NCBI GenBank assembly: GCA_007693945.1
Contig: RECP01000081.1
Span: 1 to 64,000, forward strand
Direction of reading: 5' to 3'
Origin: Spirochaetaceae bacterium
GTDB taxonomy: Bacteria; Spirochaetota; Spirochaetia; DSM-27196; PWMO01
DNA length: 64,000 nt
Position numbers and translations under genes: made by a program. Shown here one piece after another: positions 1 through 64,000 of the stretch (the stretch's first letter is position 1; every line of letters begins with the position of its first letter). The notes beneath the pieces were generated by a model. The model was not told the DNA's origin and searched no databases. It worked only from the letters and a program-made list of their open reading frames with translations.

Positions 1-57
1 CTTGGACTCAGGCAACGTATGCTCGGCAAGTAGACGGTGAGGTAGCTACGCACGTTG

Positions 58-468
58 TTACCGGTCAGGAAGTTCTTCCGCACCCCCGGTGGGGAAAGAT
101 CGACTGGCGGGGAACAACAGAGGCGATACGTTGCGCCCTTCGGCCGCTTTGCTCCGCAGGTACTCACTCTTGCCGGGCGTCCAGAAGTCAAGCAGATAGT
201 GCCGCATACTGTCACGGGCAGCGAATACGCGGCCTTTCTGGATCATGGCCTGGGCGGCACGGTGCGCGGCCTTCTTGCTTGCATCGGTCCAGCCGCCACC
301 TTTGCCCCGTCGAGCTTCAACGCCGGTAGAGCGCATGGCGCGATACTTCGGCCGGCCGTTCTTGCCGGGAGTCGCGTCGACGAAACCGACGTGGAAAGTG
401 TAACTGCCGTCTTTCGTCTTTCGGGCGAGCAGGTGATAGTCAACGCCCATATGTTGCATTGCCCTCAT
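58..468 (-). pseudogene. Integrase/tyrosine recombinase N-terminal-like fragment, apparently truncated or frame-disrupted
   Basis: Translation contains 'DFWTPGKSEYLRSKAAEGRNVSPL', similar to the start of a SAM-like integrase domain. The frame ends at 58. A different frame stays open to the window edge (…RKNFLTGNNVRSYLTVYLPSIRCLSP). No catalytic R-H-R-Y region is inside the window. Confidence 0.45.
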
Positions 469-797
469 AGCGGCCTGACCATCCAGTGGTCATACGCTTG
501 GCCGTGTTCATCGACCAGGACAGGCTGACCGTAGCTGCCGGCGGCGTGCTCTGTCGTAGCCCGGAGCTTGACTGTTCGGTGCGGTACGTCGACGGTGTAG
601 TATTCTCGAAACTCTGGCCAGACCGAATCAAGATTCGATTCCTCTCCCAGAAGCTCAGCCGTAGCGATTGCCCACTCGCGAAGATCTCCACCGTCTTCGG
701 CAATGTCGCGCAGCGCCCGGAAGGCGTCTGCCATGTTGCCGTATTCCACCGTTACCTCCATTGAGCGGGTAACGATGGTAACTCGTCGACTGTTCAT
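465..797 (-). CDS. Hypothetical protein (110 aa), ATGA overlap with the downstream integrase-like ORF
   Basis: Open frame; stop at 465-467 overlaps the ATG at 466-468. M13 (position 761) is an alternative start. Confidence 0.5.
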   Translation of the reverse strand: MNSRRVTIVTRSMEVTVEYGNMADAFRALRDIAEDGGDLREWAIATAELLGEESNLDSVWPEFREYYTVDVPHRTVKLRATTEHAAGSYGQPVLVDEHGQAYDHWMVRPL

Positions 798-873
798 CGA
801 CTTACGGCCTATTTTCCGAACCAGCCGCAGGCGGCGTGGTTTGCAAGTCGCTACAGTGTAGCGGTTTGCGTCA

Positions 874-944
874 AGCGGGCGAAGGGAGTCGAACCCTCGT
901 CACGAGCTTGGGAAGCTCGGGTAATGCCGTTATACGACGCCCGC
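874..944 (-). tRNA. tRNA-Gly (anticodon CCC)
   Basis: Reverse strand GCGGGCG TC GTATAACGGCATTAC C CGAGC-TTCCCAA-GCTCG TGACG AGGGTTCGACTCCCT TCGCCCGC T: 7-bp acceptor stem, 5-bp anticodon stem, GTTCGA T-loop. Confidence 0.95.
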
Positions 945-968
945 AGGAACTCTTGTACGTACCCTTTC

Positions 969-996
969 AGTATACACGTTGCAGCCCAGGTTTCAA
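969..996 (-). promoter_or_regulatory. Predicted sigma70 promoter of tRNA-Gly
   Basis: Reverse strand TTGAAA (991-996), 16 bp spacer, TATACT (969-974), about 24 nt upstream of the tRNA. Confidence 0.65.
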
Positions 997-1055
997 GCCG
1001 ACCGCCGCTACCAGCGGCCGCCGTTACCAGCACCCCGAGACGGCCGGCCCGCTCC

Positions 1056-2108
1056 TCAGTCCACGATGGCGCTATCCTGCTCTTCCAGCCGCTGAACGCG
1101 GTACGTAACTACTTCGGTATTGAACCGCCACAGCACCAGGGTTGAATCCTGCTCCATGAGGTACGGTACCGACAGTGCACCCCCGGGATGCCGCATGCTG
1201 AATACCACCTCGCGCTCGCCGTCGGGATCGACCGCCTCCAGCGTCAACTCCACCGCCACCGGATAGCTGGGCAGCGCGCGCTGGAACACACCGAACACGT
1301 ATCCGTCGGGCACATTCCGAATTGGAACGATCGTGAGCGATACGGGCGCACTCTGCACTACCTCGGTGCCCGGAGCCGGATCCTGCCCAACCACTGTACC
1401 GCCGGCGGCAGCTTCCGCGGTTTGCGACACGCCGAACACAAAGGGTCGGTTCTCTGCAGCCAGCCGTGCAATTGCCTCTTCGTAGTGCAGTCCAACGTAG
1501 GACGCCAGCTGCGCACGTTCCACGTCGGGGCCGCGACTGACTATCAGATCGAGCTCGGTTACGTCGGTTATCTCGGTTCCCGGTTCGGGACTCTGCTCCA
1601 GTATGGTTCCCGGGTCACTCCGGTCAAAGACATAGCTAACCGACCCGATCTGGATAACCGCATCGAAGGTAGTAAACAGCATCTGAAGCTCGGCGCGCAC
1701 TTCGTTCAGGTTACGCCCGACAAAGTCATCGACTCGATCCACCACCGGCCCCTGGCTTACCACCAGCGACACGCGTTTACCGGCGCGTACCACCGTGCCG
1801 GGCGTAGGATCCTGTTCGACCACTTTGCCGCGCAGAGCCGGATCGGAGAACACGCGCATCTGAATCTGCGGGTAGAGTTCGCGATCCTGCAGCTCCAACA
1901 GAGCTTCCGCGAGATCCATTCGCCGCACTTCGGGCACCAGAGTCTGATCGGGACCGCGCAGCGAGAGCAGAAAGGCGGTGAGCGCGGCTATCACCATCAG
2001 AAGAATGATGCCAACCAGCGAAAAGAGCAGCGTCTTGAAGTAGCGCGACTCTTCACCTTCCGGACGTTGCGATCTGGATCGGTGCATCCATTCAGAAAGA
2101 CGGTTCAT
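1056..2108 (-). CDS. Membrane-anchored PASTA-domain protein without a kinase domain
   Basis: N-terminal TM segment (LLFSLVGIILLMVIAALTAFLL) followed by repeats of the form 'VEQDPTPGTVVRAGKRVSLVVSQGP' and 'LEQSPEPGTEI…LIVSRGPD'. Confidence 0.85.
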   Translation of the reverse strand: MNRLSEWMHRSRSQRPEGEESRYFKTLLFSLVGIILLMVIAALTAFLLSLRGPDQTLVPEVRRMDLAEALLELQDRELYPQIQMRVFSDPALRGKVVEQDPTPGTVVRAGKRVSLVVSQGPVVDRVDDFVGRNLNEVRAELQMLFTTFDAVIQIGSVSYVFDRSDPGTILEQSPEPGTEITDVTELDLIVSRGPDVERAQLASYVGLHYEEAIARLAAENRPFVFGVSQTAEAAAGGTVVGQDPAPGTEVVQSAPVSLTIVPIRNVPDGYVFGVFQRALPSYPVAVELTLEAVDPDGEREVVFSMRHPGGALSVPYLMEQDSTLVLWRFNTEVVTYRVQRLEEQDSAIVD

Positions 2109-3049
2109 CAGTGCGGACTTCCTCCCAAAACGCTACCGACGACGCCTCGATGGCCGTTGGCAAAACTGTTCCAGTCCATCGGTTTTCTCGATTGCAGCTG
2201 CAGCCGACGTACGGCAAGCAGGCCATCTCCCGTTTGTATCAGAATTCCGCTCCGCTTGTCTACCGCGACCACCGTACCGGCCGCCAGCCCCCCGCTGCCG
2301 CGCTCCCCTGCGCGTGCTTCATGGATGGTCAGCCGCGTACCGTTCAAGAAACTGTAGGCTCCCGGCCACGGATTGTAGGCGCGCACCATACGTTCGATGT
2401 GCATCACGGGAGTGTTCCAGTCGATCAGACCGTCGTCCGCGGCTATCAGCCTGCAGTAGGTGGCCCGGGAATGGTCCTGCGGTCGCGGTTCAATTGCGCC
2501 GAGCTGCAGATCGCGCAGCGTGGCGGTGAGCAGCCGTGCCCCCTCGAGCGCAACACAATCGCTGAGCGATCCGGTAGTCTCACTGCCGTCGAGCGGGAAT
2601 CGAATCTGGCGCAGAATATCACCGGCGTCCATCTCCAATGCCAGTCGCTGTACCGTGATCCCGGTCTCCCGGTCTCCGGCCAGGATGGCGGCCGGGATCG
2701 GCGACGGGCCCCGATGGCGCGGGAGCAGCGACGGATGAAGGTTCACCCCACCGTGCGCAAACAGATCCAGAAAACGCGCCCCGAAGATTCTGCCGTACGC
2801 CACACAGGCCAGCAGATCCGGACGCCGCTTTGCTACCTGCTCGCGCGCTTCGGCATCGAGGCGCGCAGGCTGCAGCACAGGCAGCCCGCGTTCAACGGCA
2901 CACAGTTTGACCGCCGAAGGCTGCGGTGTCCGGCCGCGGCCCGACGGGGCGTCGGGTGCGGTGAGCACGGCTGCTACCTCGAAGCTTTGATGAAGCCGTT
3001 GCAGCGAAGGCACGGCAATCTGAGGCGTACCGGCAAAGAGGATTCTCAT
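2108..3049 (-). CDS. fmt: Methionyl-tRNA formyltransferase
   Basis: MRILFAGTPQIAVPSLQRL…, HPSLLPRHRGPSPIPAAILAGDRETGITV…MDAGDIL. Confidence 0.95.
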   Translation of the reverse strand: MRILFAGTPQIAVPSLQRLHQSFEVAAVLTAPDAPSGRGRTPQPSAVKLCAVERGLPVLQPARLDAEAREQVAKRRPDLLACVAYGRIFGARFLDLFAHGGVNLHPSLLPRHRGPSPIPAAILAGDRETGITVQRLALEMDAGDILRQIRFPLDGSETTGSLSDCVALEGARLLTATLRDLQLGAIEPRPQDHSRATYCRLIAADDGLIDWNTPVMHIERMVRAYNPWPGAYSFLNGTRLTIHEARAGERGSGGLAAGTVVAVDKRSGILIQTGDGLLAVRRLQLQSRKPMDWNSFANGHRGVVGSVLGGSPH

Positions 3050-3064
3050 CCCGAAATCACCGCC

Positions 3065-3559
3065 TCACGATTGCGCGTACTGGGCAGCGTCGTAGTTGCG
3101 CAGCATGCGCTCGCGCTTGCGTTCGGCAAGGTGATCGAGGAACAGCACCCCGTTGAGATGGTCGAGTTCGTGCTGTATCACGCGCGCCAGCAAGCCTTCG
3201 GCCTGCAGCGTAAACGGCCTCCCGCGCCGGTTGTAGGCCTGCACTTCAACTGCGCGCGGCCGCACCACGTCGGCGTACAGACCGGGAATGCTCAGGCATC
3301 CCTCCTCCATCCTGACCGTTTCCACCGACGTCCCGATAATCTCGGGGTTGATGAACAGTCGCGGCTCATCGTCAACCACGCGGATCACAAAAAGCCGCAG
3401 CGGAACGTCCACCTGCGGTGCTGCGAGCCCGATTCCCTGCGCAGCGTGCATGGCGTCTATCATGTTGTCGGCGAGCTCGACTATCGAGGCGTTGACTTCG
3501 CGTATGGGCTGCGCTTTCTGATAGAGAACATCAGCCGGTATAGTAACAATTTCCAGCAT
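3065..3559 (-). CDS. def: Peptide deformylase
   Basis: GIGLAAPQV, EGCLSIPG, QHELDHLNG motifs. Start placed at MLEIVTIPADVLYQKA rather than the longest ORF start. Confidence 0.95.
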   Translation of the reverse strand: MLEIVTIPADVLYQKAQPIREVNASIVELADNMIDAMHAAQGIGLAAPQVDVPLRLFVIRVVDDEPRLFINPEIIGTSVETVRMEEGCLSIPGLYADVVRPRAVEVQAYNRRGRPFTLQAEGLLARVIQHELDHLNGVLFLDHLAERKRERMLRNYDAAQYAQS

Positions 3560-3639
3560 ATCTGCCTCATGGTACCGCCGCTCCGGGTATGAGGTCAAGA
3601 TTGGTAAATCGGCGGCCAACGTTCTATAATGAAAGTGCT

Positions 3640-5814
3640 ATGTCAGGTTTTCTGCAACGTGCCCGAAGCATGCGCGGTAGCGACGCGGACCGCGCGTCTG
3701 ATCGTGATGCCAAAGATACCGATTCGCTCCCGGAGCAGGAGAAACGGGAGATCCTGTCGGAGATTGACCGCATCGCGGCCGGCAATAAGATCATGGTGAC
3801 CCCCGAGACGTTCATGATCCGCACCGCGCGTGCCGGAGCACGCTTTCCGTTGCTGGTGAACCTGATCGCAGTTGCAGTGCTGACGGCCGGAGTGCTGGCA
3901 CTGCTGCATCTTCACCGCCGGGAGGACCAGACAGTACGCGCCGGCGGTGGAATCGCAGTGACTGCCGAGAGTCGGTTGATAAGCGAGCTGCGGCGCCAGA
4001 GCGAGCAGCAACTGCAGCAGAAAGAACAGCAGATCTCCGAAATACAGGCTCAGCTTGCGGCGGTACAGAGCGAGCGTACGGCAATCGAGAGCGACATTGA
4101 CGAGCGCGTGCGCCAGCTGGAGCGTGAGCTGCGCATTCAGCTCGACGAGGAGATCGAGGCTGAACGGCAGCGGCTGATACAGGAGGGCCTGTCGGACGAA
4201 GAGATCGAACGTCTGCTGCGCGACTTCGAACGGCGCCGTATCGCCCAACTGCGGGCCCAGGTTGAAGCCTACCGCGCAGAACTCGAGCGTGAACAACAGG
4301 AAAACGCCCGGGCACTGGCGCTGCTTGAAGTCGAGTTGTCGCGCAGCCTGGAGCAAACACAGCGCGAACGCAGCGCCCTGCTCGAGGACGTGCGACGCCG
4401 TGAGACCGAGCTGCGCACCCGTTACGAAGAGCGCATTGCGCGCCAGAGTGAACAGGTTGCGGCGGCACAGCGTCAGCTTGCCGAACTCGAGCAGCTGCAC
4501 GAACGCGAAGCGTTGGTACAGACCCAGCTCAGCGGCTTCTACGAACAGATCCGTGCCGCCATAGCCGAAGCGGATTACGCTGCGGCTTCGCGGATAATCG
4601 ACCAGTTCCGTGCCTTCCTCGATCAGGACGGTATCCGCGCGCTGCCGATGATGCAGGCTCGCCGCCAGACGGAGCTCTACGTTCTGGAGTCACTGGCGCG
4701 ACTGGTGGAACCGCAGGTCGAAGCCGGTCAGCGATCGGCCGATGATCTGCTGGCGCGCGCACAGCGGCTGGGCGAGATAACGCAGTTGCTACAGGCAGCC
4801 GAGCAGGCGCGCGAAACGGGTGATCAGCAGTCGGCTGAAATGCTGGCTGCCGAGGCGTTCGCACTGCTGCCGCGCGGATCGTCACTGCAGCAGTTCCTGG
4901 CCGGGCGCGGTCAGGAACGCGCCGAGGAGGTTCGCCGTGCCCTGGTTACTTCCCGCATCGCCGAAGCTGAAGAAGCCCTCACGGCCGGCAGACCGGATCG
5001 GGCCGTGGCGCTCTACGAGCAGGCGGTGGCGGAAGCTACCGGCCTTCCCGCAACCGCTGCGGCTATCATGTCGCAGATCGCCAGTGCCGCCGCGGCCGTG
5101 GCGGAACAGGAACTCAGCGCGCAGTTCAGCCGTGAACTGGAGCGCATGGAGAGCCGGACACGCGGCGAAGTCGAATCGCTGATGCAGGCACGCCTGGCCG
5201 AACTCGATGCCCAACACCAGCGCCGGGCGGCTGAATATCGCCGGGAGATAGCCGCGCTTGAGCGGCAGCTGGAGACCTCCGAGCAGAGTCGTGACCAGGC
5301 ACTGGCCGCCCTGCGGGCTGCTGAAGCAGCTCCGGCAGCGCCCGTGGCACCCGACCCGGACGTCACCCGGCAGACACCCGCACAACCGCCCGCCGGACCG
5401 GACCCGGGTCTGCTGGCTGAGCTCGAACGGCTACGCCGGCTTGAAAGAGAGCTGAACGATGTGCGAGCCGCATATCAGCGGTTTCGCAGCAATGAGGACC
5501 GCATAGTCGGCACGGCGGAGGATCCCCTGGCGCTGATCGAGGGCAAACTGCTGCTGGATTCGTTTCTGGGTTCAGATGACGTACAGGCACTGTTTCCCGA
5601 CCTGGCCGAACGTATCCGGCGCTACGATCAGGCGTTTCAAGCCACCGGGCGGCGTGCCGCGATCCTGGACACTATGGAGATCGTCTACACGCTGGCCGGA
5701 TACGGTGATGCCGCCGCCCGGCGCGACTACCTGCTGCGGGAGCGCAGCCGGACCAGCGATCCGGAACTCTCTGAGTTCCTCGACGAGCTGTTTGTACTGG
5801 TCTCGAACTCCTGA
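3640..5814 (+). CDS. Membrane-anchored long coiled-coil protein (about 724 aa)
   Basis: TM segment LLVNLIAVAVLTAGVLALLHL, then several hundred residues of E/R/Q/A-rich heptads; non-coiled C-terminal domain ('EDPLALIEGKLLLDSFLGSDDVQALFPDL…'). Confidence 0.8.
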   Translation: MSGFLQRARSMRGSDADRASDRDAKDTDSLPEQEKREILSEIDRIAAGNKIMVTPETFMIRTARAGARFPLLVNLIAVAVLTAGVLALLHLHRREDQTVRAGGGIAVTAESRLISELRRQSEQQLQQKEQQISEIQAQLAAVQSERTAIESDIDERVRQLERELRIQLDEEIEAERQRLIQEGLSDEEIERLLRDFERRRIAQLRAQVEAYRAELEREQQENARALALLEVELSRSLEQTQRERSALLEDVRRRETELRTRYEERIARQSEQVAAAQRQLAELEQLHEREALVQTQLSGFYEQIRAAIAEADYAAASRIIDQFRAFLDQDGIRALPMMQARRQTELYVLESLARLVEPQVEAGQRSADDLLARAQRLGEITQLLQAAEQARETGDQQSAEMLAAEAFALLPRGSSLQQFLAGRGQERAEEVRRALVTSRIAEAEEALTAGRPDRAVALYEQAVAEATGLPATAAAIMSQIASAAAAVAEQELSAQFSRELERMESRTRGEVESLMQARLAELDAQHQRRAAEYRREIAALERQLETSEQSRDQALAALRAAEAAPAAPVAPDPDVTRQTPAQPPAGPDPGLLAELERLRRLERELNDVRAAYQRFRSNEDRIVGTAEDPLALIEGKLLLDSFLGSDDVQALFPDLAERIRRYDQAFQATGRRAAILDTMEIVYTLAGYGDAAARRDYLLRERSRTSDPELSEFLDELFVLVSNS

Positions 5815-5887
5815 CCCCAACTGCCGGGACAACCGGCGTGCTGTGCTTCTGATCCGCGCCGGCCCGGTCCGGACGGCATACGTTTTG

Positions 5888-7216
5888 TCAGGGCTGCCAG
5901 CGGACTCCCAGCCGGAACGACCCCAGGGATGCTACCCACGAGCCCGCAGTGTCCACGGTGACAAACGCATCGCCTTCGGCGCGGTGGCGCTCACCGCGGA
6001 CATGCACGGGACCCGGCAGGCGCTGCATCAGAATCTCAGGATAGTCGGTACGATAGAGTGCGGGTTGCCACTCGAAGAACAGACGCCAGCGCTCTGCGGG
6101 GTGGCTCTCCACCCCGAGGGTCGACAGCACACCCCACGACGCAACCGGATCCCCGCCCCAGAAGCCGCGCGTATGAATCATGCGCCACAGGCCGCCGGCG
6201 GCCAGATAGCCCCGCAGCGGACCGTACGCCGAGTGCAGATAGGTTCCAAACTGCAGATTGAACTGCGTCGCGTCTTCGCGTATGAACAGCCGGTTCTCGT
6301 CTTCCGGCGATCGATCGTCCGTATCCAGCAGCGGCACGATCCCGATCAGGTAGGTGGTCAGTCCGGCGCGCACGAAAGCGTAATCTCCCGACAGCCGGCG
6401 CGCAACTTCCAGCGACGGGTACGCCGCGTTTGCCAGACCCAGATCCCAGCTGTAGGCCGACCGCGTGCGCTGATCAAGCACAACCTGCAGCTCGTCCTCA
6501 CCTACCAGTATTGTCCGCTGCAACGGGTAGTGACCTTCCGCGCGTGCCTCCAGGCTGTAAACCAGTGGTGCCGGCAACCGCAACTGCAGAAGGCCCGATT
6601 GCGGTACCGTATGATCGGCATCGTCCAGTCCGCTGATGCGGGTACCGGGGACAGCCTGCAGTGTAACCGTCGTGAAGCGCACGTCGCCCAGAGCCACCAT
6701 GATCAGCTCTCCGTAGGTACGCTCAAACTCGGCCGCCGCCGGCTCCCAGGCCCGGCGCAGGCCGGGCCCGGCCAAACCCGGTGGTTCACGATAGCTGATT
6801 TCGAACACCGGCGCCGTGGCAGTCACGGCGTATGCGGCGGCTCTGATGCGGGTCTGACTCTGCTCTTCAGTCAGGGATAACTCGATCCAGCCAACGGCAT
6901 CCCGAGCCAGCGCCCGGCCGCGGCTCTGATCGGCGACCGCGTTGTCAATCAGCAGCCGTACCGACGGCACGCGCGCCGCCAGCGCCGCGGCTGCCGAGCG
7001 GCGCATAACGTCAAGGGCCGCCGGATCAAGCAGGTCACCGCTATACGAGAAGACAAACAGCAGCGGCACCGCAAAACCTTCGGCGGCGGGCATTTCGCCG
7101 GGGCGGACCGGCGCGGGTTGCCGCTGTCCTCGCGCCGGCAGCACCACAGCGCACAGCAGCAACGTCACACAGAGCAGCAGCAGCCGGTTGTTCCTCATGC
7201 GATAGCTTACCACCAT
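5888..7216 (-). CDS. Secreted protein with N-terminal alpha/beta region, PEGA-like module and C-terminal beta-barrel-like region
   Basis: Signal peptide (LLLLCVTLLLCAVVLPARG); PEGA-like 'YSLEARAEGHYPLQRTILVGEDELQVVLDQ'; alternating aromatic strands; ends GVRWQP. Confidence 0.6.
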   Translation of the reverse strand: MVVSYRMRNNRLLLLCVTLLLCAVVLPARGQRQPAPVRPGEMPAAEGFAVPLLFVFSYSGDLLDPAALDVMRRSAAAALAARVPSVRLLIDNAVADQSRGRALARDAVGWIELSLTEEQSQTRIRAAAYAVTATAPVFEISYREPPGLAGPGLRRAWEPAAAEFERTYGELIMVALGDVRFTTVTLQAVPGTRISGLDDADHTVPQSGLLQLRLPAPLVYSLEARAEGHYPLQRTILVGEDELQVVLDQRTRSAYSWDLGLANAAYPSLEVARRLSGDYAFVRAGLTTYLIGIVPLLDTDDRSPEDENRLFIREDATQFNLQFGTYLHSAYGPLRGYLAAGGLWRMIHTRGFWGGDPVASWGVLSTLGVESHPAERWRLFFEWQPALYRTDYPEILMQRLPGPVHVRGERHRAEGDAFVTVDTAGSWVASLGSFRLGVRWQP

Positions 7217-8172
7217 GTGCGCGCCTTATAGAGCCTGCGCCGCGAATGGTCCATCGAATAGACCCATTTGCCGTCGGGGCTGTAGGCAAACGAAAAGTCA
7301 CCCCCGTTGCCGTATTCGTAGGTTGCGATCCGTCTCCCGGTAGCTCTATGGTACACCCGGTGTTCGCGCCGGTCGTGCAGCACCACCACGCCGCGGCGCG
7401 TATAGAACACCGGGCTGTGTTCGTTGGTCGAGATGATCAGATGCGGCAGCTCATCGGTGACGTGTGCGCCGCCGGGGAAACTGCCGTCCTGCATCTCAGC
7501 TGCGGCTTGCGCGCTGATCTCGATCACGAATGTGCGCTTTATCTCGCTGTTCCACAACACCAGGCCGGAGCGTCCGCGACCCGGATCGTGCCGCGCCGAT
7601 CGCCACTCGAAGCCGCCGGCCGGATCGGCGTTGAGCGGGATGTTCCGTATCTCAGTGCTGATAACGCTCCAATCGGCTGCGTACAGCGGCCCCGCTTGAA
7701 GCACGTTACTGTCCACCCGCACAATCACGGTCCCTGCGGCAGTCTGAATGCCGGTGGCGGGAAACTCCGGCGGCTCCGGCGGCGGGTCGCCGTAGACATT
7801 GTCGCTCAGCAGCCGGAAGTCCGAGCCCGAGAACAGGCTATGACCAACTACAAAGTCCCCGTTCAGGTCTGCAAACGCGGAGTCTTGATCCCACAGGTGC
7901 AGGCGGTTCATGCGCACCCGCAGGCGGCTGTCGAAGGCCACGGTGCGTTGCTGGCCGTGGCGATCGCGGCCGCGCACCAGCAGAAAATGGCGGCTGCCGT
8001 TGTCGAGCACCGTCATCTCCGTTTCGTCCCGCAGGTCACCAAAGATATCGTCTACCAGGCGCGTCAGCACAAGCCGGTCATCAAACGGCGGCGCGGCCGG
8101 ATCGATGAACAGCTGGCAGGCGCCCAGCAGCAGCGGCAGCAGCCCTGCCGCCAGCGCTTTCATGGTTGCCAT
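7207..8172 (-). CDS. Predicted lipoprotein
   Basis: MATMKALAAGLLPLLLGACQLF, lipobox LLGAC. Overlaps both neighbours. Confidence 0.65.
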   Translation of the reverse strand: MATMKALAAGLLPLLLGACQLFIDPAAPPFDDRLVLTRLVDDIFGDLRDETEMTVLDNGSRHFLLVRGRDRHGQQRTVAFDSRLRVRMNRLHLWDQDSAFADLNGDFVVGHSLFSGSDFRLLSDNVYGDPPPEPPEFPATGIQTAAGTVIVRVDSNVLQAGPLYAADWSVISTEIRNIPLNADPAGGFEWRSARHDPGRGRSGLVLWNSEIKRTFVIEISAQAAAEMQDGSFPGGAHVTDELPHLIISTNEHSPVFYTRRGVVVLHDRREHRVYHRATGRRIATYEYGNGGDFSFAYSPDGKWVYSMDHSRRRLYKARTWW

Positions 8173-9347
8173 GGCAACAGTACTCCCGCAGAGATGTATT
8201 CGTACGCGCCGCTCAGCAGGTAACCGGTCCCGGCTTCACCGTAGTGCACCAGATCCCACTGGATGAAGGGTGCCAGGCGTTCAAACTGCCACTTGGCCGA
8301 AAGCGATACGACGTTCAGGTACGGGTCGGCAAACAGGTAGGCCGTCCCCTCGCCTGCCAGAAGCGAGAGGGTCACGCCAACCCCGGTTGAGGCTCCCAGG
8401 GAGAAGCCGCCGCGCACGGCAATCGGGTAGCCGCCCAGCGAAAGCCGCGTGTCCAATACGCCCGAGCCACGCGAACCCGCGGCAAAACGGTAACGCGTAC
8501 TCAGCTGACTGGTGCTCTGCGCGTAGAAGCGTTCCGGCACCAGATAACGCCGCAGTCCAACGGCGGCGCCCGCCCAGCGCTGAGGCATCCACGACAGGCT
8601 CATTTCCCAGCCGACCTGCGGCCGCAACGGGGAGAGCTGCACATCGAGGCGCTCGGCGGTTATCTCAAGTGTCTCGGTCTGGTCGTGGTACCCGGCCAGC
8701 TGCTTACGAACCTGGAGCTGCGACCCCAGCAGTACCGGAATAAACGGCACATCCAGCATGCCGTCCTCAATTACGCCCAGCTGTACCTCATCGGACAGAT
8801 AGACGGTCATCCCTTCATTGACCGAGCGCAACCGCAACTGCTGCAGCACGCGCGGCGGTTGCGGATAGGGCTCGGAGACAGCGGCGGCAGACCGAATCTG
8901 ATGCGCTATTTCGTCGGCTGCCTGGCGCACGACGTTGATCAGCGCCAGGTCCATTGTGCCCGTCCAGCTGCCGCCGGCAACCACGCCGTCCGAAACTGTT
9001 TCGGTTACGCTCAGCACCAGCGTCAGACGAACGGGGCCCGCCGCGTAGAGCACATCCAGATGCATGTCGGGGTGCTCATCCGGACGGTCACCGGGTGCGA
9101 CCGGCGGATCAGCGGCGGCTGCCACGCCGGCCACGACAAAGCCGAGAGCCCGCAACTCGCTGATAATTGAATTCTGCAGCAGCGTTTCCAGGCGCCGGTT
9201 GGGCTGATCGTCGGCGGTGCGCGGCCAGCCGACCGCGATCCGGAGCGCTGCATCCTGTGCGGCGGCCTGCGCCGGAACCGACAGAGTAAGAGCACAGATG
9301 ACCACAAGCGTGATCCAAAAGCCTCTCGCTGTGCGGCTTCGACTCAT
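8160..9347 (-). CDS. Secreted PEGA-like / outer-membrane barrel-like protein
   Basis: Signal peptide; PEGA-like 'VYLSDEVQLGVIEDGMLDVPFIPVLLGSQLQVRKQLAGYHDQTETLEI'; barrel-like C-terminal half ending VLLPWQP. Confidence 0.6.
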   Translation of the reverse strand: MSRSRTARGFWITLVVICALTLSVPAQAAAQDAALRIAVGWPRTADDQPNRRLETLLQNSIISELRALGFVVAGVAAAADPPVAPGDRPDEHPDMHLDVLYAAGPVRLTLVLSVTETVSDGVVAGGSWTGTMDLALINVVRQAADEIAHQIRSAAAVSEPYPQPPRVLQQLRLRSVNEGMTVYLSDEVQLGVIEDGMLDVPFIPVLLGSQLQVRKQLAGYHDQTETLEITAERLDVQLSPLRPQVGWEMSLSWMPQRWAGAAVGLRRYLVPERFYAQSTSQLSTRYRFAAGSRGSGVLDTRLSLGGYPIAVRGGFSLGASTGVGVTLSLLAGEGTAYLFADPYLNVVSLSAKWQFERLAPFIQWDLVHYGEAGTGYLLSGAYEYISAGVLLPWQP

Positions 9348-11002
9348 TTACTCTCCATCACCTCGACGCCTTGCCAGCCGGACGGCGGTGGTTTATTGCT
9401 GTAGCGCTCGGCGCGATCGAGAATTCGACGCGCGGCCTCGTCCTGCGGTGCGATGTGCAGCACTTCGGTGAGGATCTCCGACGCCGCGGTGAAATCGGCC
9501 TTGAGGTAGAGCTCCATGGCCTCGTTGTGACGCTCCCAGACGCGCCGCTGGGTCTGATCGAGTTCGAGCGCCGCGGTATAGATCCGTGCGCCAAACGCCT
9601 TTCCTTTGACCGCCACCATATCCAGCAGGCGCGTCGGCAACCGTCCGTCGATCCTCTGCTGCAGCGACTGAGAGATCAGGATCGGCACACGGTAGTGCTT
9701 GGTAAGGCCCTCCAGCCGCGAGGCCAGGTTGACCATATCTCCGATCACGGTGTAGTCCATCTTCTTGTCGGTGCCGATGTTGCCCACGGTCACTACGCCA
9801 TAGTTAATCCCGACGCCGATCTGGAACTCCGGCCGCCCGGCTGCGCGTTGCTGCCGGTTGAACGATTCCAGCCCGCGGCACATCTCGAGGCCGGCCACGA
9901 CCGAGTGGTAGGCGTCGTCTTCGCGTTTCACCGGCGCACCAAAAAACGCCATGATGGCGTCTCCGATGTACTTGTCGATAATGCCGTTGTGGCTCATGAT
10001 GATGTCGACCATCACCGAGAAGTAGTTGTTGAGCGCCTGCACCAGGTCATCGGGGTTCATTGCTTCGGAGATCGACGTGAACGAGCGGATGTCCGAGAAA
10101 AGCACCGACAGTACACGGTTCTCGCCCACCAGCATCGATTCGGGATTCTCGAAGAAGCGGTCGATCAGCTCCTGCGGCACGTACTTCTGGAAGATGTTGC
10201 GGATCTTGGTCTCCTTCTTGCGCGCTACCACCGCCTGCAGCGCGTAGGACTTGATCTGCGCGTAGGCGCGGTCGAGCTCCTCGGTCATGATATTGAAGGT
10301 GTGTGCCAGCTCGCCGGTCTCATCGCGATACTGCACCGGCACCCGCTCGCTGAGATCGTTGGAAGCGATGATCCTGCGCATGGAAGTCACCACGCTGCGC
10401 AACGGCCGCGTCAGAGTTCCGGCAAACAGCACCAGAAAGAGCACCGACAGCACAATAGAGAGCGCCAGGATCACAACCGTCTGATAGGTTATGCGCCGAA
10501 CGTCGCGATAGAACACGTCGTAGTGCTCGCTGTGCAGGATGTACCAGTCGTAGGGCGCAAAGTAAAAACCCTTGGCCACGCGCTGCACGCCGCCCAGCGC
10601 GGGCGTTACCAACTCGGTCGTGCGGCTCTCGACCAGCTGCCGCAGCGCATCGCGCTCTCCCGCCAGCAGATCGACCTGTCCGGTGGCCATCACCAGCTCT
10701 GCGTGCGGGTCAAAAGCGTAGACCGCCTCGGTCTCGCTGCGCAGCATGCCGCGCGCGTAGCTTTCAACGCCGAACTTGGTGGCTTCGACCATCTCGGGGA
10801 CGTCGGCCAGCTCGTTGTCGAGCAGCAACTGCCACTGGCTCAGCGCGTGCCGCTCCAGTTCGAGTGTCTTGAAATCGAGGAACTCATGAGCAATGCGCGT
10901 GATTCCGGTGGTCGCGCTGAGGAACGAACTGAGCCCCACCATCGCCACCGCCACCACCACTATCGGCAGCACCACCAGAACTACTTTCAACCGGATTCTC
11001 AC
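9344..11002 (-). CDS. Adenylate/guanylate cyclase (class III) with periplasmic sensor and HAMP
   Basis: Two TM segments, HAMP region, and class III catalytic core 'VLSVLFSDIRSFTSISE…GIIDKYIGDAIMAFFGAP…MDYTVIGDMVNLASRLE'. Confidence 0.9.
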   Translation of the reverse strand: MRIRLKVVLVVLPIVVVAVAMVGLSSFLSATTGITRIAHEFLDFKTLELERHALSQWQLLLDNELADVPEMVEATKFGVESYARGMLRSETEAVYAFDPHAELVMATGQVDLLAGERDALRQLVESRTTELVTPALGGVQRVAKGFYFAPYDWYILHSEHYDVFYRDVRRITYQTVVILALSIVLSVLFLVLFAGTLTRPLRSVVTSMRRIIASNDLSERVPVQYRDETGELAHTFNIMTEELDRAYAQIKSYALQAVVARKKETKIRNIFQKYVPQELIDRFFENPESMLVGENRVLSVLFSDIRSFTSISEAMNPDDLVQALNNYFSVMVDIIMSHNGIIDKYIGDAIMAFFGAPVKREDDAYHSVVAGLEMCRGLESFNRQQRAAGRPEFQIGVGINYGVVTVGNIGTDKKMDYTVIGDMVNLASRLEGLTKHYRVPILISQSLQQRIDGRLPTRLLDMVAVKGKAFGARIYTAALELDQTQRRVWERHNEAMELYLKADFTAASEILTEVLHIAPQDEAARRILDRAERYSNKPPPSGWQGVEVMESK

Positions 11003-11005
11003 TGC

Positions 11006-11806
11006 TCACTGCTCCGCAAAGACACGCCGCAGCAGATCGGTTACCCGCGCGGCAGGATCCGTTCGAATTGCGAGCTCCTCTTCGGCTATCAGCACAAAGA
11101 GTCCATCGAGCGTCGCATCGACCACGTACGCGTCAATATCAAACTCAGCCGGCTCGACAAGCGGCAACCGGTTATAGCGGTCAATCACAAAGCGGGACAG
11201 TTGGGCCAGCCCGGTCTGGTCCATTGCCTGTACCACAATCGGCTCAAAGCGCTGCGACAGTTCCCGGCGCGTAGTGCGCTCGAAGTACCGTGTTGCCGCG
11301 TCGTCGGGACCGGCCAGAATCGCTCGCGCATCCTCGAAGCTCATTGCCTGCACGGCGCGCAACAGTACATCGGTCGCCTCACCGGCGGCTGCCTCGGCGG
11401 CGCGGTTCATCCGCAGCGTAAAATCGTCCATCTGACGGCTCAATCCGATCTGGCGCAGCCGGCGGTCGACTTCACTGAGCTCCTGCGGCAATCCGATGCG
11501 GATCAGCGCGTTGCCGAAGAACCCGTCAACGGCCGAGCCGCGTGCAGCGCTGTTGCGACTGCCGACTTCCAGCGCCTCTATCAGACCGGCGACAATTGTA
11601 TGTTCATCGAGCCCGCGCCGAGCGCCGACCTCATCGAGAAACTCGTCGAATGACGCGCAGCGCCCCCCCAGCAGCAACGCCGCCACGGCGAGCAGCACAA
11701 ACGCCGGCGCGCGCGGGACCCGGCGGGATGAACGTGGTCTCACGGAGCTATTCCTTCCTTCACCTCTATGCAATTGCTTTGCCAATCTAGTGTAATTCGA
11801 AATCAC
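11006..11806 (-). CDS. DUF4197-like protein
   Basis: 'NALIRIGLPQELSEVDRRLRQIGLSRQMDDFTLRMNRAAEAAAGEATDVLLRAVQAMSFEDARAIL…ATRYFERTTRREL'. Confidence 0.8.
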   Translation of the reverse strand: MISNYTRLAKQLHRGEGRNSSVRPRSSRRVPRAPAFVLLAVAALLLGGRCASFDEFLDEVGARRGLDEHTIVAGLIEALEVGSRNSAARGSAVDGFFGNALIRIGLPQELSEVDRRLRQIGLSRQMDDFTLRMNRAAEAAAGEATDVLLRAVQAMSFEDARAILAGPDDAATRYFERTTRRELSQRFEPIVVQAMDQTGLAQLSRFVIDRYNRLPLVEPAEFDIDAYVVDATLDGLFVLIAEEELAIRTDPAARVTDLLRRVFAEQ

Positions 11807-13761
11807 AATAAATGCACGGGATCGACATCGATTTCGACGTAGACGCCCGGCGGCGGCGTGAAGCGTTTTAGAACGTCGCGCACGGCCGCGTGTCCGGCAT
11901 CAAAGGCGTTCAGGCGGCAGATGACCTGGTAGCGATGGTTACCCGAGATCACGCCCAACGGGCATTCGGCCGGCCCGAGCACCTCGGCACCGGAAGCAAT
12001 CCGCGGCCGCAGGCTCACGGCCAGGGACTGCGCGGCCTCCTCCACCCGGCCGCGGCTTCTGCCGCGCAGCACCAGGCGGATAATCCGCGAGAACGGCGGA
12101 AAAGCCAGCTGCTCGCGAACCTTCATTTCGGCCTCGTAGAAGCCCTCCATGTCGCCGGCCGCAGCGCGGCGAATCGCATCGTGACCGGGCCGCAGGGTCT
12201 GAACGATAACGTGCCCGTCGGGGCTGAAGCGCCCGGCACGACCGGCAACCTGAACAATCAGACTGAACGTGCGCTCGGCGGCGCGGAAATCGGGCAACGC
12301 CAGCCCGGTGTCAGCGTGAATGATCCCTACCAGCCGCACTCCGGGAAAGTTCAGCCCCTTGGCAACCATCTGCGTGCCAAGCAGAATATCGATCGCCCCG
12401 GAGCGGAACTCGCTCAGCGCCTGCTCCAGCAGACCGCGCTTTCTGACGCTGTCGGCATCAATCCGCGCTATCTTCAACGCCGGAAAGCGCCGCCGCACGT
12501 CCTCTTCGACCTTCTCGGTTCCAAAACCCGCATACCCCACGTCCAGCGAGCCGCAATCCGGGCAGACCGCCACCGGACGCGTCCGGTAACCGCAGTAGTG
12601 GCAGACCATTGCGTTGCGGCCCTGGTGAAACGTAAGCGACACCGAACAGCGCGCGCAGCGCATGGTATACCCGCAACTGCGGCAGAAGAAGAGGTAGGCA
12701 AATCCGCGCCGGTTGAGAAACAGAATCGTCTGGTGGCCGTTGCGGTGGGTCCGTTCGATTGCCGCGGTCAGCTCGCGTGACAGCGTACTGTTGACCGCCT
12801 TGAGGTCGACAACCTCAATTACGGGCATCGAGCCGCCGGCCAGACGGCGTGAGAGCGTCAGACGCCTGATTCGCTGCTGTTGCATCAGGCGCCACGCTTC
12901 GACCGACGGGGTTGCACTGCCCATAACCAGCCGCGCCTGCTGGTCGGCGCACCGCTTCATGGCAATCTGACGCGCGTGATAGCGCGGTGTAGAGCTTGAT
13001 TTGTACGAGCCTTCGTGTTCCTCGTCGAGCACGATCATTCCCAGCCGCGGAAGCGGCGCGAACACCGCGCTGCGAGCGCCGACTACCACCAGCGCCTCGC
13101 CGCGGCGGATGCGCTTCCACTCCTTCAGCCGCTGCGATGGTGTCAGACGTGAGTGCAGCACAGCGGTAACCGGGCCAAAGCGCGCCTGAACGCTCTCGGC
13201 CAGCTGATGGGTCAGCGCAATCTCGGGAACCAGGTAGATTACACCGTCGCCTCGTTGCACGATCCGTTCGGCCGCCTGCAGAAAGACCTCGGTCTTGCCC
13301 GAACCGGTAAGGCCGTAGAGGTAGAAGAGGCCGCCGGCAGCCGAGTCGATGGCCTGCACCGCCTCGATCTGCTCATCCGACAGGTCCAGCGCGGCGCTGT
13401 CCACCAGCTCCTCGGCCGGCAGCGCCGGCAACTCGCTGTCGCGCCGCCCGCCGGGAAGCATCGCCGCCAGCGCCTCGCCCAGCGAGCACAGGTAGAGCTT
13501 TGCGACCCAGCGCGCCAGATCGAGGTAACGCTCGTCAAAAAGCGGTTCGGCGTCGATGATGCGCGTGATCGGCTTTATGGCGTCCGGGTCGACCAGCACC
13601 CGCGGCGGGTGCCGGCGCTGCCCGACCACAAACCCTGCCAGCGAGCGACGGCCAAACGGCGCAACCACACGGCAGCCGACCGCACACTGCCGTGCGGGGG
13701 CAAGGTAGGTGAAGCTGCCGCCCAGCGGCAGGTTGAAAGCCAGGTCAATATACTCACTCAT
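11803..13761 (-). CDS. priA: Primosomal protein N' (replication restart helicase PriA)
   Basis: GLTGSGKTEVFLQA, LVPEIALTHQL, DEEHEGSYK, zinc-binding cysteine cluster, LLGTQMVAKGLNFPGV. Start MSEYIDLAF in ATGA overlap with upstream udg. Confidence 0.95.
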   Translation of the reverse strand: MSEYIDLAFNLPLGGSFTYLAPARQCAVGCRVVAPFGRRSLAGFVVGQRRHPPRVLVDPDAIKPITRIIDAEPLFDERYLDLARWVAKLYLCSLGEALAAMLPGGRRDSELPALPAEELVDSAALDLSDEQIEAVQAIDSAAGGLFYLYGLTGSGKTEVFLQAAERIVQRGDGVIYLVPEIALTHQLAESVQARFGPVTAVLHSRLTPSQRLKEWKRIRRGEALVVVGARSAVFAPLPRLGMIVLDEEHEGSYKSSSTPRYHARQIAMKRCADQQARLVMGSATPSVEAWRLMQQQRIRRLTLSRRLAGGSMPVIEVVDLKAVNSTLSRELTAAIERTHRNGHQTILFLNRRGFAYLFFCRSCGYTMRCARCSVSLTFHQGRNAMVCHYCGYRTRPVAVCPDCGSLDVGYAGFGTEKVEEDVRRRFPALKIARIDADSVRKRGLLEQALSEFRSGAIDILLGTQMVAKGLNFPGVRLVGIIHADTGLALPDFRAAERTFSLIVQVAGRAGRFSPDGHVIVQTLRPGHDAIRRAAAGDMEGFYEAEMKVREQLAFPPFSRIIRLVLRGRSRGRVEEAAQSLAVSLRPRIASGAEVLGPAECPLGVISGNHRYQVICRLNAFDAGHAAVRDVLKRFTPPPGVYVEIDVDPVHLL

Positions 13762-14498
13762 CAGGTGCCGTCGAGCAACCGCCGCAGCCGCTTGAGGTCC
13801 TCCCAGACCGGCCGGCGCCACTGGTCGTTGCGCAGGACAGCGCTGGGATGATAGGTCGGCACAACCGGGATGTCGCGGTAGACCCAGTCGCCCCCGCGCA
13901 GTTTACCGATGCCGTCCTGGCTTTCCAGCAGCAGTTGCGTTGCCACCCGGCCGACACTCAGAATGACGCGCGGCCGCACCAGCTCGATCTGGCGAGCCAG
14001 ATAGCCGGCGCAAGCCTGACTCTCGTTCGGCAGCGGGTCACGGTTGTTGGGCGGCCGGCATTTCACGATGTTGGTGATGTACACGTTACTGCGGCGCGAA
14101 AGATCAACGGCCGCCAGCCACTTGTCCAGGTAGCGTCCCGCCGCCCCCACAAACGGTTCACCTTTGGCGTCCTCTTCGGCTCCCGGCCCCTCACCAATCA
14201 CCATCACCAGCGGATCAAGTACGCCGACGCCCGGCACGGCGTGCATCCGCCCCTGGTGCAACGCACAGAGCGTACAGGCTCGTACACTCTGCTCGAGGAG
14301 CTTGAGCCCGGCGGCGCGATCCTCGGTAGCTTCCCCGGTGCCCGCAGCCGCGGCGGGCCGGCGATCACCGGCGGATGGGCCGGGCGCGGCAGGTGCGCCG
14401 GCCGCGTCGGACGTCGGCTGGCGGCGGTAACCGGCCTCCAGGTAATCGCCGAAGAGTTCGATGATGGCGTTCAGTTCAGTCGATTGCGAACGATTCAT
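13761..14498 (-). CDS. Uracil-DNA glycosylase (Fe-S, family 4/5 type)
   Basis: CTLCALHQGRMHAVPGVG…MVIGEGPGAEEDAKGEPFVGAAGRYLDKWL…YITNIVKCRPPNNRDP…VPTYHPSAVLRN. Confidence 0.93.
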   Translation of the reverse strand: MNRSQSTELNAIIELFGDYLEAGYRRQPTSDAAGAPAAPGPSAGDRRPAAAAGTGEATEDRAAGLKLLEQSVRACTLCALHQGRMHAVPGVGVLDPLVMVIGEGPGAEEDAKGEPFVGAAGRYLDKWLAAVDLSRRSNVYITNIVKCRPPNNRDPLPNESQACAGYLARQIELVRPRVILSVGRVATQLLLESQDGIGKLRGGDWVYRDIPVVPTYHPSAVLRNDQWRRPVWEDLKRLRRLLDGT

Positions 14499-15234
14499 GA
14501 TAGCGAACCTTGTGCAGAAAGAGTCCCCGACCCGGTGCAGCCAGTTGTGCCCGGCTGCGATCACGTGCCTGCAGGATATCCACAAAGGCGTCCTCACCGC
14601 AAGACTCGCACGCCAGTATCGTAGCCACAATTGTGCGCACCATCTTCCACAGGAACGCATTGGCCGAGATCTGAAAGACGATGAACGGCGGCCGCGACAC
14701 GAACGCCGCCGCCTCAACCCGCCGGCGGGCGTGGCCTCCGTCCCCGGGAGGCAGCCCCAGCGACGAGAAGTCGTGCTCACCGATCAGCTGTGCGGCAAGC
14801 CGGTTGAGCGTTGCCATGTCGGGACGGCGGCTTATACGATGGCAGTAGTTGCGGTAGCGCGGCAGCTGAACCGGCGACACCAGCAGATGGTAGTGGTAGG
14901 TGCGCAGTACGGCGTCGTATCGTGCGTGAAACTCATCCGCTACCCGGCGACTGCGCAGCACGCGCACGTCAAGCGGCAGCTTACTGTTGATTGCATCGCG
15001 GAAGCGCTCAGAAGGAACTGAATCCATACTGGTGTGAAAGTGCGCGCGTTGCTCGGTGGCGTGAACACCGCTGTCGGTACGGCCGGCGGCGTGCAGAACC
15101 ACGCGCTGCCCGTGCAGTTCGGCCAGAGCGCGCTCGAGCTCACCTTGAACGGTACGGTCGCTGCGCTGTACCTGCCAGCCGCAGAAGTCGGTACCGTCGT
15201 ACGCCAGATCGAGCAGAATAGTGCGTCTACCCAT
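14476..15234 (-). CDS. truA: tRNA pseudouridine(38-40) synthase
   Basis: LDLAYDGTDFCGWQVQ, AAGRTDSGVHATEQ. Start placed at MGRRTILLDLAYDG. Confidence 0.93.
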   Translation of the reverse strand: MGRRTILLDLAYDGTDFCGWQVQRSDRTVQGELERALAELHGQRVVLHAAGRTDSGVHATEQRAHFHTSMDSVPSERFRDAINSKLPLDVRVLRSRRVADEFHARYDAVLRTYHYHLLVSPVQLPRYRNYCHRISRRPDMATLNRLAAQLIGEHDFSSLGLPPGDGGHARRRVEAAAFVSRPPFIVFQISANAFLWKMVRTIVATILACESCGEDAFVDILQARDRSRAQLAAPGRGLFLHKVRYHESFAID

Positions 15235-16102
15235 CGTCCTTTTCCGGGTCGAGGTTTTCGAGCCCGAGTTCATGGGCGATTTCTTCGTAGACTTCGCGCG
15301 CGTTGTCCAGAATTGCAGCCGGTTTGTCCCTGGAGGCGCGGCCCATGCCGAAGATCCTGGCAACGGTGCGCTTGGAACGTTCCAGCCCGAGACGCCGCTT
15401 CTGCTTGTCTTTGCGCGGACCGTAGAGCCAGTCGAGCAGTCCGGCAATGTAGAGAATGCCGTCGTAACCGTAGTTCTTGTCAAGATCGGGCCCGAGGTGG
15501 AACCCGTTGGGAATACTCTGCGTGCCGTTCTGCTCCTGCTCCACCGCCAGGGCGTAGAAGAAACGCGCCTTGCGGTAGAACAGGTACGCCAGTCTGTCGT
15601 AGTTCTCCCCCGGTTCCGCGGCGTGCAGGTCATTGCAGATCCAGGCCGCGCGCATACAGCTCAGCCCCTGCTTGACGGTCGGCCCGAATTCCCTGGGAAA
15701 CTGATCGTAGCACACGGCCGCCAGGAAGTAGCCTGCGAGTCCTTCCTTGAGCCCGCGGGCACGCGTGAAATCGATGTTGTCGAGTATTTGCCCTACAGTA
15801 GCAACACGCCCCTCGGCAGCATCAGACAGGCTGCGCCGCGTGTGTTCCGGCACCGAACCGAAATCCTGCGCGTAGGCGGCGTAGTAGCACGCCGGGCAGA
15901 CCGTCACCGGGTATACCAGCGGATGAACGGCGCCGTACTTCTTTGACGGTTCATAGGTACGTCGCAGCTCGCGCGTCAGATTACCGGCTATCAGCCGTCC
16001 GCGCCCGGTGCGCATTTCCTCCCGATAGAACTTTGTCTCACACACCGGACACTCGGTTGGTGTCCTGGAAAAGAAGCTGACGCCGGTACTCTCATTCTGC
16101 AT
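15227..16102 (-). CDS. DUF2225-family protein
   Basis: N-terminal 'CPVCETKFYREEMRTGRGRLIAGNLTRELRRTYEPSKKYGAVHPLVYPVTVCPACYYAAY'. Confidence 0.8.
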   Translation of the reverse strand: MQNESTGVSFFSRTPTECPVCETKFYREEMRTGRGRLIAGNLTRELRRTYEPSKKYGAVHPLVYPVTVCPACYYAAYAQDFGSVPEHTRRSLSDAAEGRVATVGQILDNIDFTRARGLKEGLAGYFLAAVCYDQFPREFGPTVKQGLSCMRAAWICNDLHAAEPGENYDRLAYLFYRKARFFYALAVEQEQNGTQSIPNGFHLGPDLDKNYGYDGILYIAGLLDWLYGPRKDKQKRRLGLERSKRTVARIFGMGRASRDKPAAILDNAREVYEEIAHELGLENLDPEKDDG

Positions 16103-16118
16103 AGCCTGGCCCTCCGGC

Positions 16119-16496
16119 TCAATCGTCGCCTTCTATGACAATCATTGCAATGGCGTTGTCCTGCTCGTGCGTCAGAGAGATGAATACCCGGCTGCCGCCG
16201 ATGCGCTCGAGAGCCTCGCGCGCACTGCCCTCCACGTGAAGCGTCGGCTTTCCAAGTCTGTCATTGGAGACGTAGACATCTCGCAGCGAGAGGTTACGCA
16301 ACCCGGTGCCGAGCGCCTTGCCGAATGCCTCTTTGGCGGCGAACCGAGCCGAAAGTGACAGCACCGATGCATCGCCGCGCTTCATGACGGACTTCACTTC
16401 GCTGGGATGAAAGAACCGCTGCAGCAGTTCCGGCCGGCCGACCCAGGTACGCATCCGCGAAACCTGTACCACGTCTATGCCGATTCCGCGTATCAT
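16119..16496 (-). CDS. acpS: Holo-[acyl-carrier-protein] synthase
   Basis: MIRGIGIDVVQVSRM…LSARFAAKEAFGKALGTG…ISLTHEQDNAIAMIVIE. Confidence 0.93.
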   Translation of the reverse strand: MIRGIGIDVVQVSRMRTWVGRPELLQRFFHPSEVKSVMKRGDASVLSLSARFAAKEAFGKALGTGLRNLSLRDVYVSNDRLGKPTLHVEGSAREALERIGGSRVFISLTHEQDNAIAMIVIEGDD

Positions 16497-17464
16497 TGAT
16501 CCTCCACTACCTCGACCTCGATCTGCGACGGCTCGTAGCGCAGCACCAGCAAGCCGCGCGGAACATCGGGGCGCACCGCCAACTGGTAGCTACCCGCAGC
16601 GGTTACCGCAGCTGCATCGGCCACCAGCTGTACCTGTCCGCGCTGAATCTGCTCAAGGTCGAACTGGCGCCCCTGCACCCGTACCGAGCCGCTTGGCAAC
16701 GAGGAGGCAAGGGTCAGACCGGCAGGTAACCCCAGCAGTACCGTCTCTACCGGTTCAAAGGTCTGAAGCACCACCGCCTCTTCGATGACGCCGCGGAACT
16801 CTATAACGTCACCGCCGATGATCTGCACCAGAGGATCGGGCCGCACCAGGCGCACGCGTACCGAGAAGTCCGCACTGCGCCCGCTCAGCTCGATGTCCTC
16901 GGTTTCAATGGAGTACACCTCCTCAACCCGGCTGCGAGGTCCCTGGATCTCGACCGTAGACGGTGACAGTTGATACTGTCCCAACTGGAATCCGGGCGGG
17001 GGAAATCCGCTCAGGGCAGGCAGCACCTCCACACTGCGTCGTTTGCGTTCTTCCAGTGCAACCGAAATCTCGGTCGGCTCGACGCGGATCTCCAGCGGCT
17101 CAACATCCAGCGCACTGCCGCGCTTCTCCACCTGAACCGCCGCCCGGTAGACGCCGTCGTTAGCGTGAGCGCTCAGATCGACAAACGCGCGCACGTCGTC
17201 TTCCAGCACGCGGAAGATGTCGTCACCATCGCCGCGCAGCGTTATGCGGACGCGCTGCGGGTAGGGCGCCGCCGGAACATGATCGGACGGCAGAACCAGC
17301 TGCAGTGGAACGCTGAAGAAGCGCTCTTCCAGCCGCGAGACATTGTTGAAAACCACCAGCAATACCGCTGCGGCAAGCGACAACACTTTGGCCGGCCAGT
17401 TATTCAGCAGCCGATGAATGGAAACGTTAGTCTTCAAACGCGACCACCTCTTCCTGGATGCCAC
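16493..17464 (-). CDS. cdaR: YbbR-domain protein (CdaR-like)
   Basis: Directly downstream of cdaA; N-terminal TM segment; YbbR-like repeats ('PSTVEIQGPRSRVEEVYSIETEDIELSGRS'). Confidence 0.82.
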   Translation of the reverse strand: MASRKRWSRLKTNVSIHRLLNNWPAKVLSLAAAVLLVVFNNVSRLEERFFSVPLQLVLPSDHVPAAPYPQRVRITLRGDGDDIFRVLEDDVRAFVDLSAHANDGVYRAAVQVEKRGSALDVEPLEIRVEPTEISVALEERKRRSVEVLPALSGFPPPGFQLGQYQLSPSTVEIQGPRSRVEEVYSIETEDIELSGRSADFSVRVRLVRPDPLVQIIGGDVIEFRGVIEEAVVLQTFEPVETVLLGLPAGLTLASSLPSGSVRVQGRQFDLEQIQRGQVQLVADAAAVTAAGSYQLAVRPDVPRGLLVLRYEPSQIEVEVVEDQ

Positions 17465-18233
17465 TGCTATCGACCGGCTGCAGCAGTTGAATCAGCTTCT
17501 TCTGGACCTCCCCGATGTCCATGTCATAATAGAGGTTAGCCTCGTACGCCAGCGACAGCGCCCCGGTCTCCTCCGACACCACCAGTACGACCGCGTCACT
17601 CTCCTCGGCCAGCCCGAGCGCGGCGCGATGGCGGGTACCGAAGCTACGGCGCACATCGAGCTGTTCGGAGAGCGGCAGGAAACAGCCCGCGGCGGCGACC
17701 TTTCCGTCCTCGACGACTACCGCGCCGTCGTGCAACGCTGTGTCGTAGGCAAAGATGGTCAACAGCAGCTCAGACGTCAATTCGCCGTCGATACGCGTGC
17801 CGCTTTCGATGACGGTCTTCTGTCCGACGCTGCGCGCGAAGACAATCAGCGCCCCGCGGCGGCGGTACGAGAGCGCCTCGACAGACTTGATCACCGCATC
17901 CAGTGCAAACGAACGCGAGCCACCCGAAAACTCGAGCAGTCGGCCCTGCCCGATGCGCGTGAAGATCTTGCGCAGTTCGGGCTGAAAGATGATCGCGAGG
18001 CCGATCACAAGGCTGGGAGCCAACGTGTTGAGGATCCACAGCAGGGTACGCAGGTTGAGGAAGAACGCCACCGCGTAGGTCAGCGCCACGAACAGGGCGC
18101 CCTTGACCAGCTGCACCGCGCGAGTCTGCACCAGGATCTGGTAGCCCTTGTAGATGATGAAGGCCAGGATGATGATATCGAGGGCCGGCAGCAGCAGGTC
18201 GCGCAAGAACCAGACGTTTAGCAACCAGTTCAC
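17427..18233 (-). CDS. cdaA: Diadenylate cyclase
   Basis: Three TM segments then DAC domain 'YDTALHDGAVVVEDGKVAAAGCFLPLSEQLDVRRSFGTRHRAALGLAEESDAVVLVVSEETG'. Confidence 0.95.
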   Translation of the reverse strand: MNWLLNVWFLRDLLLPALDIIILAFIIYKGYQILVQTRAVQLVKGALFVALTYAVAFFLNLRTLLWILNTLAPSLVIGLAIIFQPELRKIFTRIGQGRLLEFSGGSRSFALDAVIKSVEALSYRRRGALIVFARSVGQKTVIESGTRIDGELTSELLLTIFAYDTALHDGAVVVEDGKVAAAGCFLPLSEQLDVRRSFGTRHRAALGLAEESDAVVLVVSEETGALSLAYEANLYYDMDIGEVQKKLIQLLQPVDSSGIQEEVVAFED

Positions 18234-19102
18234 GAAACGCCCACCTCGGACAAGGTCAGCTCCGCGAGCACGCGCAGGACGTCCACGGTTTCGGGGACAT
18301 CGTGTACCCGCAGTATATCGGCGCCGGCCTGAGCCGCTATCGCGTGTACCGCCAGTGAGCCGGCCAGGCGCTCTTCGGGAGGTCTCGGCGCACCGGCGTC
18401 CGTCAGAGCCCCAATGAACGACTTGCGCGAGGCGCCGATCACCAGCGGATAACCGAGCTCGCGCAGTTCCGCAATGCCGCGCAGTATCGCCAGATTGTCC
18501 TGCAGCCGCTTGCCGAACCCTATCCCCGGATCGAGCAGGATCTGCGCGCGCGCGATCCCGGACTGCTGCGCCGCATACGCAAACTGCCGCAGCTCCGCGC
18601 AGATCTCGCCCAGCGTGTCCTCATAGCACGGGTTCAGCTGCATGGTGCGCGGCGTTCCGCGCATGTGCATCAGAATGACCGGCAGTTCGCGATCGGCAGC
18701 AAAGGCGGCCAGCTCGGGATCATCGCGCAGCGCCGAAATATCGTTTATGAGGTCGGCCCCGGCGGCAACCGCGGCCTCGGCAACAACCCGCTTGCGGGTA
18801 TCTACTGAAATGGGGATGTCCGAGAATTCTCTGACGGCGGATATCACCGGAACCACGCGTTCAATTTCCTGCCCGGCGGACACGTAGTCACTCCCCGGGC
18901 GGCTTGACTCACCGCCGATATCGAGCATATCTGCGCCGGTATCGATCATCCGGCGCGCCGCGGCAACCGCCTGATCAACCGTAACAGACCGGCTGGAGGC
19001 GTAGAATGAGTCGGGAGTACAGTTGAGGATTCCCATCACCAGACTCCGTGCGCCGGTGATGAGCGATCGTTCTCGAGGAAGTCTTACCGTAAACATGGTC
19101 AC
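18230..19102 (-). CDS. folP: Dihydropteroate synthase
   Basis: VMGILNCTPDSFYASSR, DIGGESSRPGSDYV, ILLDPGIGFGKRLQDNL, GASRKSFIG. Confidence 0.95.
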   Translation of the reverse strand: MTMFTVRLPRERSLITGARSLVMGILNCTPDSFYASSRSVTVDQAVAAARRMIDTGADMLDIGGESSRPGSDYVSAGQEIERVVPVISAVREFSDIPISVDTRKRVVAEAAVAAGADLINDISALRDDPELAAFAADRELPVILMHMRGTPRTMQLNPCYEDTLGEICAELRQFAYAAQQSGIARAQILLDPGIGFGKRLQDNLAILRGIAELRELGYPLVIGASRKSFIGALTDAGAPRPPEERLAGSLAVHAIAAQAGADILRVHDVPETVDVLRVLAELTLSEVGVS

Positions 19103-19183
19103 CTGCCGTCGCTACTTTCCGTGTCCGTTGTTGGCTACAATACCACAGCGGGAGGCACTCTTCAATCGGCCGGTAACCGGAAA

Positions 19184-19209
19184 CCCCGCCCGTACGCTTT
19201 CGGGCGGGG
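19184..19209 (-). terminator. Strong GC hairpin, probable terminator after the rpoZ-miaA-bL38-like unit
   Basis: CCCCGCCCG-tacgcttt-CGGGCGGGG, perfect 9-bp stem; on the minus strand followed by TTTCC. Located 9 nt after the small basic ORF. Confidence 0.6.
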
Positions 19210-19218
19210 AAAGATAGG

Positions 19219-19314
19219 CTATTTACCCTTCTTCTTGTGGCGGTTCTTTCGGAGTTTCTTCTTTCGCTTATGCGTCGAGATCTTCTTTCGTTTGCGTTTG
19301 CGTCCGCAAGGCAC
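19219..19314 (-). CDS. 31-aa AURKAIP1/COX24-like (bL38-like) small basic protein, not in the ORF track
   Basis: GTG start with AAGGAG 8 nt upstream; translation MPCGRKRKRKKISTHKRKKKLRKNRHKKKGK*. Confidence 0.75.
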   Translation of the reverse strand: MPCGRKRKRKKISTHKRKKKLRKNRHKKKGK

Positions 19315-19414
19315 CTGTCCTGCTCCTTCTCTGCTGTAACTCAATTACCTATGCCCGCAGCGGGCGTAACAGACTATTCGGGAAGCCTCACCATACCGGA
19401 AGCTCCATTGGGTG

Positions 19415-20368
19415 TCAAGGTAGCCGCGGCACGAGTTGCGCGACCGCGTGGCGGTCATCAGGGGCTATCCATTGCACCGCCGGCATTTGTCGGAAGAAGG
19501 TCAACTGGCGCTTGGCGTAGCGGCGGCTGTTGCGTGCAATCGCCTGTTCGATTGAAGCGCGCACCGCGGTGTCACGCGCCGCAGCCGGCCCCTCGACGGA
19601 CACGTGCGGATGCTCAAAAAACTCGCGGTAACCGATGGCGCGCAGTCCCGGGTCGGTGGCACCGTACCCGTCGGCCACCAGCCGTTCGACTTCGGCAACC
19701 AGCCCCTGGTGGAACATTCGCCGTACACGCAGATTGATACGGCGGTAGAGCTCTTCCCGCGGCCGGTCGATTGCTACGATAACGGCCCGGTAGTCGTCTC
19801 GCAGCGAAGTCGGCTGTTTGAAGCGCGATCGCGGCACGCCCGCGGTGTGGTAGATCTCCAGCGCCCTGACGATCCGGTAGCGATCACCGGGAGCGATACG
19901 CGCGGCCGATTGCGGGTCCACGGCGTTCAGTTCACGATGCAGCGCTTCGATTCCGTCACGCGCGAGGCGAGCCTGCATCAGCCCGCGAACATCGGCCGAA
20001 GCTGCCGGCGCCTCGGGCAAGCCGCACAACAGACTCCGAATATAGAAAGCGGTCCCGCCGGAGACAACCGGCAGCCTGCCGCGGGCCACAATGTCGTCGA
20101 TCAGCGTTTCGGCAGTCTGTACGAACTCACCGACGTGATAGGGTTCATCCGGTTGTCTGATATCAACGAGGTGATGCACCAGCCGGGCACGCTCTTCCAG
20201 CGTCGGCTTTGCCGTTCCGATATCCATGCCCCGATAGACCTGCATGGAGTCTGCGCTGATGACTTCGGCCGCGGCTTCGCCGAACAGATCGAGCAGAAGC
20301 TCGGTCTTGCCGGAGGCAGTGGGACCAAAAAGGCAGAAGAGCGGCCGGGGCTTACTCTTCGATCTGAT
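19415..20368 (-). CDS. miaA: tRNA dimethylallyltransferase; apparent ATC start overlapping rpoZ
   Basis: In-frame P-loop 'PLFCLFGPTASGKTELLLDLFGEAAAEVISADSMQVYRGMDIGTAKP'. The track start (20245) omits the P-loop. No ATG/GTG/TTG occurs in frame between 20245 and the stop at 20432-20434. Confidence 0.85.
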   Translation of the reverse strand: MRSKSKPRPLFCLFGPTASGKTELLLDLFGEAAAEVISADSMQVYRGMDIGTAKPTLEERARLVHHLVDIRQPDEPYHVGEFVQTAETLIDDIVARGRLPVVSGGTAFYIRSLLCGLPEAPAASADVRGLMQARLARDGIEALHRELNAVDPQSAARIAPGDRYRIVRALEIYHTAGVPRSRFKQPTSLRDDYRAVIVAIDRPREELYRRINLRVRRMFHQGLVAEVERLVADGYGATDPGLRAIGYREFFEHPHVSVEGPAAARDTAVRASIEQAIARNSRRYAKRQLTFFRQMPAVQWIAPDDRHAVAQLVPRLP

Positions 20369-20543
20369 ACTGCACCTTGCGTGTGAGCACCTGCCGAATG
20401 GCGGTGGATACCACCTTGCCCTGGTTGTGCTCTATCTCTTCATCGCCGGTGACACTGAGCTGATACGCACGGCGCATGGCGGCGCGGGTCACCTCGTATA
20501 TGTTGCTGTCTTCCTGTATCAGTAGATCCAGCGGAAGTATCAT
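20352..20543 (-). CDS. rpoZ: DNA-directed RNA polymerase omega subunit
   Basis: MILPLDLLIQEDSNIYEVTRAAMRRAYQLS…IRQVLTRKVQYQIEE; GGAGG 5 nt before the ATG at 20543. Confidence 0.8.
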   Translation of the reverse strand: MILPLDLLIQEDSNIYEVTRAAMRRAYQLSVTGDEEIEHNQGKVVSTAIRQVLTRKVQYQIEE

Positions 20544-20603
20544 CCCGCCCTCCGATTGCTTCTCGTCCACGCGTCACCCGCTTGTGTAAAGGTATGTATG
20601 CGG

Positions 20604-20632
20604 AATATAGCAGCGCGTGCGTACGAATTCAA
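20604..20632 (-). promoter_or_regulatory. Predicted sigma70 promoter of rpoZ-miaA-bL38-like unit
   Basis: Minus strand TTGAAT (20627-20632), 17 bp, TATATT (20604-20609). Confidence 0.7.
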
Positions 20633-20690
20633 GTCCCGCGCCGCACTACTTGACGGTGGTTCAGGCCGCGCGGTATCGTAGCGGCATTCT

Positions 20691-21623
20691 ATGAAGCCCG
20701 TTCAAACGGTATACATTGTCGGCGCCGGCGCACTCGGGGCCGCCTATGGCAGCGTGATCCACCGTGCGCACCCAGGCTCGGCGGCGTTTCTGGCTGAAGG
20801 CCAGCGGTACGAGCGTCTCGAGCGCGACGGTGTGGTGGTCAATGGCGAGCAGTTCCGGCTGCCGACGTACACAGTACGCAGTGCCGGGGTTGCCGACCTG
20901 ATTCTGCTGACGGTGAAGTATCACCATCTGCAGGAGGCGGTCGAGCAGATCGGGGCCTGCATGGCTGAACACACGCTGATTCTGTCGCTACTGAACGGAA
21001 TCGACAGTGAAGAGATCCTCGCAGAGCATTTTGGAGCCCGCCGCGTGATCCATGGACTGAGTTTGGGTATCGATGCGGTACGTACCGGAAACCGTGTCAG
21101 CTGCTCCAGCTACGGCGTGATCTATTTCGGCCGCCCGCACAACGATCCGGTAGCTCCGGAAGTCAACGCCATCCAGGAGTTCTTCTCGGCGTGCGGCATC
21201 AAGTGGGAGACGCCGGTCGACATGCTGCGCACGCAGTGGTGGAAGTTTATGATCAACGTCGGCATCAACCAGGCGTCGGCAATCCTCGACCTGCCCTACC
21301 GCGCGTTTCAGACCAACCCGCACGCGCGTGCAATGATGGATGCGGCTATGCGTGAGGTGATCGCAGTGGCACATGCGAGGCAGATCGAACTGCGCGAGGA
21401 CGATATCGCGCGCTGGCATGAGATTCTCGAGCGGCTGTCTCCGGACGGCAAGACCTCGATGCACCAGGATGTCCAACAGCGGCGCAAGACTGAAGTCGAG
21501 ATGCTGGCCGGTACGGTAATCGAGCTCGGCAAGCAATCCGGAGTGCCCACTCCGGTCAACCGCGTGCTGTTTGACCTGCTGCGCGCCAGGGAATACGACT
21601 ACCTCGATCACGTCGGGCGGTGA
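20691..21623 (+). CDS. 2-dehydropantoate 2-reductase (ApbA/PanE family)
   Basis: VYIVGAGALGAAYGSVIH; 'WWKFMINVGINQASAILDLPYRAF'; 'TSMHQDVQQRRKTEVEMLAGTVIELGKQSGVPTPVNRVLFDLL'. Confidence 0.9.
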   Translation: MKPVQTVYIVGAGALGAAYGSVIHRAHPGSAAFLAEGQRYERLERDGVVVNGEQFRLPTYTVRSAGVADLILLTVKYHHLQEAVEQIGACMAEHTLILSLLNGIDSEEILAEHFGARRVIHGLSLGIDAVRTGNRVSCSSYGVIYFGRPHNDPVAPEVNAIQEFFSACGIKWETPVDMLRTQWWKFMINVGINQASAILDLPYRAFQTNPHARAMMDAAMREVIAVAHARQIELREDDIARWHEILERLSPDGKTSMHQDVQQRRKTEVEMLAGTVIELGKQSGVPTPVNRVLFDLLRAREYDYLDHVGR

Positions 21624-21655
21624 TCGTGCGCCGGCCCCGCGCACGGACCTGACGG

Positions 21656-22360
21656 TCAGGCCCGTTGAAGCACGACCGTGTCCAGGTTGAGAATCCCGTC
21701 GCTGGTGATGTTGTCCTGCAGCGCAAACTCACAGCAGGTCGTGATCAACGTCTCGATGCGGGCCGGCTGGTAGGCCGGATGATCGACGTCGACGCTCAGC
21801 GTGAAAGTGTGCGTCTCGCTGTCGTCGCGTACTGCTGCCGGCCAGAAACTGTAGTAACCGTTGGTACTGCGCTGTGTCACAAACGGATTCGGCCATCCCG
21901 GCTGCGCCGGCTCAGCCGTGCGACCGTCAATCGAGAGCCGGACCGAAGCTCCGTCCACCGCCGCACCGCTCTCACCATCGATGACCTTGCCGAAGATCTG
22001 CGGCAGATTATGCACCGCGCTTATCTCTTCATTCACAGTCAGCGTACGCGTACCGTTGGCCGCAAACGGCCTGCGTCTGCGCTCGATCAGCTCGATTCCC
22101 TCGTTCACCAGAACCAGGATACCGATCATGCTTCCCAGCGAGCTGCTGCTCTCGTCGAGGTGCTCCGCCGCCAGACGCGTAAACCCGCGTTCACTCATGA
22201 TGTAGCGCGGCGGAACCCGATTGAGTACGTACGCGGCCACGTCGTTGATTACCGATGGTTCATCCCGCAGGTCGGGACGCTCCTCAAGCGCAATATCGAT
22301 CGCCTTCAACACGATATCTTCCTGGTAGTTCTTCAGCTGCACCGTCTGTTCCGTCCTCAA
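21656..22360 (-). CDS. ComFB-like domain fused to a carboxypeptidase-regulatory-like/Ig-like C-terminal domain
   Basis: N-terminal 'LKNYQEDIVLKAIDIALEERPDLRDEPSVINDVAAYVLNRVPPRYIMSERGFTRL'; C-terminal 'IFGKVIDGESGAAVDGASVRLSIDGR…NGYYSFWP'. Confidence 0.75.
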   Translation of the reverse strand: MRTEQTVQLKNYQEDIVLKAIDIALEERPDLRDEPSVINDVAAYVLNRVPPRYIMSERGFTRLAAEHLDESSSSLGSMIGILVLVNEGIELIERRRRPFAANGTRTLTVNEEISAVHNLPQIFGKVIDGESGAAVDGASVRLSIDGRTAEPAQPGWPNPFVTQRSTNGYYSFWPAAVRDDSETHTFTLSVDVDHPAYQPARIETLITTCCEFALQDNITSDGILNLDTVVLQRA

Positions 22361-22392
22361 TAGCTAAAAGTAGCCCGCTTTGGTACGGAATT

Positions 22393-22950
22393 CTATGTTT
22401 CGGGACCGTTCTTGCCCCCGTTTCGGCGTCCGACGGCCGGAACGGCGGCCGCAACGATGCGGTCAGCAATCTGCTCGGGCAGCTGCGACTCGGTATCGAT
22501 GAGCAGGTCGACAAAATCATAGTGGTTGTTGTCGATATTGTAGAGCTTGAGATAGCGATACCGGTCACGCTCGTCACGCAGCCTGGTACGCTCGAGCACA
22601 ACGGCGTAGCTGCCGCCCTCGCGGCGCCAGATGCGTTCGGCGCGTACGGCAAGCGGCGCCGTCAGATAGACCGTCAGATCGGCTTCATCCCGCAACAGCC
22701 ACACTGCCAGGCGTGACCCGAGCACGCAAGAGCCCTCGCGGGCCATCTCCACCTGCCTCTGGTCGAGGTAGCGGTCCCAGCCGGGGTCGTCTTCGGCCAT
22801 GCGGCACAGTTCGTCGAAATCGAGGCCGCGTTCCTCGGCGATAGTGTGGAAGGTATAGTTGACCAGGCGCAGGCCGAGCCGCTCGGCGACCAGCCGACTG
22901 ACCGTTGAATTTCCGCAGCCGCTCTTACCGGAGATTGCTATAGCGGCCAT
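22393..22950 (-). CDS. Cytidylate kinase-like protein
   Basis: IAISGKSGCGNSTVSRLVAERLGL (P-loop); 'LKLYNIDNNHYDFVDLLIDTE'. Confidence 0.8.
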   Translation of the reverse strand: MAAIAISGKSGCGNSTVSRLVAERLGLRLVNYTFHTIAEERGLDFDELCRMAEDDPGWDRYLDQRQVEMAREGSCVLGSRLAVWLLRDEADLTVYLTAPLAVRAERIWRREGGSYAVVLERTRLRDERDRYRYLKLYNIDNNHYDFVDLLIDTESQLPEQIADRIVAAAVPAVGRRNGGKNGPET

Positions 22951-22965
22951 GGTGCCCCCGCGTGG

Positions 22966-23832
22966 TTACTCGACGTTGCGCAGCTGTTCACGGATGTTCT
23001 CCAGCGCATCCTTCATCTCGACAACCTGTCGGCTGATATCGAGCACGAAGCTCTTGGACCCGATTGTGTTGATCTCGCGGTTGATCTCCTGGCACACAAA
23101 ATCAAGCCGTTTACCCAGCGCACCGGACTCGGACAAAGCGGCATCCAGGCTCTCCAGATGCGCGCCCATGCGCGCCAGCTCTTCGTTAATCGAGTACTTC
23201 ACCAGCAACGAAGCCGTCTCGGCGTAAACGCGCGCTGTATCGACCTCGTCGCCCAGCACCTCGGAAAACCGCGACTGGACCGTTCGGCGCAGCCCCTCCT
23301 CCATCTGCGGCGCGTAACCGGCGACGACCTCGAGCGCCGCCGTGAGCCGCTCCAGCTGCCGCCGGATGTCGCGCTGCGTAGCATCGCCCTCGCGCACACG
23401 CCGGGCGTCAAAATCAACCAAAGCGGTCTGCAGCAGCTCGTGGACGACCGTCCGATAATCGTCGATACGCCGCTCCTTCTCGACCTGAACCACTTCCTCA
23501 AAGCGCAGCAGATGGTCGATGGTTACCGGCTCGTCGAGTCCGGCCACCTCGCGTAACCGTTCAAGCGCGCTGCCGTACGCGCCGACGGTTGCCTCATCGA
23601 TATGGATGCGCAGGTTCAGCTGCAGCTCGCGCAGCCGCAGCGTCACTTCGACCCGACCGCGGCTTACCCGCTGCGCCACAAAGGCCCTGATCTCCGGCTC
23701 CAGCGGAGCCACAAAACCGGGCAGCACGACGCTGACGTCGAGATAGCGGTTGTTGTACGACTTGATTTCCAGCGAGGCCTGCAGCGCGCTGCTGTGAAAA
23801 TCCGCATAGCCGAAGCCGGTCATGCTCTTCAT
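22966..23832 (-). CDS. YicC/YloC-family endoribonuclease
   Basis: MKSMTGFGYADF…EIKSYNNRYLDVSVVLP; C-terminal 'GKRLDFVCQEINREINTIGSKS…VVEMKDALENIREQLRNVE'. Confidence 0.93.
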   Translation of the reverse strand: MKSMTGFGYADFHSSALQASLEIKSYNNRYLDVSVVLPGFVAPLEPEIRAFVAQRVSRGRVEVTLRLRELQLNLRIHIDEATVGAYGSALERLREVAGLDEPVTIDHLLRFEEVVQVEKERRIDDYRTVVHELLQTALVDFDARRVREGDATQRDIRRQLERLTAALEVVAGYAPQMEEGLRRTVQSRFSEVLGDEVDTARVYAETASLLVKYSINEELARMGAHLESLDAALSESGALGKRLDFVCQEINREINTIGSKSFVLDISRQVVEMKDALENIREQLRNVE

Positions 23833-25289
23833 GCCGGCTGCTCCCGTTGCCGCTGCGCAAGCAGGGCTTCGCCGAGCCGCCAGTTGTTGCCGGCGCCCAT
23901 TGTCACAAACAGATCACCCCTGCGCAGCATACGCTGCAGCGGCCCGACGGCGTCCATCGGCTCGTCCACGTAGTGAACGTCGCGATGATAGCGGCGGGTG
24001 CGCTCGGCTAGATCACTGCCGGCAATCCGCCCGTCAAACTGCTCGCGCGCCGAAGCATAGATCTTGTGCAGCACCACAACGTCGGCGGCCGCAAGACTGC
24101 GCGCAAACTCGTCGAGCAGGGCTGCGGTACGCGAGTAGGTGTGCGACATGAAATCGACTACCAGTCGGCGTCCCGGATAGAAGCTGCGCAGGCCGTCGAG
24201 CGTGGTGCGGATAGCGGTTGGGTGGTGCCCGTAGTCATCGACAAACAGTACGCCGCCGGCCTCACCCAGGACTTCGCAGCGCCGTCGGGTACCACGGAAC
24301 GCGGCCAGAGCGCGCCGGACCGCCTGTCTGACCGCTGCTGAACGCGGCGGGCCGAGCTCAGCCGCACCAAAACGCTGCGCCAGCACGTCGATCACGGCGA
24401 CGGCCGCGGCGGCGTTGAGCGCGTTGTGTTCTCCGGGAACGTGCAGCCGCAGCGGCTGTGGATCATCGCCGAGCAGAAAGCTCAGCTCACCGGCACGCCG
24501 CTGGACGGCGCTGACGCGGTAGTCCCCCTCGGCGCGGCGTCCGTAGCCTGCTACGGTCAGGTCGGGGCGCTCGTGCGCTACACGCCGGCATACGGTCACC
24601 GCGCCGGGATCATCGGCACAGTATATCAGTGTTCCACCGACTGCAAGTCGCCGGCAGTAATCATCAAAGGCTGACTGGATGTCCTGCATATCGCGGTAGT
24701 AGTCCAGGTGATCGGGCTCGATGCCGGTGACAAGCAGTATATCCGGGTGAAAAAAGAGGAAATGGCGTTTGTACTCGCAGGTCTCGGCAACCAGAAACTC
24801 GCGGCCGCCACTATAGGTGGAACGCCCGCCGAAATCTGCTGCCGCGCTGCCCACCAGAACGGCGCCGGGAAGTTCCAGCTCGCGCACCAGCGTGCCGATC
24901 ATCGCCGCGGTAGTCGTCTTGCCGTGTACACCGGCGACCCCGACCGCACATTGGGCGGCGGAGAGCTCCCCGAGCGCTTCAGGATAGCTGATGACCGGCT
25001 TTCCCAGTTCGGCGGCACGCCGCAACTGCGGATGAACGGCCGGATCGTAGGCTGCCGAGTAGATCACCGCTTCGCTCCGGTCGGGCAGCTGGTCCGCCTC
25101 GAAGCTTTCAATCACCCGGATGCCGAGCTCAGCCAGAATTGTATCGGTATGGAACCGCTCGTTTGTATCGGAACCGACGATCTGCACGCCCTGCCGGTGC
25201 AGGACTTCGGCCAGCGCGGTCATTCCGGTTCCTTTGATTCCCACCATGAACAGGTGAGCAAATTGTCGGGGTGGTGTGCCGCCGGACAT
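23829..25289 (-). CDS. murC: UDP-N-acetylmuramate--L-alanine ligase
   Basis: MVGIKGTGMTALAEVLHRQGVQIVGSD; VAGVHGKTTTAAMIG; DDYGHHPTAI; GAGNNWRLGEALL. Confidence 0.92.
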   Translation of the reverse strand: MSGGTPPRQFAHLFMVGIKGTGMTALAEVLHRQGVQIVGSDTNERFHTDTILAELGIRVIESFEADQLPDRSEAVIYSAAYDPAVHPQLRRAAELGKPVISYPEALGELSAAQCAVGVAGVHGKTTTAAMIGTLVRELELPGAVLVGSAAADFGGRSTYSGGREFLVAETCEYKRHFLFFHPDILLVTGIEPDHLDYYRDMQDIQSAFDDYCRRLAVGGTLIYCADDPGAVTVCRRVAHERPDLTVAGYGRRAEGDYRVSAVQRRAGELSFLLGDDPQPLRLHVPGEHNALNAAAAVAVIDVLAQRFGAAELGPPRSAAVRQAVRRALAAFRGTRRRCEVLGEAGGVLFVDDYGHHPTAIRTTLDGLRSFYPGRRLVVDFMSHTYSRTAALLDEFARSLAAADVVVLHKIYASAREQFDGRIAGSDLAERTRRYHRDVHYVDEPMDAVGPLQRMLRRGDLFVTMGAGNNWRLGEALLAQRQREQPA

Positions 25290-25356
25290 GCCGGTATACT
25301 ATGAGAATCGGTCTCTTTGTGCAATCCAATGCCACCGAGGGGAGAACGCCGCCATT

Positions 25357-26232
25357 ATGAAGCAATTCTACACCCGCCTGCGCCGCGGCGCAGCCTACGT
25401 TACCAAAGGCACTGTGATCGGCATTGCCAATATCATTCCCGGCGTCAGCGGGGGTACCGTTGCGGTGGCGCTGGGTATCTATGATCGGTTGATCAGGGCG
25501 ATCAACGGCCTGCTCGGGCGCAGCCGCGGCGCGCTCGCCGAGCTGCCGTTTCTGGCACTGGTGGCTGTGGGCGTTCTGGCCGGGATATTCGTGTTTGCCG
25601 GCGCCTTTGAGCACCTTTATGCATTCTATCCCGCCGAGGTGGCGTTTCTGTTCCTGGGACTCATACTGGGCGGGCTGGGGCCGCTGTGGCACACCGCGTC
25701 GCGCTACCGGCTGCGGCCGCGGCACGCGGTTGCGTGTCTGGCGGGGCTGGTTCTGGTGCTGTCGCTGCTGCTGGTAACGCCGGCCGAGTTCGGCGGGCAG
25801 CTGCCGCAGCTGTCGGCTACCGTTGCGATGACGCTGATTCTCTCCGGTGTCGTCGCGGCGGCCGCCATGGTTATTCCCGGGGTGAGCGGATCACTGGTCC
25901 TGCTGTTGATCGGCACCTACGGACCGATTCTGCACGCCGTTAGCGACCGCAACCTGGCGGCGCTGGCGCTTGTTATGCTGGGGGTCGTCATCGGCGGCAT
26001 CGCGGTAACGCGTATAGTCGCCATTCTGCTGCAGCGCGCACCGGCAACCGCCTACAGCGCCGTGATCGGTCTGGTTCTCGGCAGCGTGCCGCGGCTGTTT
26101 CCCGGGTTCCCCGAGGGCACGGCACTGGTTGCGTCGGTTGCCGCCTTTGCGCTGGGCTTTGCAATTGCCATCATCATCGAACCGCGCGACAGACGGCGCA
26201 CCACCGCACCGGCTCGCGGGGAATACGGCTGA
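25357..26232 (+). CDS. DUF368 (PopT-like) membrane protein
   Basis: GTVIGIANIIPGVSGGTVAVALGIYDRLI…AAMVIPGVSGSLVLLLIGTY; multi-TM. Start MKQFYTRLRRG. Confidence 0.9.
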   Translation: MKQFYTRLRRGAAYVTKGTVIGIANIIPGVSGGTVAVALGIYDRLIRAINGLLGRSRGALAELPFLALVAVGVLAGIFVFAGAFEHLYAFYPAEVAFLFLGLILGGLGPLWHTASRYRLRPRHAVACLAGLVLVLSLLLVTPAEFGGQLPQLSATVAMTLILSGVVAAAAMVIPGVSGSLVLLLIGTYGPILHAVSDRNLAALALVMLGVVIGGIAVTRIVAILLQRAPATAYSAVIGLVLGSVPRLFPGFPEGTALVASVAAFALGFAIAIIIEPRDRRRTTAPARGEYG

Positions 26233-26272
26233 CGGCGGCCCGAGCGGCAGCAGCCACCGCAGACAACGGTTC

Positions 26273-27034
26273 TCAATCGACGCAGCCCAGCCCCTGGCGC
26301 CGGTCGGCGTGGAAGAAGTCGAAGACCACCTCGTCACAGCAGGCGTTGGCCTCTTCAAAAGTGCCGTCAAACCGTACCTCTCCGTCATCGAGGAACAGGA
26401 TGTGGTCGGCAATGCGCCGGATACTGGTCAACTCGTGCGTTACCGCCACCAGCGTGATGCCAAATCGCTGGGCCATGCCGATAATCAGTGCATCGAGGGT
26501 CTTGCTGGTCATCGGATCGAGCCCGGCGGATGGTTCATCGAAGAACAGGATCTCCGGGTCAAGCGCCATGGCACGCGCCAGCGCGGCGCGCTTCTTCATG
26601 CCACCGGACAGCTCCGAGGGGAACAGGTGGGTCACACCGTTGAGCCCCACCCGGTTAAGCTTGGTGTCAACAATCCGCGTGATCAGCCGCGGCGGCAGCC
26701 GGGTATGCTGCTCGAGAGGAATAGCGATGTTATCGTGTACCGAGATCGAGTCCAGCAACGCACCGTGCTGGAACAGCATACCGATTCGGCGTCGAACTTC
26801 GCCGAAAGCCTGCTCCGAATACGAGGTGATCTCGTGTCCGAACAGTTCGATACTTCCCGAGGTCGGGATCTCGAGTCGAACGATGTTGCGCAACAGCGTG
26901 GTCTTGCCGCAACCGCTGCGGCCGGCGATCACCGTAATCTGCCCCGGATAGATCTCGGCGTTGATCCCTTTGAGGATCGGGGTATCACCGTACGAGAAGT
27001 TGAGATCCCGTATTCGCACAATTGGTCGAGCCAC
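26273..27034 (-). CDS. Mce/Mla-type ABC transporter ATP-binding protein (MlaF-like)
   Basis: Walker A GRSGCGKTT, signature LSGGMKKRAALARA, Walker B EILFFDEPSAGLDP. Adjacent to MlaE- and MlaD-like genes. Confidence 0.9.
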   Translation of the reverse strand: MARPIVRIRDLNFSYGDTPILKGINAEIYPGQITVIAGRSGCGKTTLLRNIVRLEIPTSGSIELFGHEITSYSEQAFGEVRRRIGMLFQHGALLDSISVHDNIAIPLEQHTRLPPRLITRIVDTKLNRVGLNGVTHLFPSELSGGMKKRAALARAMALDPEILFFDEPSAGLDPMTSKTLDALIIGMAQRFGITLVAVTHELTSIRRIADHILFLDDGEVRFDGTFEEANACCDEVVFDFFHADRRQGLGCVD

Positions 27035-27055
27035 CGCCTCTCCTCGCTTTGCGCC

Positions 27056-28165
27056 TCACAGGTACGTGAAGCTGAAGATCACGTCAACGACAATTACGGT
27101 GAAGATCGAAGCCACTACCGCCTGCGTGGTGGCACGCCCGACGCCGGACGCCCCGCCGGAGACGTGAAAGCCCGAGTAACTGCCGATGATCACGATTACC
27201 CAGGCGAACACCACGGTCTTGGAAAGCCCGGTCACCAGATCCGAGAGCTTCAGTATGGCGAACACACGATCGGTATAACCGGTCACGGTGAGATCGAGCA
27301 TCGAAAGCGAGATGATCAGTCCGCCCAGCAGCCCGATCACAATTGACAACGATGCCAGCAGCGGCATGGCAATTGTCATCGCCTGGAACTTGGGTACCAC
27401 GACGTAGTCCACGGGATCGATTCCCATGGTACGCAGCGCATCCAGCTCATCGCTGACCTTCATGGTGGCGATCTCGGACGCAATTGCCGAACCGCTGCGT
27501 CCGGCAACTATGATGGCGGTCATCAGAGGCCCCATCTCGCGGACTATGGATATCGCCAGCAGATCGGCCACAAAGATGTTGGCACCAAACTGACGCAACT
27601 GTGCCGCGGACTGCAGCGCCAGAATCCAGCCGATGATCAGCGAAAGCAGCCCGACAATACCAACCGCATCGGCTCCGATGATGCGCAGATTCTCAACCAC
27701 AGCGCCGCGTTTGTGGCCGCGGGGACGAAACAGCGAGGCAACCGACCGATAGAACACCTCGGCACTCAGCCGCGTTGCCGAGCCGACGGTATCGCGCAGC
27801 CTCAGCGTCCAGGCGCCGAGACGTTCCAGCCACGACGTCTCGTGCAGGCTATACTGGCTGTCGGCGGAGTCCGAGCGCAGCAGGTCGATCGCCTCGGTAA
27901 CCTGCCGCGAGCCTCCGACCACCGTGCAGTGCGTTCCGTGCTGAGAACTGATTTCATCGATCAGCGCCAACCCGGCGCTGTCGATACGGGTCACCGCGGC
28001 AATATCGATCCGCTCGAGCGCCAGGCCGCGACGCAACCCGATCCGTTGACGCAGCCGCCGCGTGTAGACCGCGTAGAGCCGAGGCACGCTGTCGTAGACG
28101 AGATCACCCTCGAGATAGATCGTGCGCTGCTTGAGTCGCATTCCGCGTTCACACCTGCCCGTCAA
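27056..28165 (-). CDS. MlaE-family permease with N-terminal STAS-like domain
   Basis: Permease core 'ANIFVADLLAISIVREMGPLMTAIIVAGRSGSAIASEIATMKVSDELDALRTMGIDPVDYVVVPKFQAM'; N-terminal 'LERIDIAAVTRIDSAGLALIDEI'. Confidence 0.9.
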   Translation of the reverse strand: MTGRCERGMRLKQRTIYLEGDLVYDSVPRLYAVYTRRLRQRIGLRRGLALERIDIAAVTRIDSAGLALIDEISSQHGTHCTVVGGSRQVTEAIDLLRSDSADSQYSLHETSWLERLGAWTLRLRDTVGSATRLSAEVFYRSVASLFRPRGHKRGAVVENLRIIGADAVGIVGLLSLIIGWILALQSAAQLRQFGANIFVADLLAISIVREMGPLMTAIIVAGRSGSAIASEIATMKVSDELDALRTMGIDPVDYVVVPKFQAMTIAMPLLASLSIVIGLLGGLIISLSMLDLTVTGYTDRVFAILKLSDLVTGLSKTVVFAWVIVIIGSYSGFHVSGGASGVGRATTQAVVASIFTVIVVDVIFSFTYL

Positions 28166-28769
28166 AGTACTGCAGGATCCGGTCCGCGAACTCGTCTATC
28201 TCCTCGAGCATGACGGCATTGACCCGCAGCACAAACGTCGCGATCTCGCGATCAGGCAGCGGGTCCCGCCGCTCGAACCGGTGCTCCACCAGCACGCCTT
28301 CGTCGGCCGCCCGGCGCAGGGTCAGCACAGCCATAACCCGCGCTCGCGGAGGGCCGTCGCAGCAGATGTGCTCCAGCACGCGTAACTCGCTGTGGATCTC
28401 GAGCTCGGGTCGAACAGTACGGTGCTGACGGTGGATCTCGGTGAACACGGTACGCGCGCGCAGCGAGTCTGCCACCAGGTCAGCGAATGCCACACCGAGA
28501 TCGACGCCCCACATTTCACCGGCCAGGTAGACAATCTGTGGTCCGTCGCTGCGCTGCACGATCTGACGCCGTTCATAGGTGCGGTTGACGCGACCATCAA
28601 GCACGAGTACGACCGCCGATACCGGCTGTGCCGGCGTACCGGCGGCATCCGCTGATTGCTGATAGTCTATGACGTAGTAATTGGGTGGCGGCGGAGCCGG
28701 AGCCGTCAGGCACGCGGCGCTCACCATTGCCACCAGTAGCGCTGCACCCGGCAGCTGTAGCCTTCCTAT
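28149..28769 (-). CDS. ABC-type transport auxiliary lipoprotein (PqiC-like); apparent ATA start
   Basis: From 28769: MGRLQLPGAALLVAMVSAACLTAPAPPPPNYYVIDYQ…, a normal lipoprotein signal peptide with AGGAGG 6 nt upstream. The track start (GTG 28733) truncates the signal peptide. Confidence 0.75.
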   Translation of the reverse strand: MGRLQLPGAALLVAMVSAACLTAPAPPPPNYYVIDYQQSADAAGTPAQPVSAVVLVLDGRVNRTYERRQIVQRSDGPQIVYLAGEMWGVDLGVAFADLVADSLRARTVFTEIHRQHRTVRPELEIHSELRVLEHICCDGPPRARVMAVLTLRRAADEGVLVEHRFERRDPLPDREIATFVLRVNAVMLEEIDEFADRILQYFDGQV

Positions 28770-29647
28770 CGTGAACCTCCTCGAGTACGCAGCAAGGAAC
28801 CCGGGTTCTCGCTGATCTGTATTGCGAAGTCATTGAGATAGATCATGGTCTCGCGCAGCACTTCAATCGAGCTGACCAGATTACGGCGGCTCTGCATCAC
28901 CGTCAGGTCAATATCAGCTATCGTCCGTCCGGCCTGCTCGGTGGTCCGGTTGATGGCATCGAACAGCTCCGGCAGATCGAGCTCAGCCGTCTGCTCGTCA
29001 AGTCTGGCCACCAGGCTGCGGAACGAGACCGAAGACTGCGCCACATGGTAACTGGCGACCTCCATATTGGACAGGATCACCCCGATCGATTCCCGATTTT
29101 CGCGCACCACGGCATTGAGATTGGCCAGCAACTCGGCAAACTGTCTGCGGTTCTCCACGTCCAGCACGGCCGAGACATCGTCGAGCAATCCCTCCAGGCC
29201 GAGCGCAATATTCTCAGCCGGCTGCGTAAGGCGCGCAAAGGCACTGCGGCCCGCCGGTATCAGTTCGCCGGGGCGCAGAGTCTGGGCTTCATTGCTGCCA
29301 CCGGTCAGCTCGATCTGCATCAGGCCGGTGATACCCACCGGCACCAGTTGAGCCTCGACATCCGCCGGAATGCGGGTGCCCTCCACAACATTGATTTCCA
29401 CGATCACCGTGCGCACGTCCTGCGGATGAAAGAACATGCGGTTGACCGTACCGATGTCGATGCCCTGAAACCGCACCGTACCGCCGACTTGCAGACCGTT
29501 CACCGAGGTGCCGGTGTAGTGGATCTCGTAGTGATCGTAGGTGCGAAACCATTCACTACCGGCGACCGCAAAGAAGAACAGGAACAGAACCGTCACCGAA
29601 ACCAGAACAAAGAGCCCGACGCGCAGCTTGCTTGCCCGGCTTACCAT
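28766..29647 (-). CDS. MCE/MlaD-family protein
   Basis: N-terminal TM; MCE domain 'YTGTSVNGLQVGGTVRFQGIDIGTVNRMFF…VVEGTRIPADVEAQLVPVGITGLMQIELTGG'. Confidence 0.93.
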   Translation of the reverse strand: MVSRASKLRVGLFVLVSVTVLFLFFFAVAGSEWFRTYDHYEIHYTGTSVNGLQVGGTVRFQGIDIGTVNRMFFHPQDVRTVIVEINVVEGTRIPADVEAQLVPVGITGLMQIELTGGSNEAQTLRPGELIPAGRSAFARLTQPAENIALGLEGLLDDVSAVLDVENRRQFAELLANLNAVVRENRESIGVILSNMEVASYHVAQSSVSFRSLVARLDEQTAELDLPELFDAINRTTEQAGRTIADIDLTVMQSRRNLVSSIEVLRETMIYLNDFAIQISENPGSLLRTRGGSR

Positions 29648-29754
29648 ATACTACCTCTCCTGGCCGCTGCCCGCATACCGTAGAATAGCCTCATCTTAGG
29701 CATAGTTCCGGACGCCGTCAAGCTTCGCACCCGGCGCTGTCACCCGGCGCGGGT

Positions 29755-30528
29755 TCAGGCCGATGAGCCGCTGTTTGCCGTTGCGCCCGGTCGGCGGCAC
29801 ATCGCAGCACACATCACTGCGGCGGCCACCGCGGCGGTTTCTACTCGCAACACGCGCGGCCCAAGTCCAACGGTGCGCCATCCGCGATCGTGGAACAGGG
29901 CCCGTTCGCCGTCGGTCCAGCCGCGTTCGGAGCCGATGGCGTACAGCAGTGGCGGCTCGGCCCGCGCCGGAAAACCGTGATCGGTGCCCGCCTGAGGTTC
30001 GGCGGCCTCATCGAAGAAGAGACAGGTTGCGGTATCACCGGCGTGCATCTGGTCAAGCAGGTGGAGACCGTGTTCCACCGAGCGCGCGGTATGCAGCCGC
30101 GGCAACGAGGTGGCCCCTGCCTGCTCGGCACCTTCAATCAGGCACCGGCGCCAGCCGTCAGCACTCCATAGACGGCTCTTGAGATAGCTGCGCTCGCCCA
30201 GCTCGGTGCCGCAAACGACAATCCGGCCCACCCCTACCGCGCTGAAGTCGCGCAGGACACGCCGGAGCACAATCGGGCGCGGGTGTCCAAGCAGACAGGT
30301 GATCGGAAGCAGTGGCGGTCCGGAATCGTCGCCCAGCACGAAGTCGAGCTCGATCGCGTTCTCCGTGACGGCTCGAACCGTCGCGTTGCCCACCGGACCG
30401 TCGATCACGCCAACCGCGACGCAGCTGCCGGCCTCGACCTTGAGAATACGCAGCAAGTGCCGCGCCCGTGCGTCGGCGACCGGAAGCGCTGTTCCGATTT
30501 CTTCGGCTGTGAACAGGATCCGGTTCAT
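29755..30528 (-). CDS. rsmE: 16S rRNA (uracil1498-N3)-methyltransferase
   Basis: ARARHLLRILKVEAG; 'YAIGSERGWTDGERALFHDRGWRTVGLGPRVLRVETA'. Confidence 0.9.
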   Translation of the reverse strand: MNRILFTAEEIGTALPVADARARHLLRILKVEAGSCVAVGVIDGPVGNATVRAVTENAIELDFVLGDDSGPPLLPITCLLGHPRPIVLRRVLRDFSAVGVGRIVVCGTELGERSYLKSRLWSADGWRRCLIEGAEQAGATSLPRLHTARSVEHGLHLLDQMHAGDTATCLFFDEAAEPQAGTDHGFPARAEPPLLYAIGSERGWTDGERALFHDRGWRTVGLGPRVLRVETAAVAAAVMCAAMCRRPGATANSGSSA

Positions 30529-31097
30529 TGCGGCTGCAGGCGGGCAGCGGTCAGGTAACGCGTAATGGCATCCAGCGAGTCACCACGCACACCCAGCAGA
30601 TGCTGGACCAGCAGGCCGTCGATCAACGGAAGAATGATCCGCGCCAGCGACGAGTAGTCTTCCTGGTTATCGTTTATCTTGCGCAGTCCCTCTTCGATCA
30701 GATGCGTCCAGTGTCCGTACTCCTGAACAAAACGCTGCTTGAGGGACGGGTTGCCGGTCAAAGCGTCCTGTATGAGGTAGACGTGTATGTGGCCGCGGGT
30801 CTCCGACGAGATGATGGTACGAAACACCACCTTGAGCAGTTCCTCGGGCTGAAGCCCCTGACGGCTCTCTTCGATCCAGGCGAAGATCTTTTCGGTGATA
30901 TGACGCATATGGCGTTCGCTGATATCGAAGATCAGCTCACCCTTGGACGGGTAGTAATAGTAGAGAGTACCTTTACTGATCCCGGTCTCGCGCGCAATAT
31001 CCGCCAGGCTGGTATCCGCAATGCCTTTGTCTATGATCAGACGCGACGCCGTCTGAATGATCTTCTCACGGTATCCGGAGCGCTTCGTTCGTGCCAT
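30525..31097 (-). CDS. TetR/AcrR-family transcriptional regulator
   Basis: YREKIIQTASRLIIDKGIADTSLADIARETGISKGTLYYYYPSKGELIFDI. Confidence 0.95.
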   Translation of the reverse strand: MARTKRSGYREKIIQTASRLIIDKGIADTSLADIARETGISKGTLYYYYPSKGELIFDISERHMRHITEKIFAWIEESRQGLQPEELLKVVFRTIISSETRGHIHVYLIQDALTGNPSLKQRFVQEYGHWTHLIEEGLRKINDNQEDYSSLARIILPLIDGLLVQHLLGVRGDSLDAITRYLTAARLQPQ

Positions 31098-31116
31098 ACC
31101 GACCCCTTCGGTCGTA

Positions 31117-31162
31117 CAACCGGTTGGTTGCCCACCTTAGCTGCAGCGTTTGATTGTGTCAA
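31117..31162 (-). promoter_or_regulatory. Promoter and candidate TetR operator of the tetR-rsmE unit
   Basis: Minus strand TTGACA (31157-31162), 17 bp, TAAGGT (31134-31139); palindrome CAACCGGTTG at 31117-31126 just downstream. Confidence 0.65.
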
Positions 31163-31250
31163 TCAATGCGCTTCAACCGCAGCAATTCTGGCCGTACGGG
31201 GTCGGTTGGCATGGAGCTCCTGCGCGCCTGCCTCGAGAGCGTGCCAGCGG

Positions 31251-32420
31251 CTACTCCATGGCTCCCGAGAACAGGAAGTCCCAATCTACTGCGGCTTCGG
31301 CGACCTTGCCCGACTGTGCCGTGAACCGCGCGACACCGGGCGCAAAAGCGACCTTCTGTACCCGGTCGAATCCGGCCGGCACGCGCGTTACGCCCTGGAT
31401 GTAGTTGATGCGAACGGGCTTTGCGGGGGAAAGCTTCACCGCAGTGGGAACCCCGGCCTCGCTGAGCGGGTTCTTCTTCAACGACGGAGCAAGCCCTTCA
31501 GCCAGATAGCCACAGACATCCTCGAGCCCTATACAGACATTACGGCCGCTCCACGGCGCACCGTGCCGCCCACGATTCTCCATCCAGAACAGTGTCAGGG
31601 GCAGCAGCGAGGCGTTCTTGAGCGCAAACCACAGATACTTGCCGCCCGGGAAGACCGCCGTGGTCCATGCCGGCCTGCGCGACGTGGCGGCCGCCCTGGC
31701 GCCCTTCGACACCAGCCCGACGATGTCACAGTAGCCTTCACGCGCGGGGAAGATACCGATGTCGACGGTTGCCGGATCCTTCCAGATCGTTGGAACCTTC
31801 TGCATCGAGCGAAACGGCTTTGATCCGTCCAGCGACAGATACTCCCCCTCAAGCGTGTAGTTGGGCGGCATCGGTCGCGCCAGCCCGAACTCAACCGGGC
31901 TGGTGGAAATCAGCATCCCGCCGGGCTCCATCCCGGGGTTAAGCGTAGCGTGATGTCCCAGACTCGTCTTCCCGCTGTAACCGGACAACTCATGCTGGGT
32001 ATAGACCACGTTCTGATTATCCTTGAGCAGAATGCGCTTGGTGACCTGACCCGGGCGTTGACGCGTCTTCATGCCGGCCGTGAAGAGCGTTCTTCCCTGG
32101 CCGCGCGCGTAGCTTTCAAATGTCCAGCTGGCCGTGGCCGGCTCACCGTGGACGACGTGGTTCTCAGCGCGGTAGGCGTTGTCGGCTCCAAACGGCATAC
32201 AGAAAAAATCACCCCGCAGCGGAATCAGAACCGGTTCTCCCGGCGCAGGTTTCTCCTCCTGCCACGGACTGACGTAGTACGGCTGAACCGGATTGCGCGA
32301 ATCACGGAAAAACAGCACCGGCGCCATCATACCGCCGAGCTCGGTCAGCGATAACTCGATGCTCCTGGACTCGATGACCCACGACAGCTGAGCGGCAACA
32401 CTTCTCCTGGTTGGTTCCAT
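31251..32420 (-). CDS. Uncharacterised protein, divergent from mtlD; possible sugar-related function
   Basis: Long open frame with start MEPTRRSVAAQLSW; beta-rich, no confident domain assignment. Confidence 0.65.
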   Translation of the reverse strand: MEPTRRSVAAQLSWVIESRSIELSLTELGGMMAPVLFFRDSRNPVQPYYVSPWQEEKPAPGEPVLIPLRGDFFCMPFGADNAYRAENHVVHGEPATASWTFESYARGQGRTLFTAGMKTRQRPGQVTKRILLKDNQNVVYTQHELSGYSGKTSLGHHATLNPGMEPGGMLISTSPVEFGLARPMPPNYTLEGEYLSLDGSKPFRSMQKVPTIWKDPATVDIGIFPAREGYCDIVGLVSKGARAAATSRRPAWTTAVFPGGKYLWFALKNASLLPLTLFWMENRGRHGAPWSGRNVCIGLEDVCGYLAEGLAPSLKKNPLSEAGVPTAVKLSPAKPVRINYIQGVTRVPAGFDRVQKVAFAPGVARFTAQSGKVAEAAVDWDFLFSGAME

Positions 32421-32481
32421 AATCAGACAGTATAAGGCCGATTGCCGTTTTACGCCAGTGTCGCGTATACTGAGGCCCATC

Positions 32482-33657
32482 ATGAACCTACTTCAGTTTG
32501 GCGCGGGCAACATCGGGCGTTCGTTTATCGGCCAGCTCTTCTCGCGCGCGGGATGGACGGTCACATTCGTTGACGTTGATCAACACATCGTAGCGGCAAT
32601 CAACCGGCGGCGCGCCTATCCGGTCGTGGTCAAGCATCCCGACGGCCGCGAAGAGACAATCGAAGTCAAAGGTGTCGACGCCATCGACGGCCGGGATCGC
32701 GAAGCGGTAGTTGCCGCGGTTCACAACGCGGACCTTGTGGCTACCGCGGTGGGCACGCAGGCATTGCCGAGCGTGGTCGAGCTTATCGCCGAAGGCCTTA
32801 AGCGGCGTCAGAACAGCGTCAGCATCATCATCGCCGAGAACATTCGCAACGGAGCGGCGGTGGTGCGCGACGAACTACGCAAACACCTGCCGCCCGATTC
32901 GGCGGTGCTTTCACGTACCGGTCTGGTCGAGTCGAGCATCGGCAAGATGGTGCCCCTGATGACCGAGGCCGACCGCCAGTCTGATCCGTTGCGGGTGTTC
33001 GCCGAACCCTACAACACGCTGATTCTGGATCGACTCGGGTTTCGCGGACCGGTCCCGGCGGTTGCCGGTATCAAGGCGGTTGACAACATCACCGCGTACG
33101 TCGACCGAAAACTGTTCGTCCACAACATGGGGCACGCCGCCTGTGCCTACCTCGGTTATCGTGAAGATCCCCAGCTGACCTATATCTGGCAGGCGGTCGA
33201 GCTCGACGCGGTGCATCAGACCGCTCGTGCGGCGATGCAGCAGTCGGCGGCAGCGCTGGTACGCGCCTACCCCAACGATCTCGACGCCGCGGTTCTCACG
33301 GAACACATCGACGATCTGCTGACTCGATTCTCCAATCGCTCCCTGGGTGACACCATCTACCGGGTGGGCCGTGACCTGCCGCGTAAACTGCACAAGGGTG
33401 ACCGGCTGATCGGTGCAATGCTGCTGGCGCAGCGCATGGAGTGTCCGTACGACCAGATCATCGAGGCCGCCCGCGCTGCGTTGGCGTTTCGTGCAGTTGA
33501 CGAGTCAGGGCAGCTTTACCCCAACGACCGTCTGTTCCTCGAAAACGATCTGCCGCGCGGTACCCGGCACGTGCTCGGTAGCGTATCTGAGCTGGATCCC
33601 GACGATGCAATTGAGCATCAGGTGTTCTCACGGCTGCTTGCGTCATTCGATTCCTGA
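32482..33657 (+). CDS. mtlD: Mannitol-1-phosphate 5-dehydrogenase family
   Basis: MNLLQFGAGNIGRSFIGQLFSRAGWTVTFVDVD; KLFVHNMGHAACAYLGY. Confidence 0.85.
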   Translation: MNLLQFGAGNIGRSFIGQLFSRAGWTVTFVDVDQHIVAAINRRRAYPVVVKHPDGREETIEVKGVDAIDGRDREAVVAAVHNADLVATAVGTQALPSVVELIAEGLKRRQNSVSIIIAENIRNGAAVVRDELRKHLPPDSAVLSRTGLVESSIGKMVPLMTEADRQSDPLRVFAEPYNTLILDRLGFRGPVPAVAGIKAVDNITAYVDRKLFVHNMGHAACAYLGYREDPQLTYIWQAVELDAVHQTARAAMQQSAAALVRAYPNDLDAAVLTEHIDDLLTRFSNRSLGDTIYRVGRDLPRKLHKGDRLIGAMLLAQRMECPYDQIIEAARAALAFRAVDESGQLYPNDRLFLENDLPRGTRHVLGSVSELDPDDAIEHQVFSRLLASFDS

Positions 33658-35603
33658 CCGCGTCGCTGCATCCGGTCGACAACGGCGTGGTAAGATCTGG
33701 GCAACGGCCGAATATCGAGGAACTGGTGATCCAGCCGTTGCAGCGATATCGACAGGCCCGAGGGTGTCGTGGGTGTGGTTTGCGCGGCGTAGCGGCGCAG
33801 CAGCGATTCGCGGGCATTGAATCTGCGTGTCAGGTAGTCAACCGCTTCATCGCTGATACGCATACCGTGATAGTACGCCAGGCTTGAAACAAGCCGTCCA
33901 ACGGCTTTGCCAACGTCTTCACGAACATCGCGCACAAGCGCTACTCCCCATCCAATGCGGGTCTCGCGCGATAATCCGGCCTCTATCGATCCCACGTTGG
34001 CCGCCGGCGAAGCTTCGATTGCGGCCTGGAGCTCGCCGTTGCCCAGCGCCAACGCCTGATCGAGCACAATGGCCGTCGAAACTGCGATGTGCTTGTAGCC
34101 GTCGTTGGTGAGCTCCACTCCGGTTACCGGATTGTCGGGCGCGGTTGTCCAGATGAAGCGGCGGCGCGTGTTGGCCTCCTGAACGACCCGTGACAGCCGT
34201 AGTGCCAGACGCATGCGCGCGCGCGCCGACAAGCCGACTTCGCGCGGTATCAGGCGCACCCCGTCGCCCGGCTCCCCGGGAGCCAGGATGCGCAGCTCCG
34301 GGACCTGTTTCGATGAGCTCAACAGTCTCTGGTATTCGCTGACGGCGCGTCCTAGCGCTGCCGCACGGCGCTTGACTGTCTCGTTGGCACGCTGCAACAG
34401 CTCCCACAGGTGCAACAGAGTGCGATAAGAATCAATCTCCTCGGCGCCGAGACGCAGACCCGAAACGGCCCGGCCGCCTGGTGCGTGCCGACCCTTCACA
34501 CCATTCCTCCCCGCCGCTCGCCGACGGATCTCCTCAAAGATCTCGTCAACCGCGCGCTGCACGTTGCGGTGGACCTCGCGCACCTGCAGAATGACCGGGA
34601 TTGCCGACGGAACACGATGAATGGCCTGCGACTCGTTGAGAAACTCGGCTAACACGCGCAGTCTGCTGTTGCGCACGTGAATCGCTTCGCGAAGCTCGCG
34701 TCGCGCGCGTTCGAATCGGTGATCGATGTCGCGCAGCGCCGACTGCCCGACGTACTGCAGCGAGAACCACGTGTACGAGCGTCCCGCCAGCAGTTCGAAC
34801 GCCAGCGTCAGTATCTCTTCCACGTCTGAGAGGCTCATGAGGTCATGGCTGTCGTGCTCCCCGGCCGATAAAACACGCTCGATAAACCCCTCTGTTCGTG
34901 TCCGTCCCTGACGCTTGGCAGGTACGATTCCGGCAAACCTGCGCCGCAGCTCCTCGGCCACTGCCAGCGAACGCTGCTCGATTGCCGGCAGCACCCGCGC
35001 CAGCTCTTCAGCCACCTCAGCACCGAGATCGCGGACCCGGCCGAACAACCCGGCCCGGCGAAAGACCTCGATTGAGCGTATGGTGTCCGCCAGCCGCGCG
35101 TCTCCGGTCAGATCGTGCACTGCCTGCCGAATTGCCTGTTCCGACGCGTCGGTATTGTCGAGCAGATACTTGGCACTGAGGAAACGCCGGGCGTCGCCTT
35201 CGTAGGTTTCGAGATTGCGATTTCTGACCACTGCGATCAGTCGCGGAATCTCGCCCATGACCTCAGTCAGCGCGTCCTCCATGCGCTCGTGCTCGTGGCC
35301 GCGCACGACGTTGTAGCCGACACGCATGGCGACCGCAAACAGCCCCATGATCACTGTGTAGGCGCCGAAGTAGAAGAACAGGCGCGGCGGCGCCGCCACG
35401 CCGAAGCCGATGTAGTAGCCGGCGTTCAGAGCGAGATAGGTGACCGGGCCGGCGGTCCACGCCAGCTGGAACGCAGTACGTCCCCACGACTCGTTGCGCA
35501 GCTCACGCGAGAGACGACTGACGAAGTGGCGCGAGAAATCCTGGTAGTCGACCCGCCCCCTGTGACGTCGATCAGAATACGGCAGTTTCTTCATTCCGTT
35601 CAT
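33618..35603 (-). CDS. Uncharacterised membrane protein (about 661 aa)
   Basis: Two TM segments near the N terminus (TAFQLAWTAGPVTYLALNAGYYIGFG; LFFYFGAYTVIMGLFAVAM), then a long helical cytoplasmic region. Confidence 0.7.
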   Translation of the reverse strand: MNGMKKLPYSDRRHRGRVDYQDFSRHFVSRLSRELRNESWGRTAFQLAWTAGPVTYLALNAGYYIGFGVAAPPRLFFYFGAYTVIMGLFAVAMRVGYNVVRGHEHERMEDALTEVMGEIPRLIAVVRNRNLETYEGDARRFLSAKYLLDNTDASEQAIRQAVHDLTGDARLADTIRSIEVFRRAGLFGRVRDLGAEVAEELARVLPAIEQRSLAVAEELRRRFAGIVPAKRQGRTRTEGFIERVLSAGEHDSHDLMSLSDVEEILTLAFELLAGRSYTWFSLQYVGQSALRDIDHRFERARRELREAIHVRNSRLRVLAEFLNESQAIHRVPSAIPVILQVREVHRNVQRAVDEIFEEIRRRAAGRNGVKGRHAPGGRAVSGLRLGAEEIDSYRTLLHLWELLQRANETVKRRAAALGRAVSEYQRLLSSSKQVPELRILAPGEPGDGVRLIPREVGLSARARMRLALRLSRVVQEANTRRRFIWTTAPDNPVTGVELTNDGYKHIAVSTAIVLDQALALGNGELQAAIEASPAANVGSIEAGLSRETRIGWGVALVRDVREDVGKAVGRLVSSLAYYHGMRISDEAVDYLTRRFNARESLLRRYAAQTTPTTPSGLSISLQRLDHQFLDIRPLPRSYHAVVDRMQRRGQESNDASSRENT

Positions 35604-35628
35604 CTGTTATAGAATAAATGGTCGTCAA

Positions 35629-36330
35629 ATGGAACCGAACGAGCTGATGCATTCCATCCACCAGGATCGATGCCCCTACCTGCCCAACCGGCGCTGGCTG
35701 GCCAGCGCTTTTGCCGCAGGGCGTATTCCGGCGGCAGCCTACGAGTCGCTGATCAACGCCGGGTGGCGGCGCAGCGGTTCGCTGTTTTACCGCAACAGCT
35801 GCCCCGGGTGCTCGCTGTGCATCCCGATCCGCACCCATGTACAGCAGTTCCGTCCCAGCCGGTCGCAAAGACGCGTGCGGCGCACAAACAGCGACTTGCT
35901 CGTCACGGTGCACGAGCCGGAACCCGATACGGACCTCTTTGCCCTCTGGGTCGACTACCAGCGCAGGCGGCATGGCGACGACCTGCCCGAAGATGAGGCA
36001 TGGAGTGCGTTCGCGCGCTTTCTGTGCTACTCTCCGGTGCCGTCGCTGGTTATGCGCTACCGACTGCAAGGACGGCTGGTTGGAGCAGGATGGATCGATC
36101 TGCTGCCGAACGGGGTGTCGAGTGTCTATTTTGTGTTCGACCCGTGCCACGCATCACGCAGCCTGGGAGTCTACTCGGCACTGCGTGAGATCGAGTTCGC
36201 CGCGCAGCTGGACAAGCGCTGGCTCTACCTGGGGTTCTTCGTGCCCGGCTGTTCGGCCATGTCGTACAAAGCGCGTTATCACCCCTACGACCTGCTGATC
36301 GACGGCCAGTGGCGGGCATGGCGCCGCTGA
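35629..36330 (+). CDS. bpt: Aspartate/glutamate leucyltransferase (Bpt/Ate family)
   Basis: CPYLPNRRW; SGSLFYRNSCPGCSLCIPIRTHVQQFRPSRSQRRVRRTN; SSVYFVFDPCHASRSLGVYSALREIEFA. Confidence 0.92.
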   Translation: MEPNELMHSIHQDRCPYLPNRRWLASAFAAGRIPAAAYESLINAGWRRSGSLFYRNSCPGCSLCIPIRTHVQQFRPSRSQRRVRRTNSDLLVTVHEPEPDTDLFALWVDYQRRRHGDDLPEDEAWSAFARFLCYSPVPSLVMRYRLQGRLVGAGWIDLLPNGVSSVYFVFDPCHASRSLGVYSALREIEFAAQLDKRWLYLGFFVPGCSAMSYKARYHPYDLLIDGQWRAWRR

Positions 36331-36361
36331 ACGGCGCCCGAATGGCCCGCTTCTTTCTCCA

Positions 36362-37642
36362 TCAGGCGTTGAGCGCGCGATCGAGGTCGGCTATGATGTC
36401 GTCGATGTGCTCGATTCCAATCGAAAGCCGAACCATCTCCGGCGGAACGCCGGCCGCCCGTTGCTGCTCGTCGGTCATTTGAGAATGGGTTGTGCTCGCC
36501 GGATGGATCGCCAGGCTCTTGGCATCACCGACGTTGGCCAGGTGCAGGACCATCTCCAGCGAATTGATGAATCTCTCTCCCGCGGGTCTGCCGCCCTTGA
36601 TTCCGAACACTACCATGCCACCGTAACCGCGCTTCAGGTATCTGCGGGCGTTGGCATGCGTCGGATGGTTGCTCAGGCCCGGATAGTTGACCCACTCGAC
36701 TTTGGGGTGCTTGTGCAGGAACTCGGCTACTTTGAGCGCGTTCTGGCAGTGGCGCTCCATACGCAGCGCCAGCGTCTCCATTCCCTGCAGAAAGATCCAG
36801 GCGTTATCGGGCGCAATTGCGGAACCAAGGTTGCGCAGCGGAACAACGCGCATGCGCACGATGTAGGCCACGGGGTTCAGCGGTCCCAGATCGTGCGCGA
36901 AGCGCACTCCATGATAGCTGCCGTCCGGCTCGTTCATGGTCTTGAATTTGGGATCGGTCCAATCGAAGCGTCCGGCGTCCACCACGATTCCGCCGATCCC
37001 CGTACCGTGGCCGCCGATCCACTTGGTCAGCGAATTGACTACGATGTCCGCGCCGTGATCGATTGGCCTTAGCAGTGCCGGGGTGGTGAAAGTCGCGTCC
37101 ACAATCAGCGGCAGGCGATGGTCGTGCGCCAGTGAGGCCAGCGCCTCGAGGTCGGGAACGCTCAGTGCCGGGTTACCGATTGTCTCCACAAAGACCGCGC
37201 GGGTTCTGTCGTTGACGGCAGCCCTGACCGCATCCAGATCGAGCGGGTCGACAAAACGTACCGTGATCCCGTAGTCCGGCAGGATATCGTTGAACATCGT
37301 GAAGGTTCCGCCGTAGAGATGACTGCTCGACACAATCTCATCGCCGGCGGTACAGATATTGATGATCGAATAGAACACCGCCGAGGTTCCCGAGGCCAGC
37401 GCCAGCGCGGCGGCACCGCCTTCGAGCGCAGCCATGCGTTGCTCGAGAACATCCTGCGTGGGATTCATGATGCGGGTATAGATGTAGCCGAGCTCCTTCA
37501 GTGCAAACAGATTGGCGGCGTGCTCGGCATTGCGGAAGTTGTACGCCGTCGTACGGTTGATCGGTATCGCAGCGCTGGGGTTCTCTTCCGATCGCTGATG
37601 ACCGGCGTGCAGCGCCAGCGTCTCCAGGTGATTACTGTTCAT
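36362..37642 (-). CDS. metY: O-acetylhomoserine sulfhydrylase-type PLP enzyme
   Basis: [10 protein letters not shown]…[20 protein letters not shown]…[26 protein letters not shown]…[16 protein letters not shown]. Confidence 0.92.
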
Positions 37643-38570
37643 CTTCTTCCTCCTGTTGTTCGTAGAGCCATGTGCTCAGGTATCGTTCTCCGGTATCACA
37701 GATAACAGTCACTATCATTTTGCCCTCGTTCTCCGGTCTCGATGCGATCTGCAGCGCCGCGTACACGTTGGCGCCGGCCGAAACCCCGCCCAGAATTCCC
37801 TCAACGCGGGCCAGCTGACGCGCGCTGCGCGCCGCGTCCTCGGCGCTGACGGTAACAATTTCGTCCAGCAGGCTGCGGTTCAGCACGGCGGGCACGAACC
37901 CGGCACCAATACCCTGGATCTTGTGCGGTCCCGGCCGTCCGCCCGACAGCACCGCCGATTCAGCCGGCTCTACGGCAACCGCACGGCACCGCGGTTTGCG
38001 TTCCTTCAGTCGCTGCGCGACGCCGGTGATCGTTCCACCGGTACCGACTCCAGCCACGAAGATGTCGACGGCGCCGCGGCAGTCGCGCCATATCTCCTCG
38101 GCGGTGGTCCGGTAGTGCGTTTCGGGGTTGGCCGGGTTCTCGAACTGCCGCGTCAGATGGGCTCCCGCCGTATCGCGAGCGATGGCCTCGGCGGCGGCGA
38201 TCGACCCGTTCATGCCGTCGTGTCCGGGCGTAAGGACCAGCCTGGCGCCAAAAGCCTGCAGCAGTCGCCGTCGTTCGATGCTCATAGTCTCAGGCATAGT
38301 CAGCACCACGCGATACCCCTTGGCGGCACCGATGTAGGCCAGCGCAATGCCGGTATTGCCGCTGGTGGCTTCTACGATGGTCGCCCCCGGCGTAATCAGC
38401 CCCCCGCGTTCCGCAGCTTCAATCATCGCCAGCCCGATGCGGTCCTTGACGCTCGACAGCGGATTATGTGACTCGAGTTTGACCCACACCTGCCCCGAAA
38501 GCCCGGCATCCAGTCGACCCAGCCGCACCATCGGTGTGTTGCCAACCTGACTCGCAATTCCTCCGCCCAT
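37632..38570 (-). CDS. cysK: Cysteine synthase A
   Basis: [57 protein letters not shown]. Confidence 0.94.
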
Positions 38571-38599
38571 GGTCACGCTCCGCCCGCTGCCTTAACATC

Positions 38600-38656
38600 A
38601 CTAACACAACTGAGTTAGTAAAGTTTAAGATTAACCGATCAGGGCAGATGTGTAAA
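38600..38656 (-). promoter_or_regulatory. Promoter and candidate operator of cysK-metY
   Basis: Minus strand TTTACA (38651-38656), 17 bp, TAATCT (38628-38633); inverted repeat ACTAAC-N8-GTTAGT at 38600-38619 over the predicted transcription start. Confidence 0.6.
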
Positions 38657-38730
38657 GTGCATTCGTCAGGTATTTCCGTCCTCCGCCCATCGCACTTGCC
38701 TGCGATGGAGATGCGCCATATCTTTGCCAT

Positions 38731-41571
38731 ATGAGAAACCGTATACCCGTAACGCTCTGCGCACTGGTTGCGCTGCTACTCCCGGCGCTGCCGCTGTCCG
38801 GGACCGGTATCCGCGAGCCGTCGCTTTCAATCGCGCCCGAGGCGGCTCGTACGCTGCTGCCGCAGGATCCGGCGGTCAGGTTCGGCCGACTGGCCAACGG
38901 AGTGACCTACTACGTGCGCGAGAACGCCGAGCCCGAGAACCGGGCCTTCCTGCGCCTGGTGGTCAACGTGGGCTCGATGCAGGAGGATGACGACCAGCTC
39001 GGATTGGCTCATTTCGCCGAGCACATGGCGTTTCGCGGAACCGCCGATTTCGAGGGCAGCGAAATTGTGGAGTATCTTGAGTCACTCGGCATGCGTTTCG
39101 GGCCGGACATCAACGCGTATACCAGCTTTGAGGAGACCGTCTACCGGCTGCAGGTACCCACGGACCAACCAGAGCTGGTTGAACGCGGGTTTCACGTGCT
39201 GGAGCAGTGGGCGCATCAGGTCAGTTTTGACCCGCAGCTGATCGACCGTGAACGGGGAGTGATATACGAGGAGTGGCGCGTCGGACGAGGAGCGCAGGCG
39301 CGGATGCGCGACCGGCATTTCCCGGTGCTGTTCGCAGGGTCACGCTACGCCGAACGGCTGCCGATCGGGGACATGGATATTGTCATGAACTTCGAACACG
39401 ACACGTTGCGGCGCTTCTACCACGACTGGTATCGGCCTGAGCTGATGGCGGTAATTGCGGTCGGCGATTTCGATGCCAGGGACATCGAAGATCACATCCG
39501 CACCTACTTCGGACCAATCCCGCGGCGCAGTGATCCGCGCCGCCGCGAGACATACACTATTCCCGATCACGACCGGACACTCTACGCAATTGCGTCCGAC
39601 CCGGAAGCGTCGCGCAGCTCGGTTTTTGTCTACAACAAAGTTGACCCCCGCGGTCTCAACACCATTGCCGACTATCGCGAGAGTCTGCAACACACTCTCT
39701 TTGCATCAATGCTCAATACGCGCTTCAGGGAGATTTCCGAGGACCCCGACGCCCGGTTCATCACGGCAGGTGTCGGACACGGTATGCTGGTGCGCGCCAA
39801 ATACGCCAATTTCCTGAGCGTTACCGTTGAGGATCAGCAGATCGACAGCGGACTGGCCGAGGTAATCCGCGAGGTTGAACGCGTTCGGCGTTTCGGGTTC
39901 ACGCAACCGGAGCTCGAGCGGGCCCGCCTGCGCCTGCTGCGCTCCTATGAGAACGCCTACGACGAGCGAGACCGCACCAGCTCGAGCTCGTTTGTCAACG
40001 AGTACACGCGCCACTTTCTGCACGGTGAGGCCTTTCCCGGAATTGCGTACGAGTACCGCCTGGCGCAAAAACTGATACCCGCAATCGGTCTCGACGAGCT
40101 CGACGCACTGGCCGACGGCTACCTGGCGGATCGCAATCGCGTTGTAACCGTCAGTGCCGTGGAGCGTGAGGACGTTGTGCTGCCTGCAGAGCAGGAGCTG
40201 CGCCGTGCGGTCGGCGAGGCGATCGCCGCCGATCTCGAACCGTGGCAACCGCAGGCCGCCGATGTGCCGCTGATTGCCGACATGCCTGCGGCCGGAGAGG
40301 TGACGGAAGAACACTACCATGACCGGATCGACACCTACGAGTGGCGGTTGTCAAACGGGGCGCGCGTGGTGCTGAAGCAGACCGACTTCCGCAGCGATGA
40401 GGTGCAGATGTCCAGTTTCTCGATGGGAGGGCACTCGCTGGCATCCGATGACGACCATCCCTCGGCGCTGCTGTCGGCCTCGATTGTAGAGGACTCCGGC
40501 CTGTCCGACTTCTCCCCCACCCAACTGGCCGCCCTGCTTGCCGGACAGCGCGTATCTGTCAGCCCCTACGTCAATGAACTGACCCACGGATTCAGTGGCA
40601 GCGCTTCCCCGCGCGACCTGGAGACCATGCTGCAGCTGCTCTACCTCTACGCTACCGAACCGCGGCGCGATGAGAGCGCGTTTCGCAGCTTCATGCGGCG
40701 CCGGCAGACCGAAGCGGTCAATCGCGAACGACAACCCGAGGCGGTATTCTCGGACCGGCTGCGTTCGATCTACTACAATCAACACCCCCGCTTCCAGCCG
40801 CTCGGGCCCGAGGTGCTGGAGCGCGTCGATCTTGACCGTGCGCTGGAGTTCTATAACCGGTTGTTCGCCGACTTCTCAACGGCAACCTTTGTGTTTGTCG
40901 GTAATGTCTCGGCCGGCGACCTGCGGCCACTGGTAGAGCGCTATCTGGCGCCGTTGCCGGCGCGCGACCGGCCCCGCACCTACGCGGATGTTGATGCGGG
41001 CCGTCCTGACGGTATAGTGCGCGAGACAATCGAGATGGGTCTTGAGCCGCAGAGTCGCGTGGCTCTGGTATTCCACGGAGATCACGACTGGAACCGGCGC
41101 AACAACCACCTGTTGCGCTCGCTGGGAGAAGTGCTGCGCCTGCGCCTGCGTGAAGTTCTGCGCGAAGAAGAAGGCGGTACCTACGGAGTGGGCGCCGGGG
41201 CTTCCCCCATCCGCCTGCCGCGCAGTGAATACCTGGTGCAGATCAGTTTCGGCACCGATCCCGATCGCGCCGCAGCGCTCACCGATCGTACCTTTGAGGT
41301 CATCGACGAGCTCAGGCGTGATGTGGTAGGTGAAAGCTACATTGAACGGGTGCGTACCGCCCAGCTGCGCAGTTACGAGACCAACCTGCGCTCCAACGCG
41401 TTCTGGGTTGGCACTCTGCGTGAAGCCTACATCCATGAGATCTCACCGGACTTCGTGCTCGATTATCCCCGGCTGGTTGACGAGCTGACCGCCGAGAACC
41501 TGATGGCGGCGGCCCAAACCTATCTGAATGACGAGCGCTTCATACTTCTGACGTTGATGCCGCAGCGATGA
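38731..41571 (+). CDS. M16-family zinc metallopeptidase (two-module insulinase-like)
   Basis: Signal peptide; inverted zinc motif HFAEHMAFRG; distal E in ERGVIYEEWR; second module 'GGTYGVGAGASP'. Confidence 0.93.
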   Translation: MRNRIPVTLCALVALLLPALPLSGTGIREPSLSIAPEAARTLLPQDPAVRFGRLANGVTYYVRENAEPENRAFLRLVVNVGSMQEDDDQLGLAHFAEHMAFRGTADFEGSEIVEYLESLGMRFGPDINAYTSFEETVYRLQVPTDQPELVERGFHVLEQWAHQVSFDPQLIDRERGVIYEEWRVGRGAQARMRDRHFPVLFAGSRYAERLPIGDMDIVMNFEHDTLRRFYHDWYRPELMAVIAVGDFDARDIEDHIRTYFGPIPRRSDPRRRETYTIPDHDRTLYAIASDPEASRSSVFVYNKVDPRGLNTIADYRESLQHTLFASMLNTRFREISEDPDARFITAGVGHGMLVRAKYANFLSVTVEDQQIDSGLAEVIREVERVRRFGFTQPELERARLRLLRSYENAYDERDRTSSSSFVNEYTRHFLHGEAFPGIAYEYRLAQKLIPAIGLDELDALADGYLADRNRVVTVSAVEREDVVLPAEQELRRAVGEAIAADLEPWQPQAADVPLIADMPAAGEVTEEHYHDRIDTYEWRLSNGARVVLKQTDFRSDEVQMSSFSMGGHSLASDDDHPSALLSASIVEDSGLSDFSPTQLAALLAGQRVSVSPYVNELTHGFSGSASPRDLETMLQLLYLYATEPRRDESAFRSFMRRRQTEAVNRERQPEAVFSDRLRSIYYNQHPRFQPLGPEVLERVDLDRALEFYNRLFADFSTATFVFVGNVSAGDLRPLVERYLAPLPARDRPRTYADVDAGRPDGIVRETIEMGLEPQSRVALVFHGDHDWNRRNNHLLRSLGEVLRLRLREVLREEEGGTYGVGAGASPIRLPRSEYLVQISFGTDPDRAAALTDRTFEVIDELRRDVVGESYIERVRTAQLRSYETNLRSNAFWVGTLREAYIHEISPDFVLDYPRLVDELTAENLMAAAQTYLNDERFILLTLMPQR

Positions 41572-41785
41572 TCTCGACGACCGAAGGCCCGTCGGCGTAG
41601 CGGGCCAGCGGTTTGTACTCGTAGCGGAAAAGCCGTTCGGCTATCGCGGCACCGGCGGCTTCCGCCGGCTCACCGGCCGCGATGCGCTTGCTGACCTCAG
41701 CGTACCACTGCCCGCAGCGGTGCCGGTTGGGAATGTGCACCAGCCCGTACTTGGACTTCAGCATCAGCCGCGCCGATTGGCTCAC
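41540..41785 (-). CDS. Small hypothetical protein downstream of the RND pump
   Basis: GTGA overlap with the RND stop; VSQSARLMLKSKYGLVHIPNRHRCGQWYAEVSKRIAAGE…. Confidence 0.5.
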   Translation of the reverse strand: MSQSARLMLKSKYGLVHIPNRHRCGQWYAEVSKRIAAGEPAEAAGAAIAERLFRYEYKPLARYADGPSVVEIIAAASTSEV

Positions 41786-44700
41786 GCGCGCGCCTCCGCG
41801 CGCCTGCCGGATCGCCGATCGTAGAACAACCCGTACATGCACGGGATAACAATCAGCGCGGTTATGGTGGAAAACAGCAGACCAAAGATAATGGTGCTGG
41901 CCATCGGGCCCCAGATCACCGACCGACCTCCGGCTCCGACTGCAATTGGCACCAGACCTCCGATAGTGGTCAGCGACGTCAGAATGATGGGGCGCAACCG
42001 GATACGCGCCGCCTCGATGACCGCCTCACCGACCGCCGTTCCAGCCGCGCGCAGCTCGTTGACAAAACTGATTAGCACGATGGTGTCGTTGACCGCGATA
42101 CCGGCCAGCGCAACGCCGGCGTAGATAATCGTTGTGGAAACGCTCTGGCTCCCGAGGACCAGAAACAGAATCACACCCACAAAAGCAAACGGTACGGAGA
42201 ACAGAATCAGCAGCGGCTGGGTGTAGCTCTTGAACTGGGTTCCGAGGATGGTGTAGATGATGAACAGTCCGATCAGAAAGACACGCAGGATGTCGAAGAT
42301 CACGCGCGCAAACTGTGCGAACTCGCCTCCTACAACCAGCTCCACGTCGGGAAACTGGTCTGCGAGTTCCTGGTTGAACAGCGTGCGCACCTCACCGTCG
42401 AGTTCCCTCAGCCATCGGGTCGAGAACGCCTCCGACTCGATGGTCACTTCGCGTCTGCCGTCCAGACGCCGGATCGAGGCGAATACGTCGCCCTCGTCGA
42501 GTCGCGCCACGGAGCTGAACGGTATTCGGCGGCCGTCGGGTGTCGGGATCGATCCCTGCAGGAGCTGCTCGACTCCGGCCGGATTCGAGCGCCGATAGCG
42601 TACCAGGACGGCGGTTTCCTCGTTGTCGCTGAAGATCGTCCCGGCATCGATACCTTCAAAAGACCCGCGCACATGATTGCCGATTGCCTGTCGCGACAAG
42701 CCGTAGCTTGCCGCCAGCGTATCATCCACCGTTACGCGCAGCTCGGGACTGCTCTGCTCGAGATTGTCGCGGATATTGAAGAGCTCCGGATACTGGCCGA
42801 TGTGGGCCTTGATGCGGTCCGAGGCCGCCACCAGGTTGTCGTAGCTGTCACCAAACAGGCGATAGACAACCGGCGGATCAGTCGGCGGCCCGGTGGCCTG
42901 CCTGCGCACCCGAGTGCTCTCGGGTCCCGGTATGTCGGCGACCTCAAGTTCCAGATCGGACATGATCTGCGCTACCGTGCGCTGGCGTCCACGGCTGGTC
43001 TCCTTCAGGTCGACCACGATCTGGCCGGTGTTGGCACGCGTGACGTTCTGATCGGTACCGGCGGCAAAACCTACGGAAGAGCGAATTGCCACCACTTCCC
43101 CGTCGCCGACGTAGGGCAGCAGCCGGCGTTCGAAGGCTTCGACCACGTCGTTGGTGCGGCCAATCGGGGTACCTGCCGGCATATCGATATCGATGAAAAA
43201 CAGACTGACATCATCAGCGGCAAACAGGTTCTGGCCGAGACGGCCGACCAGCGTGAAGCTGGTGACCATCACCAGCAGCATGAGACCGACGGTCACGAGG
43301 CGGAAGCGATAGAGCCGCCGTAGCAGCGCAACAAACAGCTGCTGGAAGCGCACGAAGAGTCGGCCGGACCGCCTCGGCTTACTGCCCCCGGGCCATTCGG
43401 CAAAGTGTGCCGGCAGGAATAACCCCGCCTCGGCCGTCGAGGCCACCAGCGCGATTGCGACTGTCAGCGGCACTACACGCAGAAAACGGCCAATGACACC
43501 CGGCAGAAAAGCCAACGGCAGAAATGCCGCCACGGTGGTGGCGGTCGCGGCAATCACCGGCACGATGACCTGATTGACCCCCGCAATTGCCGCGTCGTGG
43601 CGGCTCAACCCCTCCGACTGCAACCGGTAACTGTTCTCAACAATCACGATCGCGTGATCAACAATCAGACCCAGAACCAGTACCATCCCGAATAACGTGT
43701 TGCTGTTGAGCGTGTCCCCGGTTAGTTCCAGAATGATGAACGTTACGGCAAAGGTAAGCGGAATGCCCAGCGCGGTCATAATGGCATTGCGCAGTCCCAC
43801 AAACAGTAACAGGATCACAACCAGCAGGACCAGGCCCATCAATGCGTTGGTCACCAGAATGTCGATACTGTCCCGGATCTGTACCGTCGAGTCGTTGGAA
43901 TAGAAGACTGCAAGGCCGTCGGCAATCGGGCGCTGTTGAAACAGGGCAACCCGTCCACGCACCGCTTCGGCGATATCCACCGAGCTGCCGCCCGGAATCT
44001 TGAGCACACGCAGCGTAATGGCCTGCTGCCCGTTGTAGCGCGACTGTACTCCCTCGCGATCGAAAACTTCGTCCACCGAGGCGACATCGCCCACGGTGAC
44101 AATGCCCCCACCGTCGGCAGCGTGCCGCACGATAATGCGATCAAAATCCTGTGCGCTCTCGATCTCACCCACGGTACGCAGCAGGTAGGTGCGCGACGCG
44201 GTTTCAAGCTGCCCACCGGGTACGGTCACGTTACGTGCACGCACCGCGGCCGCCACCTGGTCGAGAGTCACGCCAAACGCCTCGAGCCGGGCCGGATCAT
44301 TGTCGACAACGATCTGTCTGTCACGCGCGCCGACAAGGGTGACGCCCGACACGTCACGAACCTGCTCCAATCGGGACTTGAGTTCACGCGCCGCCCGGTT
44401 GAGCGCCGCGTACTCGACGTCGCCGGCCAGCACAACCTCGATCACGGGAACAAAATCGTTGGAGGTGAACTCGCTGATGCTCTCCTGCAAGACGCCGTCG
44501 GGAAGCGCGATAGTGTTGAAACGGTTACGGACCTCCTGAAACAGACGGTCAAACTCCTGACGAGTGATCCCCTGATCGAACTCCAGAGTCACCCTCGAAA
44601 GCCCCTCGGTGGTCACGGACCGAATCCGATCGATACGGTCAACCCCCTGCATGCTGTTTTCAATCGGTACGGTTACGGCCCGCTCGATGTCAGCCGCCGA

Positions 44701-44865
44701 TACGCCGGGATACGGCACCGCGATATTGACGAAGTAGAACGGCACATCCGAGAACTGCTCCTGCGGCAGCCGCGTGGCACTGAAATAGCCAAACACCAGC
44801 AGCAACACCATCAGGATGTTGATCAGCACCGGGTTGTTGACTGAAAACCTGCCAAGGTTCATCAC
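41782..44865 (-). CDS. RND-family efflux transporter (AcrB/MexB-like)
   Basis: NPVLINILMVLLLVFGYFSATRLPQEQFSDVPF…VPYPGVSAADIERAVTVPIE; GLIVDHAIVIVEN; 1027 aa. Confidence 0.95.
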   Translation of the reverse strand: MMNLGRFSVNNPVLINILMVLLLVFGYFSATRLPQEQFSDVPFYFVNIAVPYPGVSAADIERAVTVPIENSMQGVDRIDRIRSVTTEGLSRVTLEFDQGITRQEFDRLFQEVRNRFNTIALPDGVLQESISEFTSNDFVPVIEVVLAGDVEYAALNRAARELKSRLEQVRDVSGVTLVGARDRQIVVDNDPARLEAFGVTLDQVAAAVRARNVTVPGGQLETASRTYLLRTVGEIESAQDFDRIIVRHAADGGGIVTVGDVASVDEVFDREGVQSRYNGQQAITLRVLKIPGGSSVDIAEAVRGRVALFQQRPIADGLAVFYSNDSTVQIRDSIDILVTNALMGLVLLVVILLLFVGLRNAIMTALGIPLTFAVTFIILELTGDTLNSNTLFGMVLVLGLIVDHAIVIVENSYRLQSEGLSRHDAAIAGVNQVIVPVIAATATTVAAFLPLAFLPGVIGRFLRVVPLTVAIALVASTAEAGLFLPAHFAEWPGGSKPRRSGRLFVRFQQLFVALLRRLYRFRLVTVGLMLLVMVTSFTLVGRLGQNLFAADDVSLFFIDIDMPAGTPIGRTNDVVEAFERRLLPYVGDGEVVAIRSSVGFAAGTDQNVTRANTGQIVVDLKETSRGRQRTVAQIMSDLELEVADIPGPESTRVRRQATGPPTDPPVVYRLFGDSYDNLVAASDRIKAHIGQYPELFNIRDNLEQSSPELRVTVDDTLAASYGLSRQAIGNHVRGSFEGIDAGTIFSDNEETAVLVRYRRSNPAGVEQLLQGSIPTPDGRRIPFSSVARLDEGDVFASIRRLDGRREVTIESEAFSTRWLRELDGEVRTLFNQELADQFPDVELVVGGEFAQFARVIFDILRVFLIGLFIIYTILGTQFKSYTQPLLILFSVPFAFVGVILFLVLGSQSVSTTIIYAGVALAGIAVNDTIVLISFVNELRAAGTAVGEAVIEAARIRLRPIILTSLTTIGGLVPIAVGAGGRSVIWGPMASTIIFGLLFSTITALIVIPCMYGLFYDRRSGRRAEARA

Positions 44866-46016
44866 AGCTCTCCGCTGCGCCCGGTCACCGTTACCGCAAC
44901 CGGGTCCCCATCGTTCAGCAAACTCAGGGCGGACACCGCCACAAGCTCTCCCTCGCCAAGTCCCCCGAGCACTTCGGCGCGGTTTCCCACACGTTGCCCG
45001 ACCGCTACCTCACGGCGTCTGACGGTGTTGTCCTCTATCACAAAAACAACGCTCTTGCCCTGCCGTCGCAGCAGGGCCGCGGCAGGTACCATCAATACCT
45101 GCTGCGCTACGGCGGGCTCGATCCGCACCGTGGCCGACATGCCCGAGCGCACCCGGTCACCGCAGCGGTTTTCCCAGCTTACGATAACCGCAAAACTGCC
45201 GGTCTGCGGATCACTGCCGGCAGCTACCGATTGTACGCTGCCGAGCTGCGGCCGGCCGGCGCAGACCTCCATGAGGATCTCGGCGCGAGCGCCCGGCTCC
45301 ACATAGTGTATCTCGCGTTCACCGACTGCCAGTACCACCTGCAGCCGCGACGTATCGACTACGTGTGCCACGTTGACACCGGCGGCCAGAAAACTGCCCT
45401 CGCTAACGCCGCTGTGCTTGCGGGCCACCCGGCCGCTGATGGGCGCGGTGATACGGCGATCCTCAAAGCGCTTTACGGCGCGCTGGTATTCGGCATCCGC
45501 ACCGGCCGCGGCTGCCCGGGCGCGCGACAGCTCGGTACGCGAGGCTGCACCGGCATCAAAACGGCGCTGAAGCGCGTCGAGCTCCGCGCGCGCCGACTCT
45601 GACGCGGCGCGCGCCTGTTCGGTTGCCAGGCGCTCAACGCGGTCATCAAAGGCGGCCAGTACGTCGCCGCGAGATACCGACTGCCCCAGATCAAAGTCGA
45701 CGCGCTGCAGCACCCCCTGGGACTCGGAAACAACCGTTGCCTCACGCGTACCGGCAACCCTGCCCGAACCACCGACATAGTCGATAAACCCGGCGCTGGA
45801 GATCTCAACGGCTTCTATGGGGCGCGGGCTGCGATCCTGGCGCGCCGCCATCGCTTCTTCACCGGTGGCGGCGGTGCGCGCGTCGTCATAGTCCGCGGAA
45901 GGGGCTCTCCCGCCCCCGGGACGCCCGCCGCACGCGGCTACCGCCATGACAGCGGCCACACTCACCAGCACAAGAACGGCTTTGCGGCGTTGCTTCCGCC
46001 GGCCGGGAATTGGCAT
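44862..46016 (-). CDS. RND efflux periplasmic adaptor (lipoprotein)
   Basis: Lipobox AVAAC; 'GTREATVVSESQGVLQRVDFDLGQSVSRGDVLAAFDD'; AGGAG 7 nt upstream of the ATG at 46016. Confidence 0.9.
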   Translation of the reverse strand: MPIPGRRKQRRKAVLVLVSVAAVMAVAACGGRPGGGRAPSADYDDARTAATGEEAMAARQDRSPRPIEAVEISSAGFIDYVGGSGRVAGTREATVVSESQGVLQRVDFDLGQSVSRGDVLAAFDDRVERLATEQARAASESARAELDALQRRFDAGAASRTELSRARAAAAGADAEYQRAVKRFEDRRITAPISGRVARKHSGVSEGSFLAAGVNVAHVVDTSRLQVVLAVGEREIHYVEPGARAEILMEVCAGRPQLGSVQSVAAGSDPQTGSFAVIVSWENRCGDRVRSGMSATVRIEPAVAQQVLMVPAAALLRRQGKSVVFVIEDNTVRRREVAVGQRVGNRAEVLGGLGEGELVAVSALSLLNDGDPVAVTVTGRSGEL

Positions 46017-46139
46017 TGCAGAACTCCTCACAAACTCAATCTGTTCCCCAAAGCTAATGATGAAGAATCAAAAAAGCAACAACCGCTGCACGGACGGTCG
46101 GGTTTGCATCCGTCACGGTTATGCATATATTAGGGAGCA

Positions 46140-47066
46140 ATGAACAGTGCGGCGATCCAGGTCGAGCATCTCTACAAGTCGTACGGCGAGCTGACCGCCG
46201 TGAACAACCTCTCCTTCAGTGTCGCCGGATCGACCTGTTTCAGCTTTCTGGGTCCCAACGGAGCCGGCAAAACTACCATGATGAAGGTGCTCTACGGGAA
46301 AGCTGAGGCCGATCGGCGGCCCGAGACCAGCATGCGGGTATTCGGGTTCGACCCGCGACACGACCAGTTGCGCATCAAGACGCTGTCAGGGGTCGTGCCG
46401 CAGGAAGACAGCCTCGACGTGGAACTCAACGTGCAGCAGAACCTGCGTATTTTTGCCGATTTCTACGGTATCCCGCGCAGGGAGTCGGGTGGCCGGATTG
46501 AGTGGCTGCTGAATTTCATGGAGCTGCGCGAGAAACGCAACGCCCGCGTACGCGAGCTGTCCGGCGGCATGAAGCGTCGGCTGGTGATCGCGCGCGCGCT
46601 GCTCAACGATCCGGCGCTGTTGATACTCGATGAACCGACTACCGGACTGGACCCCCAGGTGCGTCAGCTGATCTGGGACAAGCTGCGCAGCCTCAAGCGC
46701 GAGGGCGTCACGATTCTGCTTACTACGCACTACATGGACGAGGCGTTCCAGATTGCCGATACGGTGCTGATCATGGACAAGGGTCACAAGCTGCTCGAGG
46801 GCCCGCCGCAGCAACTGCTGGAGCAGCACATGGAGCAAAACGTGCTGGAGCTGACACGCCCCGCGCACGCCGGCAGGCTGCGCCAGCTGCTCGACGGGAT
46901 TCGGACCGAAGCGTCCGACGAGCGCGTGCTCTACTACAGCAACAATATGGAGACATTGCAGGCCGCGACGGCGCGGCTCGAACCAGGTGACTACTTACTG
47001 AGGCAAACCAACCTGGAGGACCTCTTCCTCAAGGCGACCGGCAGGAGGCTCAATGAGCTCCAGTGA
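46140..47066 (+). CDS. ABC transporter ATP-binding protein (NodI/DrrA-like)
   Basis: FLGPNGAGKTTMMKVLYG; ELSGGMKRRLVIARALLNDPALLILDEPTTGLDP. Confidence 0.94.
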   Translation: MNSAAIQVEHLYKSYGELTAVNNLSFSVAGSTCFSFLGPNGAGKTTMMKVLYGKAEADRRPETSMRVFGFDPRHDQLRIKTLSGVVPQEDSLDVELNVQQNLRIFADFYGIPRRESGGRIEWLLNFMELREKRNARVRELSGGMKRRLVIARALLNDPALLILDEPTTGLDPQVRQLIWDKLRSLKREGVTILLTTHYMDEAFQIADTVLIMDKGHKLLEGPPQQLLEQHMEQNVLELTRPAHAGRLRQLLDGIRTEASDERVLYYSNNMETLQAATARLEPGDYLLRQTNLEDLFLKATGRRLNELQ

Positions 47067-47949
47067 TGCGCTCGACGCAAACACGCAGATCGAAGATCGG
47101 CACGTGGAAGGCTGCCTTGACGCCGAAGACCGCCCGCTGATCGCCTTGCTCGGGGGAACCCGTCCGCACTGCGTGGTAACGAGGCCTCCGTCGTGGGCGC
47201 GGCGCATCTACGGTGTCTGGCTGCGGCACGTGCGCGTGTACAGCAAGAATCTGATCAGCAATGCCCTGCCGCCCTTCCTGGAGCCGCTGATATTTCTTGT
47301 CGGCATCGGTCTCGGCCTGGGACAGTTTATCGGAACCATGAACGGCGCGCCCTATATCGAGTACCTTGCAACCGGCCTGATGGTCACCGCCGCGATGTTT
47401 ACGGCCGCTTTCGAGTGCAGTTTCGGCACCTACATCCGCCTGGAGTTCGACAAGGTCTACGACGGCATGCTGGGGGCACCGATGTCGGTGCACGATCTGC
47501 TGATCGGAGAGATGCTGTGGGCCGGAACCAAGGGGTTTGTGTTCACGTTCTCGGTGATGGTAATCACCACGCTGTTCGGTATTGTTCCGTTGCGCTCGGT
47601 GTTCTTCGCCCCGCTGCTGGGTTTCATCACCGGGACGATGTTTGCTGCACTCGGGTTTCTGATGACGTCGATTGTCGACAATATCAACCAGTTCAACTTC
47701 TTCTTCTCGGGCTTCATCTCGCCGATGTTCTTCTTTGCCGGTGTTTTCTTTCCAGTCGAGAATTTGCCGGCCTTCGTGCGGCCAATCACCGAGATTCTGC
47801 CGCTGACGCACCCGGTGCGACTGATGCGCGGGCTGTTTGCCGGGCAGCTCGGCCGGCAGCATCTGTTCAGTCTGGGCTATGTGATTGCGCTCACCGTAGC
47901 GGTCGGAGCATGGGGGATCAGTCGTTTGAAACGCAAGCTGATCGACTGA
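47053..47949 (+). CDS. ABC-2 type permease (NodJ-like)
   Basis: Multi-TM; 'NALPPFLEPLIFLVGIGLGLGQFIG…YIEYLATGLMVTAAMFTAAFECSFGTYIRLEFDKVYDGMLGAPMSVHDLLIGEMLW'. Confidence 0.92.
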   Translation: MSSSDALDANTQIEDRHVEGCLDAEDRPLIALLGGTRPHCVVTRPPSWARRIYGVWLRHVRVYSKNLISNALPPFLEPLIFLVGIGLGLGQFIGTMNGAPYIEYLATGLMVTAAMFTAAFECSFGTYIRLEFDKVYDGMLGAPMSVHDLLIGEMLWAGTKGFVFTFSVMVITTLFGIVPLRSVFFAPLLGFITGTMFAALGFLMTSIVDNINQFNFFFSGFISPMFFFAGVFFPVENLPAFVRPITEILPLTHPVRLMRGLFAGQLGRQHLFSLGYVIALTVAVGAWGISRLKRKLID

Positions 47950-48086
47950 CAACACGCTGAGACGCTGAAGCGCTGAGACGGTTGCCCGGCATGCCCGCAC
48001 CTGATTCACGACACCGTTATTTATCGTCGTTCCGCGGCCTTGCTGTGCGGTGGCACGTGCACCTGCTCAGCCGGCATCGGCCGTAC

Positions 48087-50141
48087 CTATCGCGCGTCGC
48101 GCGGATTCTTGCGGGGCTTCTTGCCGGACCCTTTGGCGGGCGCCGGCTTGCTCGCGGCGCTCTTCTTGCTGGCGGCTTTGTGCGCCTCGCCACTGCCGGC
48201 ACCTCGGCCGTTGTTGCGTCCGGCGCCCGCGGAAGCCGCACCGGATTCAAAGAGTGCGCTCTTGAGCTCCTTGTTCGATAATCGGACACCGGCGGCTCGA
48301 GCGCTCTTGATCAGATAGTCGCTCACCGCAAAGCGTTCCTCGAGTACTTTGTATTTGGACAGCGGTTTGTACTTGAGTACCACATTGACGTCTTCTTTGG
48401 TGGTCACTTTGAGAGGTTCGGAACCGTCGGGAACAATCTGATAGCCCTTGTCGAGAATATACCCCTCGATGCGGCAGCGCTTGAGATAGGTCCCCTTTGC
48501 ATTCTTGTACAGCACCGTGAAAACCCGCTGCGTCAGTGTCTGCTTGTCGGCATGACCGCAGACCAGCATTCCCTTGTCGACAAACAGCTTCTCGGGCGCT
48601 CTGATCACCGAGTAGACGCCGCTGCGCCGCACGACCAGAATTCGATCGTAGATTGAAACGTCAAACAGCATTTTGCCCGACGTCAGCGCGTATCCAAGGT
48701 AGCCGGTATCGGCATCGTAGCGCAACGCCAGGTTACGCCGCGCAGCTTCGCGCACATCGACCTTCTCAAAGGAGGTAATCTCGGTCCGACGCGGGTGGTG
48801 CTCGGTCTGGCCTTCGATGACCGTCTCCAGAAAACCGACCGCGTAGCCGTTGATATCCGCCAGGTGTGTCTTGATCTGGCCCAGGCGCTCGCGGATCTCC
48901 TTCATCTCCTGTCTGGCCTTGTTGATGTCGTACAGTGAGATGCGCCGGATTGGAATCCTGAGCAATCGTTCGATGTCTTCGTCGGTGATCTTGCGTCGAA
49001 TCTGCGAACGGAACGGCTCGAATCCGCGGTAGACCGCCTGAAATACCGCTTCATGGGTAGTCTGCTCCTCGATCTGCTTGTAAATCCGTTCCTCTACGAA
49101 GATCTGTTCCAGTGTGCGCGCGTGCAGCCTGTCGAGCAGTTTGCCGCGTTCGAGCTCCAGCTCGGCGGTCAGAATCGCTACCAGGCGCCGCGCATGGTAC
49201 TCTACGACCTCGGTGACGCTCAAAATCACCGGCGTGTTGTCCCTGATTACCAGCAGGTTGACCGATATCGAGTTCTCGCAGTCGGTGAAAGCAAACAGCG
49301 CATCTATGGTGTCGGCGGTGGTTATGCCGCGCGCCAGTTTGATCTCTATCTCAACGTGTTCGGTGGTGAAGTCGTTGATCCCCGCAATCTTGATCTTGTT
49401 CTTGCGGGCAGCGTTCTCGATGCTGGCGATCAGGCTTTCGGTAGTAGAGCCATACGGCAGCTCGCGAATCACAATCCGCTTAGGATCCGAGGTGTCGAGT
49501 CTGGCGCGTACCAGAACCTTGCCGAGACCGTCCTGATAATCCGAGACATCGACCAGTCCAGCGGTGAGGAAATCGGGATGAAGTGTAAACGGTTGTCCCT
49601 CCAGCGCGGCAACCATGGCTTGCAGCACTTCGATGAAGTTGTGCGGCAGTACCCTGGTCGACATCCCGACCGCGATACCTTCAGCTCCATGAATAAGCAC
49701 CAGCGGAATCTTGGCCGGGAACACCACTGGTTCGCGGTTACGGCCGTCGTACGAATCATCGTATTCGGTGATCTCGGGCTTGTAGATCAGCTGGCGAGCC
49801 AGTTCGTTTATGCGGCACTCGATATAGCGGCTGGCCGACGCGTCGTCACCGGTGTAGATATTGCCGAAATTGCCCTGCTTGTCGATGAACAGGTCCTTGT
49901 TGGCCAATACCACCAGCGCCGAGTAGATTGAGGCATCTCCGTGCGGATGGTAACGCATGCAGTGGCCTACCACGTTGGCTACCTTGTGGAACTTGCCGTC
50001 GTCCATCTCGAACAGGCTGTGCAGTATACGCCGCTGCACCGGTTTGAGACCGTCATCGATGTGCGGAATCGCGCGGTCCTTGATGACGTAGGATGCATAT
50101 TCGAGGAAGTTGCGGTTGAAAACCGAGTTCACGTAAGCCAT
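48087..50141 (-). CDS. parC: DNA topoisomerase IV subunit A, with basic Ala/Lys/Ser-rich C-terminal tail
   Basis: YASYVIKDRAIPHIDDGLKPVQRRIL…YHPHGDASIYSALVVLA; tail HKAASKKSAASKPAPAKGSGKKPRKNPRDAR. Confidence 0.92.
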   Translation of the reverse strand: MAYVNSVFNRNFLEYASYVIKDRAIPHIDDGLKPVQRRILHSLFEMDDGKFHKVANVVGHCMRYHPHGDASIYSALVVLANKDLFIDKQGNFGNIYTGDDASASRYIECRINELARQLIYKPEITEYDDSYDGRNREPVVFPAKIPLVLIHGAEGIAVGMSTRVLPHNFIEVLQAMVAALEGQPFTLHPDFLTAGLVDVSDYQDGLGKVLVRARLDTSDPKRIVIRELPYGSTTESLIASIENAARKNKIKIAGINDFTTEHVEIEIKLARGITTADTIDALFAFTDCENSISVNLLVIRDNTPVILSVTEVVEYHARRLVAILTAELELERGKLLDRLHARTLEQIFVEERIYKQIEEQTTHEAVFQAVYRGFEPFRSQIRRKITDEDIERLLRIPIRRISLYDINKARQEMKEIRERLGQIKTHLADINGYAVGFLETVIEGQTEHHPRRTEITSFEKVDVREAARRNLALRYDADTGYLGYALTSGKMLFDVSIYDRILVVRRSGVYSVIRAPEKLFVDKGMLVCGHADKQTLTQRVFTVLYKNAKGTYLKRCRIEGYILDKGYQIVPDGSEPLKVTTKEDVNVVLKYKPLSKYKVLEERFAVSDYLIKSARAAGVRLSNKELKSALFESGAASAGAGRNNGRGAGSGEAHKAASKKSAASKPAPAKGSGKKPRKNPRDAR

Positions 50142-50168
50142 CGCTCACTCCTGATCGCGCCGCTCGGG

Positions 50169-51959
50169 CTAGATCAGATTCTCCATAATGAAGTCGCGCC
50201 GCTCGGGGGTGTTCTTGCCCATGTAGAATCCCAGCGTCTGCTGGATGCTCTTGATCGACTTGACGTTTACCGGTACCAGGCGCATGTTTTCTCCGATGAA
50301 CTGACCGAACTCGCGGGGCGATATCTCACCGAGTCCCTTGAACCGGGTGACCTCGGGGCTGGAGATCCGCTGCAGTGCCTCCTCCTTCTCCAGGGGGCTG
50401 TAGCAGTAGACGGTCTCTCTCTTGTTGCGGACGCGGAACAGCGGGGTCTCCAGGATGTAGACCCGCCCGGCAACCACCAGATCCTCGAAGAAATTGAGAA
50501 AAAAGGTCAACAGCAGGTTGCGAATGTGAAAACCGTCGTGATCAGCGTCGGTAGCGATCACGATGCGCTCGTAGCGCAAGCCCTCGATGTCGGTCTCAAT
50601 ACCGAGCGCCATCATCATGTTGAACAGCTCTTCGTTGCGGTATATGTCGGCGCGCTTGCGGGCGTACATGTTCTGAGGTTTACCGCGCAGCGAGAAGATT
50701 GCCTGGGTATAGACGTCGCGTGCGCTGACCATCGATCCGGAGGCCGACTGTCCTTCGGTGATAAAGATCGACGACCGGTCACCACCCTTGTCTCCGAGAT
50801 GGTATTTGCAGTCCTTGAGGTTGGGGATCTTGAGCGCGATCTTACGCGCCGCGTCACGCGCCTCTCTCTTGACCGCGTTGAGTTCTCTGCGCAGCCGCTC
50901 GTTCTGGACGATTTTCTCTTCCAGTTTGCGCGCCGCCTGGGTGTTCTTGTGCAGAAAATCCACTACACCGGAACGCACCTCATTGACAATCCAGCTGCGG
51001 ATTTCCGTGTTGCCGAGCTTATTCTTGGTCTGGCTCTCAAATACCGGGTTCTGCAATTTGACCGATATGGCACCGGCCATGCCTTCGCGTACGTCAATAC
51101 CCGAGTAGTTGCGCTTGAAGTACTCGTTGACGCCCTTCAGCAGCCCCTCACGAAAGGCGCTCAGGTGTGTACCGCCGTCGGAGGTATACTGGCCGTTCAC
51201 AAACGAAAAGTAGGTCTCACCGTAGTTGGCGGTGCTGGTAAAGGCAAACTCCAGCTGCCGAGCGCGACAGTGCCCGATCGAATAGACGGTTTCGTCACCA
51301 ACTTCGGCGTAGAGCAGATCGTAGAGCCCGCGCCTGGATTCGAACCTCTGCTTGCCGAGGTAGAGTGTCAGGCCACTGTTGAGATAGGCGTAATTCCACA
51401 GCCGCTGCTCGATGAACTCCAGGTTATAGCGGTACTCGCCGAAGATCTCGTGATCCGGGACGAACTCGACGTAGGTACCGTCCTTCTCGCGAGCGGCCGC
51501 ACCCTGTTTCTTGCTGCGCAGCACACCGCGCGCGAAGACCGCCTCAAAGTACCTGCCGTCACGAAACGAAACCACCCTGAAATGCGACGACAGAGCGTTG
51601 ACGGCCTTGGTGCCGACTCCGTTGAGCCCCACCGAGAACTGGAACACCTCGTCGTTATACTTGGCACCGGTGTTGATGACCGAAACGCAATCGATCACCT
51701 TGCCGAGCGGTATACCGCGTCCGTAGTCACGGATGGTCACCCGGTCTTCATCGATGGCAACGTGGATCCGCTCACCGTGACCCATGATGAACTCGTCGAT
51801 GCTGTTATCAATCACTTCCTTGATAAGGATATAGATGCCGTCGTCAAGGTTGGCGCCGTCGCCCAGCCGGCCGATGTACATTCCGGTACGCAGACGGATG
51901 TGCTCGAGCGAGCTGAGTGTCTTGACCTTGCTCTCGTCGTAGACCGCGCTGTTCGCCAT
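50169..51959 (-). CDS. parE: DNA topoisomerase IV subunit B
   Basis: LRTGMYIGRLGDG…EVIDNSIDEF; VGLNGVGTKAVNAL; FITEGQSASGSMVSARD. Confidence 0.93.
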   Translation of the reverse strand: MANSAVYDESKVKTLSSLEHIRLRTGMYIGRLGDGANLDDGIYILIKEVIDNSIDEFIMGHGERIHVAIDEDRVTIRDYGRGIPLGKVIDCVSVINTGAKYNDEVFQFSVGLNGVGTKAVNALSSHFRVVSFRDGRYFEAVFARGVLRSKKQGAAAREKDGTYVEFVPDHEIFGEYRYNLEFIEQRLWNYAYLNSGLTLYLGKQRFESRRGLYDLLYAEVGDETVYSIGHCRARQLEFAFTSTANYGETYFSFVNGQYTSDGGTHLSAFREGLLKGVNEYFKRNYSGIDVREGMAGAISVKLQNPVFESQTKNKLGNTEIRSWIVNEVRSGVVDFLHKNTQAARKLEEKIVQNERLRRELNAVKREARDAARKIALKIPNLKDCKYHLGDKGGDRSSIFITEGQSASGSMVSARDVYTQAIFSLRGKPQNMYARKRADIYRNEELFNMMMALGIETDIEGLRYERIVIATDADHDGFHIRNLLLTFFLNFFEDLVVAGRVYILETPLFRVRNKRETVYCYSPLEKEEALQRISSPEVTRFKGLGEISPREFGQFIGENMRLVPVNVKSIKSIQQTLGFYMGKNTPERRDFIMENLI

Positions 51960-51993
51960 ACGTTACCCCACACGCTGTCGGGAGTCGAGGACG

Positions 51994-52605
51994 TTACTCG
52001 CCTGTCATGGGAACAAACCGCACGGACAGCAGCCGCCTGGTTTCCACGCTCCCCTCCCCAGTCTTGACTGCCAGCATAAGCGACTGAATCTGTTCTGGCA
52101 AGCCCACGGGAACCACCATGCGCCCGCCGAGAACCAGCTGCTCCATCAGCGCTTCGGGAATCCGCGAAGCCGCGGCAGTGACAATTACGCGGTCGTACGG
52201 CGCGTTCTCCGGCCAGCCGTGCCAGCCGTTACCGATCCGCACGTGCACGTTCTGATAGCCCTGCGTGCGCAAACGAGTCTGCGCGGTGTGCGCCAGTTCC
52301 GGGATGGTCTCAACGCTGAACACCGTGTCAACGAGATGCGCCAGTACTGCCGCCTGGTACCCGCTGCCGGTGCCGATCTCGAGTACACGGTGTTCAGGCC
52401 GCAACTCGAGCACCTCGGTCATGAAGCCGACGATAAAGGGCTGCGATATGGTCTGCTGATACCCGATGGGCAACGGTATGTTTTCGTACGCCTGGTCACG
52501 CACTTCACCGGGCACAAACAGGTGCCGCGGGACGGCGGCCAGTGCGTCCAGAACCCGTTCATCGGCTATACCTCGAAGATGAAACGCTCGCTTTTTCACT
52601 GTCAC
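51994..52605 (-). CDS. pcm: Protein-L-isoaspartate O-methyltransferase
   Basis: VPRHLFVP; QTISQPFIVGFMTEVLEL; VLEIGTGSGYQAAVLA. Confidence 0.92.
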   Translation of the reverse strand: MTVKKRAFHLRGIADERVLDALAAVPRHLFVPGEVRDQAYENIPLPIGYQQTISQPFIVGFMTEVLELRPEHRVLEIGTGSGYQAAVLAHLVDTVFSVETIPELAHTAQTRLRTQGYQNVHVRIGNGWHGWPENAPYDRVIVTAAASRIPEALMEQLVLGGRMVVPVGLPEQIQSLMLAVKTGEGSVETRRLLSVRFVPMTGE

Positions 52606-52636
52606 AATTCAGGCCGTTGGATTATACTATAGCATC

Positions 52637-53527
52637 ATGCGCTATCTTGGAACAGCAATCCTCACTGTAGCGGTTGTACTGGCACTCGGGGGCTGTGCCG
52701 GGCAGCAGGTGCGCGACCTGCGCCGGCAGAACGAAGTACTGGTACGGGAAAACGCCGAACTCGCCGATCGCCTGCGGCGCGCCACCGGTGAGCAGATCAG
52801 GCTCACAAGAGAGCTCGACGCCCTGCTTGACCAGCACACTACGCGCGAAGCTTCCGAGGAGCTGGAGCGCGAACACCGCCAATTGCTGCGCGAGAACGAG
52901 CAACTGCGCGACCTGCTCGAGCAAACAGTGGGCGCGGCGGCGATCGAGCAAGAACACCTGATGCCGGACCACGGAGTCGTACCGCCCGACACCGGCGGCG
53001 CTTTTGTGGCAGTTGACGATCTTTCCATGGCGGACCTGGCGCAACCGGATGCACGCTCGCCGCTGGCCAGTAGCGGTATTGTGGTCGATGAGCGCAACGG
53101 AGTGCGGCACTACTACGATGCGCTGGTGAACCGTGCCACGCCCCAGGCACTCTATCTGATGATCGAGCATCCGCGCGGTCGCCCTGCTGAGCTCTTCATG
53201 GTAATCAACGAGCGCTATCCGCGCAGCAAGCCGCCGCTGGCGTTCCGGCGTGTGGTCGTCAATGGTGACAGCGGTTCAATAGCGCTGCCGATCAGTGCCG
53301 GGGCGGTCAGCAGGTTGCAGGACGGCGAGTATCGCTTTGAGAGCGTGCGCTTCAGCTACACATCGGCGGTTGAAGCAGCGGTACGCGTCGCGGTGGAGTC
53401 GCGGCACCCGGTACTCGAACTCGTCGGGGCCTCGTCCCTCTCGCAGCGTCCGATACGCGACACCGAACTGACCGCGCTGACCAATATACTCTACGCCTAC
53501 GATACACTCAGAGCTGCACGGCACTAA
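52637..53527 (+). CDS. Hypothetical lipoprotein with coiled-coil N-terminal half
   Basis: MRYLGTAILTVAVVLALGGCAGQQ (lipobox LGGC), then L/E/R/N-rich heptads. Confidence 0.75.
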   Translation: MRYLGTAILTVAVVLALGGCAGQQVRDLRRQNEVLVRENAELADRLRRATGEQIRLTRELDALLDQHTTREASEELEREHRQLLRENEQLRDLLEQTVGAAAIEQEHLMPDHGVVPPDTGGAFVAVDDLSMADLAQPDARSPLASSGIVVDERNGVRHYYDALVNRATPQALYLMIEHPRGRPAELFMVINERYPRSKPPLAFRRVVVNGDSGSIALPISAGAVSRLQDGEYRFESVRFSYTSAVEAAVRVAVESRHPVLELVGASSLSQRPIRDTELTALTNILYAYDTLRAARH

Positions 53528-53529
53528 GA

Positions 53530-56040
53530 TCACGGTGCCGGGACGGCGACCTCCGACGTCGGCCTGGCAGCTTTGGCGCGGAACGTGATCCTGCCGCTGC
53601 GCACGCCGACCATGATGTGACTGCCTTCCGCAAAGCGGCCCTTGAGGATCTCCATCGAGAGCGGATCTTCGATCTCCTTCTGGATGATTCTGCGCATCGG
53701 ACGGGCGCCAAACTTTACGTCGTAACCGTGGTCGATCAGGTACTGCTTGGCACTCTTCTTGACCTCGAGGATGATTTCTTTCTCCGCCAGCCTGGTCTGA
53801 ACGTCGGCAAGCAGGATCTCCAGGATCTGAGCCACCTGCGGTCGCGTAAGACTATGGAAAACAACGATTTCGTCTACGCGGTTGAGAAACTCGGGCCGAA
53901 AGAGCCGCTTGAGTTCGTTCATTGCCGAGGACTTGATCTCCTTATGCTCCATCAGACCTTCTTCGGTCTGAAAGCCGACCAGCGAATCGCGTGAAATCTC
54001 ACGTGCACCGGCATTGGAGGTCATGATCAGTACGCAGTTGCGGAACGAAACCGTGTGTCCGAGGTTGTCCTGCAGCTGTCCCTCTTCAAGAACCTGCAGC
54101 AGGATGTTGAACACATCCGGATGTGCCTTTTCGATCTCGTCCAGAAGCACGACACTGTACGGTTTGCGCCGGATCTTCTCGGTCAGCAGACCGCCTTCAT
54201 CGTAGCCGACGTAGCCCGGAGGGGCACCCACCAGCCGCGACACGTTGTGTTTCTCCATGAAGTCCGACATGTCGATGCGCACCAGCGCGTCGGCACTGCC
54301 GAAGAGGAACTCGGCCAGGCTCTTGGCCAGCAAGGTCTTGCCCACACCGGTGGGGCCGAGAAAGATGAACGAGCCCATCGGCCGGTCAGGTGCGCTCAGC
54401 CCGGTCCGTGACCGGCGAATGCTCGAAGAGACGGCATCGATGGCCTCGTCCTGACCGATAACCTTCTTGTGCAGACCCGATTCGATCTGCAGCAGTTTCT
54501 CCTGCTCGCTTTGCGCGATCCGCGCCAGAGGAATACCGGTCACCGAAGCCAGAACGTATTGAATATCCTCGGAGTCAACCACGTTCTGCTCGGTTTTGAG
54601 CGTGATCTTCCACTGGCTCTTGAGGTCTTCTACCTTGTTCTTGAGTGTGCGCACCTCGTCACGAACCGCAGCGGCGCGTTCGTAGTTCTGCGAGTTCACC
54701 AGCGCGAGTTTTTCGGTGTTGAGCCGTTCGATCTCGCGCTCGAGTTCGGCGAGCTCAGTCGGGCGAACGCTGTTGTGAATGCGCTTGCGCGAGCCGGCCT
54801 CATCTATCAGGTCGATAGCCTTGTCGGGAAGGAACCGGTCCTGGATGTAGCGGCGCGACAGTACCGCGGAAATCTCAAGCGCTCCGGGAGTATAGGAGAC
54901 GTTGTGATGATCCTCGTAGCGCTCCTTGATGCCTTTCAGAATCTCTATAGTCTCCTCAACCGTTGGTTCCTCTACAAAGATGGTCTGGAAGCGCCGCTCG
55001 AGTGCTGCGTCCTTCTCGATGTACTTCTTGTACTCGTTGAGTGTCGTGGCACCGATGCACTGAATCTCGCCGCGCGAAAGCGCTGGTTTGAGCATGTTGG
55101 ATGCGTCGATGGCTCCTTCGGCGCCTCCGGCTCCGATTATGGTGTGCAACTCGTCAATGAACAGCACAACGTTACCGGCGTTGATGATCTCCTTCATGAC
55201 CCGCTTGAGTCGCTCTTCGAACTCACCGCGGTACTTCGTACCGGCAATCAGCGAGGCCAGATCGAGCGTCAGCACCCGCTTGCCGATCAACACCTCAGGC
55301 GCCGATGCATCCACGATCCGTTGCGCCAGCCCTTCCACAATAGCCGTCTTGCCGACTCCGGGCTCGCCGATCAACACCGGATTGTTCTTGGTGCGGCGCG
55401 CCAGAATCTGGATTACGCGCTCGATCTCGCGATCGCGGCCGACCACCGGATCAAGCTTGTCTTCGCGCGCCATGTCGGTGAGGTCACGCGAGAACTCGTC
55501 AAGCGTCGGTGTGGCCTTCTTGCCGACCGCGGTCGCGGTTCCCTGTCCACCCTTGCGTTTCTGCTGCGGCAAACGCGGGGTTGTTGCCGCACCACCGGCG
55601 CCGGTTCCGGACAACTCGGCAATGATATCGCGCATCATCTCGATACTGACGCTGTGTTTGGCAAGATACTTGGCGGTTTCTCCACTGCTCTCGCGCATGC
55701 ACGCCAGCAGCAGGTGTTCGGTACCGATATACTCGTGTCCCAGGTTGCGAGCCTCTTCGGCAGAGTCCTCGAGCACCTTCTTGCCCCGCGGCGAGGGCGG
55801 AACATCACCAAGAATGAACCCGCCACGCTTCTTGGGGATCATGCGCTCGATCTCGAGCTGCATCTTGGCGGGATCTATCATGACCTTTTCCAGCGCCTTG
55901 TAGCCGAGCCCACCTCCCTCCTTCAGCAAAGCCAGAATAATATGCTCCGGCAGCAGTTGGTCGGAGTGAAACCGCTTCGCTTCGTCCTGGGCGAGTATTG
56001 TGAGCACTTTCTGAGCGCGTTGTGTGAGCCCCTTGAACAT
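53530..56040 (-). CDS. clpC: ATP-dependent Clp protease ATP-binding subunit ClpC
   Basis: [24 protein letters not shown]; two AAA+ modules ([32 protein letters not shown]); middle domain. Confidence 0.95.
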
Positions 56041-56054
56041 ATCCCCTCCCGGAG

Positions 56055-57095
56055 TCAACCGTGTGAGGCCAGCCGGTCGCGCAGCAGGCGGGCGCGGCGG
56101 TCATCTTCATCTCCCGGCCGTTGCGACACCTGCATCACGTTGCAACGTTGACTCACAAACAGTAACGCCGTCACTTCTTCAATGCTTATCTCTTCGGTCA
56201 ATTCCAGCGCAACACCAAGCCTGATCCATGAAAGCAGCACCAACGCTTCCTCCGCGCCAATCGCGGGGGTGTGGCGCAACAGCCCTATTGCGCGCTCTAC
56301 TGATTCGGTGGTCTCTCGACGCCGGCCTTGCAGCAGTTGCGCGCGTGCCTCCCGCTCATAATGTACTAAACCGTGTACCGCTTCTTCAAGCTGAACTATG
56401 ATTTGTTCTTCGTTCAGGCCGCAATTGGGCGCGTTACTGAGTTGAAAGACGTTGGCCAGCGATCCGTTGCGGTTCGCTTGACCCGAGGGGAACAGTTCGA
56501 GCCGCGCGGCGCCTGACCGGGCCTTGTCCAGCGCCCCGTCAGGATCACCTTGCTCCACCAGTGCCGGCAAGTGCAGCAGTATCGACCCCTGCATCAGCGC
56601 ACCACTGGCCAGCGGATCGGCGGCCACGTAACCCCAGTGGAGCGACACGGCAAACGGCAGGTCGCGGTCTATACGGCCGGCCAGCCGACTGAGATCACGG
56701 TGGATGCTGCGCAATTCCAGCCCGCTGCGTATGCCCACCAGCACCACGTGCTCGCCGTCAAACGGAACCACGGTGCACAGCTGGTCGGAACGCACGTAGA
56801 CTTCATCAATGCCATGCTCTGAAGCGCTCAGCAGATTCCGCTCCAACAGAACGGAGTGCAGCAGCCGGTCATCCTGCGCGAGTTCGAGCCGGTAAAACGA
56901 ATCGCGGCAGCCCTGGATCACCGCACGCAGCCGTGAAGCCAACTCCGCGCGCTCGGGCTCCGCGAGCAACACACCAAAGGCGTGGCCGTCGATATTGCGC
57001 CCGAGCCGAATGCGAGACGAGATCACCACGTCACTCTGGGCGCCGGCCGTTTGAAACCACCCGCGCCCAAGGTCAAGCTTGCGCGCGACTATCAC
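56055..57095 (-). CDS. mcsB: Protein-arginine kinase McsB
   Basis: GTG start (VIVARKLDLGRGWFQ); DVVISSRIRLGRNIDGHAF phosphagen-kinase-type motif; followed by clpC. Confidence 0.9.
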   Translation of the reverse strand: MIVARKLDLGRGWFQTAGAQSDVVISSRIRLGRNIDGHAFGVLLAEPERAELASRLRAVIQGCRDSFYRLELAQDDRLLHSVLLERNLLSASEHGIDEVYVRSDQLCTVVPFDGEHVVLVGIRSGLELRSIHRDLSRLAGRIDRDLPFAVSLHWGYVAADPLASGALMQGSILLHLPALVEQGDPDGALDKARSGAARLELFPSGQANRNGSLANVFQLSNAPNCGLNEEQIIVQLEEAVHGLVHYEREARAQLLQGRRRETTESVERAIGLLRHTPAIGAEEALVLLSWIRLGVALELTEEISIEEVTALLFVSQRCNVMQVSQRPGDEDDRRARLLRDRLASHG

Positions 57096-57096
57096 G

Positions 57097-57594
57097 TCAC
57101 TCTTCTCCCCGGCCGTCCATAATCCGAATACGGTCACGCAGATGCGCGGCTTCCTCGTAACGTTCCTCATCCAGTGCGTGCTGCAACCGCTGCCGCAGCG
57201 CTTCACGGTCCACGTAGAAGGTTCTATACGGCTCAATGCGGTCGGGCAGAGAACCGTTGTAGGCGTGCGGTCGTTTCTCCCGCTCGGCCAGCTCGGCGAT
57301 ATCGTGGTGGAACATGGTGTAACACTCCGGGCAACCTACTCTGCCGCTGGCGCGGAACTCGTGGTACGTGGTGCCGCAGTTTCCGCATCGCCTCTCGGTC
57401 ACGCTGCCGTCCTCCCGGCCGAACAGCAGCTCCTCGAACAGGTCTGCCGGACGAGGCATCCGCGGCGGCAGCTCGGTCATGATGCCCGCCATCTGCGCGC
57501 ATTCGACGCACATCCAGTGCAGCCGCTGCTCACCGCCGACCGACTGCTCAACGCGAAACGGGGCCTCGTTTTTTCCACAATAGCTGCATCGCAC
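57097..57594 (-). CDS. mcsA: McsA-like zinc-finger, UVR-motif activator protein
   Basis: CSYCGKNEA…CVECAQ…CGNCGTTYHEFRASGRVGCPECYTMF; C-terminal UVR motif 'LRQRLQHALDEERYEEAAHLRDRIR'. GGAGG upstream of GTG 57594. Confidence 0.9.
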   Translation of the reverse strand: MRCSYCGKNEAPFRVEQSVGGEQRLHWMCVECAQMAGIMTELPPRMPRPADLFEELLFGREDGSVTERRCGNCGTTYHEFRASGRVGCPECYTMFHHDIAELAEREKRPHAYNGSLPDRIEPYRTFYVDREALRQRLQHALDEERYEEAAHLRDRIRIMDGRGEE

Positions 57595-57632
57595 CGGATA
57601 GCTCCTCCCGATTGTCCAACCGTTACAGGCAG

Positions 57633-57661
57633 AATATACCACCGATTGCCGGCACCCACAA
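57633..57661 (-). promoter_or_regulatory. Predicted sigma70 promoter of mcsA-mcsB-clpC
   Basis: Minus strand TTGTGG (57656-57661), 17 bp, TATATT (57633-57638). Confidence 0.6.
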
Positions 57662-59002
57662 TCAGTGTTTGCGCATGACGTCGATCGGGCGAATGGCGGC
57701 GGCGCGCCGAGCCGGAATCCAGGCGGCCAGCGACGAGAGTCCGATAGCCAGCGCGGACGCAACCACCAGTTCCGGCAGAAGGATACTGACCGGCAGTTGC
57801 TCGAGATAGAACTCGGCGTGAAAAAGGCTGACATCCGGCACTTCAAGGACGCCGAACGGCGCCAGAAGAGCAGCGGCGCCGTGCGTCAGCCCGTTTATCA
57901 GCCATTCGATGCCGCTGAGAATCTCGTTGACGTTGATCGAAGCCAGCAGCCCGATGGCGGTACCCACAACAGCACCTATGACACCGGCAAAAAACCCGCA
58001 CAGCACGAATACCAGCGAGATCATGTACGGTGTGGCGCCGACACTCTTGAGGATCGCAATCTCGGGCCGCTTCTCGATGATCAGCATCACCATTGCCGAC
58101 GAGATGTTGACCGCCGCGACGCATACGATCAGCACCATGATGAATACCAGCAGATTCTTGGTGGTCAGGAACGACATGTAGCGCGAGCGCTCGAGATCGT
58201 ACCAGGAGAACAGACGCCACGACGCGTCCAATTGCTCGCGGACTGCACGTACCACGACCGCTGTCGCCGGATCCGGTCGCGGCGAGAAGATCGGGTTCTG
58301 GATGCCGTAGGGGTTTTCGATCTTCATACCGATGATCTGTCGCGCGGTACCGGGGGCCAGCAGCTGCAGGCCCCGTTGCAGCCCGATGTAGATCCACAGG
58401 CGGTCGAGATCCTGGTAGCCGGTTGATATGACGCCGCTGACCGTGAAGCTGCTTATGCGTGGCAGAAAAGCGCCGCCCGGCCCGGGACGCACGGTCAAGA
58501 GCCGCACGGCATCACCGGGGCCGACCTGAAGCTGACGCGCGATCTGCGCACCCAGCACAATCGAGCGTTCGTCGCTGAGGTCGAACGTACCGGTCTGAAC
58601 CTCGATATAGGACCGAAACCCCGGATCAATGAGCCAGATTTCGGGCGCTACCGCGCGGACCGTGGCACCCGCGCGCCCGCTGTCGGAGTAGAGCAGGCCG
58701 ATGCCCTGTCGCTCGGGAATGGTCGCGGTCACCCCCGGGATAGCCGATAGCCGCTGTCGCAAGGCGTCGAGCTCCTGCGGCGTCACGTCCTCACGGCCGA
58801 TAGCCTGCAGGTGGTAGGTACCGGTTTCAATGAAGCGCGATGTGATACCTTGAATCATGCCGTCCGACACCTGAAGCACCACCACCAGCGGTACCAGGCT
58901 CAGGCCGACCGCAACAATCGCGGAACGGATTCGCCCCCGCTGGCCTTCGCGCCGCCCGAAGAGCAGGCGGGCCGCCAGAAAGACCGAGACCCTGATCTTC
59001 AT
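57662..59002 (-). CDS. LolC/LolE-type lipoprotein-releasing ABC permease
   Basis: FtsX-like architecture: N-terminal TM, large periplasmic MacB-like domain, three C-terminal TMs (MVLIVCVAAVNISSAMVMLIIEKRPEIAILKSVGA). Confidence 0.9.
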   Translation of the reverse strand: MKIRVSVFLAARLLFGRREGQRGRIRSAIVAVGLSLVPLVVVLQVSDGMIQGITSRFIETGTYHLQAIGREDVTPQELDALRQRLSAIPGVTATIPERQGIGLLYSDSGRAGATVRAVAPEIWLIDPGFRSYIEVQTGTFDLSDERSIVLGAQIARQLQVGPGDAVRLLTVRPGPGGAFLPRISSFTVSGVISTGYQDLDRLWIYIGLQRGLQLLAPGTARQIIGMKIENPYGIQNPIFSPRPDPATAVVVRAVREQLDASWRLFSWYDLERSRYMSFLTTKNLLVFIMVLIVCVAAVNISSAMVMLIIEKRPEIAILKSVGATPYMISLVFVLCGFFAGVIGAVVGTAIGLLASINVNEILSGIEWLINGLTHGAAALLAPFGVLEVPDVSLFHAEFYLEQLPVSILLPELVVASALAIGLSSLAAWIPARRAAAIRPIDVMRKH

Positions 59003-59676
59003 ACCGGTTGCAGCACCCCGTGGGCCAGCACCAGATGGCGATCTGCGTATGAGGCGAGTGCCGCATCGTGCGTAACCAGCACCAGCGTCTTGGCGCGGCT
59101 ACGAACCATGTCGAACAGGATTTGCCGTACAACCGCAGAATTACGTTCGTCGAGATTGCCGGTGGGCTCGTCGGCCAGCACGACATCAGGGTCGTTGACC
59201 AGCGCGCGGGCCACCGCCACGCGCTGCCGTTCGCCGCCCGAAAGCTGGGCCGGAAAGTGCTCCGCGCGCCGCTCGAGTCCTACCGACTGCAGCAGCTCGC
59301 GGGCACGCGAGAGTGCTTCACGCCGTGGGATGCCGGCCATGTAGGCCGGCAGCATGACGTTCTCCAGCGCCGTGAAGTCCTTGAGCAGATAGTGGAACTG
59401 GAACACCAGCCCAAGCGAATGCGCCCGATAGGCAGACAGCTCGAACTCGTCCAGAGTATGGACACGGTAGCCGGCGACGCGCACCGTGCCGCCGCTGGCC
59501 GATTCCAGACCGCCGAGAATGTTGAGCAGCGTGCTTTTGCCCGAGCCGCTCTCGCCGGTTACAACCACCACCGTTCCCGCGATAACCGTCAGCTGGACGT
59601 CCACCAGAATCGAGATCTGCTCGTTGCCGGTCACGAACACCTTTGACACGTGATCAATACGCACGATTTCGGTCAT
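58999..59676 (-). CDS. lolD: LolD-type ABC transporter ATP-binding protein
   Basis: GESGSGKSTLLNILGGLE; LSGGERQRVAVARALVNDPDVVLADEPTGNLDE. Start MTEIVRIDHVSKVF. Confidence 0.92.
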   Translation of the reverse strand: MTEIVRIDHVSKVFVTGNEQISILVDVQLTVIAGTVVVVTGESGSGKSTLLNILGGLESASGGTVRVAGYRVHTLDEFELSAYRAHSLGLVFQFHYLLKDFTALENVMLPAYMAGIPRREALSRARELLQSVGLERRAEHFPAQLSGGERQRVAVARALVNDPDVVLADEPTGNLDERNSAVVRQILFDMVRSRAKTLVLVTHDAALASYADRHLVLAHGVLQPV

Positions 59677-59690
59677 CACTGACTCCGTCA

Positions 59691-61004
59691 CTACTGGTAC
59701 CGCAAGACTTCCGCCGGCCGAATGCGGGTAATCCGCGTTGATGCCGCCACCGCCGCTACTCCGGACGACAATAGCGCAAACAGGAAGATACCAGCCGCTT
59801 CCCAGAAATAGACGTGGCTTGGAACCTCCATGATGTAGAAGTAGGTTGGCGAAAAAATCGAGAAATCGGCACGCACATCGATTCCCAGCGGCCACAGGAC
59901 AACCGCCATCAGATCGGCGACGGCGTTCACCACACCTTCGGCGAATCCGAACGCCTCGTTGATATTGGCGGCCAGCGCCAGGCCGGTTGCCATTCCAAGC
60001 ACACCGCCCAGCAATCCGATCATCAGCCCCTCTATGACAAACACCAGTCGAACCGTGTGCGGCGGCGCACCGAGCGCTTTGAGTACCGCAATCTCCTCGC
60101 TGCGCTCGTAAACGTTGCGTCGCAGTGCCTGGTGAATGTTGGCGCCGACGACTACAAAGATCAGCCCGATCAGGAAGCTCATGAGCAGCTTCTCCACTCG
60201 CAACGCACCGAAGATCGAACGGTTGTAATCCCGCCACGAGACCACCCCGGCATCACTGTCGTGTTGATCCAGCAGAGCGATAACCCGCGCGCCAATCCGG
60301 CGGTCCGCAAACCGATCGGTAAGCTTGATACCCCAGATCGGCGGATCGTCGACCTCGAACACCCGCGACGCGGCATCCAGCGATACAAAGCCCCAGCCGC
60401 GATCGTAGTCCAGAAAACCGGTGCGGAACAGTCCGGCAACCACCAGAGTCGCCTCGCGCGGACGCCGCACGTCCAGCCGGCCACCGGAGAGCCCCAGAAA
60501 AGTGACGCGGTCGCCGACGGAAACTCCCAGCGCGCGTGCCAGCTCCGCGCCCAGCACCACGGAATCGGCATCACTGACATCAAACACCCCGCGGATCACC
60601 TCCAGGTGCCCGGCGAGCCCGGGATCAAGTTCGACCGCATCATCGGGTACCGCGCGCAGCAGTACCGCCTGGGGCTCACCAAAGAGCCCGCGGCCGAGGC
60701 TTTGCAGTTCGACAAACGGCAGTACAGCCTCCACTCCCGCCACCGCCGCGACCCGCTCACGCAACTGTGGCGCGATCGGCTCGCCTGAACGCGGCTCGAG
60801 CCGCAGGTGGTAAGAGTTCACCTCCAGAATGCTCTCGATGGTGCTGAGCTGAAAGCCGTTCATCACCGCCAGCACCGCCACGAGTGTCATCACACCGACC
60901 GCCAGCCCGGTGACGGAGAGCAGTGCCGCGGCGTGACCCTTCTCCCGACGCCGGGTGCGAAAGTGACGTCGGGCAACGAACAGTATCCAGTTCAAACGCA
61001 TCAC
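59691..61004 (-). CDS. LolC/LolE-type lipoprotein-releasing ABC permease
   Basis: ARRHFRTRRREKGHAAALLSVTGLAVGVMTLVAVLAVMNGF…NVYERSEEIAVLKALGAPP. Confidence 0.9.
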   Translation of the reverse strand: MMRLNWILFVARRHFRTRRREKGHAAALLSVTGLAVGVMTLVAVLAVMNGFQLSTIESILEVNSYHLRLEPRSGEPIAPQLRERVAAVAGVEAVLPFVELQSLGRGLFGEPQAVLLRAVPDDAVELDPGLAGHLEVIRGVFDVSDADSVVLGAELARALGVSVGDRVTFLGLSGGRLDVRRPREATLVVAGLFRTGFLDYDRGWGFVSLDAASRVFEVDDPPIWGIKLTDRFADRRIGARVIALLDQHDSDAGVVSWRDYNRSIFGALRVEKLLMSFLIGLIFVVVGANIHQALRRNVYERSEEIAVLKALGAPPHTVRLVFVIEGLMIGLLGGVLGMATGLALAANINEAFGFAEGVVNAVADLMAVVLWPLGIDVRADFSIFSPTYFYIMEVPSHVYFWEAAGIFLFALLSSGVAAVAASTRITRIRPAEVLRYQ

Positions 61005-61022
61005 CGCTCCCGGCCGGCAGTT

Positions 61023-62024
61023 TCAACGCGTGCGGATAACTTCCCCGTCACGAATAATCTCCCGTGTTTCCAACTCGCCGTTGCGGTAGTACAACCGCAG
61101 CACGACCACGCCGTTCTGAAACCGCTCCTCGACACGCCGACCTTCCTGCTTGTAGATAATACGGCTCTGCAGCCGATCGTTCAAACGCTCCTGCTGCAGC
61201 GCAAGCGTGCCGTCGTCCTGGTATTCGAAACTGGTAACGCGCAGCCGCCCCGCTTCGACCTCCACCTCTTCGGTGATCCCGTATGCACCCCAGCTGCGCT
61301 CACTGCGCAGCAGCACACGCCCGTCACGGCTGACGGTCGTCCTGATGCTGCGCTGTTGATCATCGAAGTACTGGCTGGTAACCGTAACTCCGTCCGCGTC
61401 GTGCTGCTCTTCAACCGTTCGCTCAAGCTCCGGGCCGTCGTTGCGGTAGTAGTAACGCGTATTATGCGTCAGCACGTCGTCCCGGAGCTGCTGCAGTTGC
61501 TGCGGACGCTCCAGTCGGTCATAGCGGATTCGTTCCAGCAGCTGCCCGCTGTGATGCAGCTCCTCGTGGAGGCGCCCGCGAACGAAGACGTAGCGCGAGC
61601 TGCGTTCGCGGTTGTCCGCATAGCGGCGCCGGATTTCGCGCAGCATGCCGTCACTGCTGTAGGTGTAGTAGTCGCTGTAGAGCGGCTCATCAGCGGCGCA
61701 GAACGCGTGGGATTCACTGCGCCGTCCGTCACGGTAGCGATACTGATAGCGTTCGATCAGCGCTCCCTCGTTCGTCAACCTGTGCTCCGAAATGAGCGTC
61801 CCGTTGTGATACAATGCACGGACGGTCTCGTGTGGCGTGCGATCGACATGCAGTACCCAGCTGTGCTCACGCCGTGCGGCGGCGCTGATGGTACTCAGCT
61901 CGTCGCCGTCCGCGTTGGACCGGAACCAGTAGCCGGCGGCGCACGGCGAGGTTGCGGCCAGAAGGCCAAGCAGCAGAATCAGCCTGACAGCCGTCGCTTG
62001 TATAATAATCCTGCTCATTCCCAC
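61023..62024 (-). CDS. Secreted protein with MORN/YwqK-like repeats
   Basis: Signal peptide; repeats such as 'YHNGTLISEHRLTNEGALIERYQYRYRDGRR' and 'LYYRNGELETREIIRDGEVI'. Confidence 0.65.
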   Translation of the reverse strand: MGMSRIIIQATAVRLILLLGLLAATSPCAAGYWFRSNADGDELSTISAAARREHSWVLHVDRTPHETVRALYHNGTLISEHRLTNEGALIERYQYRYRDGRRSESHAFCAADEPLYSDYYTYSSDGMLREIRRRYADNRERSSRYVFVRGRLHEELHHSGQLLERIRYDRLERPQQLQQLRDDVLTHNTRYYYRNDGPELERTVEEQHDADGVTVTSQYFDDQQRSIRTTVSRDGRVLLRSERSWGAYGITEEVEVEAGRLRVTSFEYQDDGTLALQQERLNDRLQSRIIYKQEGRRVEERFQNGVVVLRLYYRNGELETREIIRDGEVIRTR

Positions 62025-62033
62025 TCCGCAACG

Positions 62034-62906
<873 letters not shown>

Positions 62907-62934
62907 TTCGGCTACTCCTGATGCGGGTGCTCTA

Positions 62935-64000
62935 TCAGTGAAAATGGTACGACTCAGCGGCACGAATATACCGCACGAGTTGTACCGCCATGTTGACAAA
63001 CAGACCGGAGCTGACACCCACGCTTCCCCAGTAGGCCCAATAGACGGTGTTACCGGTTCGTCGCAGGCGGTCGGCATCATCCGGCACGGGCTCGGCGGCA
63101 AGCAGCGTGAACAGGTTGTCGTACACACCGTTCAAGATGATCGGAGCCGGCAGCGACACTACGAAGAACCCCAGCGACCGATAGAAGCGGTCGCGCTGCA
63201 TCCGGGTCTGCTCGCTCCAGCCGACGATGTCCGATGCCAGCTGACGCGTGATCACCTCGGGCGATTCGGGGCCAACGACAAACCGCGAACTGTGATGACC
63301 ATCGCGCTGCAGCAGCACGGTTGACGGCTGCTGCGGCCGGTTGACCGCGATCGGGGTCCGCCCCATCCAGACCGAATCGACATAGACATCGGCTCCGCGT
63401 GGCTCGCTTTCGATCACAATCGTGCCGATCTCTACCGCAGCAAACTCAACCGTCAACTCGGCGCGCTCGAACGGCAGCAGCACCATCGTCTCGACATGCT
63501 CGCGATCTTCGTACGTTACGGTGACCTCGCGCCGTCCGGGCTCCAGGTGCTGGATAGTGACCGCACCGAAGCCGTACAGCATACCGTCGACCAGCACCGC
63601 GGCATCGGGCTGCGAGGAGCGCACGGTCAGATTGGCCCACGGCCGGCCCAGCACGGCTTCCGCCACGCGGCCGACGACACCGTCTATCAGCTCGAGCACT
63701 TCTTCCGGGCGTAGTATCTCCGTGTCGCGCAACAGCGTACGCTGCTGCGCTGCGCTGTAGCCGTATATCTCGAGGATCAGGTACTCGTCATCCAGCGGCC
63801 GGATCGAGCCCGAGAAAACGTAGTCAAGCCGCTCACGGCGCGCGATCTCGCGCGGCGAAACCCCCACCGGCAGCAACTCAGCTCCGCTGGGCCGAATCTC
63901 AAGCGGCTTGCGGGCCGCGACCTCGATCTGCGCCGGTTGAATTGCCTCCAGGCGCTCGAAGCGCGCGCGCGCTTCGGCTACCCGTTCTTCGGCAGCCTCC
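62935..64000 (-). CDS. PEGA-domain protein with TolB-N/FlgO-like N-terminal region (5' end beyond window)
   Basis: Frame open to the window edge; 'RRERLDYVFSGSIRPLDDEYLILEIYGYSA'; PEGA-like 'GTIVIESEPRGADVYVDSVWMGRTPIAVNR'; C-terminal TM segments. Confidence 0.75.
   Translation of the reverse strand, partial: EAAEERVAEARARFERLEAIQPAQIEVAARKPLEIRPSGAELLPVGVSPREIARRERLDYVFSGSIRPLDDEYLILEIYGYSAAQQRTLLRDTEILRPEEVLELIDGVVGRVAEAVLGRPWANLTVRSSQPDAAVLVDGMLYGFGAVTIQHLEPGRREVTVTYEDREHVETMVLLPFERAELTVEFAAVEIGTIVIESEPRGADVYVDSVWMGRTPIAVNRPQQPSTVLLQRDGHHSSRFVVGPESPEVITRQLASDIVGWSEQTRMQRDRFYRSLGFFVVSLPAPIILNGVYDNLFTLLAAEPVPDDADRLRRTGNTVYWAYWGSVGVSSGLFVNMAVQLVRYIRAAESYHFH

Follow-up and report, generated by a model that had tools for sequence, protein, structure and literature searches.

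A conserved ATA codon overlapping the mlaD stop is the probable start of a lipoprotein gene in an uncultured spirochaete genus

Introduction

The window analysed here (the whole stretch of 64,000 nucleotides, part of a 3.73-Mb, 140-contig genome from an uncultured spirochaete genus) contains a gene for an Mla-associated lipoprotein directly downstream of mlaD, and its first canonical in-frame start codon lies only seven residues ahead of the lipobox cysteine. Where does translation of this gene begin? The original prediction placed the start at an ATA codon overlapping the mlaD stop and suggested that initiation is relaxed or regulated in the lineage as a whole. We examined the junction, its counterparts in related genomes, and the initiation machinery.

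Results

The mlaD-lipoprotein junction

On re-reading, the predicted positions of the AGGAGG, the ATA, the mlaD TAG and the canonical starts were all correct (Table 1). On the minus strand, the mlaD frame ends with CTG CGT ACT CGA GGA GGT TCA CGA TAG, and in the lipoprotein frame the same bases read AGGAGG TTCACG ATA. The AGGAGG (28781-28776) is thus separated from the ATA (28769-28767) by the 6-nt spacer TTCACG. Canonical in-frame starts ahead of the lipobox cysteine are limited to GTG 28733, ATG 28727 and the GTG adjoining that ATG; upstream of GTG 28733, no ATG, GTG or TTG occurs in the lipoprotein frame. Overlaps with the same frame relation are frequent on the contig (9 ATGA, 1 GTGA and 1 TTGA), and the ATAG does mirror a common arrangement, as had been proposed. 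RNA folding revealed no conserved or unusually stable structure at the junction (z +0.6 to +1.7). A 16S 3' end, sought for reading the anti-Shine-Dalgarno (anti-SD) sequence, was not found.

Table 1. Positions of features discussed in the text (window coordinates)
Feature	Position	Strand	Remarks
mlaD-like gene (MCE-domain lipid transport protein)	28766..29647	-	PF02470, E 4.9e-13; upstream partner
mlaD stop TAG	28768-28766	-	overlaps ATA as ATAG
20-nt invariant block ACTCGAGGAGGTTCACGATA	28767..28786	-	last bases are ATA; alignment of window genome, G002 and G004
AGGAGG Shine-Dalgarno	28776..28781	-	in final mlaD codons (CGA GGA GGT); same in three species
Putative AUA start of lipoprotein gene	28767..28769	-	ATAG here, ATAA in relatives, ATGA in other families
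GTG, first canonical in-frame start	28731..28733	-	rejected as start; 7 residues to lipobox Cys
ABC transport auxiliary lipoprotein	28149..28769	-	206 aa from ATA; PF03886, E 9.4e-11; lipobox Cys is residue 20
mlaE permease, N-terminal STAS-like region	27056..28165	-	PF02405, E 4.7e-75; PF13466 below cut-off
mlaF-like ATPase	26273..27034	-	PF00005, E 6.5e-32
ATC, candidate miaA start	20366..20368	-	AAGGTG 20378-20373 upstream, all within rpoZ

The lipoprotein product

The genes for MlaD, the lipoprotein, MlaE and the ATPase are consecutive, and the lipoprotein matches PF03886 with 42 bits against a curated cut-off of 26. The MlaE permease has an N-terminal STAS-like region that scores below threshold, and it looks like a fused MlaB-MlaE.

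Computed peptides agreed with the earlier description that canonical starts give only MAMVSAAC and the ATA a lipoprotein signal. Reading from the ATA yields MGRLQLPGAALLVAMVSAAC, with one arginine in the n-region and a best 9-residue Kyte-Doolittle mean of 2.5; MAMVSAAC, read from the GTG, has seven residues ahead of the cysteine and neither lysine nor arginine. The signal peptides read from the ATA in three species are MGRLQLPGAALLVAMVSAA-C, MSNLRVLSGIVASALLLSG-C and MSSLRVLIGFVLSALLSG-C, and a charged n-region with a signal peptide of 18-19 residues was obtained from the ATA start only. The lipobox cysteine is residue 20 in the window genome and in its relative G002, likewise in an outgroup gene that starts at ATG (L006), and it is invariant in seven aligned relatives. 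We consider it very unlikely that the protein starts at GTG 28733 or ATG 28727 with a very short signal peptide or none. An in-frame GTG does precede the cysteine in each of three species, but the peptides it would give there are uncharged and 7-9 residues long; moreover, no clear Shine-Dalgarno (SD) sequence lies upstream of either codon, and the conserved AGGAGG would be left serving nothing.

Conservation within the genus

Among the six genomes of the genus that were compared, the locus was found in two besides the window genome, G002 (L020) and G004 (L021), with identities to the window genome of 67-69% for the lipoprotein and 81% for MlaD. In the lipoprotein frame, both read TCG AGG AGG TTC ACG ATA AGC, which places ATA at the homologous position in 3/3 genus genomes carrying the locus. 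The mlaD stop is TAG in the window genome and TAA in both G002 and G004. As ATA is present in three genomes with differing stops, a sequencing or assembly error was rejected as its source. Orthologues with ATG at this position, which the original prediction had regarded as a sign of such an error, are absent inside the genus, and ATG does stand at that place in other families; the ATA start it proposed is well supported by both relatives in the genus.

The invariant block spans the SD sequence, the spacer and the ATA, and identity among the three species drops directly after the ATA. Within it, the six mlaD codons ACT CGA GGA GGT TCA CGA are identical in all three, and four of the six are minor codons in the window genome (CGA, 6.5% of Arg; TCA, 7.4% of Ser; ACT, 8.7% of Thr). 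Identical six-codon runs are not rare in themselves, as they occupy 10 of 288 windows elsewhere in mlaD, and part of the block is under constraint from the MlaD tail TRGGSR. Taken alone, the run is therefore modest evidence for the ATA start, supportive but not conclusive. What lends the block weight is its use of rare codons, its precise match to SD sequence, spacer and ATA, and the drop in identity immediately past the ATA.

The lipoprotein gene is under purifying selection (dN/dS 0.20-0.27), and dS between the window genome and its relatives is ~1. The first 20 codons evolve fast (dN/dS 0.5-1.2, from few sites), which may fit a signal peptide. No relatives of mlaD or the lipoprotein gene were detected in G001 (92% complete) or G005 (89% complete), where only distant MlaE paralogues were found, and the locus seems to have been lost in part of the genus. 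This absence, with the locus present in three genomes only, is what might be expected of a decaying gene, deprived of its start and of useful translation. Such decay is most unlikely, however, as three species retain an intact frame, with dS ~1 between the window genome and the others and dN/dS about 0.26, and the SD sequence and the ATA have been kept in all three.

The lipoprotein frame is also open upstream of the ATA, for 13-37 codons, and elements resembling an SD sequence are able to promote frameshifting. A frameshift near the mlaD stop could then produce an MlaD-lipoprotein fusion, but in such a fusion the lipoprotein signal would be buried, CGA TAG/TAA offers no slippery sequence, and the point at which the upstream frame closes varies between the three species, lying 20, 37 and 13 codons above the ATA. 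We rate a fusion as the least probable of the alternatives, with next to no chance of being correct.

Junctions in other families

Nine loci from two other families (L006, L008, L010-L013 and L015-L017) have ATGA at the homologous junction, formed by the TGA of mlaD and the ATG of the lipoprotein gene, and one further locus (L018) has GTGA. Four (L005, L007, L009 and L014) are without such an overlap; they include the sole other genus of the same family, in which the lipoprotein starts at ATG. The MlaD tail in one of the ATGA families ends in LLLRGRSTGGSLR, resembling the LLRTRGGSR of the focal genus. The SD sequence is weaker or farther in the ATG-started outgroups; L013, for instance, has GGAGG at 9 nt. 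Among 46 genomes of the order, no additional genomes with the gene were found. Separately, the lipoprotein homologue of L013 (G026) contains an in-frame TAG, reflecting either a broken gene or an assembly error.

These junctions also bear on the ACG (28772-28770) immediately before the ATA, which is equally conserved, being invariant in the three species, and might itself serve as the start. It lies just 3 nt from the AGGAGG, though, and in three outgroup loci (L008, L010 and L013) an ACG precedes the ATG, so that the old start position corresponds to the place of the ATA and not to that of the ACG. A start at ACG is thus very unlikely indeed.

ATG in the other families is probably the ancestral state and not a mark of error. 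A single G-to-A change in ATGA gives ATAA, in which the mlaD stop is retained and AUG becomes AUA. The simplest path, as suggested by the few taxa available, would be one transition from ATGA to ATAA followed by ATAA to ATAG in the window species.

Initiation elsewhere in the genome

A lineage-wide relaxed or regulated mode of initiation was not borne out. The genome-wide motif scan, which covered ATA among the codons ATA, ATC and ATT, returned 47 sites with AGGAGG-N4-8-ATA compared to 67 for the reversed control, and hence no enrichment. Individual inspection of the 47 sites identified no further gene with a convincing ATA start. Two long frames were scanned and only one (L075; G000:C24, near 3803) had a Pfam match; it was rejected as an ATA-started gene and is probably a broken, frameshifted ABC-2 permease gene, because the match begins in mid-domain. 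Among 82 conserved ORF pairs between the window contig and its syntenic partner in G002, some of which are antisense shadows, only the lipoprotein gene and miaA were without a usable shared canonical start.

The miaA gene had been put forward as a parallel case. At the rpoZ/miaA junction (window 19415-20431, minus strand; L027-L038), the focal genus lacks a canonical miaA start close by: the window genome and G002 have none ahead of the P-loop, G004 has a late TTG, and in G001 and G005 an ATG lies far upstream, within rpoZ. In the other genus of the family, a GTG stands near the P-loop, where the focal genus has AAG, AAA or AAC. Five species share the ATC, with a suitably spaced AAGGTG. G007, a complete genome, and G010 likewise have no nearby canonical start and carry ACG and ACC at that place. 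The parallel holds as to the missing canonical start and the shared ATC, but conservation of the ATC is weaker evidence because it sits inside rpoZ codons that are conserved anyway. We regard the ATC as a candidate miaA start.

Inspection of the IF3 gene showed it to be intact and ordinary, with a TTG start after GGAGG as in relatives, and an altered IF3 was rejected. The same apparent TTG start after GGAGG was seen for infC in nearly all genomes of the order that were examined (L039-L050). In other bacteria, infC has ATT, ATA or ATC starts that are used for IF3 autoregulation. A tRNA-Met with anticodon CAU is present in G004 and G006, and an altered initiator tRNA was rejected on the strength of these genus members. 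The CAU tRNA-Met of G004 has an initiator-type anticodon stem; two sites with the same stem occur in G001, neither called as a gene by ARAGORN. No exact initiator tRNA match was found in the window genome's own assembly, probably reflecting an assembly gap. As far as it is visible, the initiation machinery looks ordinary.

Discussion

The best explanation for this locus is a real, inherited AUA start of the lipoprotein gene at 28769-28767, to which we assign a probability of about 0.82 from the comparison of sequences. Initiation there is probably driven by the strong SD sequence together with termination-reinitiation. Ribosomes finishing mlaD would halt at UAG (UAA in the relatives) with the AGGAGG of the final codons facing the anti-SD; the overlapping AUA would be within reach, the initiator tRNA could pair with it through two of its three bases, and translation would restart one base back. 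The ATGA-to-ATAA transition would have taken place in the ancestor of the genus, or in that of the branch retaining the locus. It would have been silent for mlaD (TGA to TAA) while weakening the start of the lipoprotein gene, and the full AGGAGG at 6-nt spacing may compensate for the weak AUA. Along with initiation at AUA, we infer coupling to mlaD termination, a yield below that of AUG, and this compensation by the SD sequence.

The lipoprotein gene offers a clean comparative case in which an AUA start was kept through species divergence (dS ~1) and its one-step origin is legible in the sequences. It also provides a simple test case for whether ribosomes that reinitiate are less selective about the start codon than those initiating de novo. 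Gene callers limited to ATG, GTG and TTG will truncate such proteins, with loss of their signal peptides. The AUA start shows no new translation system. On a more speculative level, ATGA overlaps might be a mutational route to AUA starts, as the TGA-to-TAA change is stop-silent and a post-termination ribosome held by the SD sequence may be less strict; on that view, many bacteria might have coupled ATAA/ATAG starts, a class that gene finders miss and that has been overlooked. We regard this generalization as doubtful, if worth stating.

Comparison with known systems

Natural AUA starts have been described for infC, ccpN and citZ of S. aureus, with that of ccpN also present in B. subtilis (PMC13009471). 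In S. aureus, non-canonical starts with extended SD sequences, AUA included, yield ~10% of the output from AUG, rising to as much as 30% in rich medium for one AUA gene (PMC13009471). The spirochaete gene resembles these in its AUA start, its strong SD sequence and, as for ccpN, conservation in related species. It differs in that the S. aureus starts are individual sites with extended SD motifs and no described stop/start overlap, and they were established by ribosome profiling and reporters, whereas the spirochaete case rests on comparison (PMC13009471).

A GTC start in Streptomyces sigR is repressed by IF3 (PMC5472188). Like this GTC and the ATT or ATC of infC, the putative ATA start departs from the canonical codons and has been retained across its genus downstream of a strong SD sequence; the codon is a different one, and a regulatory role was demonstrated for those genes. 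Weaker starts tend toward compensation by stronger SD sequences (PMC5622118), and AGGAGG at 6 nt from an AUA would fit that pattern. The lipoprotein resembles PF03886 auxiliary lipoproteins in its family match and its operon place beside mlaD, mlaE and mlaF, and differs from members in other families of the order, which start at ATG or GTG.

Translation of overlapping ATGA pairs is, as a rule, coupled by termination-reinitiation, in which an SD sequence often plays a part (PMC6728339). In E. coli, reinitiation needs initiator tRNA, involves IF2 and IF3, and could be driven from non-AUG codons by initiator tRNAs with matching mutant anticodons (PMC2268962). Overlaps of 4 nt have been given as (A/G/T)TGA (PMC3887535), and ATAA/ATAG overlaps are left out when only ATG, GTG and TTG starts are counted; we found no description of the ATAA/ATAG combination in the literature searched. 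The spirochaete junction shares with ATGA pairs the 4-nt overlap geometry, the SD sequence inside the upstream gene and the tandem operon genes (PMC6728339), and in related families the mlaD-lipoprotein junction is itself ATGA. It differs in its ATA start, which gives ATAA or ATAG. AUA starts and ATGA overlaps were both known, and what is new here is their combination as ATAA/ATAG.
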